From Kocuria rhizophila DC2201 (GTDB taxonomy: Bacteria > Actinomycetota > Actinomycetes > Actinomycetales > Micrococcaceae): a DNA stretch of 64,000 bases. Numbering within the stretch: the stretch's first letter is position 1; each line of letters opens with the position of its first letter. Made by a program: the position numbers and the translations under genes. Shown here in pieces: positions 1 to 64,000 of this stretch. The stretch lies in the NCBI RefSeq assembly GCF_000010285.1, contig NC_010617.1, forward strand, positions 1 to 64,000. Reading direction: 5' to 3'. The notes beneath the pieces were generated by a model. That model was not told where the DNA came from and ran no database searches. It worked only from the letters and a program-made list of their open reading frames with translations.

Positions 1-1695
1 ATGCAGCAGGACAACCAGGCTTTGCTCGAACAGTGGGCAGAGTGCGTCCGCGCCATGAACGAGAACCCGCGTGTGAGCGGCAGGGCCCGGGGGAACATCG
101 CCGTGTGCGAGCCCCGGGGGCTCATGGGCACCACGCTGCTGGTGGCCGTCCCCAGTGAGGTGACCCGTGAGTATCTGCAGCACCGGCCCATGTCCGACGT
201 GCTGGACGAGACCGTGCACCGCGTGTTCGGCACGGAGACCCTCGTGGCCTTCGTGGTGGACCCGGAGCTCGAGATCCCCCGCTCCACGAGCGGTCCCGCC
301 GCATCCCCCCGGCACGAGGACGCCGCCGCACCGCACCCCGCCCCCTCCCGGACCGAGGATTCAGGAGCGCAGCGGTCCCACGACGCCCGCACCGGCGCCT
401 CACGACCCTCCCTCACGGAGATCGAGGCGGAGCGGGCACCCGGGTCCTTCCTGACTCCGCAGGAGCAGGCCGCCGATCCGGGTGAGCGCTTCGTGCGTCC
501 CGCCGCGGGCGAGGACCGGATGCGCACGGACGAGCAGATGAGGACCATGCCCCCGCGCCGGGACCAGGAACGGCCCGCCCCGGCACACGAGCCCCGCGAG
601 GTCCTGAGCACGGGCAGCGGCTCCGACACCAGCCCGGCCGACTCCGAGTGGGACAGCTCCGCCCGGTTGAACCCCAAGTACGTCTTCGACTCCTTCGTGA
701 TCGGCCAGTCCAACCGCTTCGCCCATGCCGCAGCCTTCGCCGTGGCCGAGACGCCGGCCAAGGCATATAACCCGCTGTTCATTTACGGGGACTCGGGGCT
801 GGGCAAGACCCACCTGCTGCACGCAATTGGGCACTACGCCAAGCGCCTCTACCCCAAGATGCGGGTGCGGTACGTGAACTCCGAGGAGTTCACCAACGAC
901 TTCATCAACTCCATCCGGGACGACGAGGGCTCGTCCTTCAAGGGCATCTACCGCAACGTGGACCTGCTGCTGATCGACGACATCCAGTTCCTCGCGGGCA
1001 AGGAGCACACGCAGGAGGAGTTCTTCCACACCTTCAACGCGCTGCACAACCACGAGAAGCAGATCGTGATCACCTCGGACATGCCGCCCAAGCAGCTCAC
1101 GGGCTTCGCGGAGCGCATGCGGTCCCGGTTCGAGTGGGGTCTGATCACGGACGTCCAGCCGCCCGAGCTGGAGACGCGCATCGCGATCCTGCGTAAGAAG
1201 GCCATCAGCGAGGGGATGGACGCCCCGGACGACGTGATGGAGTACATCGCCTCGCACATCTCCACGAACATCCGCGAGCTCGAGGGCGCGCTGATCCGCG
1301 TCACGGCGTTCGCGTCCCTGAACAAGCAGCCCGTGGATCTCCCGCTGGCCGAGCTGGTGCTCAAGGACCTGATCACGGACGACGGCGGGCAGGAGATCAC
1401 CGCGGCGTCGATCCTCGGCCAGACCGCGGCGTTCTTCAACATCACGCTGGACGAGCTGAAGTCCAAGTCCCGCACGCGCACCCTCGTGACGGCTCGCCAG
1501 ATCGCCATGTACCTGCTGCGCGAGCTCACGGACATGTCGCTGCCCAAGATCGGGCAGGAGCTGGGCGGCCGCGACCACACCACGGTGATGCACGCGGACC
1601 GCAAGATCCGCACCCTGATGGCCGAGCGCCGTCAGATCTTCGACCAGGTCACGGAGCTGACCAACCGGATCAAGCAGCAGTCGCGCGAGGGCTGA
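1..1695 (+). CDS. dnaA: Chromosomal replication initiator DnaA
   Basis: DnaA binds DnaA boxes at oriC and melts the origin in an ATP-dependent way. The 564-residue product has an N-terminal domain I (about 1-90), a long Pro/Glu/Arg-rich variable domain II (about 90-220), and an AAA+ core. The core has Walker [10 protein letters not shown] near residues 263-271 and Walker [10 protein letters not shown] near 323. The C-terminal box-binding helix carries the DnaA signature [12 protein letters not shown] near 522-533. Domain II is long, as usual in high-GC actinobacteria. The start is the first base of the window, so the promoter and RBS are not visible. It is followed by a terminator hairpin and by oriC, the normal actinobacterial arrangement. 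Identification is secure. Confidence 0.98.
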
Positions 1696-1736
1696 GCCGG
1701 GCGCCGCAGGGCGCCCGCCACGGGGAACCACCGCTG

Positions 1737-1769
1737 AGGGGTCCCGGACACCGCGTCCGGGGCCCCTTT
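1737..1769 (+). terminator. Intrinsic terminator of dnaA
   Basis: A 12-bp stem, GGGGTCCCGGAC pairing with GTCCGGGGCCCC through one G-T wobble, has a five-base loop and is followed by CTTTC. It lies 41 bases after the dnaA stop. A smaller GGGCGCC/GGCGCCC hairpin precedes it at 1698-1715. Confidence 0.7.
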
Positions 1770-2229
1770 CCTGTGATTCATCCACAGGCCGCAACCACGC
1801 GCCGACGGGAGAGACGCCCCCGAATCCACAGGCGGAAAAGGCCCTGTGGACACCGTGTGCACGAGCGGAAATCCTGCGATGTGGAAAAATCTGTGGACAG
1901 CGCGTCCGGATCCGTGGACAACTGCCGCGCAGCGGTGGGCGAAGCTGTGGAATCTCCGGAATCACGCGGAAGTTACGCACTCCACGCTCACAGACCGGCA
2001 TCGAATCCTCCACAGCGCGTCAACACCCCGGACTCGCTCGGGAACTGGGATGCAGGCAGTTATCCACAAGTTCCACAGGGGTTATTAACACTTCTGACCC
2101 TTAAGAGAAGCTCCGCCGAACAACAAAAATCCCGACCGTCCGACCCCGAGCACCACACCGCGATCTCTGTAATTACAAGAATCTCCGAGGTACGCGGCGC
2201 AGCCACGGCTGCACACGCCCACGGCACCG

Positions 2230-2260
2230 TTGGGGCAGCGTCCTCCCGGCCGGATACGAT
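2230..2260 (+). promoter_or_regulatory. Candidate dnaN promoter
   Basis: A -10 hexamer TACGAT at 2255-2260 is preceded by a TTGGGG at 2230-2235 with a long 19-bp spacing. It would give a leader of roughly 35-40 bases before the GTG at 2304, which has a purine-rich GAAGAGGGG upstream. Confidence 0.4.
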
Positions 2261-2303
2261 GCAGGCAGACACTCCCGTCCACAGCCAGAAGAGGGGCACC
2301 CCC

Positions 2304-3428
2304 GTGAAGTTCTCGGTCGAGCGCGACGTACTCGCTGAAGCAGTCACCTGGACTGCTCGTTCGCTGTCCCCGCGACCCCCCGTGCCCGTGCTCTCGGGTC
2401 TGCTGATCAAGGCCGAGAACGGATCCCTCTCCATCGCGAGCTTCGACTACGAGATCTCCGCACGCCTGACCATCAGCGCGGATGTCGTGGAGGAGGGCAC
2501 CACCCTGGTCTCGGGCCGGCTGCTCGCGGACATCTGCCGCTCCCTGCCGTCCGCACCGGTGCAGCTCGAGGCCGAGGGCGGCAAGGTCACGCTCACGTGC
2601 CGCTCCTCCAAGTTCAACCTCGCGGCCATGCCCGTGGACGACTACCCCCAGCTACCCGGTCTTCCCGAGCTCTCCGGAGTGGTCGCCGGGGACGAGTTCG
2701 CCCACGCCGTGGCACAGGTGAACATCGCCGCGTCCAAGGACGACACCCTGCCGATCCTCACCGGCATCCGCATGGAGATCGAGGGCGAGAAGATGACCCT
2801 GCTCGCCACGGACCGCTATCGCCTGGCCATGCGGGAGCTCACCTGGCGGCCCACCGATCCCACCATCTCCACCGCGGCGCTGATCAAGGCCAAGACCCTC
2901 AACGACATCGCCAAGACCCTGGGATCCTCCGGGGACGTGAACATGGCGCTAGCCCCGAACACCGAACTGGTGGGCTTCGAGTCGGGCGGGCGGCGCACCA
3001 CGAGCCTGCTGATCGACGGTGAGTACCCCAAGATCCGCTCACTGTTCCCCGAGAACACGCCGATCACCGCGGTGGTGCGCACCTCCGAGCTCGTCGAAGC
3101 CGTGCGGCGTGTGTCCCTCGTGGCCGAGCGCAACACGCCGGTGCGCCTGGCCTTCAGCGACGGCCAGGTGGCGCTCGACGCCGGGACCGGTGAGGACGCC
3201 CAGGCCTCCGAGGTGCTGGACGCCCAGCTCAACGGGGACGAGATCACCGTGGCATTCAACCCCACGTACCTCTCCGAGGGGTTGCACGCCTTCGACTCGC
3301 CCTTTGTGCGCTTCTCTTTCACCGCCCCGCCGAAGCCCGCGGTGCTCTCCGCGCAGGAGGAGCTCGACGGCGAGGACACCGTGGAGTACAAGTACCTGCT
3401 CATGCCGGTCCGCCTGCCCAACCAGTGA
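2304..3428 (+). CDS. dnaN: DNA polymerase III beta sliding clamp
   Basis: This is the processivity clamp that encircles DNA and tethers polymerase III and other replication proteins. The 374-residue length is normal for the family. The N-terminus is MKFSVERDVLAEAV, and the C-terminus YLLMPVRLPNQ matches the conserved MPVR end of beta clamps. The frame is open far upstream into oriC, but the GTG at 2304 is chosen because homology begins there and a purine-rich RBS precedes it. In many actinobacteria gnd lies between dnaN and recF. Here recF starts four bases after the dnaN stop, so the two are co-transcribed and probably translationally coupled. Confidence 0.97.
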   Translation: MKFSVERDVLAEAVTWTARSLSPRPPVPVLSGLLIKAENGSLSIASFDYEISARLTISADVVEEGTTLVSGRLLADICRSLPSAPVQLEAEGGKVTLTCRSSKFNLAAMPVDDYPQLPGLPELSGVVAGDEFAHAVAQVNIAASKDDTLPILTGIRMEIEGEKMTLLATDRYRLAMRELTWRPTDPTISTAALIKAKTLNDIAKTLGSSGDVNMALAPNTELVGFESGGRRTTSLLIDGEYPKIRSLFPENTPITAVVRTSELVEAVRRVSLVAERNTPVRLAFSDGQVALDAGTGEDAQASEVLDAQLNGDEITVAFNPTYLSEGLHAFDSPFVRFSFTAPPKPAVLSAQEELDGEDTVEYKYLLMPVRLPNQ

Positions 3429-3432
3429 TCGT

Positions 3433-4857
3433 GTGTTCGTAGACCACCTCTCGCTGCTGGACTTCCGGACCTACGCGGGCCTGGACCTCGCGCTCACCCC
3501 GGGGCTCACGGTCTTCGTGGGGCCCAACGGGGTGGGCAAGACCAACATCGTGGAGGCCGTCGACTGGGCCGCGACCCTCGGCTCCCACCGGGTCTCGGGC
3601 AACACCCCGCTGATCGCCACCGGTGCGGAACGGGCCATCGTGCGGCTGCGGGTGAACCGCGGTGGCCAGCGCACGGTCCTGGAGCACGAGCTCAACGCCA
3701 CCCGGGCCAACAGGGTGCGGCTCAACCGGGCGGCGCCCGTCCGCGCGCGCGAGTCCCTGGGGATCCTGCACACCGTGCTGTTCTCGCCGGAGGACCTCAC
3801 CCTGGTCAAGGGGGACCCCTCCCACCGGCGGCGGTTCCTGGACGACCTCGCCACCGCGATGCGCCCGGTGCTCTCGGCCGCGCGCTCGGACTACGAGCGT
3901 GCCCTCAGGCAGCGCAACGCCCTGCTGAAGTCCACGCGGCGCTCACACGGTCTCTCCGACTCCGACCGCGCCACCCTGGCCGTGTGGAACGACCAGCTGG
4001 CCCGCGCCGGTGCCGCCGTGATGGCCGCGCGGCTCCAGCTGCTCAAGGCGCTCGAACCGGAGGTGGACCGCGCGTACCAGCAGCTCACCGAGGGTCCCAA
4101 GCACGTCACGCTCGAGTACGAGAGCTCGTCGGTTGCCCCCGGTGCGGAGCAGCAGGCCCTGCAGCACTTCTCCGTGGCGGACCTGCACGAGCTCATGATG
4201 CAGGCGTTCGAGCGCATGGAGCGCCAGGAGCGCGAACGGGGCATCACCCTGGTGGGACCGCACCGGGACGACCTCGTGATCCACCTGGGCGACACGCCTG
4301 CCAAGGGCTACGCCTCCCACGGGGAGACCTGGTCCACCGCTCTCGCCCTGCGCCTGGGCTCGTGGTACGTGCACCTCGCCGACGACCCCTCGCCCGGCGC
4401 GGCCCCCGTGCTCATCCTGGACGACGTCTTCGCAGAGCTGGACGCCCGGCGCCGGCGCCGGCTCGCGGAGCTCGTGCGGCAGGCGGAGCAGGTGCTGGTC
4501 ACCGCCGCCGTGGACGAGGACCTCCCGGCGGCGCTGCTGGAGCACTCCCACACGGTGGTGGATGTGGAACCGGGGGCGGTGCGCGTGCGGGGCGCCGCGG
4601 CGTCGTCGTCCCCGGCGGCCGCCCCGAGCGAGGTGACGACGCCGCACGCGGACCTGCCGCGCGAACCACCCGCCCCGGCGGGGTCACCGGAGCACGCGTC
4701 GGAGGCACCGGGCAGCACGGCACCGGACGGGCTCCGCCTGGAGACGCAGCGCTCCCAAGAGCAGCAGCCCGAACGGCAGCGGCCCGGCCAGCAGGACGCA
4801 CGGACGCAGCAGTCCGACCCGCGCCGCCCCGAGGAACGAGATCCCGGCGATGAGTGA
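3433..4857 (+). CDS. recF: DNA replication/repair ATPase RecF with a long low-complexity tail
   Basis: RecF is an SMC-like ABC ATPase that helps load RecA at single-strand gaps. Walker A GPNGVGKT is at residues 30-37, the conserved HRRRFLD and PHRDDL motifs follow, and the Walker B region ILDDVFAELDARRR starts near 327. The product is 474 residues where most RecF proteins have 360-400. The extra part, from about residue 385, is a Pro/Ala/Glu/Gln-rich tail likely to be disordered, and its start contains an inverted copy of the 11-mer GACGACGCCGC (4597-4607). The GTG at 3433 is chosen because homology (DHLSLLDFRTY) starts just after it. The 3' end overlaps the next gene by eight bases. Confidence 0.95.
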   Translation: MFVDHLSLLDFRTYAGLDLALTPGLTVFVGPNGVGKTNIVEAVDWAATLGSHRVSGNTPLIATGAERAIVRLRVNRGGQRTVLEHELNATRANRVRLNRAAPVRARESLGILHTVLFSPEDLTLVKGDPSHRRRFLDDLATAMRPVLSAARSDYERALRQRNALLKSTRRSHGLSDSDRATLAVWNDQLARAGAAVMAARLQLLKALEPEVDRAYQQLTEGPKHVTLEYESSSVAPGAEQQALQHFSVADLHELMMQAFERMERQERERGITLVGPHRDDLVIHLGDTPAKGYASHGETWSTALALRLGSWYVHLADDPSPGAAPVLILDDVFAELDARRRRRLAELVRQAEQVLVTAAVDEDLPAALLEHSHTVVDVEPGAVRVRGAAASSSPAAAPSEVTTPHADLPREPPAPAGSPEHASEAPGSTAPDGLRLETQRSQEQQPERQRPGQQDARTQQSDPRRPEERDPGDE

Positions 4858-5443
4858 CACCGTCCCCCGGGACGTGGTGGACGCCGCGGCGGTGGCCCTG
4901 CAGCGGGCACGCAAGGCCGCGCGGGACCGCGGTGACATGCCGCTGTCCCAGGCGGCCGCGGCCAAGAACATGCGCGCCTTCGGCCTGGCCATGGAGGAGG
5001 GCACGGGCTCCCCGGCGCTGCGCAGCCGCAACCGGTACGGCACGGACCCCCGGCAGCTGGGCGGTTTCTCGGGCCCGGGACGCTCGGCGCGCGATCCGCG
5101 GCCGCTGTCCTCCGTGGTGGACACGCTCATGACCCACCGGGGGTGGAAGACCCCCGTGAACGTGAGCACCGTGCTCGCGGACTGGGCCTCCCTCGTGGGC
5201 CCGCGCAACGCCGAGCACACGTGGCCCGAGCACTTCGAGGACACCGTGGTGCGCGTGCGCTGCGACTCCACGGCGTACGCCACCCAGCTGCGGCTGATCC
5301 AGTCCGAGATCCTGCGCAGCTTCGCGGACAAGCTGGGCGAGGGCATCGTCACGCGGCTCGAGATCCAGGGGCCGGTGGGTCCCAGCTGGAAGCGCGGCCG
5401 GTGGGCGGTGCAGGGGCGGGGACCGCGGGACACGTACGGATAG
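4850..5443 (+). CDS. DUF721 / DciA-like protein
   Basis: This 197-residue protein belongs to the DUF721 family, whose characterised member DciA assists loading or activity of the replicative helicase in bacteria that lack DnaC or DnaI. The DUF721 core is in the C-terminal half, with NVSTVLADWASLVGP then a Cys-Asp-Ser-Thr-Ala-Tyr-Ala-Thr-Gln-Leu-Arg strand. The N-terminal half is basic and Ala/Arg-rich. The ATG lies inside the 3' end of recF (ATGAGTGA overlap), indicating translational coupling. The position between recF and gyrB is conserved across actinobacteria. A role with the helicase is known for the family, not shown here. Confidence 0.88.
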   Translation: MSDTVPRDVVDAAAVALQRARKAARDRGDMPLSQAAAAKNMRAFGLAMEEGTGSPALRSRNRYGTDPRQLGGFSGPGRSARDPRPLSSVVDTLMTHRGWKTPVNVSTVLADWASLVGPRNAEHTWPEHFEDTVVRVRCDSTAYATQLRLIQSEILRSFADKLGEGIVTRLEIQGPVGPSWKRGRWAVQGRGPRDTYG

Positions 5444-5551
5444 GGCGCGGGCCGCCGAAAACCCGCCAGAATCGCGCGAGCCGCGCCGCACCCCGGAAAT
5501 GGCCTCACCCAGCCCCGCGGGGTCCCGGAGCGTCTGGGGGCCGTTGAGCGC

Positions 5552-7756
<2,205 letters not shown>

Positions 7757-7833
7757 GCATGTCACCCGCCGGATATTCCCCTGCCGGCATGAACAGTGGA
7801 CCGTGAGAGCTCACAAGGAACGGACAGCAACGC

Positions 7834-10539
7834 ATGAGTGACGAGACCCAGGACGGCAACGGCCCCGTGGACCCGGAGAACACCCCCGAGGGCGTGGTGG
7901 TCGAGGACGTCGAGGTGACCTCCGACCGCGTGGAGCAGATCGACCTGCAGACGGAGATGCAGCGCTCCTACCTGGACTACGCGATGGCCGTGATCGTGGG
8001 CCGTGCGCTGCCGGACGTGCGGGACGGTCTCAAGCCCGTGCACCGCCGCGTGCTCTACACCATGTACGACGGCGGCTACCGCCCGGAGCGCTCGTTCAAC
8101 AAGTGCGCGCGCGTGGTCGGCGACGTGATGGGCAACTACCACCCCCACGGCGACTCCGCGATCTACGACGCCCTGGTGCGTCTGATCCAGAACTGGACCA
8201 TGCGCTACCCGCTCGCGCTGGGCCAGGGCAACTTCGGCTCCCCGGGCAACGACGGCGCCGCCGCGCCCCGGTACACCGAGACCAAGATGGCGCCGCTGGC
8301 CATGGAGATGGTCCGGGACATCCACGAGGACACCGTGGACTTCCAGGACAACTACGACGGCAAGCAGCAGGAGCCCACGGTGCTGCCGTCCCGGTTCCCG
8401 AACCTGCTGGTCAACGGCTCCGCGGGCATCGCGGTGGGCATGGCCACGAACATCCCGCCGCACAACCTGCGCGAGGTGGCGGACGGCGTCCAGTGGTACC
8501 TGCAGAACCCGGACGTGGACCGCGAGACCCTGCTGGAGGAGCTCATCAAGCGGGTCAAGGGCCCGGACTTCCCCTCGGGCGCGCAGATCCTGGGCCACAA
8601 GGGCATCGAGCAGGCCTACCGCACGGGCCGCGGCTCCATCACGCAGCGCGCGGTGGTCAGTGTGGAGGAGATCCACAACCGCACGTGCCTGGTGGTCACC
8701 GAGCTGCCGTACCAGGTCAACCCGGACAACCTGGCCATCAAGATCGCGGACCTCGTCAAGGACGGGAAGGTCCAGGGCATCGCGGACATGCGCGACGAGA
8801 CCTCGGGGCGCACCGGCCAGCGCCTGGTGATCGTGCTCAAGCGGGACGCCGTGCCCAAGGTGGTGCTCAACAACCTCTACAAGCACACGCAGCTGCAGGA
8901 GAACTTCTCCGCGAACATGCTCGCGCTCGTGGACGGTGTGCCGCGCACGCTGTCCCTGGACGCGTTCGTGCACCACTGGGTGAGCCACCAGATGGACGTC
9001 ATCGTGCGGCGCACCCGGTACCGCCTGAAGCAGGCGCAGGAGGAGGCGCACATCCTGCTGGGTCTGCTCAAGGCCCTGGACGCGCTGGACGAGGTCATCG
9101 CCCTGATCCGCCGCTCCCCCACCGTGGAAGAGGCCCGCAACGGGCTCATGGAGCTGCTGGGCATCGACGAGGCCCAGGCCCAGGCGATCCTCAACATGCA
9201 GCTGCGCCGCCTGGCCGCCCTGGAGCGTCAGAAGATCCAGGACCGGCACGCGGAGCTGCAGCGGCTGATCGCCGAGTACGAGGAGATCATCGCGTCCGAG
9301 GCTCGCCAGCGCGGGATCATCTCGGAGGAGCTCGCGGAGATCGTGGAGCGCTACGGGGACGACCGCCGCACCGAGGTCCTCTACGGCTTCGACGGGGACG
9401 TGTCCATGGAGGACCTCATCCCGCAGCAGCAGGTGGTGGTCACCATCACCCGCGACGGCTACGTCAAGCGCACCCGCGCGGACGAGTACCGCGCCCAGCA
9501 CCGCGGCGGCCGCGGCATCAAGGGTGCCCAGCTGCGCGGGGACGACGTCGTGGAGCACTTCTTCGTGACGAACACCCACAACTGGATCCTGTTCTTCACC
9601 ACCCTGGGCCGGGTCTACCGCGTCAAGGCCTACGAGTTCGTGGAGGCCGGGCGGGACGCCAAGGGCCAGCACGTGGCCAACCTCATGGAGTTCCAGCCGG
9701 AGGAGCGGATCGCCAAGGTCATGGAGCTGCACTCCTACCAGGACGCCCCCTACCTGGTGCTGGCCACGCGCAACGGCCTGGTGAAGAAGTCCCGCCTCAC
9801 GGACTACGACACCAACCGCTCCGCCGGGGTGATCGCCATCAACCTGCGCGACGACGACGAGCTGGTCTCGGCCATGCTCGTGGACACCGACGACGACATC
9901 ATGCTGATCTCGCGCCACGGCCAGTCCCTGCGCTTCACCGCGGACGACGACGCCCTGCGCCCCATGGGCCGCGCGACGTCCGGTGTCACGGGCATGAAGT
10001 TCCGCTCCGGTGACGAGCTGCTCTCGGCCAACGTGGTCAGCGACGACTCCCACGTGTTCGTGGTGACCGAGGGCGGCTACGCCAAGCGCACCGCGGTGCA
10101 GGAGTACCGGGTGCAGGGCCGCGGCGGACTGGGCATCAAGGTGGCCAAGCTCGCCGAGGTCCGCGGGGGTCTCGTGGGCGGTCTGATCGTGGGCGAGAAC
10201 GACGAGGTGCTCGTGGTCATGGAGAGCGGCAAGGTGGTGCGCTCCACCGTGAGCGAGGTGCCGGCCCGCGGCCGCGACACCATGGGCGTGATCTTCGCCA
10301 AGCCGGGGCCCAACGACACCATCGTGGGCGTGGCCCGCAACGCCGAGCGGGAGATCGAGAAGGAAGTGGCCGAGGAGGACGCCGCGGACGCCACCGGGCC
10401 GGGCGGCGTCGTCGTGGCCGAGACGGACGTGGCGGCGGACGGGTCCGTGCCCGAGGCCGAGGAGCAGGACGGCCCTGCGTCCGATGCGCAAAACGATGCA
10501 GTAGCGTTGGAGGACAACGACAACGGAGGTGACGCATGA
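7834..10539 (+). CDS. gyrA: DNA gyrase subunit A
   Basis: GyrA carries out DNA breakage and reunion. The 901-residue protein has the active-site tyrosine at about 147 (APRYTE). The quinolone-determining region [10 protein letters not shown] is at about 103-112 and keeps the Ser and Asp of sensitive enzymes. The C-terminal beta-pinwheel carries a GyrA-box-like QHRGGRG. The last 60 residues are acidic and low-complexity, and include an inverted copy of the 11-mer at 10403-10413. AAGGAACGGA gives the RBS. It follows gyrB after 77 bases and overlaps the next gene by four bases (ATGA). Confidence 0.97.
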
Positions 10540-11021
10540 GCGCGAGCTCGGCCTCGAAAGCGGGTCAACCCGCGAAGACTTCTGCCCCCAGGAAGTCGCC
10601 GTCCCAGCAGAACGGGAAGAGCTCCGGCAAGGGCCTCGTGCGACCCGCCCCCCGGGCCAAGGTGCGCCGCGCCCGCCTGGTGGTGTCCAAGGTGGACACG
10701 TGGTCCGTGCTGAAGCTGGCGTTCCTGCTGTCCGTGGCGCTCGGCATCATCACCGTGGTGGCCTCGCTGGTGCTGTGGCTCGTGCTGAACCTCACCGGGC
10801 TGTTCGAGGGCATCAACGAGCTGCTGTCGATGCTCGGCGGCAGCGCCGAGGGCACCGACATCAAGCAGTTCCTCTCGCTCGGCAACGTGGCCCTGTTCGC
10901 CACCCTGATCTCCGTGGTCAACGTGATCCTGCTGTCCGCGCTGTCCGTGCTGGGTGCGATCCTCTACAACATCGCGGCGTCGCTGATCGGCGGCATCGGG
11001 GTCACCCTCACCGACGACTGA
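10536..11021 (+). CDS. DUF3566 transmembrane protein
   Basis: A 161-residue protein of unknown function matching the actinobacterial DUF3566 family, which is regularly found directly after gyrA. A basic, Ser/Lys-rich cytoplasmic N-terminus (about 1-50) is followed by [15 protein letters not shown] and two membrane segments, near residues 63-90 and 120-150. The ATG overlaps the gyrA stop (ATGA), so it is translated from the gyrase mRNA. Gene order supports the family call. No catalytic motif is visible. Confidence 0.88.
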
Positions 11022-11039
11022 GTGCGGCCCCGCCCAGAT

Positions 11040-11068
11040 TTGGTGCGGGGACCAACCTCCGGTAAAGT
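11040..11068 (+). promoter_or_regulatory. tRNA-Ile promoter
   Basis: A -35 TTGGTG (11040-11045) and -10 TAAAGT (11063-11068) are separated by 17 bp. They lie 44 bases upstream of the mature 5' end of tRNA-Ile. Confidence 0.65.
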
Positions 11069-11112
11069 CTTGGCGTGGCCAGCCAGAGAATGCTCTGTTG
11101 CGGCCACGCTGA

Positions 11113-11186
11113 GGGCGTATAGCTCAGACGGTTAGAGCGCTTCGCTGATAACGAAGAGGTCCCAGGTTCAATTCCTGGTACGCCCA
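11113..11186 (+). tRNA. tRNA-Ile (anticodon GAT)
   Basis: A 74-base cloverleaf with acceptor stem GGGCGTA/TACGCCC. The anticodon GAT is at 11147-11149, in a seven-base loop closed by TTCGC/GCGAA-type pairing. The TpsiC arm contains GGTTCAATTCC. The 3' CCA is not encoded in exact register. Position after gyrA is conserved in actinobacteria. Confidence 0.96.
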
Positions 11187-11231
11187 CCCATCGAATTCCC
11201 ACCGCGAGTCGTCACTCGTCCGGAGGCTCCC

Positions 11232-11354
11232 GTGAAGTCACGCATTGCGGCACTGATCGCCGTGGCTGGCCTGTCCGTGGCGGCCTTCAAGTCCTGGCGC
11301 GAGTCCGAGGCTAAGCGGAACGCCTGGAATTCGGCAGTGGACCCCGTGGACTGA
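11232..11354 (+). CDS. DLW-39 family small protein
   Basis: A 40-residue protein between tRNA-Ile and tRNA-Ala. The N-terminus is a single hydrophobic segment (IAALIAVAGLSVAAF), followed by a charged stretch (WRESEAKRNAW) and the end VDPVD. Size, hydrophobic N-terminus, C-terminal Trp plus acidic end, and location match the DLW-39 family, short actinobacterial proteins found near gyrA and these tRNAs. Function is unknown. Start GTG at 11232 follows GGAGG at 11222-11226 with good spacing. Confidence 0.75.
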   Translation: MKSRIAALIAVAGLSVAAFKSWRESEAKRNAWNSAVDPVD

Positions 11355-11406
11355 GATCCGCGGCACGGCGCTCCCGCCACCGGTGGAGGGCGCCACAACC
11401 GAATAC

Positions 11407-11479
11407 GGGGCCTTAGCTCAGTTGGTAGAGCGCTGCCTTTGCAAGGCAGATGTCAGGAGTTCGAATCTCCTAGGCTCCA
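11407..11479 (+). tRNA. tRNA-Ala (anticodon TGC)
   Basis: A 73-base cloverleaf with acceptor GGGGCCT/AGGCTCC (one G-T pair), D-arm TAGCTCAGTTGGTAGAGC, anticodon TGC at 11440-11442 between CTGCC and GGCAG, and T-arm GGAGTTCGAATCTCC. No 3' CCA is encoded. A terminator follows ten bases later. Confidence 0.97.
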
Positions 11480-11488
11480 CGGCAGCCC

Positions 11489-11522
11489 AACCCCCGGTCA
11501 CCTCGCGTGGCCGGGGGTTTTC
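11489..11522 (+). terminator. Intrinsic terminator after tRNA-Ala
   Basis: AACCCCCGG...CCGGGGGTT stem with additional CAC/GTG pairing inside, followed by TTTTCG. Confidence 0.85.
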
Positions 11523-11742
11523 GCGTTCCCGGAGCGCTGCGGCCGCTCCCGCTCGAGGTCCTCGCCGGTGCCGCGACCTCCCGGTGCCACGACCTCCCAG
11601 TGCCGAGGTCCCTGGCCGGTAACCGGTGACGACGCCGCGGGGCGCCACGGTCCGCCACCGTCGCGGTCCGCGCCGGGCTCCGTGACACACTGGTCACCAC
11701 TGGCTGTGACGTCCCCCATATCCCGAGGTGCGGAGTACCCGA

Positions 11743-13038
11743 ATGCGCGACAAGACCCCCCTGCAGCCCCTGGCGTCGGTGGACCCCCATGAACCGCTCG
11801 AGAGGATCGAACGGTGGAAGCTGATCGGCCCGGGTCTCGTGGTGGCGGCCACGGGTGTGGGGGCCGCGGACATGGTGGCCACGCTCACCGCCGGTTCTCG
11901 CTACGGCTACACCCTGCTGTGGGCGGTGGTGGCGGGCACCATCATGAAGATCGTGCTGGTGGAGGGCGCCGGGCGGTACTCGCTGGCCAGTGGCCGCACC
12001 ATCTTCGAGGGCTGGCGCTCTCTGGGCCGGTGGACCTCGTGGTACTTCGGCCCGTACATCCTCATCTGGGGCTTCGTGTACGGGGCCACGGCCATGTCCT
12101 CCTCCGCGCTGCCCCTCGCGGCGCTGTTCCCGTTCCTGCCCCTGTGGGCCTGGGCGATCATCATGGGCCTGATCGGCTTCGCAATCGTGTGGGCCGGACG
12201 CTACGCCGTGGTGGAGAAGCTCACCGCGGCCATGGTGGGCATCATGTTCCTGGTGATGGTGGGCCTGGCCGTGATCACCCTGCCCAACATCCCGCAGATG
12301 ATCACCGGGCTGATCCCCGTGATCCCGCAGGGCGGCGTGGTCTACACACTGGCCCTGGCCGGTGGCGTGGGCGGCACCATCACCCTGGCCGCTTACGGCT
12401 ACTGGCTGCGGGAGAAGGGCTGGCACCAGCCCCGCTGGATGCGCGTGATGCAGCTGGACAACGCCGTGGCCTACACCGTGACGGGCATCTTCGTGCTCGC
12501 CATGCTCGTGGTGGGCGCCGAGGTACTCTACTCGGCCGGCTACGCCATCAGCGCCGGGGACAAGGGCCTGCTGGACCTGGACAAGGTGCTGCGCGAGCGC
12601 TACGGGGACGTGATCGGCGTGACCTTCCTGGTGGGCTTCTGGGCGGCCTCGTTCTCGTCCGTGGTGGGCGTGTGGTCCGGGGTGTCCCTGATGTTCGCCG
12701 ACTACTGGGGCAACGTCCGCAAGAAGCCCAGCGGCCACCCGGACACCGTGAACGGCGGCAAGTACTTCAAGTTCTACCTGCTGTGGCTCACGTTCCCGCC
12801 CATGCTCCTGCTGCTGCTGGACAAGCCCGTGTTCCTGATCCTGCTCTACGGCGTGCTCGGGGCCCTGTTCATGCCGTTCCTCGCCGTGACCCTCCTGGGG
12901 CTGCTGAACACCTCGCGCACCCCCAAGCGGTGGCGCAACGGGATGTTCACCAACGCGGTGCTGGTGGTGTGCGCCGTGCTGTTCATCATCCTGGGCGTCT
13001 ACCAGACCTACGACACGGTGGCGGGCATCTTCTCCTGA
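11743..13038 (+). CDS. Nramp-like divalent metal transporter, non-canonical metal site
   Basis: An integral membrane protein of 431 residues with about eleven hydrophobic segments and the overall pattern of the Nramp superfamily (LIGPGLVVAATGVGAADM in TM1; ALAGGVGGTITLAAYGYW in TM6). In classical Mn/Fe Nramp transporters TM1 has DPGN and TM6 has M-P-H. Both are absent here, replaced by GVGAAD and a GGTIT segment. That points to the Nramp-related branch, some members of which carry magnesium or have unknown substrates. The ATG at 11743 is preferred over the GTG at 11728 because GGAG lies seven bases before it. The stretch 11523-11742 contains imperfect direct repeats of CGACCTCCCGGTGC and no recognised riboswitch. 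Confidence 0.8.
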   Translation: MRDKTPLQPLASVDPHEPLERIERWKLIGPGLVVAATGVGAADMVATLTAGSRYGYTLLWAVVAGTIMKIVLVEGAGRYSLASGRTIFEGWRSLGRWTSWYFGPYILIWGFVYGATAMSSSALPLAALFPFLPLWAWAIIMGLIGFAIVWAGRYAVVEKLTAAMVGIMFLVMVGLAVITLPNIPQMITGLIPVIPQGGVVYTLALAGGVGGTITLAAYGYWLREKGWHQPRWMRVMQLDNAVAYTVTGIFVLAMLVVGAEVLYSAGYAISAGDKGLLDLDKVLRERYGDVIGVTFLVGFWAASFSSVVGVWSGVSLMFADYWGNVRKKPSGHPDTVNGGKYFKFYLLWLTFPPMLLLLLDKPVFLILLYGVLGALFMPFLAVTLLGLLNTSRTPKRWRNGMFTNAVLVVCAVLFIILGVYQTYDTVAGIFS

Positions 13039-13062
13039 CCCGCCCGGGCCCTGCCCACCGAC

Positions 13063-13101
13063 GACGACGCCGCGCCCCTCCTGAGAGGGACGCGGCGTCG
13101 T
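13063..13101. terminator. Bidirectional terminator built from inverted GACGACGCCGC copies
   Basis: ACGACGCCGCG (13064-13074) pairs perfectly with CGCGGCGTCGT (13091-13101), and CCCTC/GAGGG continues the stem around a CTGA loop. It lies between convergent genes ending at 13038 and 13140, so it can terminate both. Confidence 0.8.
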
Positions 13102-13139
13102 GGTGGTCACGGGGCTCCGCGGGGGAGCCTCACGGAACC

Positions 13140-14051
13140 TCAGTGCTTGGTGTCACCCGGGTTGTGCTTGGAGGCGTTGTCCGGGGAGCCCAGCTTGGTG
13201 TCGTCGGTCTTGGAGCCCTTGATCTGCTCCTTGACCTCGTTGACGGTCTGCTTGGCGTCCTCGGCCACCGACTTCACGCTCTCCGTGGCGCGGTGGGCCG
13301 CCTGGGAGGCGGTGCCCTCCTTGTGCACGGAAGAGGTGGGATCCTTGATGTCGTCCACCTTCACACCGGTGCCGGCGGCCACGGTGGAGTTGGTGTTGAC
13401 GGGGGAGGCCGACACGCGCGGGGACGCGGTGGCGGGGGTCTTCCAGGGATCCTGCACGGGGCGGGAGGCACGCCACGCGGCCACGCCCGCCACACCACCG
13501 GCCACGAGCAGACCGAGGACCAGCAGGCCCTTGTGGCCGCCCTGGGCCTTCTTCTGCTGCTTGGCGTACTCCTTGGCCGAGTTCTTGGCGGCCTTCTGGA
13601 TGCGCTTGACGGTCTTCTTGTCACCGGTCAGCTTGGCCACGAGGGCGTCGAACTGGTCCGAGGTGTCAGCGTCCGCGACCTTGCCGGCCAGGGCGGCGAC
13701 GGCCCCGGAGTACTTCTCCTGGGCGGCGGCGCGGCCGTGCTCGGTCTTCTTCGCGGCCTTGGCGGCGAGGGGAGCCGCGGCGGCGACACCGGCGGCCTTG
13801 GCCTTCTCGCTGCGCTTCTTGGCGTCCTCGCCGAGGCTCTGGGCCTTGCCCAGCCCCTCCTGCACGTACGGGCCGGTGGCCTCGACGCCGCTGGCGAGGG
13901 CGGAGGCGCCGGCCTGCACACCCTGCTGCAGCTTCTCACCGAGCTCACCGATCTCGGTGGACAGCCAGTCTCCTGCGTGGACGACCTTGGACTCGGCGGC
14001 CTTGTTGGCGGCCTTGACCTGCTTCTGGGCCTTGCTCTTGAACAAGCTCAT
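13140..14051 (-). CDS. Ala/Lys-rich single-pass membrane protein, unknown function
   Basis: A 303-residue protein of no recognised family. Residues 1-180 are rich in Ala, Lys, Gly and Glu with long predicted helices and could be coiled-coil-like (KAKAAGVAAAAPLAAKAAKK). One membrane segment, GLLVLGLLVAGGVAGVAAW, lies near residues 177-195. A Ser/Thr/Lys/Asp-rich tail follows with amphipathic repeats resembling late-embryogenesis-abundant proteins (SVKSVAEDAKQTVNEVKEQI). RBS GGAGGGAGACATC precedes the ATG. It is transcribed alone, divergent from the cyclophilin gene. Function cannot be inferred. Confidence 0.7.
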   Translation of the reverse strand: MSLFKSKAQKQVKAANKAAESKVVHAGDWLSTEIGELGEKLQQGVQAGASALASGVEATGPYVQEGLGKAQSLGEDAKKRSEKAKAAGVAAAAPLAAKAAKKTEHGRAAAQEKYSGAVAALAGKVADADTSDQFDALVAKLTGDKKTVKRIQKAAKNSAKEYAKQQKKAQGGHKGLLVLGLLVAGGVAGVAAWRASRPVQDPWKTPATASPRVSASPVNTNSTVAAGTGVKVDDIKDPTSSVHKEGTASQAAHRATESVKSVAEDAKQTVNEVKEQIKGSKTDDTKLGSPDNASKHNPGDTKH

Positions 14052-14218
14052 GATGTCTCCCTCCTACGGTGGTGATCGCGTACATCTCCACCCCCAGCAT
14101 ACGTTCTGTGAGCTGGGAGACTCCCGGTGAACGGGAAGCACGCGGGGCTTTTCACTGTGCGCTGAACGGCTCCGGCCCGTCCTGACGGCGCCGCGACGCG
14201 CGTGCCAGAATGACAGTC

Positions 14219-14764
14219 ATGACTTCCGCTATCGCCACGCACAAGGCCACCATCCACACCAACCACGGGGACATCGTGGTGGAGCTCTTCGGCAACCACG
14301 CCCCCAAGACGGTCAAGAACTTCGTGGGCCTCTCGGACGGCACCCAGGAGTGGGCCGACCCCCGCACCGGTGAGAAGCAGGACGGCCCGCTCTACAAGGA
14401 CGTGGTGTTCCACCGCATCATCAAGGACTTCATGATCCAGGGCGGCGATCCCCTGGGTCAGGGCATCGGCGGCCCCGGGTACAACTTCGACGACGAGATC
14501 CACCCGGAGCTCAACTTCAACGCCCCCTACATGCTGGCCATGGCCAACGCCGGCACCCGCAACGGCCGCGGCACCAACGGCTCGCAGTTCTTCATCACCA
14601 CCGCGCCCACCACGTGGCTGCAGGGCAAGCACACCATCTTCGGCGAGGTCGCGGACGACGCCTCCAAGAAGGTCGTGGACGAGCTCAACGAGGTCCGCAC
14701 CGGCGGGCAGGACCGCCCCGTGGAGGACTGCGTGATCACCTCCATCGACGTGGAAGCCGTCTGA
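14219..14764 (+). CDS. Peptidyl-prolyl cis-trans isomerase, cyclophilin type
   Basis: Cyclophilin-type isomerase catalysing cis-trans isomerisation of X-Pro bonds during protein folding. The 181 residues contain the family hallmarks VVFHRIIKDFMIQGGDP (catalytic Arg, Phe, Met, Gln), NGSQFFIT and HTIFGEV. There is no signal peptide, so it is cytoplasmic. The ATG at 14219 is chosen over the in-frame ATG at 14210 because a -10 hexamer CAGAAT at 14206-14211 overlaps the latter and sits seven bases before 14219, the spacing of a leaderless transcript. A terminator follows the stop. Confidence 0.95.
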   Translation: MTSAIATHKATIHTNHGDIVVELFGNHAPKTVKNFVGLSDGTQEWADPRTGEKQDGPLYKDVVFHRIIKDFMIQGGDPLGQGIGGPGYNFDDEIHPELNFNAPYMLAMANAGTRNGRGTNGSQFFITTAPTTWLQGKHTIFGEVADDASKKVVDELNEVRTGGQDRPVEDCVITSIDVEAV

Positions 14765-14782
14765 GTCCTTCACACCGCACAG

Positions 14783-14817
14783 CGTGGAGCCCACCCGGTT
14801 ACCGGGTGGGCTCCACG
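14783..14817 (+). terminator. Intrinsic terminator after cyclophilin gene
   Basis: A near-perfect hairpin of about 16 bp, CGTGGAGCCCACCCGG pairing with CCGGGTGGGCTCCACG around a short TTA loop. Confidence 0.85.
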
Positions 14818-14867
14818 TCTATCCGGGGGGCATGGTGCCTCCTACCAGTAGACATGCCGGAGCAGAC

Positions 14868-15509
14868 ATGAGCAATGAGCCCGAGAACCCCTACCCGGGG
14901 AGCATGCCGGAACCTCCCCCGGGCGATGTTCCGCCCCGCCCGGTCCGGGCCCGCGGCCACTGGCCGGTCACATGGAGCATCATCGGGCTCTGCGGGGCGG
15001 GGTGGGCGCTGCAATGGGCCACGTGGCTGTTCACGCCCTACGACCTCTCCTCGCTGCTGGGCTATGCGCCGGCCCTCACACAGACCCAGCCCTGGCGCAT
15101 GCTGACCAGTGGCTTCGTGCACGCCATGCCCTCGCCCGTGCACCTGCTGCTGAACATGTACACGCTGTACCTCTTCGGCCGCATGCTCGAACCGCTGCTG
15201 GGCCCGTGGCGGATGACGGCCCTGTTCCTCGGATCCGTGCTGGGAGGTTCCGTGGGCGTGGCGCTGTGGGGTGACCCCGGGGTGCTGGTCATCGGCGCGT
15301 CCGGGGGGATCTTCGGGCTCTTCGGGGCCATGTTCGTGTTCATCCGCCACTTCCGCGGCAGCGTGACGCCCATTGCGGTGCTGATCGGGATCAACCTGGT
15401 GTTCGGGTTCCTGGTGGCGGGTGTGGCATGGCAGGCCCACGTGGGCGGCCTGGTGGCGGGGGCGCTGCTGGGCGTGCTGATGCTGCCAGGGCTGCGCGAA
15501 CGAGCATGA
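14868..15509 (+). CDS. Rhomboid family intramembrane serine protease
   Basis: Rhomboids cleave substrates within the membrane using a Ser-His dyad. Here the nucleophile motif GASGGIFGLFG and the catalytic His in WQAHVGGLVAG are present, as are the conserved TSGFVHA and HLLLNMYTLYLFG motifs. The 213-residue protein has a Pro-rich cytoplasmic N-terminus and six hydrophobic segments. The frame is open back to 14784, but that part lies inside the upstream terminator. The ATG at 14868 is preceded by GGAG at about 14859. Substrates are unknown. Confidence 0.92.
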   Translation: MSNEPENPYPGSMPEPPPGDVPPRPVRARGHWPVTWSIIGLCGAGWALQWATWLFTPYDLSSLLGYAPALTQTQPWRMLTSGFVHAMPSPVHLLLNMYTLYLFGRMLEPLLGPWRMTALFLGSVLGGSVGVALWGDPGVLVIGASGGIFGLFGAMFVFIRHFRGSVTPIAVLIGINLVFGFLVAGVAWQAHVGGLVAGALLGVLMLPGLRERA

Positions 15510-15519
15510 ACCCCGGTCA

Positions 15520-15690
15520 TCCGAGTTCTCCACAGCGGTTGTCCACACCTGTTAACAACTTACAAAGTTGTAATTCCACAGCTGTGAACCTTGCTGTGGA
15601 CAGTGCTCCGGCGGGCCCGAGCGGCCCGGAGCACACATGTGGGACGAGATATTCACACGTTCGTCCACACCTGTGGAAAACTCTCGTGCA
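15520..15690. other. DnaA-box cluster outside oriC, with an inverted repeat
   Basis: The 415-base spacer 15510-15924 has no gene. Its first part carries a perfect DnaA box TTGTCCACA (15539-15547). Near boxes are TTCTCCACA (15526-15534), TGTGGACAG (15595-15603), TCGTCCACA (15661-15669) and TGTGGAAAA (15672-15680). A perfect 7-bp inverted repeat ACAACTT-aca-AAGTTGT is at 15555-15571. The stretch is AT-richer than its surroundings. The rest, 15690-15910, shows only the leader of the downstream MFS gene. Confidence 0.7.
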
Positions 15691-15924
15691 CCGGGTGGGG
15701 AGAAGCGCCCGGTGATCTCCCGCACAGCCCCGGCGGGACGCGAATAATCCGGCGGGGTGGGGTGTTCCAGTGTTCTGTGCACTCTCGCGGATGTGTTTCC
15801 TGAACCGTCCCGCGCACACCACCCGCTCACTGCCGTACCCGCCGACGCGTGCGCCGAGCCGTTCGGGACGCACGGGCCTCCCGTGCCGTCCACACTCCCC
15901 GGATCCACGAAAGGCAGCGTGGTC

Positions 15925-17175
15925 ATGACCCAGCTGACTCCCGCCCGCCGTCGACTCGCACTGCTCGCCCTGGCCCTGGGCGGGTTCGGCATCGGCTGCA
16001 CCGAGTTCGCCTCGATGGGGCTGCTCCCGCAGATCGCCCAGGACCTCCTGCCGCAGCTCTACGGCCGCTCCCCGGAGACCGGCATCGCGCGCGCCGGTCA
16101 GCTGGTGAGCGCGTACGCCGTGGGTGTGGTGGTGGGTGCCCCCGTGATCTCCTTCGTGGCGGCGCGGTCCTCCCGCACCGTGATGCTCCTGGTGATGGCC
16201 GCGGCGCTGCTCGCGGGCAACCTGGCCTCCGCGCTGGTCCCCTCCTTCGAATCGCTGCTGGTGCTGCGCTTCCTGGCAGGTGTGCCCCACGGCGCCTACT
16301 TCGGCCTGGCGTCCCTCGTGGCCGCCACCGTGATGGGCCCCGGCAACCAGGCCAAGGGGGTCGCCCTGGCGCTGTCCGGTCTCACGGTGGCCAACGTGGT
16401 GGGTGTGCCGGTGATGACGGCCATCGGTCAGGCGTATGGGTGGCGAACTGCCTACGGGGCGGTGGCCGTGGTCTTCGCCCTCACGGTGCTGGGTCTGTGG
16501 GCCACCGTCCCGCGTCAGGAGCCCGTGGTGGGCGCGAGCCGGCGCGGTGAGCTGCGGGCCTTCGCCCTGCCGCAGGTGTGGATCGTGATGGGTGTCGCCG
16601 CCGTGGGCTTCGGCGGGTTCTTCGCCATCTACACGTATCTCTCCCAGATGGGCCGCGAGCTCGCGGGCCTTCCCGCGGCGGCCATCCCGTGGCTGCTGGC
16701 GGTGGTGGGCATCGGCATGACCGTGGGCAACGTGCTCGGCGGGATCAGCGCGGACCGCAGCGCACGGCGCACCATGGCCGTGGGGTTCCCCGCCCTCGCG
16801 CTGGCACTGCTGCTGATAGGCGCACTGGGAGGCTCCCCCGTGGGCATCTTCGTGGCCGGCTTCGTGATGTCCCTGGTCAACTCGTTCATCATGCCCAGCA
16901 TCCAGAGCTGGCTCATCACCGCCGCGGGCTCCGCGCAGCTCATGGGGGCGTCCCTGAACCACGCCGCGTTCAACGTGGCCAACTCGATCGGCGCGCTGCT
17001 GGGAGGTGCGGTGATCTCCGCGGGCTTCGGGTACCGGTCCCCGGCGGTCGTGGCCTGCGCCCTGTCGATTGCGGGCGGGCTGCTCGCGCTCGCGGGCGTC
17101 CGACGGCAGCGGGCGGACCGACGACGCCGCCTGGCCGCCGGACACCCCGTGACGGCCTCCCAGACGGCGGTCTGA
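15925..17175 (+). CDS. MFS exporter (DHA1 type)
   Basis: A 416-residue major facilitator with twelve predicted helices. The N-terminal motif GFGIGCTEFASMGLLPQIA resembles the drug:H+ antiporter-1 group that includes AraJ- and Bcr-like efflux proteins. MFS motif A is degenerate. The C-terminal tail is Arg-rich and contains an exact GACGACGCCGC (17120-17130). The frame stays open to 15757 but homology starts at the ATG at 15925, preceded by GAAAGGCAG. The substrate is not predictable. Confidence 0.85.
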   Translation: MTQLTPARRRLALLALALGGFGIGCTEFASMGLLPQIAQDLLPQLYGRSPETGIARAGQLVSAYAVGVVVGAPVISFVAARSSRTVMLLVMAAALLAGNLASALVPSFESLLVLRFLAGVPHGAYFGLASLVAATVMGPGNQAKGVALALSGLTVANVVGVPVMTAIGQAYGWRTAYGAVAVVFALTVLGLWATVPRQEPVVGASRRGELRAFALPQVWIVMGVAAVGFGGFFAIYTYLSQMGRELAGLPAAAIPWLLAVVGIGMTVGNVLGGISADRSARRTMAVGFPALALALLLIGALGGSPVGIFVAGFVMSLVNSFIMPSIQSWLITAAGSAQLMGASLNHAAFNVANSIGALLGGAVISAGFGYRSPAVVACALSIAGGLLALAGVRRQRADRRRRLAAGHPVTASQTAV

Positions 17176-17184
17176 GCGGGGCGC

Positions 17185-17877
17185 TCAGCCGATCAGGAAG
17201 CGGCCCAGCCCCAGGAACGCCCCCGCGTCCACGAGCATCACCAGGGCGGCGAGCCCCAGCAGGGCGGTGACGAGCAGGTTCACCCACGGGGCCACGGCGG
17301 TCCACGCCCTGCGCAGGACACGGGAGAAGCGCTCCTGGCGCCCGGCCACGGTCAGCAGCACCAGCAGGGTGAGGGGGAGCTGGCTGATCAGCGCCCACGC
17401 GATCCAGCCGAGTACGGCACTCACGAGGGGCTGGGTGGCGGCGGCCGCCACGTGCACGTCGAACGGGAGGTCGAGCACCACGATCGCCACGAACACCAGG
17501 GCCGTCACGTACAGCGCCCAGGGGTTGGTGGCGGGGGGCTTCTCCTCGGGGTCGCGCCCGCGCGAGCGGCGTCGTGCGACGGCCCGCCACACGGCGTAGC
17601 CGCCCACCACCAGGCCGAGCGCGAGCTCGATCCACGCGGCCGCGGCGCCGTGGCGCACCAGGGCCCACCAGCCCACGCTCTGCAGCCGGGGCCCCACGAG
17701 CAGCGTGAGGGCAGTGCCCCACGCCGCCGTGCCGGCCAGCAGCAGCGCGGAGGCACCCATGATGTGGCGGTGCCGCAGCCTGGCGCCCAGGGCGGCCGCC
17801 ATGATGATCATGGGGGCGGGGTCGAAGCCGCCCACGGCGGTGGCGAGGACCGCCCCTGAATATGCCAGACCGTTCAT
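17185..17877 (-). CDS. Multi-pass membrane protein, GAP/LysE-like
   Basis: A 230-residue protein with about six hydrophobic segments and an N-terminal half-site GGFDPAPMIIMAAAL. The topology resembles the GAP (peptidoglycolipid-addressing) and LysE-type exporter superfamily, but the match is by pattern only. It lies 18 bases downstream of the esterase gene in the same direction, so the two probably form one operon. The pairing suggests the hydrolase and exporter act on the same envelope compound. That is an inference. Confidence 0.6.
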   Translation of the reverse strand: MNGLAYSGAVLATAVGGFDPAPMIIMAAALGARLRHRHIMGASALLLAGTAAWGTALTLLVGPRLQSVGWWALVRHGAAAAWIELALGLVVGGYAVWRAVARRRSRGRDPEEKPPATNPWALYVTALVFVAIVVLDLPFDVHVAAAATQPLVSAVLGWIAWALISQLPLTLLVLLTVAGRQERFSRVLRRAWTAVAPWVNLLVTALLGLAALVMLVDAGAFLGLGRFLIG

Positions 17878-17895
17878 GCGGTGCGCGCCCGGGGC

Positions 17896-19050
17896 TCAGG
17901 CCGGGACCGGTGCGAACGCGGGTGACGTGTGGCCGAGCCACGCGAGGGAGGCGTCCAGCTGGGCCGCCCAGAGGGCCACGCGGTGCCCGCCGCTCTCGGA
18001 GATGTTGGAGGACAGACCCGTGGGCCCGGACACCGAGGGCGCGAAGGCGCGGATGGCCTTGAGGGAGATGGTGTCCTCACCACCGGAGAAGAACCAGATG
18101 TCCACGTCGGGCTTCTCCTGCTCGACCACCCGCGCGAGGTTGTAGGACGCGGGATCCCTGGTCTTCCACTGCTGCCCGGGGCTGTACATGGGGGTGAAGT
18201 ACCCGGCCAGGTTCACGCTCCTGGACCACACGTCCGGGTGGCGCACCGTGAACATGGTGGAGCACCACCCCCCGGCGCTGTACCCGTAGGTGCTCCAGGC
18301 GTCACGGTCGTCGGAGACCCTCAGGTTCGAGCGGATCCACGACACCACGTCCCGGCTCACGTAGGTCTCCCAGAGTCCGTGGTTGCTGTCCACGCACTCG
18401 GTGTCGTTGTTGCCCGGGTAGACGTCCGCGATCACCACGATCGCCTCGCGCATGGTCCCCTCGGACACCGCGGAACGGATGTGCTGGCCGATGTCCATGG
18501 CCTTGGTGTAGGTCCGCACGTCACCGGGGAAGCCCGTGAACGCGGTGATCACGGGGTACGCGCGCTGCGGGTCCTGCGTGTAGGAGGGCGGCAGCCACGC
18601 GGTGGCCTCCTGGGTGATCCCGGACTCCTTGCCGGGCAGGGTGAACTGCACCCACTGCCCAGACGTGCTGCCCGGGTCCACCTGCGAGCCGAAGCTCTTG
18701 TTCCTGGTGGGATCGGTCTGGGCGGCGGAGAAGGGCTGGTGGGGGAGGTCCTTGAGGGCCTTCGCCGCAGCGGGGGCCGCCCCGAAGCTGGAGGCGCTCA
18801 CGGCCCCGCCGCCGTTGGAGAACAGGTCCCCCCAGCTCGAGTACCACTGGTTGTCCATGTTCATCTTGAGGAACACGCTGATCAGGGTCAGCACCACCAC
18901 CAGCACCACGCACACCAGCTGCAGCACGTACTTGCCCACGCCGGGGCGGCGGCGCCGCGGCAGCACCAGCACCGTGTACGCCAGCAGAAGGACCGCCGCC
19001 GCGGTGAACGCGAAGAAGACGGGCCACCCGGTGAGCTCGAAGAACGCCAT
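17896..19050 (-). CDS. Membrane-anchored esterase, antigen-85/esterase-D-like alpha/beta hydrolase
   Basis: A 384-residue protein with two hydrophobic segments near the N-terminus (FFAFTAAAVLLLAYTVLV and a second at about 40-62) and an extracytoplasmic alpha/beta hydrolase domain. The nucleophile elbow is GYSAGGW. The acid and His are likely in the GGEDT and ESGGHR segments. This layout matches the putative-esterase family that includes mycolyltransferases and S-formylglutathione hydrolases. The ATG at 19050 is used; the frame extends further upstream but that part is Arg/Pro-rich and lacks homology. It precedes the GAP-like gene. Confidence 0.82.
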   Translation of the reverse strand: MAFFELTGWPVFFAFTAAAVLLLAYTVLVLPRRRRPGVGKYVLQLVCVVLVVVLTLISVFLKMNMDNQWYSSWGDLFSNGGGAVSASSFGAAPAAAKALKDLPHQPFSAAQTDPTRNKSFGSQVDPGSTSGQWVQFTLPGKESGITQEATAWLPPSYTQDPQRAYPVITAFTGFPGDVRTYTKAMDIGQHIRSAVSEGTMREAIVVIADVYPGNNDTECVDSNHGLWETYVSRDVVSWIRSNLRVSDDRDAWSTYGYSAGGWCSTMFTVRHPDVWSRSVNLAGYFTPMYSPGQQWKTRDPASYNLARVVEQEKPDVDIWFFSGGEDTISLKAIRAFAPSVSGPTGLSSNISESGGHRVALWAAQLDASLAWLGHTSPAFAPVPA

Positions 19051-19328
19051 TGCAGAGTGCTCGTTTCCCGTGAAGGCCCATGGACGGGGTGCCGGGCGTG
19101 CGGGGGTGCACCGGTCACCGTAGGAACACAGCATAGGGAAAACCCCTCCGGTCCACCGGTTCGCCGTGCGCGCCCGGCGAGTTCGCGGGGGATCTCCAGG
19201 GCTTTCACGGCCACCCGCCGGGTGGGCCCGCCCGGCGGCCGCGGCGGGGCTCGAGAGGGGCGGGAGGGCGGCGTCGTGCGCGCACGGGATGCCGCGGCAC
19301 CGGCGCGGGCCAGGCATACTGGGACACC

Positions 19329-20006
19329 ATGACGCCTGAAGTGATGCACACGGCCGGGATCCTCGCCCCGCAGCTGATCCCGCTGGGGGACCCCGCCCAG
19401 CTGCTCGAACAACTGGGCCCGTGGGCGCTCGCCGGGATGAGCGTGATCGTGTTCATCGAGTCGGGTCTGCTGTTCCCATTCCTGCCCGGCGACTCCCTGC
19501 TGTTCACGGGCGGGCTGCTGCACGAGCCCCTGCACATCCCGCTGTGGCTCATGATCCTGGTGCCGTTCCTCGCCGCGGTGGCCGGGGACCAGGTGGGGTA
19601 CTACCTGGGGCACCGGTTCGGGCGCCGCTTCTTCTCGGACGACGCCCGGTTCCTGAAGACCAAGTACCTCACGCAGACCGAGGAGTTCTTCCGCCGCTAC
19701 GGCGGCCGCTCGATCGTGCTCGCGCGCTTCGTGCCGATCGTGCGCACCTACGTGCCGCTCGTGGCGGGCACCGCCAAGCACCCGTACCGCGCGTTCGTGG
19801 GCTGGAACGTGCTGGGCGGCTTCCTGTGGGTGACCATCATGGTGGTCGCGGGTTCCCTGCTGGGCGGCATCCCGCTGATCCGCGACCACGTGGACCTGAT
19901 CGCCATCCTGATCGTGCTCCTCTCCCTGATCCCCGTGGCGATCCAGGTGGTCACCAGCATGCGGAACAGGGGTCCCGAGGACGACGCCGCGGACGCGCGG
20001 GACTGA
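19329..20006 (+). CDS. DedA family membrane protein
   Basis: A 225-residue DedA (SNARE-associated/VTT domain) protein. The family includes undecaprenyl-phosphate flippases needed for envelope lipid recycling. Visible motifs are FIESGLLFPFLPGDSLLF, the loop AGDQVGYYLGHRFG, and RFVPIVRTYVPLVAG with the conserved Arg and Pro. Four to five membrane segments are predicted. A -10-like CATACT at 19315-19320 ends eight bases before the ATG, implying a leaderless or nearly leaderless transcript. The 3' end lies inside a hairpin shared with the convergent dehydrogenase gene. Confidence 0.92.
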   Translation: MTPEVMHTAGILAPQLIPLGDPAQLLEQLGPWALAGMSVIVFIESGLLFPFLPGDSLLFTGGLLHEPLHIPLWLMILVPFLAAVAGDQVGYYLGHRFGRRFFSDDARFLKTKYLTQTEEFFRRYGGRSIVLARFVPIVRTYVPLVAGTAKHPYRAFVGWNVLGGFLWVTIMVVAGSLLGGIPLIRDHVDLIAILIVLLSLIPVAIQVVTSMRNRGPEDDAADARD

Positions 20007-20019
20007 GCCCGGCGTCGTC
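19979..20019. terminator. Hairpin across the DedA stop codon, from inverted GACGACGCCG copies
   Basis: GACGACGCCG (19980-19989) pairs perfectly with CGGCGTCGTC (20010-20019). The loop holds the last codons and the stop of the DedA gene. It lies between convergent genes and probably serves both. Confidence 0.6.
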
Positions 20020-20033
20020 GTCCCCCGGGCGGG

Positions 20034-21035
20034 TCACGGGACGATCGTGAACTTCACCTCACCGTCCCCGCCGCGCTCCGCGCGCCGCAGGACGTCCAGG
20101 GTCTCCTCGAGCGTGTGCACGGGGCCGAGGCAGTAGTCGACCTCGACCTCCCCGGCGTGGATGCGCCGCACGGCCTCGTGGAACGAGATGAGCCCGGGCT
20201 CGGACTGGGCGGCCACGGAACCCTGCAGCCGCACGCACTTGCGGAAGACCTCGTAGACGGGCACCGGGGCGGGGTCGAAGCTCTCGTAGAGTCCGAACCA
20301 GCCCACGATGCCGCGGTGGGCCACGATGTTCACGGCCTCCGCGCGCAGGGTGTCCGATCCCACGGCCTCGATCACGAGGTCCGCACCCGCGCCGTCCGTG
20401 AGCTCCGAGACCACCTCGGCCAGGCTCTCCTCCGGCACCCGGACCGTGACGGCCCCCAGCTCGCGCGCGATGGCCAGGCGGGACTCCTCCCTGTCGGAGA
20501 CCACCACCCGCTCGAAGCCGCGCGCGAGGGCGTCCTGCAGGAAGAAGAGGCCCGCGGAGCCCGCGCCCATGACCACGCACGTGCCCGCGCGCCGGGCCGG
20601 CACCTCGGTGGGCCAGTAGAGGTTCATGGCGTAGAGGCACGTGCCCATCTGCTGCGCCATCATGTAGCGGCGCATCTGCGTGAGGTCCTCTGGATCCGCC
20701 TCGGGCGGCAGCGCCACCGCGTGCTCCTCGTCCAGGAGCATGAGCTCCGCGAAGGTGCCGCCGAGCTCACCCGGGGGCAGGCACAGCACCGCCGTGCCCA
20801 CGGGGAACCTGGGCGACCGGGACTCCGTGACCACACCCACGCCCTCGTGCCCCGGGTAGCCCGCGAGCTCGGGAGCCCGCTCGTGCAGGGTGCCGTGCAG
20901 CACCGAGTGCAGGTCTGAGCCGCACACGGACGCGGCCACCACCCGGACCACGAACTGGCCGTCCTGCGAGGCGCGGGGATCGGGCCACTGCTTCACGAGC
21001 ACGTTTCCGCTGGTGGGGACATGGGTGGCGCGCAT
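20034..21035 (-). CDS. Zinc-type alcohol dehydrogenase / MDR oxidoreductase without structural zinc loop
   Basis: A 333-residue medium-chain dehydrogenase. Catalytic-zinc ligands are visible in SVCGSDLH and GHEGVG, and the Rossmann motif is GAGSAGL. The usual four-cysteine structural zinc lobe is missing: the sequence runs from VGTAVLCLPPGELG directly to FAELMLL. The ATG at 21035 is chosen because GAAGGAGTG precedes it; the open frame upstream lacks homology. It probably oxidises an alcohol or polyol with NAD(P); the substrate is unknown. Confidence 0.85.
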   Translation of the reverse strand: MRATHVPTSGNVLVKQWPDPRASQDGQFVVRVVAASVCGSDLHSVLHGTLHERAPELAGYPGHEGVGVVTESRSPRFPVGTAVLCLPPGELGGTFAELMLLDEEHAVALPPEADPEDLTQMRRYMMAQQMGTCLYAMNLYWPTEVPARRAGTCVVMGAGSAGLFFLQDALARGFERVVVSDREESRLAIARELGAVTVRVPEESLAEVVSELTDGAGADLVIEAVGSDTLRAEAVNIVAHRGIVGWFGLYESFDPAPVPVYEVFRKCVRLQGSVAAQSEPGLISFHEAVRRIHAGEVEVDYCLGPVHTLEETLDVLRRAERGGDGEVKFTIVP

Positions 21036-21172
21036 GCACACTCCTTCGGGGGCGGGACCGGGGCTGGGCTGGGGCCGGACCGGGGCTGGGCCTTCACCGT
21101 ACGCCATGGTGCGAGCCCGCTCACACGTGCCCGCTCGCACGAGCCCGTGCACCGGGCCGGTAGCCTGGGGCG

Positions 21173-22582
21173 GTGAAGCTCCCCCGCGCCCTCGAGCCGT
21201 TCTCCTCGCGCACCTACACGGTGCTGGCGCTGGCCATGGGCATGAGCGTGTTCGGCTCCGGGCTGTGGGCCGTGGCCATGGTGGCCCGGGTCATGGCCCT
21301 GGGCGGTTCCGCGGTGGACCTCTCGCTCGTCACCGCGGCGGGCGCGGTGGGCATGGTGGTCTTCGTGCTGATCGGCGGGGTGGCCGCGGACCGCTTCCGG
21401 CTGCCCGTGATCCTGCGGTGCGTGGAGGTGGTCAACCTCGTCACCGCCCTGAGCATCGCGGTGCTGACCTGGACGGGCACGCTCGCCCTGTGGCACCTGG
21501 GTGCCGCGGCCTTCGCCTTCTCCGGCGCGGTGGGCTTCTTCTACCCCGCGTACTCCGCGGCCCTGCCGAGGATCCTGCCGCCCCACCAGCTGCTCGCGGC
21601 CAACGGGGTGGAGGGCACGGCCCGGCCCCTGCTGCAGCTCGCCGCCGGCCCCGCGGTGGGTGGCGCCCTCACGGGGCTCGCGCTGCCCGGCGCCTCCGTC
21701 CTGGCCATCGCGGTGTGCCACGCCGTGGCGCTCGCGTTCATGCTGCGCCTGCGGCTGCCGGAGGGTCGCCCCGCGGGGCACGACGCCGCCGGATTCGCCA
21801 CTGCTGGGCACGACGCCGCTGACCACGACGACGTCGTTGACCACCACGACGTGGCGGGGCACGACGCTGCGGGGCACCACGCCGCAGGATTCGACAGTGC
21901 GGGGCACAAGGAGGCGGCGCACGACGACGCCGCGGCGTCCGGCCACGCCGCAGGTCCGGGCTCGATGCTGGCCCAGATGCTCGACGGCTTCCGCTACTGC
22001 GTACACACCCCGTGGCTGCTGTGGACCCTGCTGTGGGCCATGAGCGCGATCTTCATGTTCATCGGACCCCTGGAGGTGCTCGTCCCGTTCCTGGTGGTGG
22101 ACCGGCTGGGCGGCACGGTGGCCGACTACGGCGCCATGCTCGGGCTGTACGGGATCTCCACCGCCGTGGGCTCCAGCGTGATGGCGTCCCTGCGGATGCC
22201 CCGGAAGTACCTCACCACCATGATCTGGCTGTGGGGCTTCGGCACCCTGCCCTTCGGTCTGGTGGGGATGACCGGCTCGTGGTGGGTCATGGCCGCGGCC
22301 CTGTGCGTCTTCGGCGCCACGGGCGGCGCGGGCCAGGTCATCTGGGGCACGCTGCTGCAGCGCCGCGTGCCCGGGCACATGCTGGGCCGGATCTCCTCGC
22401 TGGACTTCTTCGTGTCGCTGCTGCTCATGCCCATCTCGATGGCCGTCGCGGGCCCGGTGGCCCAGGTGGTCCCGCCCGCGGCGATCTTCTGGGGCGTCGC
22501 CGTGCTCACGCCCGCCCTGGGGGTGCTGGCGGTGCTCGCCGGGCGCATGCACCGGGACCAGGAGGCCCACCCGCTCGGGTGA
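21173..22582 (+). CDS. MFS exporter with a His/Asp-rich central loop
   Basis: A 469-residue major facilitator resembling the EntS/MFS_3 exporter group. Two six-helix halves are separated by an unusually long loop at about residues 200-263. The loop is built from variants of Gly-His-Asp-Ala-Ala-Gly and is rich in His and Asp (for example GHDAADHDDVVDHHD). The DNA beneath it is a run of GGGCACGACGCCGC-like units. The loop would be cytoplasmic and could bind metal ions or simply be expanded repeat sequence. The GTG at 21173 lies six bases after a -10-like TAGCCT (21161-21166), implying a leaderless mRNA. Confidence 0.82.
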   Translation: MKLPRALEPFSSRTYTVLALAMGMSVFGSGLWAVAMVARVMALGGSAVDLSLVTAAGAVGMVVFVLIGGVAADRFRLPVILRCVEVVNLVTALSIAVLTWTGTLALWHLGAAAFAFSGAVGFFYPAYSAALPRILPPHQLLAANGVEGTARPLLQLAAGPAVGGALTGLALPGASVLAIAVCHAVALAFMLRLRLPEGRPAGHDAAGFATAGHDAADHDDVVDHHDVAGHDAAGHHAAGFDSAGHKEAAHDDAAASGHAAGPGSMLAQMLDGFRYCVHTPWLLWTLLWAMSAIFMFIGPLEVLVPFLVVDRLGGTVADYGAMLGLYGISTAVGSSVMASLRMPRKYLTTMIWLWGFGTLPFGLVGMTGSWWVMAAALCVFGATGGAGQVIWGTLLQRRVPGHMLGRISSLDFFVSLLLMPISMAVAGPVAQVVPPAAIFWGVAVLTPALGVLAVLAGRMHRDQEAHPLG

Positions 22583-22642
22583 CGGTCGGCGCTCGCCGCA
22601 GTGGGCACCGGCCGGGCAGGCGCGGCGAGGCCCTCCGCGTGC

Positions 22643-22679
22643 GACGACGCCGCGGTGACCGCCCCCCGGGGAGGGGCAC
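22643..22679. terminator. Bidirectional terminator between convergent genes
   Basis: GACGACGCCGCGGTG (from 22643) pairs with CACCGCGGCGCCGTC, with one mismatch, around a G/C-rich loop. It contains an exact GACGACGCCGC copy and sits between genes ending at 22582 and 22732. Confidence 0.75.
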
Positions 22680-22731
22680 CGCGGCGCCGTCCGCTCTAGG
22701 AAGTGCGCTTTGACCAGCGTTTATACGCGGC

Positions 22732-24393
22732 TCAGTATGCCTTCTGGCGCTGCTGCACCACCAGGTGGACGAGGGCGAACGTGTGGTCCTCGTCGATGGC
22801 GCTTAACGCCTCCTCGAGGGCCCCGGGAATCTCAGACTCCCGCTCCACGCGCACCCCGAAGCCGTGGAACGCACGCGCCATGCCCGCGAAGTCCGGGTTC
22901 TTCAGCTGCGTGCCGGACACGTGGCCCGGGTACTGGCGCTCCTGGTGGGTGCGGATGGTGCCGTACTCCTGGTTGTCCATCACGATCACCAGGGGGGTGG
23001 CGCCGTACTGCGCGGCCGTGGCCAGCTCCTGCCCGTTCATCAGGAACTCGCCGTCACCGGCGATCGAGATCACCCGGCGGCCCGGGAAGTTCAGGGACGC
23101 CGCCACGGCCGAGGGCACCGAGTACCCCATGGAGCCGTTGCGCGCCGAGATCATCGAGGCGTAGCCGTTGGTGGGGAAGTAGCGGTGCGCCCAGTTGGTG
23201 TGCTCACCCGCGCCGAACGTGACCATCGCGTCCTCGGGCAGGGCCTTCACGAGCTCCGCCATCATGGTGTCCATGGTGGCGGGACCATCCTGCTCGGGCA
23301 GGGGCTGCGGGGCAGAGAACTCCTCCTGCTGGCGGCGCATCCGGCGGCACCAGTCCCGCCAGGTGTCCTTCACCGGGAGGGTCATGCGCACCAGGTCCCG
23401 CACGAACACGTCCGGCTTGGCCACGATCTGGTAGGTCACGGCACCCGAGCGGCCGCGCATGGAGGGGTCCATGGTCACGATGAAGTTCTTCTTGGACCAG
23501 TCCTGGCGCACCAGGAAGCCATTGGTGATCACGTCCCCGGGAACCGTGCCCACGAACACCAGCAGGTCCGTCTCCTCCAGCAGATCCACGGTGGGCTTGG
23601 GGCGCCCGTAGCCGATGGGCCCCACGTAGGAGGGGGACCCGAAGGGCACGGTGCCCTCGCAGCGCCACTCCGCGGCGGCAGGGATGTGGTGCTCCTCGAG
23701 CCACTGGGTGAAGCGCTGTGCGCCGGCCACGCTCCAGTCGTTGCCGCCGAACACGAACAGCGGCTTCGTGGACGCCTTGAGCGCCGCCTTGAGGGCCTTC
23801 CAGTCGTCCACGGTCATGCCGCCGCCGGCCACGGGGATCTCGGGGTGCAGCGTGGGCTCGATCTCCCGGGTGATGATGTCCTCCGGCAGGCCCACCACCA
23901 CGGGGCCGGGGCGGCCCGAGCGCGCCGCGAACATGGCCTCGGCCACGTACTCGGATGCGCGCTCCGCGTGGTCCAGGACCATCACCCGCTTGGCCCCGGA
24001 GGCAAACCACTGGTGCGGGTCGAACTCCTGGAACGCCTCCTTCTCACGGTGCTCGAAGGGGATGAGCCCCACGAACAGCACCATGGGGGTGGAGTCCTGC
24101 CACGCGGTGTGCAGCCCCACGTGGGCGTTGGCAGCCCCGGGACCGCGCGTGACCATGGCCACGCCCGGAACCTGGTTCATCTTCCCGTCCGCCTCCGCCA
24201 TGTAGGCGGCCCCGCCCTCCTGACGGCACACCACGGTCTCGATCGAAGAGTCGTGGAGGCCGTCCAGGACGTCCAGGTAGCTCTCCCCGGGGACCACGTA
24301 GGCCCGCTCAACGCCGTGCGCGGCGAGGGAGTCGACGATCACGTGGCCGGCCGACTTGCGGCCCGACGCTGCGGTGGCGGTGTGCTGGGTCAT
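22732..24393 (-). CDS. Thiamine-diphosphate-dependent enzyme, acetolactate-synthase-like
   Basis: A 553-residue three-domain ThDP enzyme. The catalytic Glu is in CRQEGGAAYMAEADGK and the ThDP/Mg motif is GDGEFLMNGQ...NQEYG. Overall it resembles acetolactate synthase, benzoylformate decarboxylase and related decarboxylases. No regulatory subunit lies nearby, so this is probably a catabolic decarboxylase or carboligase rather than the biosynthetic ilvB. The ATG at 24393 is where homology starts; the preceding GAGAACC is a weak RBS. A sugar porter and ROK regulator lie upstream but a terminator (24541-24582) separates them. Confidence 0.85.
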   Translation of the reverse strand: MTQHTATAASGRKSAGHVIVDSLAAHGVERAYVVPGESYLDVLDGLHDSSIETVVCRQEGGAAYMAEADGKMNQVPGVAMVTRGPGAANAHVGLHTAWQDSTPMVLFVGLIPFEHREKEAFQEFDPHQWFASGAKRVMVLDHAERASEYVAEAMFAARSGRPGPVVVGLPEDIITREIEPTLHPEIPVAGGGMTVDDWKALKAALKASTKPLFVFGGNDWSVAGAQRFTQWLEEHHIPAAAEWRCEGTVPFGSPSYVGPIGYGRPKPTVDLLEETDLLVFVGTVPGDVITNGFLVRQDWSKKNFIVTMDPSMRGRSGAVTYQIVAKPDVFVRDLVRMTLPVKDTWRDWCRRMRRQQEEFSAPQPLPEQDGPATMDTMMAELVKALPEDAMVTFGAGEHTNWAHRYFPTNGYASMISARNGSMGYSVPSAVAASLNFPGRRVISIAGDGEFLMNGQELATAAQYGATPLVIVMDNQEYGTIRTHQERQYPGHVSGTQLKNPDFAGMARAFHGFGVRVERESEIPGALEEALSAIDEDHTFALVHLVVQQRQKAY

Positions 24394-24540
24394 GGCAGGT
24401 TCTCTTTTCGCCGTCGAAAGAAGGGTGCGCCGCCCGGCCCGGAACCCGGACGCACCCGCGCGTGTCCTGCCGAAAATACCCGACCGTAGGCTCGGGGTGG
24501 ACATTGCGTCCAGCATGCGACATGACCGGGTCCCGCAACG

Positions 24541-24582
24541 CAGCGCGCCCCGGACCGCTCGAGGGCGGTCCGGGGCGCGCTG
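24541..24582 (-). terminator. Strong terminator after the sugar porter gene
   Basis: A perfect 17-bp stem, CAGCGCGCCCCGGACCG pairing with CGGTCCGGGGCGCGCTG, around an eight-base loop, 17 bases beyond the end of the porter gene. Confidence 0.88.
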
Positions 24583-24598
24583 CGGCACGGGGAGGGAC

Positions 24599-26029
24599 TC
24601 AGTCGGTCATGTCCTCGAGCTCCACGTTGTTGGTCTCCCGCACCATCTTGATGGTGAAGATCAGGGACACCAGCGCGAAGAACGCGTAGACGCCGTACGT
24701 GAGGCCCAGCGAGTAGTTGGACATGGACGGGAAGGAGACCGTCACGGCCCAGTTGGCGATCCACTGCACCGCGCCCGCCACGGCCAGGGCCGCACCGCGG
24801 ATGTGGTTGGGGAACATCTCGCCCAGCAGCACCCACATGAGCGGACCCCACGAGACGCCGAAGAACACCACGAACAGGTTGGCGGCGATCAGCGCCACCG
24901 GGCCGGCCACCGGGCCGAGGTCCGGGGTGAGCTGCCCGTCCACCATCACCTTGCTGGCGGTGGCGAACACCACGGCCATGACGCCGAGGGACAGCGCCAT
25001 GCCGGCGGAGCCCACCAGCAGCAGCGGGCGGCGCCCGATCCGGTCCACCAGGAAGATGGCCACGATGGTCACCAGCACGTTGACCACGGAGGTGGCCACC
25101 GAGATGGTGAAGGAGTCGGACTCCTTGAATCCCACGGACTCCCACAGCACGTTGGAGTAGTAGAAGATCACGTTGATGCCCACGAACTGCTGCAGGGCGG
25201 CGAGGCCGATGCCCACCCACACGATGGGCTTGAGCCCGCCCATGGAGCCGCGCAGGTCCGAGAAGCGGGGCTTGCGCTCGTTGTTCACGGTGTGGCGGAT
25301 CTTCTCCACGCGGCCGTCGAGGGCCACGTCCCCGTAGATGCGGGTGAGCACGGAACGGGCCTGGTCCTCGTGGCCCGCAGAGATCAGGAAGCGGGGGGAC
25401 TCGGGGATCATGAACGAGCCGATGCCGTAGAGCAGGGCGGGCACGGCCATGACCAGGAACATCCACCGCCAGGCCGCGAGGCCCAGCCACAGCTCCTGGG
25501 AGGCACCGCCGGCCCACGTGGCGAGCAGCGCGTCCACCAGCAGGGACAGGAAGATGCCGAGCACGATGCCCATCTGCTGCAGGGACCCGAGGCGACCGCG
25601 CAGGTGCGCGGGAGAGACCTCGGCGATGTAGGCGGGGGCGATCACGGAGGCCACGCCCACGCCGATGCCGCCCACCACACGCCACACGATGAGCCAGTCG
25701 ATGGTCTGGGTGAGACCGCAGCCGATCGCGGAGACCAGGAACAGCAGCGCCGCGACCTTCATCAGGGGGATCCGCCCCAGCCGGTCCGCCACGCGCGATC
25801 CGAAGAACGCGCCCACCGCGGCACCCAGCAGGGCGGCGGCCACGGCGAAGCCGAGCGGGCCGGGGCCCACCTCGAACCTGGACTGGATGGAGGAGACGGC
25901 GCCGTTGATCACGGCGGAGTCGTATCCGAAGAGGAGACCGCCGAACGCGGCCACGGTGGTGATGCGGACTACCGCACCGGTGTTTGTCCGGTGGTGCTCC
26001 GCCGGGTGTGTTTGTGCCGCTTGGCTCAT
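24599..26029 (-). CDS. MFS sugar porter
   Basis: A 476-residue sugar:H+ symporter of the sugar-porter family, related to XylE, GlcP and AraE. Hallmarks are GGLLFGYDSAVINGA in TM1, VADRLGRIP (motif A), RVVGGIGVGVAS, IPESPRFL at the end of the N-half, and VDRIGRRPLLL. Twelve helices are predicted. RBS GGGAGCTGTGGG precedes the ATG. The upstream ROK regulator, on the same strand 283 bases away, is the likely controller. The sugar cannot be told from sequence. Confidence 0.92.
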   Translation of the reverse strand: MSQAAQTHPAEHHRTNTGAVVRITTVAAFGGLLFGYDSAVINGAVSSIQSRFEVGPGPLGFAVAAALLGAAVGAFFGSRVADRLGRIPLMKVAALLFLVSAIGCGLTQTIDWLIVWRVVGGIGVGVASVIAPAYIAEVSPAHLRGRLGSLQQMGIVLGIFLSLLVDALLATWAGGASQELWLGLAAWRWMFLVMAVPALLYGIGSFMIPESPRFLISAGHEDQARSVLTRIYGDVALDGRVEKIRHTVNNERKPRFSDLRGSMGGLKPIVWVGIGLAALQQFVGINVIFYYSNVLWESVGFKESDSFTISVATSVVNVLVTIVAIFLVDRIGRRPLLLVGSAGMALSLGVMAVVFATASKVMVDGQLTPDLGPVAGPVALIAANLFVVFFGVSWGPLMWVLLGEMFPNHIRGAALAVAGAVQWIANWAVTVSFPSMSNYSLGLTYGVYAFFALVSLIFTIKMVRETNNVELEDMTD

Positions 26030-26312
26030 CCCACAGCTCCCTTGCTGTCCCGAAAATCAACGCTCAGTGGGTCCCGCACCCGAGAACTCGCCATGAATCC
26101 GAGGCACGGTGCCGGCGGGCGGTCCCGAGGGGACGGGAGGCGCGGCCCACCGGGTGCGGATGAGGCGGCTGTCGGGGAAGGACAGTGACCCAAGACTAGG
26201 ACCCCGGTCACAGAATGTCCATGAGTCGAACACAACGCGGATCGTGTCGCCCCGGCACCCCGAGTGCGCTCGTCGGTCCGTCCGTCCCGCGCGAGGTTCC
26301 GGCACCGCGCGG

Positions 26313-27578
26313 TCATACCGGCAGGGGAGTGTCCTCGCGGGCCAGCAGCAGCGCCCCCGTGAGGTGCGCCCGGGGTCCGAGCTCGGAGGGCACCACCCGC
26401 ACCGGGGAGCTGCCGTGGAGCGTGTACCGGTCCACGGCCGTGCGCAGGGGCTCGAGCAGCAGCTCTCCCGCGCGGGCGAGGTCGCCGCCGAGCACCACGA
26501 GCTCGGGGTTGAGCAGGTTGCACAGCTGCGCGACCACCACGCCGATCACCCGGCCGGTGTCCGAGACCACCCTGGAGCACCCGGGGTCCCCGGCGAGGGC
26601 CGCGTCCACGACGTCCGAGACGCTCTCCACGGGCTGCCCGGACGGACGCACGAGCTCGAGCACCGCGGCGGAGGACACGAACGTCTCCAGGCAGCCGCGG
26701 TTGCCGCAGCGGCACAGCCCGGCGCGCTCGTCCAGGGTGATGTGCCCGATCTCCCCGGCCGCCCCGGTGGCTCCGCGGTACAGGGTGCCACCCAGGACCA
26801 GCCCGGCGCCCACGCCGTGGGAGACCTTGAGGTAGGCCATGTCGCGGGCGCCGCGGCCCGCGCCGAGGGCGTGCTCGCTCACCGCACCGGCGTTCGCGTC
26901 GTTCTCCACCACCACGGGGCATCCCAGCACGTGGGCGGCGAGTTCCCGCACGTCGAGCCCGGACCAGTGGGGCAGGATCACCGCTGAGTCGAGTCCCCGA
27001 CCCTGCGCGTCCACCGGGGCGGGCAGGCCGATTCCGGCGCGCAGCACCCGCTCCGCCGGGATCCCGAGCTCGTCCCGCAGCTCGTCGGCCATGCCCCGCG
27101 CGACATCCAGCACCTCCCGGGCACCGTGCCGCGGGGAGAGCTCCGCGCGCCGCTGGGCGAGGATCTCCAGGTTGAGGTCCGCGAGAGCCACCGCGACGTG
27201 ACGGTGACCCACGTCCACGCCCAGGAGGTGGCCGGCGCTCGCGCTGAAACGCACCCGCTGTCCCCGCCGCCCGCCGTGGTCCGGTTCCACGGTCAGCAGA
27301 TCGCACGCGGTGAGCTCCTTCACGATCGAGGACACGGTCGACGGAGCCAGGGCCGTCTCCCGCGCGATCCTCGCCTGGGTCACGGCGCCCAGACCGCGCA
27401 CAGCGTCCACCACGCGCCGCCGGTTGGCCAGCCGCAGGGCCGCCTGGGACCCGGGCGCGCTCGCGCGGTCGGCACCCCCGGCCGGGGTGGAGGCGGACGA
27501 CGACGCCGCTGCACCGGGTGCGGCGGTCTCCCCGGGGCTCCGGGAGGAGGTTGCGGGGTCCGGGGGCGAGTACTCCAT
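26313..27578 (-). CDS. ROK family transcriptional regulator
   Basis: A 421-residue NagC/XylR-type repressor. A low-complexity Ser/Ala/Pro N-terminus (residues 1-45, with GACGACGCCGC at 27499-27509) is followed by a winged helix (NRRRVVDAVRGLGAVTQARI...STVSSIVKEL). Next comes a sugar-kinase-like ROK domain with VDVGHRHVAVAL and the zinc signature CRCGNRGCLE near residue 285. ROK regulators usually sense a sugar and control its transport and catabolism genes. The neighbouring porter makes that likely here. RBS GAAGGGAAGAG precedes the ATG. Confidence 0.9.
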   Translation of the reverse strand: MEYSPPDPATSSRSPGETAAPGAAASSSASTPAGGADRASAPGSQAALRLANRRRVVDAVRGLGAVTQARIARETALAPSTVSSIVKELTACDLLTVEPDHGGRRGQRVRFSASAGHLLGVDVGHRHVAVALADLNLEILAQRRAELSPRHGAREVLDVARGMADELRDELGIPAERVLRAGIGLPAPVDAQGRGLDSAVILPHWSGLDVRELAAHVLGCPVVVENDANAGAVSEHALGAGRGARDMAYLKVSHGVGAGLVLGGTLYRGATGAAGEIGHITLDERAGLCRCGNRGCLETFVSSAAVLELVRPSGQPVESVSDVVDAALAGDPGCSRVVSDTGRVIGVVVAQLCNLLNPELVVLGGDLARAGELLLEPLRTAVDRYTLHGSSPVRVVPSELGPRAHLTGALLLAREDTPLPV

Positions 27579-27774
27579 CGTCTCTTCCCTTCTCGAATGC
27601 TTTGTGGTGCTTGAGTGTAGTCATCGTTCGAGCAGTGCAGACGGGATGAGAGTATTGCCCGCCGTCCGGGAGGCGCGCGTGGACGCGTGCACCGGGCGGC
27701 TGCGACGGCGAAACCTTTTGTATATACATATAGCTATCCAGTCATGCACACGAATGACGTTGATTTTCAAATGT

Positions 27775-27790
27775 CGTTTCACGTGAAACA
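27775..27790. other. parS: parS site (ParB-binding centromere)
   Basis: A perfect 14-bp palindrome GTTTCACGTGAAAC lies at 27776-27789 and is followed by A. The 16-mer CGTTTCACGTGAAACA matches the bacterial parS consensus TGTTTCACGTGAAACA at 15 of 16 positions. It lies in the spacer between the ROK and PAP2 genes, about 25.5 kb from oriC. That is the normal zone for ParB loading and chromosome segregation. parA and parB are outside the window. Confidence 0.9.
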
Positions 27791-27859
27791 CGACGCCCTA
27801 CCACGCCACGGCGGTCATGACACGCCGACACCAGGAATCGTCCGGTGTCTCGTGTCACC

Positions 27860-28756
27860 ATGGGAGGCATGACCAATCCGGCGCAGTACACTTCCCCCTC
27901 GCCGGGCGGGTCCCCGTGGCACTTGCCGCAGTTGCGTCACCGCGTAGCCGTTCCTCTGGTCGTGGTGCTGATGACGGCGACAATAGGACGTCTGCTGGTG
28001 CTCTCACCGCAGGTGACCGACGGGGAGACCGCGTTGCTCGAGGGGCTCTCCCAGCATCGCAACGTCCTTCTGGACACCATTGCCACGATCGTGCAGTTCG
28101 CGCTGTCCAACGGCGCTGTCGTGCTCATCATCGCGGCCGTCATCGGCTGGCTCGCCGTCATCCGGCGCCGCCCCCTGGACGCCACGGGCTTCGGGATCAC
28201 CGCCCTGGCCGGCTGGGGTGCCGTGGGGCTCGTGAAGGTGGCCGTGGAACGCCCTCGGCCCGCACTCACGGGTGACCCCCTCAGCGTGGTCATCGGCAGC
28301 ACGTCGTTCCCGTCGTCGCACACCGGAGCACTGGTGTCCATCGTCCTGGGTCTCGCCCTCGTGGCCGCCACGGCGCGGTCCCGGCACAGCATCCTCCTGT
28401 GGGGGACCGTGGGCGTGGTGCTGGTGGGCGCGGCCCGCATGTACTCCGGCGCCCACTACCCCCTGGACGTCCTCGCTGCCCTGCCGGTGGCGTGGGCCGG
28501 GGTGATTGCGGGCGCGTCGCTCGCGAACATCGTGGTGCCGGCCCTGGCCTTCGGATTCGGCTGGCAGCAGGCGGGGGTCTCCGTGGCCGCCCGACGCACC
28601 GGTTCCACGGCCCCGACTCCTGCGCAGCACGCGGGCACCGTTCAGGCCTCCCGTGCGGACGCGGCGGACTCCAGCGGATCGCACGGTGGCGCCGCACGCT
28701 CCGCGCAGCGCACCGGATCCTCCCGCGAGGAGCACCGGGTGGACCGCGCAGCCTGA
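27860..28756 (+). CDS. PAP2 superfamily phosphatase
   Basis: A 298-residue membrane phosphatase of the PAP2 type, a family that includes undecaprenyl-pyrophosphate and phosphatidylglycerophosphate phosphatases. All three active-site motifs are present: KVAVERPRP (C1), SFPSSHTG (C2) and RMYSGAHYPLDV (C3). Six membrane segments are predicted, followed by a Ser/Ala/Arg-rich cytoplasmic tail of about 65 residues. Three starts are possible (GTG 27845, ATG 27860, ATG 27869). GGGAGG is too close to the last ATG, so the start is uncertain by a few residues. The parS site lies just upstream. Confidence 0.85.
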   Translation: MGGMTNPAQYTSPSPGGSPWHLPQLRHRVAVPLVVVLMTATIGRLLVLSPQVTDGETALLEGLSQHRNVLLDTIATIVQFALSNGAVVLIIAAVIGWLAVIRRRPLDATGFGITALAGWGAVGLVKVAVERPRPALTGDPLSVVIGSTSFPSSHTGALVSIVLGLALVAATARSRHSILLWGTVGVVLVGAARMYSGAHYPLDVLAALPVAWAGVIAGASLANIVVPALAFGFGWQQAGVSVAARRTGSTAPTPAQHAGTVQASRADAADSSGSHGGAARSAQRTGSSREEHRVDRAA

Positions 28757-28811
28757 CCCGCGGGCGAGACCCGGCGGGGCCCACCTGCCGCGCCTTCTCG
28801 CCCTCGCGGAA

Positions 28812-28847
28812 ACGACGAGCCGGACCGTGAAAGGTCCGGCTCGTCGT
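28812..28847 (+). terminator. Terminator after PAP2 gene
   Basis: A perfect 15-bp stem, ACGACGAGCCGGACC pairing with GGTCCGGCTCGTCGT, around GTGAAA. The rest of the 345-base spacer 28757-29101 shows no gene or other recognisable element. Confidence 0.85.
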
Positions 28848-29101
28848 CGTCGTGGGTCGGGTCGTTCGCCGTGGAGCAGGGCGGTCGTCGTGGAGCGGAG
28901 CGGAACACACCCTGCGGACGGTCCACCCCTATGCCGTCACACGGGGCGCCACCCTGCGTCACTCCGCAGGAACCTCCGCCCCGCAGGACGGGCGCCTGGC
29001 GCACCATGTTCGGTGCCCACGGCATCCGGTGCCGACGCCGTCCGGGGTCAACGCGCCCGGGTGCTCAGCGGGCCCGGTGACGACCCCGCGCCGTGCCCGG
29101 A

Positions 29102-29512
29102 TCAGGCGGACTCGTAGCCCTCCTTGACGCACAGCACCGGGCAGCCGGCCTCAAGCAGCAGGCGCTGGGTGGTGGGAGCCATGATGAGCTTGCCCACCGG
29201 GGTGCGCCTGCGCGTGCCGATGACCAGCAGCTGGGTGTGCTCACGGTCGGTGACGTCGAGGATGGTGTCCGCGGGATCGGCGTCGTCCGCGACGGGAACG
29301 AGCTCGTACGGGACACCGCTAGCGTCGAGGGCGGCGCGGTCCTCGCGCACGGCGGTCTCGGTCTCCTCGGGGCCGGTGTGGCGGCCCCAGCGCCTGGTGT
29401 GGTGGCCCTGGACCACCACGAGGCCGGCGGAGCGCAGTGCCGCCTCGTCCATGGCGGCGCGCAACGCGGCGCGGCCGGCGGGCGTGGGCAGGTAACCGAC
29501 GACGATGTTCAT
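29102..29512 (-). CDS. Universal stress protein, UspA family
   Basis: A 136-residue single-domain Usp protein. It starts MNIVVGYLPTPAG and has the nucleotide-binding loop pattern GTRRRTPVGKLIMAPTTQRL followed by CPVLCVK, which suggests the ATP-binding class. RBS GGAGAAG precedes the ATG. It lies 49 bases downstream of an amino-acid permease on the same strand. Pairing of UspA with transporters is common and may allow ATP- or stress-dependent control. That role is inferred. Confidence 0.92.
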   Translation of the reverse strand: MNIVVGYLPTPAGRAALRAAMDEAALRSAGLVVVQGHHTRRWGRHTGPEETETAVREDRAALDASGVPYELVPVADDADPADTILDVTDREHTQLLVIGTRRRTPVGKLIMAPTTQRLLLEAGCPVLCVKEGYESA

Positions 29513-29561
29513 GACTTCTCCAGGTCCGTGAAGGGGCGGTGGTGGGGCGGCGGGGTGGACC

Positions 29562-31064
29562 TCAGCGGTCCACGTCCTCGAGGTGGGCGATGTCCTCCGG
29601 GTGCTGGAACCGCGTGCGCCGGCCGGTGAACAGTCGTGCGTAGAGGAAGTTCAGCACCCACAGCACCACGCCGAGGGCGATCAGCACCAGGGCGATCTGG
29701 TACTCGATGGTGTCCTGCGCCCACGGGCCCAGCAGGAACGCGCACGTGATGGCGCCCAGGTAGGGCAGCACGCGCGGTGCGTGGAAGTAGTCGTGGCCCT
29801 CCTGGGTGCGGTCCCGCCGCAGGATGATGGCCGCGATGTTGACCACCGTGAACACGCCGAGCAGCAGCAGGGCGGTGGTGCCGCCCAGGGCGGACGCGGT
29901 GCTCTTGCCCATGGCGTTGTTGACGATCACGATCAGCACCATGCCCAGGGCGGTGGTGAAGAGGATGGCCGTCCAGGGGGTGCGGCGGCCCGGCAGCACC
30001 TTGGACAGCACGCCGGGGATCACGCCCTGCTTGGCCATGCCGTAGAGCAGACGGGAGGCCATGAGCATGTTGATCAGCGCGGTGTTGGCCACGGCGAAGA
30101 TGGTGAGGAACGGGTAGATGGTGTCGATGGGGATGTTGGGCGCACCGATCTTCACCACGTCCAGCAGCGGGGTGGTGGACTCGCCGAGCTCGCCGATGGG
30201 CACGATGGCCACGGTGAAGAGGGAGACCACCACGTAGATCACGCCGGTGATGCACAGCCCGAACAGCATCACGCGGGGGAAGTTGCGGGTGGGGTCCTTG
30301 GTCTCCTCGACCATGTTGACGGAGTCCTCGAAGCCCACGAAGGAGAAGAACGCCAGGGAGGTCACGGAGGAGAGCGCGAGGAACATGTTCTTGTCCTCGG
30401 AGGTCTCGAAGATCATGGTGCGGCTGAAGTCCGCGTTGCCCTGGAACGCCGCCCACAAGCCCACCAGGATCACGATCAGCAGGCCGGTGAGCTCGATGCA
30501 CGTGAGCACCACGTTGAGCTTCACGGACTCGGACACCCCGCGCAGGTTGATCAGTGCCAGCAGCGCCATGAAGCCCACGGCCACCATGGTCACGCCGAAG
30601 GGGCTCAGGTCCAGGTGGAAGCCCTTGGCGAAGTTCGCGGCCACGGTGGTGGAGGCGGTGGAGGCGGAGGTCAGGCCGGAGCACAGCACCGCGAAGGTCA
30701 CCAGGAAGGTGAGGAAGTGGATGCCGAAGGCCTTGTGCGTGTACAGCGCCGCGCCGGACGCGCCGGGGTACTTGGTCACGAGCTCCAGGTAGGAGAACGC
30801 GGTGATGGTGGCCACCACGAACGCCACGAGGATGGGCGCCCACGCGGCGCCGCCGATCTCGCCGGCGATGTTGCCGGTCAGGGCGTACACACCGGTGCCG
30901 AGGATGTCCCCCACGATGAACAGCAGCAGCAGCCCCGGGCCCATCACGCGCTTGAGCTCGTGGTCACCTCCCGAGGGGTCCGTGCCCCCGCCGGTGGTGG
31001 CCGCGGACGTGTCCCGGCCCTTCGCCACCGGTGTGGCACCGTGCGGTGTGTTTGCGTCACTCAT
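29562..31064 (-). CDS. APC family amino-acid permease
   Basis: A 500-residue amino acid-polyamine-organocation permease with twelve helices. TM1 carries the unwound substrate motif GDILGTGVYALTG; other matches are YPGASGAALY and FSFVGFEDSVNMVEETKDP (TM6 region). The N-terminus is a Gly/Thr-rich cytoplasmic stretch of about 35 residues. RBS GGAGGACGAC precedes the ATG. It probably imports a cationic or neutral amino acid and is co-transcribed with the Usp gene. Confidence 0.9.
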   Translation of the reverse strand: MSDANTPHGATPVAKGRDTSAATTGGGTDPSGGDHELKRVMGPGLLLLFIVGDILGTGVYALTGNIAGEIGGAAWAPILVAFVVATITAFSYLELVTKYPGASGAALYTHKAFGIHFLTFLVTFAVLCSGLTSASTASTTVAANFAKGFHLDLSPFGVTMVAVGFMALLALINLRGVSESVKLNVVLTCIELTGLLIVILVGLWAAFQGNADFSRTMIFETSEDKNMFLALSSVTSLAFFSFVGFEDSVNMVEETKDPTRNFPRVMLFGLCITGVIYVVVSLFTVAIVPIGELGESTTPLLDVVKIGAPNIPIDTIYPFLTIFAVANTALINMLMASRLLYGMAKQGVIPGVLSKVLPGRRTPWTAILFTTALGMVLIVIVNNAMGKSTASALGGTTALLLLGVFTVVNIAAIILRRDRTQEGHDYFHAPRVLPYLGAITCAFLLGPWAQDTIEYQIALVLIALGVVLWVLNFLYARLFTGRRTRFQHPEDIAHLEDVDR

Positions 31065-31194
31065 GTCGTCCTCCGCGGTTCGACCTCGTCCGGCCGCGCG
31101 TGGACAGGCAGCCCTCGCAGGACTGTGACTCGCGGCTCATGCGTACAGGACACCATAGGCGATGAGCGGGGCGCGTGCGGCACCTGCGGGCCGC

Positions 31195-31240
31195 GCGGCG
31201 TCGTCGTCCGCCGTGGGACGGGATCCGGGGACGACGCCGC
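31195..31240. repeat. Inverted pair of exact GACGACGCCGC motifs
   Basis: GCGGCGTCGTC at 31195-31205 and GACGACGCCGC at 31230-31240 face each other across 24 bases, with extra pairing on both sides (CGTCC/GGGGACG). It lies between the start of the permease gene (31064) and the end of the POT gene (31339), so it may be an extra terminator for leftward transcription or a structural element. Confidence 0.6.
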
Positions 31241-31285
31241 CCGCGCGCCTGCCGCCCACGGGTCCGGTCGGTGCCGCGGTACGGA

Positions 31286-31322
31286 CAGAGCGCCCCGCAC
31301 CCGGGGGGTGCGAGGCGCTCTG
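31286..31322 (-). terminator. Terminator after the POT transporter gene
   Basis: CAGAGCGCCCCGCACCC pairs with GGGTGCGAGGCGCTCTG (17 bp, one mismatch) around a three-base loop, 17 bases past the stop. Confidence 0.85.
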
Positions 31323-31338
31323 CGCAGCGGCGGTGGGC

Positions 31339-32850
31339 TCAGCGGATGCCGCGCATGAGCTTCAGGATGGGCTTGGCCACCAGAAGCATCACGACGCCGA
31401 GCACGATGGTGATCGCGCCCATGGTGCCGAAGTACCCGACCTCGTTCTCGCGGGAGTAGAACTCCGCGAGCGAGCCGGACAGCGCGGTGCCCAGGGCGAT
31501 GGACAGGTTGTACAGCGCGACCATCTGCACCGGGTACCGGCGCGGGGCCAGCTTGGTGGCCAGGGAGAGGCCCACGGGGGAGAGGAACAGCTCGCCCAGG
31601 GTGGCGAAGAACAGCACCAGGACGATCCAGCCGACGAACACGGACTCCGTGTGGGCCTGGGTGATGAACAGCAGGAACGCCACACCGATCAGCAGCAGGG
31701 CGATGCCGAACTTCACCGGGGTGCTCGGCTGACGGGTGCCCAGCTTGGTCCACACCGCGGCGAAGACCATGCCCATCAGGATGATGAACACGGGGTTGAT
31801 GGACTGCGTGGCGGACGGCTTGAAGTCGATGCCGAAGATCGACAGCTGCAGGCGCGTGTCCGCGTAGATGGCCAGCACCGTGAACTGCTGCTGGAAGAGG
31901 GCAAAGAATGCCGCGGTGGCGATGAACAGCGGGATGAAAGCCACCACGCGGGAGTGCTCATCCGCCGAGAGGCCCTTGTCCCGCAGCATGGTGGCGAACA
32001 GCACCACGGCTGCCACCACGACCACCAGGATCACGGCGTCCGAGAGGTTGCCGGGATTGAGGATCCCGGTGAGCAGCAAGACCACTACCACGGCGATGAA
32101 TGCCAGTGCGATCCCGATCCACTTGCCGTACTGCGAGCGGGGAAGGGGGTTGGCCACCGTGTGCACGGTGTCGGGCAGGCCCTTGCGGGTCAGCAGGTAC
32201 TGGACCAGGCCAAGGGCCATGAAGATGGCGGCGATGCCGAAGCCGGCGTGGAAGCCCCACGTGCCCCATGCGAAGCTCGTGAGCAGGGGGCCGAACAGTG
32301 CGCCGATGTTCACACCCATGTAGTAGATGGAGAACCCGGCGTCACGGCGGGGGTCCTCCCGCTCGTAGAGGGTGCCCACGAGGTTCACGCACGTGGTCTT
32401 CAGGCCACCGGAGCCCACGGCGATGCACAGAAGACCCACGGTCAGACCGGCCACACCCGGGATCAGGGCCAGCGCGATGTGGCCGAACATGATGAGCACC
32501 GCGGAGGTGAGCATGGTGCGCTCGGAGCCGAGCAGGCGGTCGGCCACCCAGCCGCCCAGGATGGAGCACAGGTACACGGTGCCGCCGTAGGCGCCCACAA
32601 TGCCCGCGGCGACGCCCTCGTCGAGGCCCAGACCGCCGTCCGACACGGCGTAGTACATGTAGTACAGGACGAGCGCCTGCATGCCGTAGAAGGAGAAGCG
32701 CTCCCACATCTCCACGGAGAAGAGGTTGGCCAGCATCCCTGGCTGGCCGAAGAAGGTTTTCCGACCCGCGGGGTTGTGCGGATCCACTGTCGTTTCGGGG
32801 CTGACGGGGGCGCCGCTGGTGTGGCCGCCACCCGGTGTGTGCTGACTCAT
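31339..32850 (-). CDS. POT/PTR family proton-dependent peptide transporter
   Basis: A 503-residue di/tripeptide:H+ symporter. The family motif E-x-x-E-R-F-x-x-Y-G is present as EMWERFSFYG in TM1. The second motif region, GGWVADRLLGSERTM, and the PTR signature area FSIYYMGVNIGALFGPLL also match. Twelve to fourteen membrane segments are predicted. It is transcribed alone and has its own terminator. Peptide specificity is not predictable. Confidence 0.93.
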   Translation of the reverse strand: MSQHTPGGGHTSGAPVSPETTVDPHNPAGRKTFFGQPGMLANLFSVEMWERFSFYGMQALVLYYMYYAVSDGGLGLDEGVAAGIVGAYGGTVYLCSILGGWVADRLLGSERTMLTSAVLIMFGHIALALIPGVAGLTVGLLCIAVGSGGLKTTCVNLVGTLYEREDPRRDAGFSIYYMGVNIGALFGPLLTSFAWGTWGFHAGFGIAAIFMALGLVQYLLTRKGLPDTVHTVANPLPRSQYGKWIGIALAFIAVVVVLLLTGILNPGNLSDAVILVVVVAAVVLFATMLRDKGLSADEHSRVVAFIPLFIATAAFFALFQQQFTVLAIYADTRLQLSIFGIDFKPSATQSINPVFIILMGMVFAAVWTKLGTRQPSTPVKFGIALLLIGVAFLLFITQAHTESVFVGWIVLVLFFATLGELFLSPVGLSLATKLAPRRYPVQMVALYNLSIALGTALSGSLAEFYSRENEVGYFGTMGAITIVLGVVMLLVAKPILKLMRGIR

Positions 32851-32946
32851 AACTCACCATGATGCACCCGGTGGGGCGGTGAACGGTTCTTCGACGCACC
32901 TCGCGAAGACCCCCGGCTCCCTGGGAGCAGGGGGCCGGGGGGTGCG

Positions 32947-32973
32947 CCGCGGGGCCGTGGAACGGCCCCGCGG
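32947..32973 (-). terminator. Terminator after the aldo/keto reductase gene
   Basis: A perfect 12-bp stem, CCGCGGGGCCGT pairing with ACGGCCCCGCGG, around a GGA loop, directly after the stop. Confidence 0.85.
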
Positions 32974-32977
32974 GGGA

Positions 32978-33808
32978 TCAGTCGTTGAAGTCCGCGGGGT
33001 CCGAGCCGATGCGGCCGTCGTCCCTGGTCAGGGCGCTGATCTGGTCCACCTCGTCCTGGGAGAGGGTGACGTCCTGGGCGTCCCAGTTCTCCTGGATGCG
33101 CTCGGGGGTCACGGACTTGGGGAACACCACGTTGCCGATGGCCAGGTGCCACGCAATGACCACCTGCGCAGGGGTGGCGCCGTGGGCCTGAGCGATGCTC
33201 TTGACGGTCTCGTCCTGCAGGTCCTCCTTGCCCTGGCCCAGCGGGGACCACGCCTCGGTCACGATGCCGTGCTGGGCGTCCATGTCCCGCATGGCCTGCT
33301 GGTTGAAGTACGGGTGCAGCTCGATCTGGTGGGCCGCCGGGACCACGCCGGTGTCCACCACGTCCTGCAGGGCCTGGGGCGTGAAGTTGGAGACGCCGAT
33401 GGAGCGGGCCCTGCCGGACGCCTTGATCTCCTGGAAGGCCTTCCAGGTCTCCAGGTACATGCCCTTCTCCGGCTGGGACCAGTGGATGAGGTAGAGGTCC
33501 ACGTAGTCCAGGCCGAGGCGCTCGAGGGATGCGTCGAAGGCCTCGAGGGTGGACTCGTAGCCCTGGTCGTCGTTCCACAGCTTGGTGGTGACGAACAGCT
33601 CCTCGCGCGGGATGCCGCTGGCGGCGATCGCGCGGCCCACGCCCTCCTCGTTGCCGTAGATCTTGGCGGTGTCGATGTGGCGGTAGCCGATCTCCAGGGC
33701 CTGGCTCACCACGTCCTCGGCCACGTCCGCATCCACCTTCCACACGCCGAAGCCGAGCTGGGGGATAGTGTTCCCGTCGTTGAGCTGGAGGGTCTGGTTC
33801 CTGGGCAT
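32978..33808 (-). CDS. Aldo/keto reductase
   Basis: A 276-residue NADPH-dependent AKR of the 2,5-diketo-D-gluconate reductase type. The catalytic tetrad is present: Asp and Tyr in HIDTAKIYGNE, Lys in VTTKLW and His in LIHW. The NADPH site includes SIGVSNF and the C-terminal KSVTPERIQEN. The ATG at 33808 is chosen because AAAGGATTGG precedes it; the frame extends upstream without homology. Substrate unknown. Confidence 0.93.
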   Translation of the reverse strand: MPRNQTLQLNDGNTIPQLGFGVWKVDADVAEDVVSQALEIGYRHIDTAKIYGNEEGVGRAIAASGIPREELFVTTKLWNDDQGYESTLEAFDASLERLGLDYVDLYLIHWSQPEKGMYLETWKAFQEIKASGRARSIGVSNFTPQALQDVVDTGVVPAAHQIELHPYFNQQAMRDMDAQHGIVTEAWSPLGQGKEDLQDETVKSIAQAHGATPAQVVIAWHLAIGNVVFPKSVTPERIQENWDAQDVTLSQDEVDQISALTRDDGRIGSDPADFND

Positions 33809-33953
33809 GTCGTTCCAATCCTTTCGTTGACAACTACCTCTCAGTGAACTGCCGCGGGGGTGGGCCTGACAAGCGGTTAAGTCGAGGGTGAAGCCCTCCC
33901 CGCACCGCCCCGGCACGCAAGGGGCTGCCAGGGAAGCATGATGAAATGGGAAC

Positions 33954-34364
33954 ATGACGTTCGATTTCCAGCGCGCGAAGACCCCCGCCTACATCACCTC
34001 CCTGGCCCTGGTGGTGATCGGGTTGCTGTGCGCCTCGGGTTCGGTGGCGGTGCTCGGCTGGATCCTCACGCTCCTGGGCCTGGCCCTCAACGTCGTGGCC
34101 GTGAGCATCACCTCGCTCGACGGCCCCGGGCGCGCCCGCCGCACGGGCACCCGCGTGGTCGAGGAGCCCGAGGCGGACACCGAGCAGCACGACGTCGTGG
34201 TTCCCGCGCGTGCCCAGCGTGAGGTCTCCGGACGGTCCGGCGCCGCCCGACCCGAGCACGATGCCGCTCGCGGTGGATCTGCCGCGTCCGGCTCCTCGGC
34301 GGTCCGTGCGACGGCGCCCGTGTCCCCGGAGCGCTCCGTGTCCCCGGAGCGCTCCGCGTCCTGA
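33954..34364 (+). CDS. Small membrane protein with a disordered tail, unknown function
   Basis: A 136-residue protein of no recognised family. Two hydrophobic segments (about residues 15-30 and 32-54) form a hairpin, and the remaining 80 residues are charged and Ser/Pro/Arg-rich. The last residues are a tandem duplication, SPERSV SPERSA, from an 18-bp direct repeat at 34321-34356 (TGTCCCCGGAGCGCTCCG). A -10-like CATGAT at 33937-33942 implies a very short leader. It could be a conserved small membrane protein, but the tail suggests loose constraint. Confidence 0.6.
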   Translation: MTFDFQRAKTPAYITSLALVVIGLLCASGSVAVLGWILTLLGLALNVVAVSITSLDGPGRARRTGTRVVEEPEADTEQHDVVVPARAQREVSGRSGAARPEHDAARGGSAASGSSAVRATAPVSPERSVSPERSAS

Positions 34365-34456
34365 TCCACCGTGTGCCCCGTGCGCCCTCGTGCGCTCTCC
34401 GGCGTGCGGGCCACGGCAGCGCGCGTCCGCGTGCGGACGTCCCGGGTTCCTGGGCG

Positions 34457-35221
34457 TCAGTTCATGGCGGCTGCGCGGTAGATCTGCTGCACCTTCTCCT
34501 CGTCCAGGCGGGTCTCAATGCCCACCGTGCCCTCGGGGTCCGAGCGCAGGTAGCGCACCGGGCCGTGGGCGCCCACCTCGAGCTTCTCGGCGTCTGCGAC
34601 CGCGTAGACGGCGTCGACGGTCCCCGTGAACGCCGGGCCCTGCGTGGGGTTCACGCGCACGGTCAGGTGGGCGGTCACGGTGTCCGAGACGCCGTTCTCG
34701 TCGAACGGGGACTCCACGTCCAGCTCGCGGATGATCCCCACGCCGTGGCCGATCACGCCGGGCAGCCGCGAGGCCAGGTGTCCCTGCGCCCTGGCGAAGG
34801 ACCTCCGCAGCGCCGCGACCCACCCCAGCGCGGAGACCACCAGCACCACGGCGACGAGTCCGAGCCACAGCCCGTTGCGGGTGTCCGCGAAGCGCAGCGC
34901 GGCGAGCACCACCACCGCGGCGCACACCAGCGGGATCACGAGCAGCAGGGAGGCCACGAGGCGCTCGCCGACCGAGGGCTTCCGGGCCGCCCCGGCTCCG
35001 GGAGCGCCCTGCGCCCCACGCTCCTGAGGGGTGTCGCCCTGCGGGCTGATGCCCTCCGCGGTGTCGCCCGTCCCGTCCGCAGGCCCCGGTTCAGCGGCCC
35101 CCGCTGACGACGCCGCTGTCCCCGCCCCCGACGGCGCCCGCCCCAGCTGGCGCATGGCTGCGGCGTCGAAGCCGCGGTCGTTGACGGTGCGGGGAGTGGG
35201 CCAGGTGGCGAGGGAATCCAT
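34457..35221 (-). CDS. Membrane protein with soluble C-terminal domain, unknown function
   Basis: A 254-residue protein. A Gly/Ala/Pro-rich N-terminal region contains GACGACGCCGC at 35106-35116. Two membrane segments follow (LVASLLLVIPLVCAAVVVLA and LGLVAVVLVVSALGWVAAL). The C-terminal domain of about 110 residues is predicted beta-rich (VTAHLTVRVNPTQGPAFTG). No family is recognised. The ATG at 35221 is chosen over 35230 and 35263 because a -10-like CATAAT lies seven bases upstream on the minus strand, the leaderless spacing. Confidence 0.6.
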   Translation of the reverse strand: MDSLATWPTPRTVNDRGFDAAAMRQLGRAPSGAGTAASSAGAAEPGPADGTGDTAEGISPQGDTPQERGAQGAPGAGAARKPSVGERLVASLLLVIPLVCAAVVVLAALRFADTRNGLWLGLVAVVLVVSALGWVAALRRSFARAQGHLASRLPGVIGHGVGIIRELDVESPFDENGVSDTVTAHLTVRVNPTQGPAFTGTVDAVYAVADAEKLEVGAHGPVRYLRSDPEGTVGIETRLDEEKVQQIYRAAAMN

Positions 35222-35300
35222 GGGGTCCATTATGAAGGCACCGCTCGACGTCGGACTGGTCATCCGGGTTCGGCCAGAATCGTGTGGGCGAGGTGGTGCG

Positions 35301-35640
35301 CTACCCGAAGTAATCGACTGGAGGGGTCTTGTTCAATGTCTGGCCATTGCTGAGGGTGACCGCGATGTCGGCGAATGTGCGAATTCTCTTGCTGCCTCTG
35401 GCCACGTCGGAATCCGTCATTGCAACCACACCCGTGTAGTAGACGGGAAAGCGTGACGACGACCCGCTGTTGAACATCTGGCAACCGGTGGCGTCGGTGG
35501 TGTACACCGCCACCGAGTCCCGGGCCGCTGACCAGGTCAGATTGATGTCGAAAGACTTGACCACCGACCCGTCCGGATAGGTTTCGCTGACCCTGCCTGT
35601 TCGCGGTGGCCCGTGGGATTCGTCGGAGCGGGGACGAACG
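35301..35640 (-). pseudogene. Probable remnant of an unrecognised gene
   Basis: A leftward open frame reads as a plausible protein end (GSVVKSFDINLTWSAARDSV then a TTDATGCQMF segment, ending TPPVDYFG). It has no convincing start: the frame runs back through the marR promoter and coding region, which lie on the other strand. The stretch is visibly less GC-rich than its neighbours. It is either the 3' remnant of a truncated secreted-type gene or a short gene with an unusual start. No family is recognised. The flanks 35222-35300 and 35640-35652 hold nothing else. Confidence 0.4.
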
Positions 35641-35652
35641 GGGGAGAAACAT

Positions 35653-35681
35653 TTGCAGCGGCAATATATGCACACTACAAT
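35653..35681 (+). promoter_or_regulatory. marR-type gene promoter
   Basis: A -35 TTGCAG (35653-35658) and -10 TACAAT (35676-35681) are spaced 17 bp apart. The -10 ends seven bases before the ATG at 35689, so the mRNA is predicted to be leaderless. The AT-rich spacer (GCAATATATGCAC) is a plausible autoregulatory operator. Confidence 0.75.
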
Positions 35682-35688
35682 TGGGCGC

Positions 35689-36174
35689 ATGACTGAGACG
35701 AAGTGGCTGTCCGAGGACGAGCGGGAGGCGTGGCTCGCGCTCGTGTCGATCATGTTCCGTCTGCCGGGATCCGTGGAGGGTCAGCTGCGCAGCGAGGAGG
35801 ACATGTCCCTGGCCGAGTACCTGGTGCTGGCCATGCTGTCCGAGGCTCCGAACCACCGGCACAAGATGTCGGCGCTGGCCACCGCCACGAACACGTCCCA
35901 GTCGCGGCTGTCCCGCATCGTCGCCCGCATGGAGCGGGACGGTCTGGTCACCCGGGAGGGCCGCCAGGACGACCGCCGCGTGGTGATCGCTGAGATCACC
36001 TCCGCCGGCCTGGAGCGGGTCAAGGAGGCCGCGCCGGCGCACGTGCGCCACGTGCGGGAGATCGTCTTCGACCGGCTCAGCCCCGAGCAGGTGGTGCAGC
36101 TGCGCGAGATCGGCCGCGCCCTCAACTCCGGGGCCAACGCCCGCAGCGTGCTCGGGCTGGACTGCCCCGCCTGA
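35689..36174 (+). CDS. MarR family transcriptional regulator
   Basis: A 161-residue winged-helix regulator. Recognition elements are HKMSALATATNTSQSRLSRI and the wing VTREGRQDDRRVVIAEIT. The family usually represses adjacent efflux genes and is released by phenolic or toxic ligands. The ABC exporter 69 bases downstream on the same strand is the likely target. The start at 35689 is set by the promoter position, not by the upstream in-frame ATG at 35668. Confidence 0.93.
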   Translation: MTETKWLSEDEREAWLALVSIMFRLPGSVEGQLRSEEDMSLAEYLVLAMLSEAPNHRHKMSALATATNTSQSRLSRIVARMERDGLVTREGRQDDRRVVIAEITSAGLERVKEAAPAHVRHVREIVFDRLSPEQVVQLREIGRALNSGANARSVLGLDCPA

Positions 36175-36243
36175 GTCCGTGGCCCCTCAGCGGGCCGCGC
36201 GGGAGCCGTTCGACGCGTCTGAGCGCGGGTCTACAGTGGCCGC

Positions 36244-38130
36244 GTGAGTATGCAGAGCGCCCACACGGCCTTGTGGCGGACCATGAGCGGGCAGGACAAC
36301 AAGGGTCGCCGGATCAGCTGGGACACGATCAGGCGGATCGCCACCTTCGCCCGCCCCCACCGCGGGGCTATCCTGGCGTTCGTGCTGGTGTCCGTGGTGC
36401 TGGCCGTACTGGGGGTCGTGACCCCCGTGCTCGCCGGGGACGTGGTCAACGCCATCACCGGCGGCCACGACGTCTCCGCGGTCATATGGCTGGCCACCGC
36501 GATCGCCGTGGTGGCCGTGGCGGACGCCGGGCTCTCCCTGCTGAGCCGGCTGCAGTCCGCGCGGATCGGCGAGGGGCTCATCTACGACCTGCGCACCGCC
36601 GTCTACGACCACGTGCAGACCATGCCCCTGGCGTTCTTCACCCGCACCCGCACCGGTGCGCTGGTGTCCCGGCTGAACACGGACGTGATCGGCGCGCAGC
36701 GCGCCTTCGCCGGCACGCTGTCCGGCGTGGTGTCCAACGTGGTGTCCCTGCTGCTCACCGTGGGGGTCATGGTCACCATCTCGTGGCAGGTGACGCTGCT
36801 GTCCCTGCTGCTGCTGCCCATCTTCCTGGTCCCGGCCCGCGCCATGGGCGGCAAGCTCGCCGCGCTGCAGCGCCAGTCCGCGCAGTACAACGCGCAGATG
36901 TCCACCCGCATGACCGAGCGGTTCTCCGCGGGCGGCGCCACCCTGGTCAAGCTCTACAGCGATCCCGCCCAGGAGTCCCGCGAGTTCGCGGCCCGCGCGG
37001 CGGACGTGCGCGGCATCGGCATCCGCTCCACCATGCTGCAGACCACCTTCGTGACCGCGCTGACCCTGGTCTCCGCGCTCGCCCTGGCCCTGGTGTACGG
37101 CGTGGGCGGCACCCAGGCGCTCATGGGCCACCTGGACGCCGGGTCCGTGGTGGCCCTCGGCATGCTCCTGACCAGGCTGTACACGCCCCTGACCATGCTC
37201 GCGAACGCCCACATGGACATCATGAGCGCCGTGGTGAGCTTCGAGCGCGTGTTCGAGGTGCTGGACATCAAGCCCCTGATCGTGGAGAGCCCCACGGCCC
37301 GTGCGCTGCCCGAGGGCCCCGTGGCCGTGGAGTTCGACCACGTGAACTTCTCCTACCCCTCCGCGGACAAGGTCTCGCTGGCGTCCCTCGAGGACGTCGC
37401 GGTGCTGGACTCCCGCGGCGGGGAGGAGGTGCTGCACGACGTCAGCTTCCGCGCCGCCCCCGGGCACACCGTGGCGCTCGTGGGCTCCTCGGGAGCGGGC
37501 AAGTCCACCATTGCGCAGCTGGTCGCGCGGCTGTACGACGTGGACTCGGGCGAGGTGAGCATCGGCGGCCAGGACGTGCGGGAGACCACCTTCGAGTCCC
37601 TGCGCCACGCGGTGGGCATGGTCATGCAGGACGGCCACCTGTTCCACGACACCATCCGTGCGAACCTCTCCGTGGCCCGCGAGGGCGTCACGGACGCTGA
37701 GCTCTGGGACGCGCTGGAACGCTCCCGGCTGCGCCACGTGATCGAGTCCCTGCCGGACGGGCTGGACACCGTGGTGGGCGAGCGCGGCTACCGCCTCTCG
37801 GGCGGTGAGCGCCAGCGGCTGACCATTGCCCGGCTGCTGCTGGCGCGCCCGCGCGTGGTGATCCTGGACGAGGCCACCTCCGCGCTGGACTCCACCAACG
37901 AGGCCCACGTGCAGGCCGCCCTGGACGAGGCCATGTCCGGGCGCACCGCCGTGGTGATCGCCCACCGGCTCTCCACCATCCGCCGGGCGGACCAGATCCT
38001 GGTGGTCGAGGCCGGCCGGATCGTCGAGCGGGGCTCCCACGAGGAGCTGCTGGCGCACGGCGGTCGCTACGCGGAGCTGCACGACACGCAGTTCGCCGCC
38101 GCACACACGGACCACGACGCCGCCGGGTAG
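36244..38130 (+). CDS. ABC exporter, fused membrane and ATPase domains
   Basis: A 628-residue half-transporter of the MsbA/LmrA/MDR type. A six-helix membrane domain (about 30-340) contains the type-I exporter loop FFTRTRTGALVSRLNTDV. The ATPase domain has Walker A GSSGAGKST at about 414-422, signature LSGGERQR at about 518, Walker B VVILDEATSALD, and the H-loop IAHRL. It needs a second half, so it probably acts as a homodimer. A -10 TACAGT (36232-36237) six bases before the GTG gives a leaderless message separate from marR. The marR neighbour suggests drug or toxicant efflux. Confidence 0.93.
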   Translation: MSMQSAHTALWRTMSGQDNKGRRISWDTIRRIATFARPHRGAILAFVLVSVVLAVLGVVTPVLAGDVVNAITGGHDVSAVIWLATAIAVVAVADAGLSLLSRLQSARIGEGLIYDLRTAVYDHVQTMPLAFFTRTRTGALVSRLNTDVIGAQRAFAGTLSGVVSNVVSLLLTVGVMVTISWQVTLLSLLLLPIFLVPARAMGGKLAALQRQSAQYNAQMSTRMTERFSAGGATLVKLYSDPAQESREFAARAADVRGIGIRSTMLQTTFVTALTLVSALALALVYGVGGTQALMGHLDAGSVVALGMLLTRLYTPLTMLANAHMDIMSAVVSFERVFEVLDIKPLIVESPTARALPEGPVAVEFDHVNFSYPSADKVSLASLEDVAVLDSRGGEEVLHDVSFRAAPGHTVALVGSSGAGKSTIAQLVARLYDVDSGEVSIGGQDVRETTFESLRHAVGMVMQDGHLFHDTIRANLSVAREGVTDAELWDALERSRLRHVIESLPDGLDTVVGERGYRLSGGERQRLTIARLLLARPRVVILDEATSALDSTNEAHVQAALDEAMSGRTAVVIAHRLSTIRRADQILVVEAGRIVERGSHEELLAHGGRYAELHDTQFAAAHTDHDAAG

Positions 38131-38174
38131 CGTTCCCGGCGGACGGAGGTTCCCCACGAGCTCAGGAGGCGCGC

Positions 38175-38762
38175 GTGACCGGGTGGGACGCACTGTGGGC
38201 GGAGCTGGGCATCACCGTGCCGCACGCGGTGGGTGTGGTGCTCTCCGCCGCGGGGATCTACGTGGTGTTCCTGGTGTTCGTGCGGGTCCTGGGCCAGCGG
38301 GTGCTCTCGGGGATGTCCACATTCGACGTGGTGGTCACCGTGATGCTCGGAGCGGTCGCGGGGCGCGTGATCCTGGGGCACCCGCCCACGCTCGCGAGCG
38401 GCGTGCTGGGCCTGGCCACCCTGTTCCTGCTGGAGGTCGTGTTCGGCCAGCTCGGGGCCCGGCCGCGGTGGCACCGGCTGTTCAACGCCCCCGCCCGGCT
38501 GCTGATGGTCGGCGACGCGGTGGACGAGGCGGCCCTGCGGCGGGCCCACATCACGCGCTCCGAGCTCCACGGCGCGCTGCGCAGGTCCGGGGTGCGCTCC
38601 TACACGGAGATCGCGTGCGTGCTGCACGAGCCCGGGGGTGGCATCAGCGTGCTGCGCCGGGGGGTGCCCATCGACCGTCACCTGGTTTCGGACGTCGCGG
38701 GCGCGGAGCGGATCCCGGAGGAGTTCCTGGCCCCGGAAAACAGCGATGAGTTCGTCCGCTGA
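38175..38762 (+). CDS. DUF421 (YetF-like) membrane protein
   Basis: A 195-residue protein with three membrane segments, then a soluble domain of the DUF421 type. Matching features are FLVFVRVLGQRVLSGMSTFD, which contains the conserved R-x-x-G-x-R, and SYTEIACVLHEPGG. Function in the family is poorly known; some members affect stress or envelope traits. The GTG at 38175 is preceded by GGAGGCGCGC. The 3' end is 52 bases before the osmoprotectant operon. Confidence 0.88.
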   Translation: MTGWDALWAELGITVPHAVGVVLSAAGIYVVFLVFVRVLGQRVLSGMSTFDVVVTVMLGAVAGRVILGHPPTLASGVLGLATLFLLEVVFGQLGARPRWHRLFNAPARLLMVGDAVDEAALRRAHITRSELHGALRRSGVRSYTEIACVLHEPGGGISVLRRGVPIDRHLVSDVAGAERIPEEFLAPENSDEFVR

Positions 38763-38776
38763 TTGTTGCAGGTGAC

Positions 38777-38782
38777 TATGAT
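38777..38782 (+). promoter_or_regulatory. -10 element for the osmoprotectant transporter operon
   Basis: TATGAT lies 32 bases before the ATG at 38815, with GAAGGGAC as RBS. A TTGTTGCAG element precedes it, but the -35 spacing is short. Confidence 0.45.
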
Positions 38783-38814
38783 GAGGGCCACGCCTACGAA
38801 GGGACACGGACCCC

Positions 38815-39978
38815 ATGACCGACATGGCCATCCGCTATCGCGGTGTGAGCAAGGTCTATCCGGATGGGACCACAGCGGTCGACAATCTCAACCTGGACGT
38901 CCCGGCGGGATCCCTCACGGTGTTCGTGGGCCCGTCCGGCTGCGGCAAGACCACCTCGCTGCGCATGCTCAACCGCATGGTCGATCCCACCGAGGGCGTG
39001 GTGGAGGTGGACGGGCAGGACGTCTCCAGCATTCCCGCCGCGCAGCTGCGCCGCTCCATGGGGTACGTGATGCAGCAGTCCGGGCTGCTCCCGCACCGGA
39101 CCGTGGAGGACAACATCGCCACGGTCCCCCGCCTCAATGGGGTCTCCAAGCGTGAGGCCCGCGCAGGTGCCCGCGAGCTGCTGAGCTCGGTGGGCCTGGA
39201 CGAGTCCCTGGCCGGGCGCTACCCCGCCCAGCTCTCCGGCGGGCAACAGCAGCGCGTGGGGGTGGCCCGGGCGCTCGCGGCGGATCCTCCCATCCTGCTC
39301 ATGGACGAGCCGTTCTCCGCGGTGGACCCGGTGGTGCGCCAGGACCTGCAGCACGAGCTGCTGGACCTGCAGAAACGGCTGCACCGCACCATCGTGTTCG
39401 TGACCCACGACATCGACGAGGCCATCCTGCTGGGCAACCGTGTGGCGGTCTTCGCCCGCGGCGGCCGCCTGGCCCAGTACGCCAGCCCCGAGGAGCTGCT
39501 GCGCGCACCCGCGGACGACTTCGTGGCGGACTTCATCGGCCGGGACCGCGGCTTCCGCTCCCTGAGCTTCGACAACGCCACCGTGGAGCTGCAGCCCGTC
39601 ACGGTGCTCAGCTCCACCACGGGTGAGCGCACCGTGCTGGGCCCGGGAGTCGAGAACCCGGCGCCGTGGCAGGGCGGCGGCGCGGCGTCGTCGGACTGGG
39701 TGCTCGTGGTGGACGAGCGTCGCCACCCCCTGGGCTGGCTCCCCGTGCACGATGGCGGCCGGGCCGCCGGGCGCGAGGAGCTGCGCGTGGGCGGGACCCT
39801 GTGGCACGACGGCGGCTCCCTGCGCACCGCGCTCGACGCCGCCCTGTCCTCGCCGTCCGGGCAGGCCGTGGCGGTCCACGACGACGGTTCGGTGGCAGGC
39901 GTGGTCCCGGGCGATGTGGTGATGCGGGCCATCGAGGCCCAGCGCGCCACCCGCACCGAGCGGGTGCGGCGCCCGTGA
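38815..39978 (+). CDS. Osmoprotectant (glycine betaine-type) ABC importer, ATPase
   Basis: A 387-residue ATPase of the ProV/OpuCA group. Walker A GPSGCGKTT is at 39-47, signature LSGGQQQRVGVARA near 141, Walker B ILLMDEPF, and the D/H region FVTHDIDEAI. The C-terminal 130 residues resemble CBS-type sensory repeats, which gate such importers by ionic strength. This region is interrupted by a linker holding an inverted 11-mer (39682-39692). It is first of four overlapping genes and overlaps the next by four bases (GTGA). Confidence 0.92.
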   Translation: MTDMAIRYRGVSKVYPDGTTAVDNLNLDVPAGSLTVFVGPSGCGKTTSLRMLNRMVDPTEGVVEVDGQDVSSIPAAQLRRSMGYVMQQSGLLPHRTVEDNIATVPRLNGVSKREARAGARELLSSVGLDESLAGRYPAQLSGGQQQRVGVARALAADPPILLMDEPFSAVDPVVRQDLQHELLDLQKRLHRTIVFVTHDIDEAILLGNRVAVFARGGRLAQYASPEELLRAPADDFVADFIGRDRGFRSLSFDNATVELQPVTVLSSTTGERTVLGPGVENPAPWQGGGAASSDWVLVVDERRHPLGWLPVHDGGRAAGREELRVGGTLWHDGGSLRTALDAALSSPSGQAVAVHDDGSVAGVVPGDVVMRAIEAQRATRTERVRRP

Positions 39979-40727
39979 ACTGGCTGACCAACAACTGGCC
40001 CGCGGTGCTGGAGCTCGCGGGTGCGCACCTGGTGCAGTCCGTGATCCCCGTGGTGGTGGGCCTGCTCATGAGCGTCCCCCTCGCGCGGCTGGCAGCCGGC
40101 AACCGCTGGCTGCGTCCCGTGTTCGTCACCGGGTCCTCGCTGCTCTACACCATTCCCTCCCTCACCCTGTTCGTGGTGCTGCCCCTGGTGCTCGGCACGC
40201 GCATCACGTCCGTGGTCAACGTGGTCGTGGCGCTGACCCTGTACGTGATCGCCATCCTGGTGCGCTCGTGCGTGGACGCGTTCGAGTCCCTGGACCGGGA
40301 CGTCCTGCAGGCGGCCACGGCCATGGGGTACAAGCCCGCCCGCCGGTTCTTCGGGGTGGAGCTGCCGCTGGCCGTTCCCGTGATGATCGCGGGGCTGCGC
40401 GTGGCCACCGTCTCGAACATCTCCATGGTCTCGGTGGGTGCCGTGATCGGCATCCAGTCGCTGGGCACCCTGTTCACGGACGGGCTGCGCCGCTCGATCA
40501 TCGCCGAGATCGTGGTGGGCATCGTGGCCACCGTGGTGATCGCCGTGGTCCTGGACCAGCTGCTGCGGCTGCTTGGCCACGTGCTGACCCGCTGGCAGCG
40601 CACGGGCACGGGCCCCGGGAAGCCGGGCGGGCGGCGTCGTGGTGCGGTGCGCTCCGAGGCCGCCGGAGGCTCCCGGGACGCTGCGGGCTCCCTGGCCGCC
40701 GTGGAGTCCGGAGGTGCCCCCGCATGA
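39975..40727 (+). CDS. Osmoprotectant ABC importer, permease 1
   Basis: A 250-residue permease of the ProW/OpuCB type with five to six helices. The EAA-type coupling segment AATAMGYKPARRFFGVELPL binds the ATPase. An Arg/Ser/Ala-rich tail of about 40 residues follows the last helix. The GTG start overlaps the ATPase stop, and the 3' end overlaps the second permease start (ATGA), so translation is coupled. Confidence 0.92.
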   Translation: MNWLTNNWPAVLELAGAHLVQSVIPVVVGLLMSVPLARLAAGNRWLRPVFVTGSSLLYTIPSLTLFVVLPLVLGTRITSVVNVVVALTLYVIAILVRSCVDAFESLDRDVLQAATAMGYKPARRFFGVELPLAVPVMIAGLRVATVSNISMVSVGAVIGIQSLGTLFTDGLRRSIIAEIVVGIVATVVIAVVLDQLLRLLGHVLTRWQRTGTGPGKPGGRRRGAVRSEAAGGSRDAAGSLAAVESGGAPA

Positions 40728-41401
40728 GCCTGTTCACCGAAGCCGCGCAGTTCCTCACCGACCCCGCCAACTGGACCGGCGCCACGGGCATCCCCCAGCG
40801 CCTGCTCGAGCACGCGGGCTACAGCGCCCTGACCATGGCCATCGCGCTGGTGATCGCGGTTCCCCTGGGCCTGTGGGTCGGTCACACCGGCCGCGGCGGG
40901 GGAGCGGTCGTGGGCCTGGCGGGGGCGCTGCGCTCGCTGCCCACCCTGGGTCTGCTCACGCTGTTCACCCTGCTCATGGGCCTGGGGCTGATGCCGCCCA
41001 TCCTCGCGCTCGTGCTGCTGGCCGTGCCGCCCATCCTCTCCGGCACCTACTCGGGGATCGCCGCGGTGTCCCCCTCGCTCGTGGACGCCGCGCGGGCCAT
41101 GGGCATGACCGAGTCGCAGACCCTGTTCAGGGTGGAGGTCCCGGTGGCGCTGCCCGTGATCCTCGGCGGGATCCGCAACGCGGCCCTGCAGGTGCTCGCC
41201 ACCGTGACCATCGTGGCCTACATCAACCTGGGCGGGCTGGGCCGCTACCTGATCGACGGGCTCGCGGTGCGTGACTACTCGCGCATGCTCGCGTCCGTGG
41301 TGCTCGTGGCGGTGCTCGCGCTGGCCGCCGACGCAGTTCTTGCTCTCACCCAACGCCTGGTGACGTCACCGGGTCTCAGACTGACAGGAGATCGCCCATG
41401 A
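40724..41401 (+). CDS. Osmoprotectant ABC importer, permease 2
   Basis: A 225-residue ProW/OpuCD-type permease. The coupling loop is ARAMGMTESQTLFRVEVPVA. Two different permeases in one operon is the arrangement of OpuC/OsmU-type importers. The gene overlaps its neighbours at both ends by four bases. Confidence 0.92.
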   Translation: MSLFTEAAQFLTDPANWTGATGIPQRLLEHAGYSALTMAIALVIAVPLGLWVGHTGRGGGAVVGLAGALRSLPTLGLLTLFTLLMGLGLMPPILALVLLAVPPILSGTYSGIAAVSPSLVDAARAMGMTESQTLFRVEVPVALPVILGGIRNAALQVLATVTIVAYINLGGLGRYLIDGLAVRDYSRMLASVVLVAVLALAADAVLALTQRLVTSPGLRLTGDRP

Positions 41402-42366
41402 CCTCGCAGCACCCGTCCTCCCGCGCCCGGTGGCGCCCCGCGGCATTCGCCGGGGTGGCCGCCTCCGCCGTGCTCGCGCTCACCGCGTGCAGTGGCGGTT
41501 CGGACCCCCTCGCGGACAAGAACGACGACGCCTCGGGCGGCTCCTCGGACTCCGTCACCGTGGGCTCGGCGGACTTCCCGGAGTCGCAGATCGTGGCGGA
41601 GCTCTACGCCGGCGTGCTGCGTGACGCCGGGGTGAAGGTGGAGACGAAACCAGGGATCGGCGCCCGCGAGGCGTACGTGGGGGCGGTCAAGGACGGCTCC
41701 GTGGACGTGGTCCCGGACTACTCCGGCAACCTGCTGCTGTTCGCGGACAAGAACGCCACGGCGGCCTCCGCCGAGGACATCGTGAAGGCGCTGCCGGACA
41801 GCCTCAAGAACCAGGACCTCTCGGTGCTGGACGCCTCCAAGGCGGAGGACAAGGACGCACTGGTGGTCACGCAGGCCACCGCGGAGAAGTACGGGCTCAA
41901 GTCCGCCACAGACCTCTCCTCCGTGTGCAAAGACCTGGTGATGGCCGGTCCCCCCGAGTTCCAGGAGCGCGCCTACGGCACCAAGGGACTGAAGGAGAAG
42001 TACGACTGCTCCTTCAAGTCCTTCCAGCCCATCAACGACGGCGGCGGGCCCCTCACCGTGCAGGCCCTCACCAAGGGGGACGCGCAGGTGGCGGACATCT
42101 TCACCACCACCCCGGCCATCCAGGACGAGAACCTGGTGGTGCTGGACGACCCGAAGAACAACTTCATCGCGCAGCAGGTGCTCCCGCTCACCGCGCCGGA
42201 CCGGCTGCCCCAGAAGGCGGTGGACGCGCTCAACCAGTTCTCCACCAAGCTCACCACCCAGGACCTGATCGACCTGAACCGCGAGGTCAGTGGGGGCGAG
42301 CAGCAGAACCCTGGGGATGCCGCCAAGCAGTGGTTGGCCGATCACGGGTACGACAAGGCCTCCTGA
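41398..42366 (+). CDS. Osmoprotectant ABC importer, substrate-binding lipoprotein
   Basis: A 322-residue lipoprotein of the ProX/OsmF/OpuCC family. A signal peptide ends in the lipobox LTAC, giving a lipid-anchored Cys at about residue 31, followed by a Gly/Ser/Asp linker and the binding domain (VTVGSADFPESQIVAELYA; VVPDYSGNLL). It delivers betaine, choline or a related solute to the two permeases encoded upstream. A terminator follows the operon. Confidence 0.93.
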   Translation: MTSQHPSSRARWRPAAFAGVAASAVLALTACSGGSDPLADKNDDASGGSSDSVTVGSADFPESQIVAELYAGVLRDAGVKVETKPGIGAREAYVGAVKDGSVDVVPDYSGNLLLFADKNATAASAEDIVKALPDSLKNQDLSVLDASKAEDKDALVVTQATAEKYGLKSATDLSSVCKDLVMAGPPEFQERAYGTKGLKEKYDCSFKSFQPINDGGGPLTVQALTKGDAQVADIFTTTPAIQDENLVVLDDPKNNFIAQQVLPLTAPDRLPQKAVDALNQFSTKLTTQDLIDLNREVSGGEQQNPGDAAKQWLADHGYDKAS

Positions 42367-42398
42367 CACCCGTCGTCCTCCGGGGGCAGCGCGCAGCG

Positions 42399-42433
42399 CC
42401 CGGGCGTCCCGTTCATCGGACGGGACCCCGGGC
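42399..42433 (+). terminator. Terminator of the osmoprotectant operon
   Basis: CCCGGGCGTCCCGT pairs with ACGGGACCCCGGG (one bulged base) around a short TCATCGG loop. Confidence 0.8.
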
Positions 42434-42506
42434 GTTCGTCATGTCCCATTCAGGTGCATGGTCGTCAGATCGTCGTGACGGGGGGGGCGCACTCTTCCAC
42501 ACAGGG

Positions 42507-42616
42507 TTGTCCACACACGGCAGGGATGTGCACAGCCCACGCTGACCTGCGGCGATGCCAGTGTTCTCCCACGTGGGCCCGAGGCGTGGTCCCGAGGTTT
42601 CCACACCTGTGGACAA
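42507..42616. other. DnaA-box cluster, left part
   Basis: Perfect nonamers TTGTCCACA (42507-42515, plus) and TGTGGACAA (42608-42616, i.e. TTGTCCACA on minus) flank further half-boxes (TTCCACACA near 42495, TTTCCACACC near 42598). No gene lies between 42367 and 43812. The stretch holds these boxes, the amylosucrase remnant and the right cluster. Confidence 0.75.
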
Positions 42617-42699
42617 CGCTGTGCACAAGCTGTGCAGTGAACGGAGGATGAGCAGGTGGTCATGCGCCCGCCACCTTCGAGCCGCGATGTGCTGCGTGC

Positions 42700-43383
42700 C
42701 TGTGCTGGACGGGGCCGCATCAGCGCGGACGTCACCGGCCAGGGCCAGCTGCTGGAGGTGCCGCAGGAACACATGCGCCGGGACACCCGTGCGAGCCCCT
42801 GTGATCCCGATCCGCGCTGGGTCTGGTCCACGTTCCACGGCTTCCAGTGGGACCTCCACTACTCCAGTCCGCAGGTCTCTACCCCATGGCCGTGGAACCG
42901 CTGTTCCTGGCCAACCAGGGCGCACAGGTTCTGCGCCTGGATGCGGTGGCGCTCATCTGGAAGCAGCCGGGGAGCACGTGCGAGTCCCAGCCCCGGGTCC
43001 ACGACCTGCTGCGCGCGTTCTGGCTCCCCTCCCGGGGCTCGAGACCGAGCCCGGCCCGGCCGTCGACCGCATCCTGCTGGCGTACTTGCTGGCCATGGGC
43101 ACCGGGGGCGTCCCCTGAGCTACCTGGGGAACGGGGTGGAGCAGCGGAGTTCGAGGGCGCCACCTTGATCCCGTTCAGCACCCACAATCCCCACGTCCTC
43201 GGATATCAGCGGCCCGCCAGGCGCAGCGTGGTGCTGTGCCTGGCCAACTTCAGCGACTGGTCCCAGTTCGTCACGGGAGAGACCCTCAGTGGGTTCCTCC
43301 CCGCAGCCGCGCCCTCCACGCGAACGCGTCGGTGGACCCTCTCGGGGGCATCCTCATGGAGGCCCACCGATTCCGCTGACTGC
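42700..43383 (+). pseudogene. Shattered amylosucrase-like gene
   Basis: Short blocks of amylosucrase (GH13) sequence appear in the correct order but in changing frames. They are [20 protein letters not shown] (42822-42881), [20 protein letters not shown] (from 42901) with the catalytic-strand Asp and then [33 protein letters not shown] (near 43060-43117), [11 protein letters not shown] one frame over, and a C-terminal [14 protein letters not shown] and [15 protein letters not shown]. Catalytic-domain segments between these blocks are missing. Amylosucrases are about 620-650 residues, so more than half the gene is deleted. It cannot encode a working enzyme. Confidence 0.82.
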
Positions 43384-43464
43384 CCGTGAGCGCCGTCCCT
43401 GACGCCCCTGACATAACACTGTCACACAAGTGTCCCCTCATAAGTGGACAGGTCCACCCAAAAG

Positions 43465-43665
43465 TGTGGACAAAACGTGTTATCCACACATCTTCTCCAC
43501 AGGGGTGGATAACTGATACCACGGGCGCCCCGGTTGCGACCGGAGCCGATCGCGGATCGTTTCCCCAGGTCAAAAGCATGTCACTGGCAGCTCGTGCCGC
43601 CATCCGAGAATGTGGCTCGAACATGCGTTCAGGTTGTTCACTGGCTTCTCCACCCCTGTGGGTAA
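43465..43665. other. DnaA-box cluster, right part
   Basis: Perfect TGTGGACAA (43465-43473) and TTATCCACA (43480-43488) are seven bases apart in opposite orientation. TTCTCCACA (43493-43501), GGTGGATAA (43504-43512) and TGTGGGTAA (43657-43665) are each close to consensus. The block is AT-richer than the flanks and lies between the amylosucrase remnant and the SRPBCC gene. Confidence 0.78.
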
Positions 43666-43812
43666 CCCTTTTCCACCGCCTGTGCACGGTGCATCCCCTC
43701 GACTGAGATGACGCGTCATCATTTCTGCATCACACTGATTCGACCGACTATTTGCGTGCAGTTGCTACCCGGTGGGACGGGCGGCACGGGGAGGCACGCT
43801 CAAGGGGGAATC

Positions 43813-44418
43813 ATGTCCGTTCGCATCACCCAGGTCGAGAACGCCGACCGCAGTTTCACCCTGCTCGCCGAGCAGGAGGTACCCGTGTCCGTCGAGGAGT
43901 TCGACCGCCTGATCGGCCGGCCCAAGGAGATGGGGGAGTGGTTCGGGGTGGAGTTCACCTGGCCCACGTCCCCGGAACAACAGCTGGATGTGGGGTCGGC
44001 GCTGGAGTTCGAAGTCCCGCTGGGCCCATTCAGCGTGGATTTCATCCTGATCGTCGCGGATCGGGTGCCCGGTAAGTCACTTCTCCTGCGCACCACGCGG
44101 GGGGCCGTGGACATGACCCTCGAATACACGTGGGCGCCCACGGACACCGGGGTCGATGTGCACATGTGTGCGGACTTCCGCGTGCGCGGTGCGCTGTGGT
44201 GGAAGATGCCCTGGACCCGCAGGGTTTCCCGTCACAAGATCGTCCGCGGACTGGAGCGGATGCGGCAGGATGTCACGGCCCGGGCGTCGAGCGGAGTCGC
44301 CGTTTCACCGGCCCGGTATCCGAAGGGGACGCGTGCGCCTGAACCCGCCGTGGCCGCGCGTTCGCGGTCGGCGGCGCACCGCAAGGCTTTGAGGCGGCGC
44401 TGCGCGCACCAGGCGTAG
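43813..44418 (+). CDS. SRPBCC (START-like) domain protein
   Basis: A 201-residue protein. Residues 1-155 look like a hydrophobic-ligand-binding SRPBCC fold of the polyketide-cyclase type (EQEVPVSVEEFDRLIGRPKE; LEYTWAPTDTGVDVHM). The last 45 residues are Arg/Ala-rich and low-complexity, and may result from a 3' frameshift. RBS AAGGGGGAA precedes the ATG. It stands alone; no partner or ligand is suggested. Confidence 0.72.
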   Translation: MSVRITQVENADRSFTLLAEQEVPVSVEEFDRLIGRPKEMGEWFGVEFTWPTSPEQQLDVGSALEFEVPLGPFSVDFILIVADRVPGKSLLLRTTRGAVDMTLEYTWAPTDTGVDVHMCADFRVRGALWWKMPWTRRVSRHKIVRGLERMRQDVTARASSGVAVSPARYPKGTRAPEPAVAARSRSAAHRKALRRRCAHQA

Positions 44419-44505
44419 AGCGCGGCGGACCTGTGCGCCGACCGCCACCTGGCCGGCGTTGCGGGGCCTGTTCTGCGCGGGTGGCAGAGGTGGCGGTGTG
44501 CGGCC

Positions 44506-45114
44506 TCAGCCGTTTGCCGTGCTCCCGGTGTCGTCCCGCGGGGGCAGGGTGCGCTCCATGCGGATCAACCTCACCCGGTAGTCCATGCCGGGCACGTCGA
44601 AATCCACCTCGCCGCGGGGCGTGTAGCCCAGCCCTGCGTAGAACGGTTCCAGAACGGGGCTGGACTTGTCGCAGTCCAGGCGGGACACCGACCGACCGGA
44701 CGCGGCGATGACATCTTCGGCCGCGCGGACGAGCCGCGGGCCCGTTTTCGTGCCGCGCAGGCGGCGGTCCACGGCCACCCCGTGGATGTATCCGGCGGGT
44801 TCGGACTGCTGCCCCCAGATCATGGGGTCCTCCCAGATCACCCGGACGCTCGCGAGAACCCGCTCGGGGTGGCCCGGGGAATCCATGACCCACCACTCAC
44901 CGCGTTCGATCTCCTGCTCCACCTGGGCGGCGGTGAACTCGCCCTCGCGCCACTGGTCGATGCCGCGCGCCTGCATCCAGCGGGCCAATGTGTCCCGGAG
45001 CTCGACGATGCCTGCGGCATGACGGTGCTGGGCAGGCGTCACGTCCGGGACGTCGAGACCCGCCGTGCTCGGGGCGGGACGGGAACTGGTGCGGGCGGCG
45101 TCGGAGACTGGCAT
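44506..45114 (-). CDS. GNAT family N-acetyltransferase
   Basis: A 202-residue acetyltransferase. The acetyl-CoA loop region is VAVDRRLRGTKTGPRLVRAA, preceded by YIHGVAVD, and FYAGLGY is the conserved C-terminal motif. The substrate is unknown. A -10-like TACCCT (45126-45121, minus strand) six bases before the ATG at 45114 marks a leaderless start; the longer upstream frame is Arg/Pro-rich. Confidence 0.86.
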   Translation of the reverse strand: MPVSDAARTSSRPAPSTAGLDVPDVTPAQHRHAAGIVELRDTLARWMQARGIDQWREGEFTAAQVEQEIERGEWWVMDSPGHPERVLASVRVIWEDPMIWGQQSEPAGYIHGVAVDRRLRGTKTGPRLVRAAEDVIAASGRSVSRLDCDKSSPVLEPFYAGLGYTPRGEVDFDVPGMDYRVRLIRMERTLPPRDDTGSTANG

Positions 45115-45273
45115 GCCCCGAGGGTAGGGCGGGAGTGGGCGCGGGGAACGTGGTGTGACGGAACGTGACCGGGGCCCGGGAGTCGTACGCCAGTGGCTGA
45201 ACATCCTTGACCTGCGGAACGGCGGCGATGGACAGTTGAACCATCACGCCCGCAAACGAAAGGATGTTTCACC

Positions 45274-45894
45274 ATGGCTGAAAAGTTCACTCTCCCCGAC
45301 CTCCCGTACGACTACGCCGCGCTGGAGCCGCACATCTCGGCCCAGATCATGCAGCTGCACCACGACAAGCACCACAACACGTACGTGACCGGTGCTAACA
45401 CCGCGCTGGAGAAGATGGAGGAGGCCCGTGCCAACGGTGACGCCGCCGGCGCCGCCAAGCTCTCCAAGGACCTGCAGTTCAACCTGGGTGGTCACATCAA
45501 CCACTCCATTTTCTGGAAGAACCTGTCCCCCGAGGGTGGCGACAAGCCCACCGGCGAGCTCGCCGCGGCGATCGACAACTTCTTCGGCTCCTTCGACGGC
45601 TTCCGGGACCACTTCACCGCTGCCGCCACGAGCATCCAGGGCTCCGGCTGGGCCATTCTCGCGTACGAGCCCGTTGCCGGGAACCTGGTGATCGAGCAGA
45701 TGTACGACCAGCAGAACGGTGTCCCCGTGGCCACCATCCCGCTGCTGCAGCTGGACATGTGGGAGCACGCCTTCTACCTCGACTACCAGAACGTCAAGGC
45801 GGACTACGTCAAGGCTTTCTGGAACATCGTGAACTGGGCGGATGTCTCCGAGCGTTTCGAGAAGGCGCGCGCCGGGGCCAAGTCCCTCATCTGA
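45274..45894 (+). CDS. sodA: Superoxide dismutase, Mn/Fe type
   Basis: A 206-residue Fe/Mn SOD converting superoxide to H2O2 and O2. All metal ligands are visible: His in [10 protein letters not shown], His in [10 protein letters not shown], and Asp and His in [14 protein letters not shown]. The Gly-Gly-His-Ile-Asn-His pattern is typical of Mn-preferring enzymes, though metal choice is not certain. RBS GAAAGGATG precedes the ATG. A TTGACC at 45207-45212 may be part of the promoter. It is monocistronic. Confidence 0.96.
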
Positions 45895-45933
45895 TCCCGT
45901 CGTGGTGCGTCGCCCCGCGATGCCATGACCTCA

Positions 45934-45969
45934 CGAAACCCCGCGCGGCGCTCGCCGTGCGGGGTTTCG
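45934..45969 (+). terminator. Terminator after sodA
   Basis: CGAAACCCCGC pairs with GCGGGGTTTCG, 11 bp, with additional GCGGCG/CGCCGT pairing in the loop. Confidence 0.85.
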
Positions 45970-46003
45970 CGCTACCAGCCACCCCTCCCGAGGAGTCCCG
46001 CCC

Positions 46004-46981
46004 ATGAGCACGCTCCGTTTCCTGGTGACCCAGCAGATTCCCGAGCCCGGCCCGAGCATCCTGCGCGACGCGGGAGACGTGGAGATCCGAAGCGGCATGA
46101 GCGCCGAGGAGCTGCGGGAGGCGGTGACGGGCGGCGAGTACGACGTGGCGCTGTCCCAGACCTCGGACGCCTTCTCCGCCGAGCTTCTGGGTGAGGCGAG
46201 GATCAGGGGCATCGCGAACTACGGCGTGGGGTACAACAACATCGACGTGGCGGCGGCCGCGCAGCACGGGATCGCGGTGGGCAACACCCCGGACGTGCTC
46301 GACGACGCCACCGCGAACCTGGCCGTGCTGCTCCTGCTGGGTGCCGCCCGCCGCGCGCACGAGGCCTCCGAGTTCCTGCGCGCGGCCAGGTTCGAGGGAC
46401 TGCGCCCCGGTCTGCTGGTGGGCCAGGACGTCACCGGCGCCACCCTGGGGATCGCGGGCATGGGCCGGATCGGCAAGGCCGTGGCCCGGCGCGCGCTCGG
46501 GTTTGGCATGACCGTCCAGTTCACGCAGCGACCGCCGCACGACCGCGTGGTGTCCGACGAGGAACTGGGCGAGCTGGCGGGGCACGTCACCCAGGTGCCG
46601 TGGGACGAGCTCGTGGCCACGAGCGACTACCTCTCGCTGCACGTCCCGCTCACGGAGCAGACCACGCACCTGGTGGACGCGGACGTGCTGCGCCGCATGA
46701 AGTCCACGGCGGTGCTGGTCAACACGGCGCGCGGGCCGGTGGTGGACGAGAAGGCCCTGGTGCACGCCCTGCGCGAGGGTCAGATCTTCGCCGCCGGGCT
46801 GGACGTGTTCGAGAACGAACCCGCCGTGGAGCCCGGCCTGCTGGAGCTGCCCAACGCGTTCCTGCTCCCGCACATCGGCTCTGCGGAGGCGGGTACCCGG
46901 GCCGGCATGGCGCGGATGGCCGCAGAGAACGCCGTGGCCATGGCCCGCGGGGAGAAGCCGCCGTACCCGGTGGAGGTGTAG
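46004..46981 (+). CDS. D-isomer-specific 2-hydroxyacid dehydrogenase
   Basis: A 325-residue NAD(P)-dependent dehydrogenase resembling glyoxylate/hydroxypyruvate reductases. The nucleotide loop is GIAGMGRIGKAVA. Catalytic Arg is in NTARGPVVDE, Glu in DVFENEP and His in LPHIGSA. RBS GAGGAG precedes the ATG. The substrate is not fixed by sequence. Confidence 0.92.
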   Translation: MSTLRFLVTQQIPEPGPSILRDAGDVEIRSGMSAEELREAVTGGEYDVALSQTSDAFSAELLGEARIRGIANYGVGYNNIDVAAAAQHGIAVGNTPDVLDDATANLAVLLLLGAARRAHEASEFLRAARFEGLRPGLLVGQDVTGATLGIAGMGRIGKAVARRALGFGMTVQFTQRPPHDRVVSDEELGELAGHVTQVPWDELVATSDYLSLHVPLTEQTTHLVDADVLRRMKSTAVLVNTARGPVVDEKALVHALREGQIFAAGLDVFENEPAVEPGLLELPNAFLLPHIGSAEAGTRAGMARMAAENAVAMARGEKPPYPVEV

Positions 46982-47135
46982 CCCGCGCAGGTGGATCGCG
47001 GCGCCGACTCCTCGCTCCGGGTCGGGTCGTGGGCGCCGGGAACTCCCGGGAGCCCGGCGCCCGGGGCAGGGACCGGGATGCCGCGCTCACCGGGCCCGGT
47101 GTGCGGCGTCGGACGTCGAAGCGGCGACGGCGGGA

Positions 47136-48314
47136 TCAGCCGCGGCCCTGCAGTGCCGCGACCACGTCCGCCGTGGCGGCGATCGCGGTGTCGACGTCCT
47201 GCGCGGTGGTGTCCCTGCCCAGGCTGAAGCGCACCGCGGTGCTCGCCACCTCCGGTGAGAGGCCCAGTGCGGTGAGCACGTGGGACGGTTCCGTGGAACC
47301 CGCCGAGCACGCCGACCCCGAGGACACCAACACCCCTCGGTTCTCCAGGTCCACCAGCACAGTTTCCCCGTTGACGCCCGGGAAGCAGAAGCTTGCGTTC
47401 GTGGCCAACCTGTTCCCACCGGCGCTCGAGTCCGGGCCCGTGAGCAGGGCACCGGGCACGCGGCCGAGGATGCCCTCGATGAGCTGGCCCCGCAGCGCCA
47501 CCGTGCGCCGAACATGCTCCTCGCGCTCCGCCTCGGCGCGTTCCAGGGCGACGGCGAGCCCCACCGCCCCCGCGACGGTGGAGGTTCCGGACCTGCGTCC
47601 CCGCTCGTGACCACCGCCGCTGAGCAGCGGCCGCAAGGGTGTGCCCCGCTTGATCCAGAGCAGCCCGATGCCCGGGGGCGTGCCGATCTTGTGACCCGCA
47701 AGGCTCAGTGCGCTCACCCCGAGGGTCCTCACGTCCAGTGGGAGCACGCCCGCGGCCTGCACGGCGTCCGTGTGCAGGGGCACGCCGTGCTCGGTGGCGA
47801 TCTCCGCCAGCGCGGCGATGTCCTGCACGGTGCCCACCTCGTTGTTCGCGAGCATCACGGAGGCCACAGCGACCTCGGCCGCGTCGTCGTCGCCCCGGAG
47901 CAGCGCGCGGAAGGCGTTCGGAAGCACGACACCGCTCGTGTCCACGGGTGCGGTCCGCGCCTCGAAGTCGTCGTACCGGGCGAGGTCCGCCGCCGAGTCC
48001 AGGACGGCGTGGTGCTCGATCGCGCTCGTGACGACGCGGGCGCGGCCGGGCCCGCGTTCGCGGCGGGCCAGCGCAATGCCCTTGACCGCGAGGTTGTCCG
48101 CCTCCGTGCCACCGGAGGTGAATACGACCTCACCCGGACGGGCATTGAGCACAGCGGCCACGCGCTCGCGGGCGTCCTCCAGGGCGTGGGCCGCACGACG
48201 CCCGCGCTCGTGGTGGCTGGACGCGTTGCCGTACTCCGTGGTGAGCCACGGCCACATGGCCTCAAGCACGTCCCTGCGGGGAGCGGCGGTCGCGGCGTGG
48301 TCCAGGTAGATCAT
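47136..48314 (-). CDS. Cysteine desulfurase, probable Fe-S supplier for NadA
   Basis: A 392-residue PLP-dependent desulfurase of the NifS/IscS fold. The PLP Lys is in SLAGHKIGTPPG, the catalytic Cys loop is SSGSACSAGS, and the start is MIYLDHAATAAP. The position beside nadABC matches organisms where a dedicated desulfurase builds the NadA Fe4S4 cluster. It might instead serve tRNA thiolation. The ATG at 48314 is preceded by GAGAGGAC. A divergent cupin gene separates it from nadC. Confidence 0.9.
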   Translation of the reverse strand: MIYLDHAATAAPRRDVLEAMWPWLTTEYGNASSHHERGRRAAHALEDARERVAAVLNARPGEVVFTSGGTEADNLAVKGIALARRERGPGRARVVTSAIEHHAVLDSAADLARYDDFEARTAPVDTSGVVLPNAFRALLRGDDDAAEVAVASVMLANNEVGTVQDIAALAEIATEHGVPLHTDAVQAAGVLPLDVRTLGVSALSLAGHKIGTPPGIGLLWIKRGTPLRPLLSGGGHERGRRSGTSTVAGAVGLAVALERAEAEREEHVRRTVALRGQLIEGILGRVPGALLTGPDSSAGGNRLATNASFCFPGVNGETVLVDLENRGVLVSSGSACSAGSTEPSHVLTALGLSPEVASTAVRFSLGRDTTAQDVDTAIAATADVVAALQGRG

Positions 48315-48373
48315 GGGTGTCCTCTCACGAGCGGAAGGATGACGGGCGGCGGAAGCTGCGGTAGACAGGGAAC

Positions 48374-48706
48374 ATGGATGCGAACTCACTCACCACACTG
48401 GCCCGCACACTGCTGGAGCAGGCCCACGAGGTCTCCAGCGGACGCGCCGCGCACAACCTCCACGGGGGCCGTGGCCGCCGCCTGCAGCAGACGGTGATAG
48501 CGCTCGTACGGGGCGAGAAGCTCAAGGAGCACGAGAACCCCGGTGAGGCCACCCTGCAGGTGATCGAGGGACGCGTGGAGCTCGCCGCGGGCGAGGACTT
48601 CGTGACGCTGTCCGCGGGGGAGCACGCCGTGATCCCGCAGCAGCGACACTCCCTCCATGCCCAGGAGGACTCCGTGGTCCTACTGAGCCTGGTGAACAAC
48701 CACTAG
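48374..48706 (+). CDS. Small cupin-domain protein
   Basis: A 110-residue single cupin barrel, with LKEHENPGEATLQVIEGRVEL as cupin motif 1 and AGEHAVIPQQRHSLHA as motif 2. The metal-binding His and Glu are partly retained. A -10-like TAGACA (48362-48367) six bases before the ATG implies a leaderless mRNA. It reads against the flanking nad genes and overlaps the 3' end of nadC by four bases. A regulatory or NAD-linked role is possible but unsupported. Confidence 0.82.
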   Translation: MDANSLTTLARTLLEQAHEVSSGRAAHNLHGGRGRRLQQTVIALVRGEKLKEHENPGEATLQVIEGRVELAAGEDFVTLSAGEHAVIPQQRHSLHAQEDSVVLLSLVNNH

Positions 48707-49602
48707 CCCACGACGATGTCCAGGCCCAGGTCGAGTGCGTGCGCGGAATGGGTCAGGGCTCCCACGGAGATCACGTCCACGCCCGTGGCGGCCACCCGGC
48801 CGATGGTCTCCAGGGTGATCCCGCCGGAGGCCTCCACGGCGGCGCGACCGTCGATCATGGCCACCCCGCTGACCAGGTCCGCGGGCGCGAAGTTGTCCAG
48901 CAGCACCACGTCCGCGCCACCGGCCAGGACGTCCTCGATCTGGTCCAGCCGGTCCACCTCCACCACCATGCAAGTCGTGTGAGGCATCTTCCGGCGAAGG
49001 TCGCGCAGGGCACGGGACAGGGGTGCGCCCCCGGCGGTGAGCACGGCCAGGTGGTTGTCCTTGAGCATCACGGCGTCCGAGAGCCCGAAGCGGTGGTTGT
49101 GACCGCCGCCGCACGTCACGGCGTGCTTCTCCAGCGCTCTCAGCCCCGGAGTGGTCTTGCGGGTGTCGCACACGCGGGTGCGGGTGATGGTTCCGGCGGG
49201 AAGCTTGTTCGAGCGCTCCACCTCCGCCACGGTCTCCTCCACGGCGGAGACGTAGCGCGCGGTGGTCGTGGCGATCCCGGACATCCGCTGCACGAGGTTC
49301 AGCACCGTGCGCTCGGCAGTGAGGACGGCCCGCGCCGGCCCGCGCACCGTGGCCACGGCGGTGCCGGGGTCGAGCTGATCCCCGTCCGCGACGTGCAGTT
49401 CCACCTCCGCGGCCGAGTCCAGCACGGTGAAGCCCACCCGGATCACCTCCGCGCCCGCGAACACTCCGTTCTCCCGGGACACCACCGCGGCGGTGGCGTT
49501 TGCGTCCTCGGGGAGCGCGAGCTCGGAGGTGAGGTCACCCCACGGGGCGTCCTCCGCGAGTCCTGCCCGGATCACGGTCTCAACGGCTGAGCGGTGCAGC
49601 AT
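48703..49602 (-). CDS. nadC: Quinolinate phosphoribosyltransferase
   Basis: Converts quinolinate and PRPP to nicotinate mononucleotide, the third step of de novo NAD synthesis. The 299-residue protein contains CDTRKTTPGLR, GGGHNHRFGLSDAVMLKDNH and the barrel strand GVDVISVGALTHS. RBS AAAGGACAG precedes the ATG at 49602, which lies 23 bases inside the end of nadB, so the two are translationally coupled. Confidence 0.96.
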   Translation of the reverse strand: MLHRSAVETVIRAGLAEDAPWGDLTSELALPEDANATAAVVSRENGVFAGAEVIRVGFTVLDSAAEVELHVADGDQLDPGTAVATVRGPARAVLTAERTVLNLVQRMSGIATTTARYVSAVEETVAEVERSNKLPAGTITRTRVCDTRKTTPGLRALEKHAVTCGGGHNHRFGLSDAVMLKDNHLAVLTAGGAPLSRALRDLRRKMPHTTCMVVEVDRLDQIEDVLAGGADVVLLDNFAPADLVSGVAMIDGRAAVEASGGITLETIGRVAATGVDVISVGALTHSAHALDLGLDIVVG

Positions 49603-51382
49603 GTGCTGTCCTTTCGGTGCTGGTGGGTGCGCTGACGTCGTGGTGTCCTCCGGGGAGGGCCGTGTTCGCGCTGCTGGGGATGCCGGGGTGTGCGGCCCCG
49701 TCAATGCCCCGGGCGGCATGACGTGCGGTTGACGGGTTTGGGTGCTGGGAACCGGTGGATGCCGGATCGTCGGCGCGGTGGTGGGCCCCGCGGGACTCGG
49801 TCCGCCGCCGCGCCGCTCGCACGAGTCCGCTCGCCACGGTCAGCAGGTTCCGGTCCTCGTGCTCCGCGAGGGTGTCCGCGTCCGTTCGGGGCCCCTCCGA
49901 CGACGACGCCGCGAGCCACCCGTCCAGCGCCCGTTGCGTCTCCGCGAGGCCTTCCTCGGTGCGGATCACTCCGGCACTCCGCCACATCACGGCCTGCAGG
50001 GCCGCACGGGTGAACGGTGCCGTGCTGCCAGGGGTGGTGTGCCGGTCCGGTGAGGTGGGAGGCGCGTCATGTCGATCGGACGCCGGCCAGGACGTGGGAT
50101 CGGCCGGTGCGTCGGTCACGAGCCGCCCGATGCGATTGCCGAAGACCACGGCCTCCAGCAGCGAGTTGGACGCGAGCCGGTTGGCGCCGTGCAGTCCCGT
50201 GGCGGCGCACTCGCCCGCGGCCCACAGCCCGGGGACGGTGGTGCGTCCGGCGTCGTCGGTGGTGATCCCACCCATGAGGTAGTGCGCGGCGGGGCTCACC
50301 GGAACCGGTTCGCGGGACCAGTCGATCCCGCGGTCCCGCAGTGCTCGGTCGATCGTGGGGAAGCGACGGGCCAGGTGCTCGGCCCGGGTCAAGCCGTCCG
50401 GCACGGGCACCGTAGCGCAGTCCAGCACCACGTGCGCTCCGGGGGCGGAGACCCGTTCGGCGGCAATGGCCCGGGCCACGACGTCCCGCGGCGCGAGTTC
50501 CGCGCGGGGATCCACCGCCAGCATGAATCGTTCTCCGCGGTGGTTGCGCAGCACGGCCCCCTCACCGCGCAGGGCCTCCGAGATCAGGAACGAGCCCGGG
50601 GCTGCCAGCGCGGTGGGGTGGAACTGCAGGAACTCCAGGTCGTGCACCGCGGCCCCCGCACGAAGGGCCAGGGCGATGCCGTCCCCCGTGGCCACCTCGG
50701 GATTGGTGGTGAACGGGTACAGGTGTCCGGCGCCGCCGGTGGCGAGCACCACGTGGTCGGCGGCCAGGACGTGCTCGGGGCCCAGGCAACCCGCCGGATC
50801 CACGGAGCGCGCGGTCACGCCGGACACGGTTCCGCCCCGTTGCAGGATGCCGGTGACCAGTGTGTATTCCTGGACACTCATATCTGCCAAATCGCAGGTC
50901 TCCCGCACCCGTGCCGCGAGGGCCTCCTGGATCATCCGTCCGGTGGCATCACCCCCGGCGTGCAGGATCCGCGGCACGCTGTGCGCACCCTCGAGCCCCT
51001 GGACCCACGGGGAGTCTGCCCCGGCCACGCGGTCGAAAGACACGCCGTGCCGGGTAAGGAGCGTGATCGCGTCCGGGGAGTCGGCGACGACGCCGCGCAC
51101 CACCTCCGAGTCGCACAGCCCGACCCCCGCGGCCTGGGTGTCCCGGGCATGCAGCTGCGGGGTGTCCAGGGGCTGCCCCCCGGGGAGGCCGCGGGTCATG
51201 GCGGCGATTCCGCCCTGCGCGCGGTCCGTGGCGGTGTTCCCGAGGGTGGACTTGCTCAGCACGGTGACCCGGGCGCCGCGGGCGGCGGCACCCAGCGCGG
51301 CGGTGAGTCCGGCGGCACCGGAGCCCACGACGAGAACGCGCGGAGCGGCGTCGTCCTCCGGGCGATCCCGTGCCTCACGCAC
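49580..51382 (-). CDS. nadB: L-aspartate oxidase
   Basis: A FAD flavoenzyme oxidising L-aspartate to iminoaspartate for NadA. Visible are the dinucleotide motif VVGSGAAGLTAAL, TDRAQGGIAAM, EFLQFHPTAL and the GLWAAGECAATGLHGANRLA loop. It has 600 residues where 530-540 is usual. The excess is a Ser/His/Pro-rich tail and a short insertion at about 455-480 (SDRHDAPPTSPDRHTTPG). Two exact GACGACGCCGC copies (49903-49913, 51086-51096) and one inverted copy (51345-51355) lie in the gene. It overlaps nadA by eight bases. Confidence 0.95.
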   Translation of the reverse strand: MREARDRPEDDAAPRVLVVGSGAAGLTAALGAAARGARVTVLSKSTLGNTATDRAQGGIAAMTRGLPGGQPLDTPQLHARDTQAAGVGLCDSEVVRGVVADSPDAITLLTRHGVSFDRVAGADSPWVQGLEGAHSVPRILHAGGDATGRMIQEALAARVRETCDLADMSVQEYTLVTGILQRGGTVSGVTARSVDPAGCLGPEHVLAADHVVLATGGAGHLYPFTTNPEVATGDGIALALRAGAAVHDLEFLQFHPTALAAPGSFLISEALRGEGAVLRNHRGERFMLAVDPRAELAPRDVVARAIAAERVSAPGAHVVLDCATVPVPDGLTRAEHLARRFPTIDRALRDRGIDWSREPVPVSPAAHYLMGGITTDDAGRTTVPGLWAAGECAATGLHGANRLASNSLLEAVVFGNRIGRLVTDAPADPTSWPASDRHDAPPTSPDRHTTPGSTAPFTRAALQAVMWRSAGVIRTEEGLAETQRALDGWLAASSSEGPRTDADTLAEHEDRNLLTVASGLVRAARRRTESRGAHHRADDPASTGSQHPNPSTARHAARGIDGAAHPGIPSSANTALPGGHHDVSAPTSTERTAHAAPLSR

Positions 51383-52715
51383 GCGGCACCGCGGCGAGCA
51401 TGCGCTCCAACGCCACCGACGCCTCGGCGGCGACTTCCGGGGCCACGCTCACCCGGTTGACCACGCGCCCGGCCACGAGCTCCTCCAGGACCCACGCGAG
51501 GTAGCCGGGGTGGATGCGGTACATCGTGGAGCACGGGCAGATCACGGGGTCCAGGCAGAAGATGGTGTGCTCCGGGTGCTCCGCGGCCAGGCGGTTGACC
51601 ATGTTGATCTCGGTGCCGATGGCGAAGGTCTGTCCCGGTTCCGCCGCGGCCACAGCCTTGCGGATGTGGTCCGTGGAGCCGGCGGAGTCCGCGGCGTCCA
51701 CCACCTCCATGGGGCACTCGGGGTGGACCACCACGGTGCACCCGGGGTGCTCGGCGCGGGCCTGCTCGATCTGGGCGACGGTGAAGCGGCGGTGCACGGA
51801 GCAGAAGCCGTGCCACAGGATCACCCGCGCATCATCCAGTGCCGCGGGAGAGTTGCCGCCCAGCGGCCTGTTCGGGTTCCACAGCGGCATCTGCTCCAGC
51901 GGCACGCCCATGGCCTTGGCGGTGTTGCGGCCCAGGTGCTGGTCCGGGAAGAACAGCACCCGCTGCCCGCGGGCGAAGGCCCACTCCAGCACGGTGGCGG
52001 CGTTGGAGGACGTGCACACGATGCCCCCGTGGCGCCCGCAGAACGCCTTGAGCGCCGCGGAGGAGTTCATGTAGGTCACGGGGACCACCGAGGCCAGCGG
52101 TTCGCCGCGCTCATCCGTGAGCACGGTGCCGTGCTCGTCCGTGGCATGGGGGCCCAGGACGTCCACGAGCTCCGCCCAGCACTCCTCCACGGAGTCCTCG
52201 TCCGCCATGTCCGCCATGGAGCAGCCCGCGGCCGGGTTGGGCAGGATCACGGCCTGCTGCTCCGTGGAGAGGATGTCCGCGGTCTCGGCCATGAAGTGCA
52301 CGCCGCAGAACACGATGGCCTCGGCCTCCGGGTGCGCCTTCGCCTGCTGCGCGAGCTGGAACGAGTCCCCGATGAAGTCCGCGTGCGCCACGATCTCGTC
52401 CCGCTGGTAGAAGTGGCCCATCACCACCACGCGGTTCCCCAGAGTCTGCTTGGCCGTGCTGATCATGGCATCCAGCTCCCCGGGGCTCGCGTCCCGGTAG
52501 CGCTGCGGGATGGCGGGCTGCGCGGGGGAGCCCGGGGGAACGACGTCGTGCTGGGACGCCCCGGGGCCGTAGCCCTCGGTGAGCGGGGCCGGGAAGTCCC
52601 ACGGCTGCTCCGCGAGGGCGGCGCTGCACGAGCCGCCGGATGTGCCGGGCTGCGCGGCTGCGCGGTCCCCGGGGCGGGAGGACAGCAGGGTGAGGCGGGT
52701 GGCGACGGAGGTCAT
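51375..52715 (-). CDS. nadA: Quinolinate synthase A (Fe-S)
   Basis: Condenses iminoaspartate with dihydroxyacetone phosphate to quinolinate using a Fe4S4 cluster. The 446-residue length fits the larger actinobacterial form, with a variable N-terminal extension of about 80 residues. Cluster cysteines are likely in FCGVHFMAET, HPECPMEV and VICPCSTMYR. RBS CCAGGAGAC precedes the ATG at 52715, which overlaps the nrtR-like stop (ATGA). Confidence 0.95.
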   Translation of the reverse strand: MTSVATRLTLLSSRPGDRAAAQPGTSGGSCSAALAEQPWDFPAPLTEGYGPGASQHDVVPPGSPAQPAIPQRYRDASPGELDAMISTAKQTLGNRVVVMGHFYQRDEIVAHADFIGDSFQLAQQAKAHPEAEAIVFCGVHFMAETADILSTEQQAVILPNPAAGCSMADMADEDSVEECWAELVDVLGPHATDEHGTVLTDERGEPLASVVPVTYMNSSAALKAFCGRHGGIVCTSSNAATVLEWAFARGQRVLFFPDQHLGRNTAKAMGVPLEQMPLWNPNRPLGGNSPAALDDARVILWHGFCSVHRRFTVAQIEQARAEHPGCTVVVHPECPMEVVDAADSAGSTDHIRKAVAAAEPGQTFAIGTEINMVNRLAAEHPEHTIFCLDPVICPCSTMYRIHPGYLAWVLEELVAGRVVNRVSVAPEVAAEASVALERMLAAVPRA

Positions 52716-53506
52716 GGTGTCTCCTGGCTCGTAGGGCTCTCGGGTGATGGCGGACTCGGCAGGCTCGACGGTCCCGGCGGGCTGGGACTGCTCGCGTGGC
52801 CGGGACGCTCTGCGGCGTGCGGGCCGGAGCGGGTGAAGTCCGGGGCGGTGTCCTCGGTGAAGCGGTACAGCGCGGGGGGCCGGTGCGGGGTACCGGAAAC
52901 GCGCTGACCGGTGTCCTGCAGCCGGCCGGAGCGCAGCGCGTGGCGGCGGAAATTGGGGGCGTCCACGGCGCGGCCCAGGATAGCCTCGTGCACCTCGCGC
53001 AGCTGGGCGATGGTGAAGGAGTCGGGCAGGAAGGAGCGGGCCACGGTGGGGTCCGCGATCCGGTCCCGCAACCGGTCCAGGGCGTGGGCCACCACGAGCG
53101 AGTGGTCGAAGGCCAGGGGTGGCAGGTCGGTGGCCTGCAGCCACGTGACGTTGAGGTCGTCCTCGCCCGCGGCGGCCTCCCGGGGGGACAGGGCGGCCCA
53201 GTAGACCACGGTGACCACGCGCTCGTCGGCGCCCTGGGAGCGGGTGAGACCGCCGAACGTGGCGAGCTGCTCCAGGTGGGCGGCGTCGAGGCCCGTGGTG
53301 AGGCGCAGGTACGCGGCGGCGGAGTCCTCCAGGCCCTCGTCCTCACTCAGCGGGCCGCCCGGCAGTGCCCACCGGTGGCGGTGGGGATCCCGGATCCGGC
53401 GCACCAGGGGCAGCCGCAGTTCGTGTCGCCCGTCCGGTCCGGTGGGGCGCACCGTGAAGATCACGGTGGACACGGCAATGCTCGTGCACGGGGTGCCCAT
53501 GGCCAC
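52712..53506 (-). CDS. nrtR: NrtR-type Nudix transcriptional regulator of NAD synthesis
   Basis: A 264-residue protein with an N-terminal Nudix-fold domain and a C-terminal winged helix (DSFTIAQLREVHEAILG...NFRRHALRSGRL), the NrtR layout. The Nudix box is degenerate (GGPLSEDEGLEDSAAAYLRL): the catalytic R-E-x-x-E-E is lost, as expected for a ligand-sensing regulator. NrtR repressors respond to ADP-ribose and control NAD genes. Here it heads the operon nrtR-nadA-nadB-nadC. A Pro/Ser-rich tail of about 45 residues ends the protein. Confidence 0.9.
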   Translation of the reverse strand: MAMGTPCTSIAVSTVIFTVRPTGPDGRHELRLPLVRRIRDPHRHRWALPGGPLSEDEGLEDSAAAYLRLTTGLDAAHLEQLATFGGLTRSQGADERVVTVVYWAALSPREAAAGEDDLNVTWLQATDLPPLAFDHSLVVAHALDRLRDRIADPTVARSFLPDSFTIAQLREVHEAILGRAVDAPNFRRHALRSGRLQDTGQRVSGTPHRPPALYRFTEDTAPDFTRSGPHAAERPGHASSPSPPGPSSLPSPPSPESPTSQETP

Positions 53507-53564
53507 CGCCCTCCGCCCGTTGGACCGGGCCGGTGCCCGGATGGTGTTGAGGAGACTCTAACCG

Positions 53565-53587
53565 CTAAAAGTCACTGTGACACTAAG
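53565..53587. promoter_or_regulatory. Probable NrtR operator
   Basis: CTAAAAGTCACTGTGACACT (53565-53584), continuing TAAG, is an imperfect palindrome centred on TCACTGTGA with half-sites AAAGTCAC and GTGACACT. It lies 59 bases before the nrtR ATG and just upstream of a -10-like TAGAGT (53560-53555, minus). Binding there would block the operon, consistent with autorepression. The resemblance to known NrtR sites is from memory of the family. Confidence 0.7.
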
Positions 53588-53731
53588 GGAGGTCGTGTGA
53601 CGCGGCCACGGCGAACAGCGGGGCCGGGCCGCGGTGCCACATTGTCCGCGCGCCCGTGTCCTGCCCCGAGCCGGGCCGACGGTTGCGTACGTTAGGCAGA
53701 TCACACGTCGGCCGTCAGAACGGAACCCGCC

Positions 53732-55294
53732 ATGTCGTCAACCGCGCCCAGCGCCCGTCCGAAAGGATCGGGCAACCGGGGGACCGGGGTCCTGCTCCGG
53801 ATCCTGAACTGGATCGAGTGGGTGGGCAACAAGCTCCCCGACCCCTTCTGGCTGTTCCTGCTGCTCGCGGGCATCGTGCTGCTGCTCAGCTGGATCCTCT
53901 CCGCGATGGGCCTCAGCGCGCTCAACCCCGCCACCGGCGAGACCGTGGCGGTCACCAACCTGCTGGCCCCGGACGGGCTGCGGAAGATGGTGTCCGAGTC
54001 CGTCACCAACTTCGTGGAGTTCCCGCCGCTGGGCCTGGTGATCGTGGTGCTGCTGGGTGTGGCCGTGGCCGAGCAGTCCGGCATGCTCTCCGCCGCGCTG
54101 CGCGGATCCGTGGCGCGCGTGGGCCCCAAGTGGCTGACGTTCGTGCTGGCGCTGACCGGCATCACCGGCTCGATCGCCTCTGACGCCATGTACGTGGTGC
54201 TCATCCCGCTGGGCGCGCTCGCGTTCAAGGCCGCCGGGCGCTCGCCCGTGGTGGGGCTGATCGTGGCGTTCTGCTCGGTGGCGGCCGGCTTCAACGCGTC
54301 CCTGCTGCCCACGGCGTCCGACGCGCTGCTGGGCGGGATCACCACCGCGGCCGCCGGGCTGATCGACAAGAGCGTGCTGGTCACCCCGGTGTCCAACTAC
54401 TTCTTCACGTTCGTCTCCTCCCTGGTGCTCGCGGCCATCATCACCGTGGTCACCGAGACGGTGCTCTCCAAGCGCGGTGAGGCGCTCGCCGAGGACACGG
54501 ACACCAAGCAGCAGGACATGGGCGACTTCAACGACATGCGCCTGAAGCCCCGCGAGAAGCGCGGACTGCGCAACTCCGGGATCGCGTTCGTGGTGATGCT
54601 GGCCATCTACCTGGCGCTGCTGCTGATCCCCGGTTCCCCGCTGCGCGCGGAGGACGGCTCCATCCTGATGTCCCCGTTGCTGCTCAACGTGGGGATCGTC
54701 ATCGCCATCATCTTCGCGGTGGTCGGCTGGGTCTACGGCCGGGCCGCCGGGACCATGACGCAGGCCCGCGAGGTCCCCGAGGCCATGGCAAAGGGGCTGG
54801 CCGGTGTGACCCCCGTGCTCGTGCTGTTCTTCGCCGCCGCCCAGTTCACCGCCTACTTCCAGTGGTCCGGGATCGGGCCCGTGCTGGCCGTGTACGGCGC
54901 GGACTTCATCGGCTCCCTGGGCCTTAGCCCCGTGCTCACGTTCGCGGGCATCGTGGTGATCGTGGCCGTGATGAATCTGCTCATCACCTCCGGCTCCGCC
55001 CAGTGGACCCTGCTGGCCCCGGTGATGGTGCCCATGCTCATGCTGCTCAACGTCTCCCCGGAGATGACCCAGGCGCTGTTCCGCATCGGCGACTCCCCCA
55101 CCAACGTGATCAGCCCCGTGAGCCCGTACTTCGCCCTGGTGCTCGGCTACCTGCGCCGCTACCAGAAGGAGGCCGGTGTGGGCACGCTGATCTCCCTGGT
55201 GCTGCCGGTGTCGATCGCCATGCTCATCGGCTGGTTCCTGCTGTTCGTGGTCTGGTACCTGCTGGGCCTGCCACTGGGGCCGCAGGACCTCTGA
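53732..55294 (+). CDS. AbgT family transporter
   Basis: A 520-residue membrane protein of the AbgT (p-aminobenzoyl-glutamate transporter) family, some members of which export sulfonamides. Matching regions are ILNWIEWVGNKLPDPFWLF, the Asn/Ser-rich TSGSAQWTLLAPVMVPMLML hairpin and FRIGDSPTNVISPVSPYF. About eleven helices are predicted. It diverges from nrtR across a 225-base spacer. A terminator follows. Confidence 0.9.
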   Translation: MSSTAPSARPKGSGNRGTGVLLRILNWIEWVGNKLPDPFWLFLLLAGIVLLLSWILSAMGLSALNPATGETVAVTNLLAPDGLRKMVSESVTNFVEFPPLGLVIVVLLGVAVAEQSGMLSAALRGSVARVGPKWLTFVLALTGITGSIASDAMYVVLIPLGALAFKAAGRSPVVGLIVAFCSVAAGFNASLLPTASDALLGGITTAAAGLIDKSVLVTPVSNYFFTFVSSLVLAAIITVVTETVLSKRGEALAEDTDTKQQDMGDFNDMRLKPREKRGLRNSGIAFVVMLAIYLALLLIPGSPLRAEDGSILMSPLLLNVGIVIAIIFAVVGWVYGRAAGTMTQAREVPEAMAKGLAGVTPVLVLFFAAAQFTAYFQWSGIGPVLAVYGADFIGSLGLSPVLTFAGIVVIVAVMNLLITSGSAQWTLLAPVMVPMLMLLNVSPEMTQALFRIGDSPTNVISPVSPYFALVLGYLRRYQKEAGVGTLISLVLPVSIAMLIGWFLLFVVWYLLGLPLGPQDL

Positions 55295-55424
55295 GCCCGG
55301 GCGGCGCGGCGGCAGGACGACGACGCTGCGCCGCCCCCTCCGCGGCCCTCGCCTTCCCTGCCGGAGCGCCTCCGCGGCACCCTCGACGCCCCTGGCACGG
55401 CGGGGCCACCGCGTCCACCACGCA

Positions 55425-55460
55425 CGAACGCCCCTCCCCGGGCGAGGGGAGGGGCGTTCG
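55425..55460. terminator. Bidirectional terminator between convergent genes
   Basis: A perfect 15-bp stem, CGAACGCCCCTCCCC pairing with GGGGAGGGGCGTTCG, lies between the AbgT gene and the large membrane-protein gene. Confidence 0.87.
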
Positions 55461-55492
55461 GTGTCACCGCGGTGGGCGGTGGCGGGTGGGGA

Positions 55493-58375
55493 TCAGTCGT
55501 TCGTCTTCACGGTGATCTTGTCCCCGGACACGGTCACCGTGCCGGAGGTGGAGATGCTCGTGGTGGTGTCCCGGTCCTTCCACTTGGCGGGCTTGTCCTC
55601 GTCCCACTGGTCGTTGTACTGGTAGTCGAACCGTGCCTCACCGGACTTCCTGGTGGTGAAGGTGGTCTCGCCTCCCAGGGAGGACACCGAGTAGGTGGGG
55701 TAGCGCTCGATGGTCCAGGAGGGGTTGCGGTAGTCCTCCTCGTCCCCGAAGATCGGATACCCGAACGCGCAGCCCTGCGGCTCGAACTCGGACTTCTTGG
55801 CGCACGTGTCCAGCGAGGCGTTGAGCTGCTTGGTGAGGTCCTGCTCGAGCGCCGGGGTGTAGGACTGGTCGAAGCTCATGGCGGAGCTCATGGGCTCGGA
55901 CCCGGCCCGGATCTCGGCCACCTGCTGACCGCCGTAGCTCACGTACTTGCTCGCGGAGTCGATGCCCACGGCGTAGTCACCGGGCAGCGCCGTGAACTGG
56001 GTGCTGTAGGACTGGTCCTGGGCGTCCACCGGCACCTTCTTGTCGTTGACGGTGAGCTCGCTGACGCCCGCCGGGACCTCCACGCTGAACGTCTGGTACA
56101 GCGGGATCCCCGCGGAGCCGTCCACGCGCCAGGATTTGAACAGTCCGTTGCGGGAGTCGCTGACCATGGGCACGTCCACGGGGGTGGTCACGCCGTCCTG
56201 GGTCACGGTGGCGCTCACGGTGGCGTGGTCGCCGTCGATGCGCGTGTCCTTGATCTCGTAGGAGGAGATCCGGTGCTGCGCGGCGCCGTACACCTCGTTC
56301 GTGAGCAGGGCGCGCTGGGCGGTGCTCACGTTCGGGTCCGCCACGTCCGCGACCGCGGAGGCCTTGCCGTCCCTGGCGGACTGCAGCAGGTCCTCGGCCT
56401 GGTTGTCCGGGCCGAACACGGTGCGGCTCAGGATGGAGAACACCACCGCGGCCACCACGCCCAGCAGGATCAGGGCGCCCACGACGACCGCGATCCACCG
56501 GATCCGCTTCTTCTTCGCGGGGTCCATGGGCGTGCGCTGCGGGGGCAGGCTCGCGGTGTGCTCGGCGTCGTCGTACGTGGGCAGCACGCGCGTCTGGTCG
56601 CCGGGCGCGGTGGCGTCCCGCTGGGCGCTCACGGTCTCCTGGGCAGGGTGCTGCGCGGACGACGCCGCTGCGTCACCTGCCGGGCCCGCGGCACCGGGCG
56701 CCGCGGCGTCGCCCTCCCGGACGGTGCCCTGGGCGGGAGCGGTGCGGGCGGCGGCCGCAGCATCCATCCCGGCGGCGGAGGCCACCACGGCGGCGCGGCC
56801 GCGGGCCCGGTCCGAACCGCGCAGCGCGCGAGTCAGGGGAGCGGGCAGGGAGTGCATGAAGGCGGGTGCCACGAAGCGCGCGAGCAGCTCGATGGCCGCG
56901 CCCCACAGCAGGAACACCAGGCAGGTCCACCCGGCCGGGCGCATGCTGAAGCCCGCACCCTGGGATCGGCTGGAGCCCTGCGCGGCGTAGCCGCTGACGG
57001 TGAGCAGCCACATGAGCAGCAGCCCCAGCAGGAAGTATGCGACGGGCAGCACGGCCCACGCGAACGGGTTGCGTGCCACCCGCTGGTCCACGGGGCGCAC
57101 GTGCGCCCACGCAATGGCCGCGCAGACCACGGACACGAGCGCCAGCAGGATGCACAGCACCACGGCCCACGCGGGCACGGTGCCCTCGGTCCACAGGTAG
57201 AACGCGTGGGAGCCGCCGGTCAGCTCCGTGAAGGAGACGGCCGCACCGCCCGCGGTCAGCGCGGAGAGCAGCGAGAGCACGAACAGCCAGCCCACCGCGA
57301 TCGGCAGCCAGAACAGGGCGGAGAACCCGGCCATGGCGCCGCCCTTGACGAACGCCCAGATCAGCAGGCCCAGCCCGGCCACGGCACCGAACACGCAGAA
57401 CTGCACCACCACGGGGCGAAGCACCTGCAGCACGCCCGGAGCGGTGCGTTCGGCGCCGATCACCACGCGGCCGGGGGCGGTCTGCGTGGAACGGGAGGCG
57501 AGTACGGAGGCGGTGGTCAGCAGCCCCACCATGAACAGCACCAGGAACAACCCCGGGCCCACCGCGGAGATCCGCACCTGGACGCTCGAGTAGAACACGG
57601 GGATGTCCAGGCGCAGCACGGTGATGGCGGTGACGATCAGTGCCAGGGCACCCCAAACCACACCGGCCACGGCGGCCATGACCCACTGCACGGCGCGGGT
57701 CTCCACGCGCGTGCGGGACGTGAGGGCGCGCGTGACGGACCACGCCGCCGCGATCCCGCAGGCCAGGGCGAAGTACTGCGGCACGGTAACGCCCGCGGTG
57801 CCGCCCTCGCCGCCGAAGCTCGCGATGACGCGCAGGGGCACCAGCGCCGCCATGGCTGCGAGCTGGAACGGGATGGAGAGGAACCACGCCATGCCGGAGA
57901 GGTCCGGGGCGGTGCCCGTGAAGTCGTTGATCTGCTCGTCCACCTGCTCCGTGAGGCTCCCGCTGGAGTCACCCGAGAGCGCGGCGCCCAGCACGGTGAG
58001 CACCAGGGCCAGCACGGTGCCGAGCACCATGCCCGCGTAGCCGGCCACACCGGCCACGGCGGGGACCCACCAGTGCCGGGGGGTCATGCTCGCGAGGGCG
58101 GCGGGCGGGGTGTACGCCGGGGCGGCCGCGGTCTGGGTGCCGGGTGCCGCCGTACCGGGGGCCGCAGCGTTGGGCGCTGCGGCGCCGGGTGTGCCACCCG
58201 GTGCTGCCCCGGGGGCCGCGGTGGACTCCTGGGCTGTGGGTCCCGTGGTGGAGGGCCCCGTGGTAGTGGCCGGGTCGACGGGGTGCTCCGCGTCGTCGCC
58301 GGCGGGCCCACCTCCGCTGCGGTGGTGCTCCGGTTCCCGGGACGCGCCCGCCGGATCGTGTGCCGAAGAAGGCAT
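55493..58375 (-). CDS. Large multi-pass membrane protein with extracytoplasmic domain
   Basis: A 960-residue protein of no recognised family. Residues 1-100 are a Pro/Gly/Ala/Thr-rich cytoplasmic stretch. About ten hydrophobic segments follow to residue 510. A low-complexity linker (515-615, with GACGACGCCGC at 56658-56668) leads to a further membrane helix (RIRWIAVVVGALILLGVVAA, near 620-640). The last 310 residues are probably extracytoplasmic, with two Cys (DTCAKK, QGCAFG) that could form a disulfide. The tail resembles stress-sensing or envelope proteins only in general composition. RBS GGGAGAGAAC precedes the ATG. Confidence 0.75.
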   Translation of the reverse strand: MPSSAHDPAGASREPEHHRSGGGPAGDDAEHPVDPATTTGPSTTGPTAQESTAAPGAAPGGTPGAAAPNAAAPGTAAPGTQTAAAPAYTPPAALASMTPRHWWVPAVAGVAGYAGMVLGTVLALVLTVLGAALSGDSSGSLTEQVDEQINDFTGTAPDLSGMAWFLSIPFQLAAMAALVPLRVIASFGGEGGTAGVTVPQYFALACGIAAAWSVTRALTSRTRVETRAVQWVMAAVAGVVWGALALIVTAITVLRLDIPVFYSSVQVRISAVGPGLFLVLFMVGLLTTASVLASRSTQTAPGRVVIGAERTAPGVLQVLRPVVVQFCVFGAVAGLGLLIWAFVKGGAMAGFSALFWLPIAVGWLFVLSLLSALTAGGAAVSFTELTGGSHAFYLWTEGTVPAWAVVLCILLALVSVVCAAIAWAHVRPVDQRVARNPFAWAVLPVAYFLLGLLLMWLLTVSGYAAQGSSRSQGAGFSMRPAGWTCLVFLLWGAAIELLARFVAPAFMHSLPAPLTRALRGSDRARGRAAVVASAAGMDAAAAARTAPAQGTVREGDAAAPGAAGPAGDAAASSAQHPAQETVSAQRDATAPGDQTRVLPTYDDAEHTASLPPQRTPMDPAKKKRIRWIAVVVGALILLGVVAAVVFSILSRTVFGPDNQAEDLLQSARDGKASAVADVADPNVSTAQRALLTNEVYGAAQHRISSYEIKDTRIDGDHATVSATVTQDGVTTPVDVPMVSDSRNGLFKSWRVDGSAGIPLYQTFSVEVPAGVSELTVNDKKVPVDAQDQSYSTQFTALPGDYAVGIDSASKYVSYGGQQVAEIRAGSEPMSSAMSFDQSYTPALEQDLTKQLNASLDTCAKKSEFEPQGCAFGYPIFGDEEDYRNPSWTIERYPTYSVSSLGGETTFTTRKSGEARFDYQYNDQWDEDKPAKWKDRDTTTSISTSGTVTVSGDKITVKTND

Positions 58376-58521
58376 GATGTTCTCTCCCCTGGATGTGCAG
58401 CCGATGCCCAGAATGAAACCTGAGCAATTCCTGAATATCAGAAGAGGAGTGCCAGGCCGGGGAGGACCTACCGGCAGGAGGGCATGTTTATGAATAAGTC
58501 ACTACATGGCGGGCCCACGGT

Positions 58522-59940
58522 TCACGCGGGGTGCGGCCCCTGCGAACCTGCGGGGTACTCCTGCAGCGGCGCGCACGTGTCGTAGGCGTGCTGGATGAGG
58601 TCGATGATCCGCCAGCCTTCCTCGGTGGCGTCCGCGCGCACGGTGAAGGTGGGGTCCCCGTCCAGGATCCAGCGCATCACGGAGCCGTACGCGGTGAGCC
58701 CGGGCTCCGGCACGCCGCTGGAGAGGGTCAGCCGGTTCATCCCGCGGGAGTCGAAGGGGCTGCCCACGTTCGCCTCCAGCTGCACGTGCTCTTCCTCGAA
58801 GCCCACGCTCAGCGCGTTGGGTGCGGTGGGGTGCGGCCAGCCCCGATACTCGTGCGGCGGGCGGCGGAAGGTCACGCGGATGTGCTGGGAGGGGTTGCCG
58901 ATCGCCTTGCCGGAGCGCAGCGTCACGGGCACCCCGTTCCAGCGCCAGGTGTCCACCTCCAGGGTCACCTGCACGAAGGTCTCGGTCTCCCGCTCCGGGT
59001 CCACGTCCTTCTCCTGCGCGTAGTCCGGGACGTCGTGCCCGCCGGTGGTGCCCGCGGTGTAGCGGCCGCGGACCACGGGGGTGATCCCGGGGTGCTCGGC
59101 GGCGTGCATGGTGGAATCCTCGTCCCACAGCCGGGTGGCACGAAGGATGTGGGCGGTGTTCGCGGGGACCTCCACGGGGTCGAAGCGGGAGGGCGGGTCC
59201 ATCATGGTCAGGGCCATGACCTGCAGCAGGTGGGACTGCAGCATGTCCCGGGCGGCACCCGTGGAGTCGTAGAACTCGCCGCGGCCCTCCAGCGCGAGGG
59301 TCTCATCGAAGACGATCTCGATGGACGCGATGTGCCGCCGGTCCCAGATGGGCTCGAACATCCGGTTGGCGAAGCGCAGTCCCACGATGTCCAGCACGCC
59401 GGGCATGCCCAGGAAGTGGTCCACGCGGAACGTGTGCTCCTCGTCCACCAGCTGCGCCACCTGGGCGTTGAGCGCCCGCGCGGAGTCCAGGTCCGTGCCC
59501 ACGGGCTTCTCCAGGGCGAGGTACAGGTCCTCGGGCAGCGCGTCCAGCTCGGCCAGGGCCGCGCACGCCTTCTTGGTGATCGCGGGCGCCAGCGCGAAGT
59601 ACAGGCACACGGGGCCCTCGACGTCGTCGAGCAGCTTCTCGAGGTCCGCTGCCTCGGTGACGTCGCACGAGACCCAGCGCGTGTTCTCCCGCGCGTGGTC
59701 CACGGCGGGGCCGGTGGTGTCCACGGACGAGAACGCCTTGGCGACGGTGTCCTCCCAGGTCTCCGCGCGCACGTCGTCGTCCGGGCCGAGCGGACCCGGG
59801 AAGTCGTCCCGGGCGGAGCCGATGACCGTGATCTCCCGCTCGGGCTGCATGGCCAGCAGCGAGCCCAGCCCCGGGAGCAGGAGGCGCGCGGTGAGGTCAC
59901 CGGAGGCGCCGAGAATCACAAGGGTCCTGATGTTGTCCAT
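58522..59940 (-). CDS. Divergent glucose-6-phosphate dehydrogenase
   Basis: A 472-residue G6PDH-family enzyme: GASGDLTARLLLPGL is the NADP loop, EKPVGTDLDSA a conserved loop, RVDHFLGMPGV the substrate motif, and the tail region has the usual TFRRPP. In standard enzymes the substrate motif is R-I-D-H-Y-L-G-K-E; here Tyr is Phe and Lys-Glu is Met-Pro. The NADP loop also lacks the usual Lys. The catalytic His is kept. It stands away from tal/opcA, so it is probably a paralogue with altered kinetics or substrate. The ATG at 59940 is set by TACCCT (59952-59947) six bases upstream. Confidence 0.85.
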   Translation of the reverse strand: MDNIRTLVILGASGDLTARLLLPGLGSLLAMQPEREITVIGSARDDFPGPLGPDDDVRAETWEDTVAKAFSSVDTTGPAVDHARENTRWVSCDVTEAADLEKLLDDVEGPVCLYFALAPAITKKACAALAELDALPEDLYLALEKPVGTDLDSARALNAQVAQLVDEEHTFRVDHFLGMPGVLDIVGLRFANRMFEPIWDRRHIASIEIVFDETLALEGRGEFYDSTGAARDMLQSHLLQVMALTMMDPPSRFDPVEVPANTAHILRATRLWDEDSTMHAAEHPGITPVVRGRYTAGTTGGHDVPDYAQEKDVDPERETETFVQVTLEVDTWRWNGVPVTLRSGKAIGNPSQHIRVTFRRPPHEYRGWPHPTAPNALSVGFEEEHVQLEANVGSPFDSRGMNRLTLSSGVPEPGLTAYGSVMRWILDGDPTFTVRADATEEGWRIIDLIQHAYDTCAPLQEYPAGSQGPHPA

Positions 59941-60043
59941 GGGATCAGGGTAGGTGGTGAGGTGGAATGCGGGGTCGCACACTCTTCAGGTCGCCGGCCT
60001 TGCGCAGCCCGACTCGAGTCAGCAGCGCCATGCCCTCCTGCAT

Positions 60044-60145
60044 CTAGGTAGAGGTCATCACGATCCCTGCGCCCAGGAGATCTGTCCCCATCAGTCCGCG
60101 CTCTTGGCTCTTGGTGTACACCCGGGCGTACTCAATCAGCTTCCC
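60044..60145 (-). pseudogene. Serine recombinase N-terminal remnant
   Basis: A 33-codon stretch reads GKLIEYARVYTKSQERGL and then GTDLLGAGIV before a stop. It matches the first residues of resolvase/invertase proteins (L-I-G-Y-A-R-V-S-T-x-x-Q...A-L-x-A-A-G). The catalytic Ser of Y-A-R-V-S-T is Tyr (TAC), and no catalytic domain follows. It is a dead fragment. The rest of the 59941-60483 spacer holds only the promoter of the next gene; 60146-60407 shows nothing recognisable. Confidence 0.6.
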
Positions 60146-60424
60146 CGTACTCCGAAACCACCTTCTGCCTATCCTGCAACCGACCATCAGTACCCCGACC
60201 GGGGCGACCGGCGGAGAGACAGGGCTACGAGACAGGGTGGTGCCCAACACTTCGGCACCGACTCTGGGGGGCATCCCGCGACGACGCACAACCCATCCCT
60301 TCAGAACTCCACCAAGGGGTCGGGTCCGCCCACAGCCAACGCGCAAGAACCACCGCAGGGTGAAGCTTGCTGCTACAAGTAATCATATCTGATGAAGCGC
60401 CGTGAAAACTGGCCACATGGCCAA

Positions 60425-60452
60425 TTGACACGACTTCATGGGTGTGTATAGT
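60425..60452 (+). promoter_or_regulatory. Consensus promoter of the secreted-protein cassette
   Basis: A -35 TTGACA (60425-60430) and -10 TATAGT (60447-60452) are 16 bp apart. This is the closest match to the sigma-70 consensus noted in the window. TGGCCACATGGCCA (near 60410-60423) just upstream is a near-palindrome and possible operator. RBS GAGGGG lies seven bases before the ATG. Confidence 0.75.
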
Positions 60453-60483
60453 TTCCGTCACATACCTAGCTTGAGGGGTCATA

Positions 60484-61371
60484 ATGCTTCTGAAGAACAT
60501 CGGCAAAGTAAAGATTTTGACTGCAGGAGCACTATCCTGCGCACTAGTCGCAGGGACTGGTTCGGCTGCCCTTGCGGAGCCTGGGCAGAGCAATCTCAAT
60601 GAATCAGAAGTCAAGGCCATGGAGCATGCAATCACCCAATCCTTGCCCACGGGCAAGCTTGCGGAAAACTCTGGCCTCTCTTCAGGGGCTGTTTCGAAAG
60701 ATTCACCTAACCAGATCAACCTTGACGGCGCATCTCTGTCAATCCCCCTCGACAGCAATTCAAAGCATGGCACCTCGTCAGATGATTCCCTGGTGGTGTC
60801 GGGAGATTCCACAGACTACATGTTCCGAGAAACTAAAGACGGGGCACAAGTTCTTTTCAAGATCGATTCCCCTAAGTCATCTCATGAAAAAACTTTCACA
60901 ATCTCAGGCGACAAAGAGCTCGTTTCATCTGAAGCCCTCGGCGCTGACACCGGGGAAGTTTTTGTGAAGAACTCAGATGGAAGCATGCATAGTTCGTTCG
61001 ATGCTCCGTGGGCCTACGACGCCAACGGCAACAGTGTGCCCACGCACTTCGAAGTGAGTGGTAATAAGCTGACGCAAGTTGTCGAACCAACTTCCGAGAC
61101 CGCCTACCCAATTGTTTCTGACCCCGATTGGGGAAAAATTGGGATGTGCGCGGGGACAATCGCAGGAAACGCGGCCCTGTACATCGTCCCTGGTGGAATT
61201 GTGGGAAAGCTCCTGATCAAGACGAAGTCTATTCGAAAAGCTGCAGAAATTCTTGTGAGGACTCTCAAAGCGAAAAGCTACAATGATAAGCTGAAGGCAT
61301 TGCGTTCGCTTGCCTTTGGGCTTGGCGCTGATCTCACTGGGATTGGAGCAATCGCAAAGGCGTGTGGGTAA
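60484..61371 (+). CDS. Secreted protein of unknown function, AT-rich codon use
   Basis: A 295-residue protein. A signal peptide (KILTAGALSCALVAGTGSAA, with cleavage after Leu-Ala) precedes a Ser/Asp/Lys-rich domain of beta character. Then comes AYPIVSDPDWGKIGM, a hinge of a kind seen in secreted actinobacterial proteins. The C-terminal 85 residues are hydrophobic and then strongly basic (NAALYIVPGGIVGKLLIKTK; SIRKAAEILVRTLKAKSYND), like a membrane-active domain. Codon use is far less GC-rich than the rest of the window, a sign of transfer. It overlaps a tiny membrane-protein gene by one base. A bacteriocin-like role is only a hypothesis. Confidence 0.75.
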   Translation: MLLKNIGKVKILTAGALSCALVAGTGSAALAEPGQSNLNESEVKAMEHAITQSLPTGKLAENSGLSSGAVSKDSPNQINLDGASLSIPLDSNSKHGTSSDDSLVVSGDSTDYMFRETKDGAQVLFKIDSPKSSHEKTFTISGDKELVSSEALGADTGEVFVKNSDGSMHSSFDAPWAYDANGNSVPTHFEVSGNKLTQVVEPTSETAYPIVSDPDWGKIGMCAGTIAGNAALYIVPGGIVGKLLIKTKSIRKAAEILVRTLKAKSYNDKLKALRSLAFGLGADLTGIGAIAKACG

Positions 61372-61544
61372 TGCGGACAAGCTCACTAGCAAGAGTGGCA
61401 ATAGCCCTACTTTTCGTTGGAATTATTTCTATAGGGCCATACTCCCTAATCCATAATGATTTCATCCTTGGAGCTGGTGCTGTAGGTTTCTTGATAGTCC
61501 TTGTTCTTCTAATCCCCACAGCTAAGAAGAGCAGTAGAGGTTAA
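61371..61544 (+). CDS. Two-helix 57-residue membrane protein, immunity-like
   Basis: The ATG shares its A with the TAA of the upstream secreted-protein gene, so it is translationally coupled to it. The product has two membrane helices (LARVAIALLFVGIISIGPYS and ILGAGAVGFLIVLVLLIP) and a short basic end (TAKKSSRG). Size, topology and coupling are those of small bacteriocin-immunity proteins, but no family match is recognised. Low GC like its partner. A very strong terminator starts three bases after the stop. Confidence 0.65.
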   Translation: MRTSSLARVAIALLFVGIISIGPYSLIHNDFILGAGAVGFLIVLVLLIPTAKKSSRG

Positions 61545-61547
61545 TTG

Positions 61548-61597
61548 TAGGTGGCGACCCCTCCCCTCGGAATTCCGAGGGGAGGGGTCGCCACCTA
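61548..61597 (+). terminator. 50-base perfect palindrome, probable cassette terminator
   Basis: TAGGTGGCGACCCCTCCCCT (61548-61567), continuing CGGAA, pairs with its exact inverse up to 61597, centred on GAATTC. The stem can be 23 bp with an AATT loop. It immediately follows the small membrane-protein gene. Confidence 0.8.
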
Positions 61598-61643
61598 TAG
61601 AACTCAAGGGCAAAGGAGCTCGCTGTGCTCACACTCAGTATTT

Positions 61644-61806
61644 CTGCCCTTCAGCTCTTCCTCAGTTCCTCGTGTGGTCTTGTTTTTGACGGGACTTACC
61701 GTTCAGCCTGGGAGGGAGTGGGGGAGCTGAAGGGCAGGGTGATGCCTTAGACGCTCCGGGGTACACCTCCGGTGGAGGAGGGTGTGTGGGGAACGTCTAA
61801 GGCATC
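61644..61806. repeat. Two adjoining long inverted repeats, no gene
   Basis: CTGCCCTTCAGCTC (61644-61657) is inverted exactly at 61724-61737, enclosing 66 bases. Three bases later GATGCCTTAGACG (61741-61753) is inverted exactly at 61794-61806, with an inner hairpin CCTCC-ggt-GGAGG in its loop. The 759-base spacer 61545-62303 has no convincing gene. These structures, the palindrome at 61548-61597 and the left part of an IS are all that is seen. They could be a MITE-like element or a structured RNA. Confidence 0.6.
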
Positions 61807-62303
61807 TTGAACACGTGCGGATCAGCCCGGTCGGTCGGTCGGTCGCATCGGTTGACCACCTCGTGGGTGGTTGAAGAAGGCCCACGGCATTACTCGTGGG
61901 CAGTGGCGGCATGTGCGCACAGCTCCGGTGCTCGTCTCGTGGCAGGGCTGCTGTCCACGAGCGGCACTGTAGGGCTTGGCACTCCTTCGCTGTCCAGGTC
62001 TTGCGATCCCTGGTGACGGCCCCCGGCTGTGCGCTCGGCAAAGGGAACCGGCTCTGACCCGGGGAGCACCGCTTCTCAGGCGGCTGGTGATGCTGGTCTA
62101 CGGTCGCATCTCAGACCGACACCAGGTCTTCCATTGCTGGTGGCTCCACTTGAAGCCGTTGGCGCGGGGCCTTCCGCTTTTAACCCGGATCGTTCACGAC
62201 GCCGCGGAGTGATCGGCGCGTAGAAGCACGGAAGCGCCTGCACAGCAGGGGAAACTTGTGACTGCGATGTCCCAAGTTCTCCGAGTTGGAAGGCGCTCCG
62301 TAG

Positions 62304-63275
62304 GTGAAGCGTACTTCGTGGTCGACGGGTCTGTCCGTGACGGCCGAAGGTGTCGGCGTGGTGGCTCACACGGGCAGCATTATGACCAGGCTCCTGGCCG
62401 ACCGGACCGGCCTGACCGACGAGCTGTTCAAGGCGATGACCCGCCGCAACTTTGTCCCTGGTCACGACCGGGGTCGTGTCCTTGCTGACGTGGCGGTGAT
62501 GCTCGCCGACGGTGGCGAGGCGATCGCCGCCATCGACGTGCTGCGGCACCAGGCCGGTGTCCTGGGCCCGGTCGCATCGGCCCCGACGGTGTGGCGCACG
62601 CTGAAGTCGATGACGGCCGGTCGACGGAATCAGATCGCGGCCGCCCGTGCTCGGGCCCGGCGCCACGTGTGGGCCCAACTGCCCGGCGGCATCCCGGCGT
62701 CCAAGGTCGCCGGGGTCGACCTCGCCGACGTCATCGTGCTAGACATCGACGCCACGATCGTGATCGCGCACAGCGAGAAGGAGAACGCGGCCGCCACGTT
62801 CAAGCGGCCCTTCGGCTACCACCCGATCGGGGTTTGGTGCGACAACACCAGTGAGTTCCTCGCCGCCAAGCCGCGGGCAGGCAACGCCGGCTCGAACACC
62901 ACTGTCGACCACATCGAAGTGCTGACCGAGGCGATCGCCCAGGTCCCCGGCACTCACCACAAGAAGTTGCTCATCCGCTCCGACGGCGCCGGTTCGTCCC
63001 ACGGGCTACTGGACTGGCTCACCGAACAGGGCACGGTCCGCGGCCGCAGCGTCGAGTGCGGCGTGGGATTCGCGATCACCGGGAAGCTCCGCGATGCCAT
63101 CGATCTGGTCCCGAAGAAGGTCTGGACCCCAGCACTCGATGCCGACGGCGGCGTTCGTGAGGGCGGCGACGTCGCCGAGCTGACCGGCCTCATCGACCCG
63201 AAGGTTCTCGCCAAGTGGCCAGCCGGGATGCGGGTGATCGTGCGCCGCGAACGCCCCAACCCCGGGCCAACCTGA
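62304..63275 (+). pseudogene. IS1380 family transposase, N-terminal part, truncated by deletion
   Basis: A 323-residue frame with the actinobacterial IS1380 pattern. It has a GLTDELFKAM N-terminal region, the first DDE acidic residue in VIVLDIDATIVIAHSEKE, then FKRPFGYHPIGVWCDNT and LLIRSDGAGSSHGLLDWL with a second Asp. It reads normally to RVIVRRERPNPG, then jumps to ANLTAWTRLLGY in another frame. The intervening segment of very roughly 80-100 residues, which normally carries the last acidic catalytic residue, is missing. The GTG at 62304 starts the homology. The enzyme should be inactive. Confidence 0.85.
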
Positions 63276-63487
63276 CCGCGTGGACCCGCCTGCTCGGCTA
63301 CATCGGCGACGCCGCCACGTTGGCAACCTGCGAGCCGAAGGCGTTGCGCTACCGCTTCTTCCACGTGCTCGCCCGACTCGCTCACAGCGCACGCCGACGT
63401 CGCCTCAGGATTCCGGAGTCGTGGCCCTGGGCAGCCGCGATCGTCGCGGTCTTCGCGAACATCGCCGCCATCCCGCAACAGGCCTGA
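63276..63487 (+). pseudogene. IS1380 family transposase, C-terminal fragment
   Basis: Out of frame with the preceding part, this stretch encodes the family's typical C-terminus: ANLTAWTRLLGYIGD (starting just upstream, near 63269), EPKALRYRFFHVLARL, RRRRLRIPESWPW and a final FANIAAIPQQ before the stop. With the upstream part it shows that one deletion plus frameshift inactivated an otherwise little-decayed transposase, so the event is probably recent. Confidence 0.82.
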
Positions 63488-63554
63488 CCTGGCCCGTCCG
63501 CCCCCGATCACACGGCTCCGACACGGTCCCGACCGCCGTCATGAAAGACCGGGG

Positions 63555-64000
63555 CTAGCCCTGGGCCTCGCCGAGGCGCGCTTCGGGTGTGAGCTCGGCG
63601 CGGAGACCGCCGCCGGTCGCAGCCCGTGCAAGAGCGCGACCCAGCGCAGGTGCCTGCTTGAACAAATTGTGACCGGCCACGAAGAAGACAGAGCCTGCCT
63701 CCCACACGGCCACGCCGTCCTCACTCCACGGGAGGTCGGTCACCCAGCAGTGGAGGAAGTCGCGCGGCTCTGGGTGGAGACCGGGCAGCGCCCGTGTCAC
63801 GTATTCGCGTGCGCGTTCGTCCAGCGATCGAATCGCCGCCGGGTCGATGAAAGTTCCGTCGTCGCGGACGCCGACGGTGTCGCTGAGTCCGACCGAATAG
63901 CTGCTGTTGCCCGGTAGCGGTGTCGCGTAGACGCCGACTTCGCCGAAGACGCCGCTGCTGTCCTGCAGGCACGCGACTCGTGCCGGGGCGGCGGCTTTCA
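63555..64000 (-). CDS. FAD-dependent oxidoreductase (DAO type), C-terminal part, runs off the window
   Basis: The last 148 codons of a D-amino-acid-oxidase/sarcosine-oxidase-like flavoprotein. The end of the catalytic domain shows HCWVTDLPWSEDGVAVWEAG and the conserved FAD-site loop VFFVAGHNLFKQAPALG, the equivalent of G-H-G-F-K. Codons such as CGA, ACA and CTA are commoner than in the host genes, suggesting foreign origin. The stop TAG lies within the candidate right end of the neighbouring IS, so the natural C-terminus may have been trimmed. The start is beyond base 64000. Confidence 0.75.
   Translation of the reverse strand, partial: KAAAPARVACLQDSSGVFGEVGVYATPLPGNSSYSVGLSDTVGVRDDGTFIDPAAIRSLDERAREYVTRALPGLHPEPRDFLHCWVTDLPWSEDGVAVWEAGSVFFVAGHNLFKQAPALGRALARAATGGGLRAELTPEARLGEAQG

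Follow-up and report, generated by a model that had tools for sequence, protein, structure and literature searches.

A horizontally acquired cassette in Kocuria rhizophila with a predicted closticin 574-type bacteriocin precursor and a candidate immunity gene

Results

A two-gene cassette of foreign composition

Two forward-strand genes, gene 1 (60484-61371, 295 aa) and gene 2 (61371-61544, 57 aa), lie near the right end of the 64,000-nucleotide stretch of Kocuria rhizophila DC2201 DNA analysed here (the window). They share one base within the sequence TAATG, as the overlapping stop and start codons in the first-pass annotation of this DNA had implied. The consensus promoter proposed in the same annotation proved to be a near-consensus one: the sequence TTGACA-16-TATAGT (60425-60452, forward strand) has 11 of 12 consensus matches, and a promoter scan of positions 60200-61700 returned 2 sites, where shuffled sequences averaged 0.7. 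A ribosome-binding-site-like GAGGGG, recognised from the sequence, is found on the same strand at 60473-60478, 5 nt 5' of the ATG of gene 1. Past the end of gene 2 is a perfect palindrome of 50 nt (61548-61597, forward strand), the longest in the window (the next measures 18 nt) and present in a single copy in the genome, a contig of 2,697,540 bases. As RNA it has a folding energy of -58.6 kcal/mol (z -10.8). This element had been described as the operon's own palindromic terminator. Its perfection stands, and it is unique in the genome; it lacks a T-run, however, and a terminator scan of the region did not list it, so that its action as a U-less operon terminator is plausible. Rfam and tRNA scans of the cassette region were both empty. 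Other long perfect hairpins with small loops occur in the window at 24539-24584, 14783-14817, 55425-55460 and 28812-28847, and are perhaps the usual terminators of this genome.

The G+C content is 51% in gene 1 and 43% in gene 2, against 70% for the whole window, and the corresponding GC3 values are 0.54 and 0.34, against 0.96 in the neighbouring zwf gene; the low G+C content and host-unlike codon usage reported earlier are thus borne out. So is the presence of mobile-element debris on both sides. To the left, a reverse-strand remnant (60042-60235) resembles, by eye, the 5' end of a serine recombinase gene and is 73-76% identical to stretches in four other genomes of the genus (loci L115, L116, L117 and L120). 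To the right, the stretch 61608-62168 is 87% identical to small contigs from two other genomes of the genus, and is followed by a partial transposase gene (62304-63275, forward strand; DDE_Tnp_1_4, Pfam E=3.5e-32, profile positions 10-303 of 435). The two genomes are among the four with the recombinase-like stretch, and the matching contigs carry that stretch themselves, together with an ORF that looks, by eye, like a relaxase gene.

When 27 genomes of the genus (the present one included) were searched at the DNA level, some match was obtained in 25, and the zwf side is conserved (92% identity to genome G022 up to base 60048). In none of the 26 other genomes, each scored for 11 candidates, was there a match to the cassette itself (about 60238-61607). 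Nor was a clean empty site recognised: positions 60048-82000 have no stretch longer than 150 bases in common with the 13.7 kb that follow zwf in G022. Judged from its sequence, the cassette is foreign to this genome and horizontally acquired. It probably arrived on a plasmid-like element whose decayed remains lie beside zwf; such an element is the simplest reading of the flanks, and it is from them that we infer a plasmid origin.

A locus of this kind might also be silent: a formerly active bacteriocin that has persisted by chance in the remains of a mobile element and no longer has a function. The broken pieces all around it would fit such a history, as would the restriction of the DNA match to one genome out of 27 in the genus. 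Nevertheless, both ORFs, the promoter-like site, the ribosome site and the overlap are all present, as are both cysteines and the boundary motif described below, and we consider a silent cassette very improbable.

The gene 1 product: signal peptide and pro-domain

The gene 1 translation opens with an apparent signal peptide (residues 1-31; 60484-60576, forward strand), identified by eye from its AXA-type end, ALA/EP. It continues with a region that we call the pro-domain, or pre-toxin domain (residues 32-213; 60577-61122, forward strand), which is defined by homology and by a boundary motif and ends with YPIVSD before a proline. The remaining 82 residues (214-295; 61123-61368, forward strand) constitute the predicted mature bacteriocin. 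They bear a net charge of +9 and contain two cysteines, Cys222 and Cys294, whereas the net charge of the pro-domain is -16; these values agree with the hydrophobic and cationic tail that had been pointed out previously. AlphaFold models were poor (mean pLDDT 39 for the full-length protein and 48 for its last 82 residues), which counts against the bacteriocin reading; at this low confidence the pro-domain was modelled with strands and the C-terminal part with four helices.

Neither gene product gave a Pfam, NCBIfam or PADLOC family above cut-off (for PADLOC, no match at E<=1). In PHROGs, gene 1 reached only E=0.076 and gene 2 had no match, and a sequence search of the PDB with the gene 1 protein was negative. 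In those relatives of gene 1 that were scanned, too, the pro-domain matched no Pfam or NCBIfam family above cut-off. The initial statement that no family is recognised is therefore true of profile libraries, but not of sequence searches, in which pro-domain relatives were found in 29 of 197 other genomes (198 searched, including the present one). The 39 homologous loci have in common a pro-domain ending in [FY]P..xDP, to which several kinds of C-terminal end are joined, and 29 of the 39 matches to the gene 1 protein stop between residues 214 and 229. An Asp-Pro boundary is present in 37 of the 39 homologues, namely in 35 of the 36 with a WAxD motif and in L013 and L032; the exceptions are L030 and L024, the latter a frame with an internal stop. 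A pro-domain profile run across the phylum matched 19 of 395 other genomes (396 sampled with the present one). Many of these matches are inside open frames longer than 1200 aa, which suggests that the pro-domain may be an extracellular domain of a general kind and not one peculiar to weapons. A scan of public contigs with the pro-domain returned one viral contig.

The C-terminal domain is of the closticin type

Among phage records, the best match to gene 1 is gp25 of Paenibacillus phage BN12 (L046), annotated as 'putative closticin', which aligns with residues 117-295 at 33.7% identity (E=1e-24), that is, over the end of the pro-domain and the C-terminus. The resemblance extends to gene order, gp25 being followed by gp24, a 120-aa ORF with predicted membrane helices; unlike gene 1, gp25 is phage-borne, and its ORF as annotated (219 aa) begins within the pro-domain. 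With the C-terminus alone as query, in a six-sequence set searched by blastp with composition correction off, BN12 was matched at 2e-10 and L035 at 3e-9. L035, from a genome of the same taxonomic order, is a 216-residue open frame with a closticin-type end and a shorter leader. A profile was then built from six closticin-type C-termini, excluding gene 1. It scored the gene 1 protein at 28.1 bits, compared with 10.1 bits for the best of 2000 shuffles of the same sequence and 9.7 bits for the best of the C-termini of the 38 homologues outside the profile. A profile of three members only (BN12, L035 and a Priestia protein described below) gave 22.3 bits for gene 1, 29.8 bits for L004 and 12.2 bits for the best shuffle.

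In 396 genomes of the order, the C-terminal domain used as a single query found five weak matches besides itself, of which L035 was judged real by eye. L034, L037 and L038, which lie in membrane proteins with several helices and no apparent relationship, were dropped on inspection, as was L036, part of a 1509-aa open frame. Of the 395 other genomes sampled across the phylum, 2 gave a match to the C-terminal profile, one of them partial, which counts against the bacteriocin reading. Public contigs were scanned with profiles as well: three scans turned up no closticin-type C-terminus, and a fourth yielded six Streptomyces loci. Clostridium tyrobutyricum was not recovered. No match resulted from a plasmid search with the C-terminus of L035. 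From these sequence comparisons the C-terminal end of gene 1 is assigned to the closticin type, the comparison being with BN12 'putative closticin' and its relatives; the connection to closticin 574 itself passes through a GenBank annotation and published accounts, a point against the bacteriocin reading.

Among the ORFs of positions 56000-64000, the neighbours of the cassette are zwf, mobile debris and the transposase, with no adjacent modification enzyme or dedicated exporter. Bacteriocins of the closticin 574 type are likewise not known to have adjacent genes of these two kinds. According to passages of PMC10888436, the closticin 574 of Clostridium tyrobutyricum ADRIAT 932 is made as a pre-protein of 309 aa with a probable signal peptide of 27 aa; processing, most probably extracellular, yields an antimicrobial peptide of 82 aa. 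The gene 1 protein shares with it a length of about 300 aa, a general signal peptide, a long pro-region and a C-terminal part of 82 aa. It differs in belonging to another phylum and in the 57-aa two-helix partner gene seen here; this comparison is with the published description of closticin 574. The same passages deal with a closticin-like bacteriocin, CLB, of Bacillus altitudinis ECC22, for which maturation genes seem absent. The cloning primer for its predicted mature form starts with PDWSKI, where gene 1 has PDWGKI (the comparison is confined to these primer-derived letters), and its length is given as 83 aa, against 82 aa here. The cleavage predicted between D213 and P214 in the gene 1 protein agrees with this primer-defined start. 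Unlike what is predicted for the gene 1 peptide, CLB made in a cell-free system was inactive in the test used, two indicator strains not being inhibited (PMC10888436, same passages), which counts against the bacteriocin reading. Closticin is also touched upon in parts of PMC11322243, PMC9341999, PMC3930689 and PMC12874462.

The inactivity of CLB in that test would suit a role other than antibacterial, in which gene 1 encoded a secreted envelope protein or a signalling peptide with the small protein as its partner, and so would the matches of the pro-domain to parts of very large, extracellular-looking proteins. The toxin domains among the exchangeable ends of the pro-domain (see below) and the carriage of relatives by phages or plasmids argue instead for conflict functions, and we rate a non-antibacterial role as very improbable, a shade below a silent cassette.

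Leaders and C-terminal ends are exchanged

The closticin-type end is also found on Streptomyces proteins of about 900 aa (L039, from a plasmid, and L048-L053). Like gene 1, these proteins and L040, a shorter Streptomyces protein annotated at 354 aa, combine the same pro-domain with the closticin-type end; the frames of about 900 aa are unlike the 295-aa gene 1 protein in length. L039 is annotated as a DNRLRE protein, and L049 was scored with a DNRLRE domain in front. In all six of L048-L053, an ORF of 109-115 aa begins 11-15 nt downstream. A 10.8-kb Priestia plasmid encodes a 187-aa precursor with a closticin-type end. A longer variant seems, from a weak match to the Priestia protein (E=6e-4), to be present on plasmid pBS32 of Bacillus subtilis NCIB 3610, in a hypothetical protein of 207 aa (L123:1411-2034).

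Conversely, the same pro-domain precedes a TNT end (Pfam E=2.6e-19, above cut-off), a DUF4258-like end (E=4.5e-4, below the Pfam cut-off), followed by a DUF2283 gene at 1.6e-10, and an EndoU-like end (E=8.4e-4, below the Pfam cut-off). These ends, with DUF2283 after the DUF4258-like one, are consistent with weapons plus immunity. Since the closticin-type end occurs on other leaders and other ends occur on the pro-domain, leader and toxin are, from the sequences, exchanged, as in polymorphic toxins. Parts of a survey of polymorphic toxin systems (Zhang et al. 2012, PMC3482391) describe a constant leader or pre-toxin domain, a variable C-terminal toxin and an adjacent immunity gene. The present loci are alike in the first two and have a candidate for the third in the membrane ORFs described below; they differ in that many of their ends, instead of recognised enzymes, are short peptides that are cationic or Cys-rich. 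The pro-domain of gene 1 was not found among the pre-toxin domains in those parts of the survey.

The likeness raises the alternative of a polymorphic cell-surface or contact-delivered toxin, whose pro-domain would serve trafficking or presentation and whose C-terminal domain would be freed only at the target. The occurrence of the pro-domain in large DNRLRE/RHS-like proteins speaks for it, and so do the TNT, EndoU-like and DUF4258-like ends, a combination typical of polymorphic toxins. A weak lipoprotein option is offered by Cys19 of the signal peptide, but its surroundings, judged by eye, fit a lipobox poorly. The gene 1 protein is moreover short and shows neither a recognised repeat nor a cell-wall anchor or secretion-system domain, and closticin 574 is described in passages of PMC10888436 as an 82-aa peptide released after secretion. 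Contact delivery is thus held to be unlikely, though likelier than a silent cassette.

Small membrane ORFs follow the pro-domain genes

The translation of gene 2 has two hydropathy peaks (2.28 and 2.71), indicating two predicted membrane helices. A type II toxin-antitoxin module consists of two cytoplasmic proteins, the antitoxin neutralising the toxin within the same cell; it was rejected here in view of the signal peptide recognised by eye in gene 1 and of the two predicted membrane helices of gene 2. No homologue of gene 2 was detected in the 197 other genomes at E<=0.01, which counts against a bacteriocin with its immunity protein. The assignment of gene 2 as a candidate immunity protein therefore rests on its position and membrane character.

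Position was examined at the 39 pro-domain loci by looking for ORFs of 45-150 aa that start between -25 and +100 nt of the stop codon and contain helices by a simple hydropathy rule. The controls were 89 non-overlapping ORFs of at least 150 aa from ten 20-kb stretches, nine around homologues in other genomes and one from elsewhere in the present genome; excluded were ORFs less than 600 bases from an end and, in the nine, those lying within 2.5 kb of the centre. A small ORF with at least two predicted helices follows 22 of the 39 pro-domain genes but only 1 of the 89 control ORFs (Fisher p=3e-13, for ORFs defined mechanically rather than called as genes, and with related loci that are not independent). 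When one helix is accepted, the counts become 28 of 39 and 5 of 89. The partners of ten closticin-type relatives that were measured, a set excluding those of L048, L049 and L053, have at least one predicted helix in every case and at least two in 7. As to the recurrence of the pair in other genomes, which the first-pass annotation had named as a check, the gene 2 sequence recurs in 0 of 197, and what recurs is a membrane ORF in the same position.

The order is not universal, which counts against the immunity reading: 17 of the 39 homologues have no two-helix ORF by the above definition, and 11 have not even a one-helix ORF. Among these 11, L005, L006, L012 and L021 have nuclease-like ends, recognised by Pfam or by eye, and are followed by other ORFs; in L025 a two-helix ORF starts 216 nt downstream; L059, L060 and L062 are frames cut short; and L055, L057 and L058 make up the remainder.

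Discussion

Taken together, the homology to BN12 gp25, the independent profile test and the recurring order of a precursor followed by a membrane ORF make it probable, on sequence evidence, that the cassette encodes a secreted bacteriocin of the closticin 574 type together with its immunity protein, the antibacterial activity being a prediction. The first-pass annotation had suggested a bacteriocin or toxin with immunity, and this part of it has gained support (28.1 against 10.1 bits; 22 of 39 against 1 of 89); its further suggestion of an undescribed kind of system is withdrawn, closticin 574 having already been published.

According to the model that we favour, the gene 1 protein would be exported via the general Sec route, and its acidic pro-domain (residues 32-213) would act as a chaperone that masks the basic C-terminal domain, keeping it soluble and inactive. 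Cleavage at or near D213/P214 would free an 82-residue, helical, disulfide-linked cationic peptide, which would then insert into the membrane of related Gram-positive cells and depolarise or perforate it. The product of gene 2, translationally coupled to gene 1 and residing in the membrane of the producer, would block the peptide. Asp-Pro self-cleavage occurs in other proteins; that it takes place in the gene 1 protein is a guess, prompted by the nearly invariant Asp-Pro.

Two elements appear to be new: the presence of a closticin-type precursor in Kocuria, and a polymorphic pre-toxin domain, without Pfam or NCBIfam match, that ends at a nearly invariant Asp-Pro, the predicted processing point. 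Among the matches listed in a search of the open literature, with subscription papers outside its scope, there was neither a closticin-type precursor in Kocuria nor a polymorphic set defined by this pro-domain. The little-studied clostridial closticin 574 would thereby be linked to a large, apparently unnamed set of secreted actinobacterial precursors, most of which have a possible immunity gene directly after them; the leader region of gene 1 is common to many secreted bacterial proteins resembling weapons. The combination of pro-domain, Asp-Pro boundary and small membrane ORF could serve as a genome-mining rule for new antibacterial peptides, and raises the question of how one pro-domain holds and releases unrelated toxins. 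It is tentatively conceivable, though we lean slightly against it, that the pro-domain marks a class of small polymorphic weapons, Sec-secreted, widespread and so far undescribed, which is found mainly in actinobacteria but extends to a phage of Bacillota and in which one leader serves many unrelated peptides and enzymes and Asp-Pro is a universal, possibly self-cleaving, release site.

Other loci

Several loci deserve separate mention. The 207-aa protein of pBS32 (L123), which would make a handy laboratory model, is encoded near the genes for an LXG toxin and the matching immunity protein. On plasmid pCM2_1101 of Clavibacter capsici (L042:2468-3530), the pro-domain with the DUF4258-like end is followed by the DUF2283 gene, a probable pair of secreted toxin and immunity. 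A plasmid of Rhodococcus sp. H-CA8f (L041:1682-4366) has the pro-domain inside an 894-aa protein ending in the TNT domain. A longer C-terminal type of about 110-130 aa (L020, L032, L055 and L081) resembles, by eye, an extended closticin-type relative; L020, L032 and L055 fail the closticin-type profile, at 8.5-9.7 bits. In Microbacterium phage Min1 (gp64-gp65; L047:2234-3290), the pro-domain is joined to a different, cysteine-containing end and followed by a hydrophobic ORF of 61 aa. This end belongs to a second recurrent C-terminal type, shared with L015, L017, L018, L026 and L029, which has at least four cysteines, a motif like [FW]-[NDT]-[KR]-x-E-T (by eye) and a small ORF after each gene, and which is possibly another peptide family.
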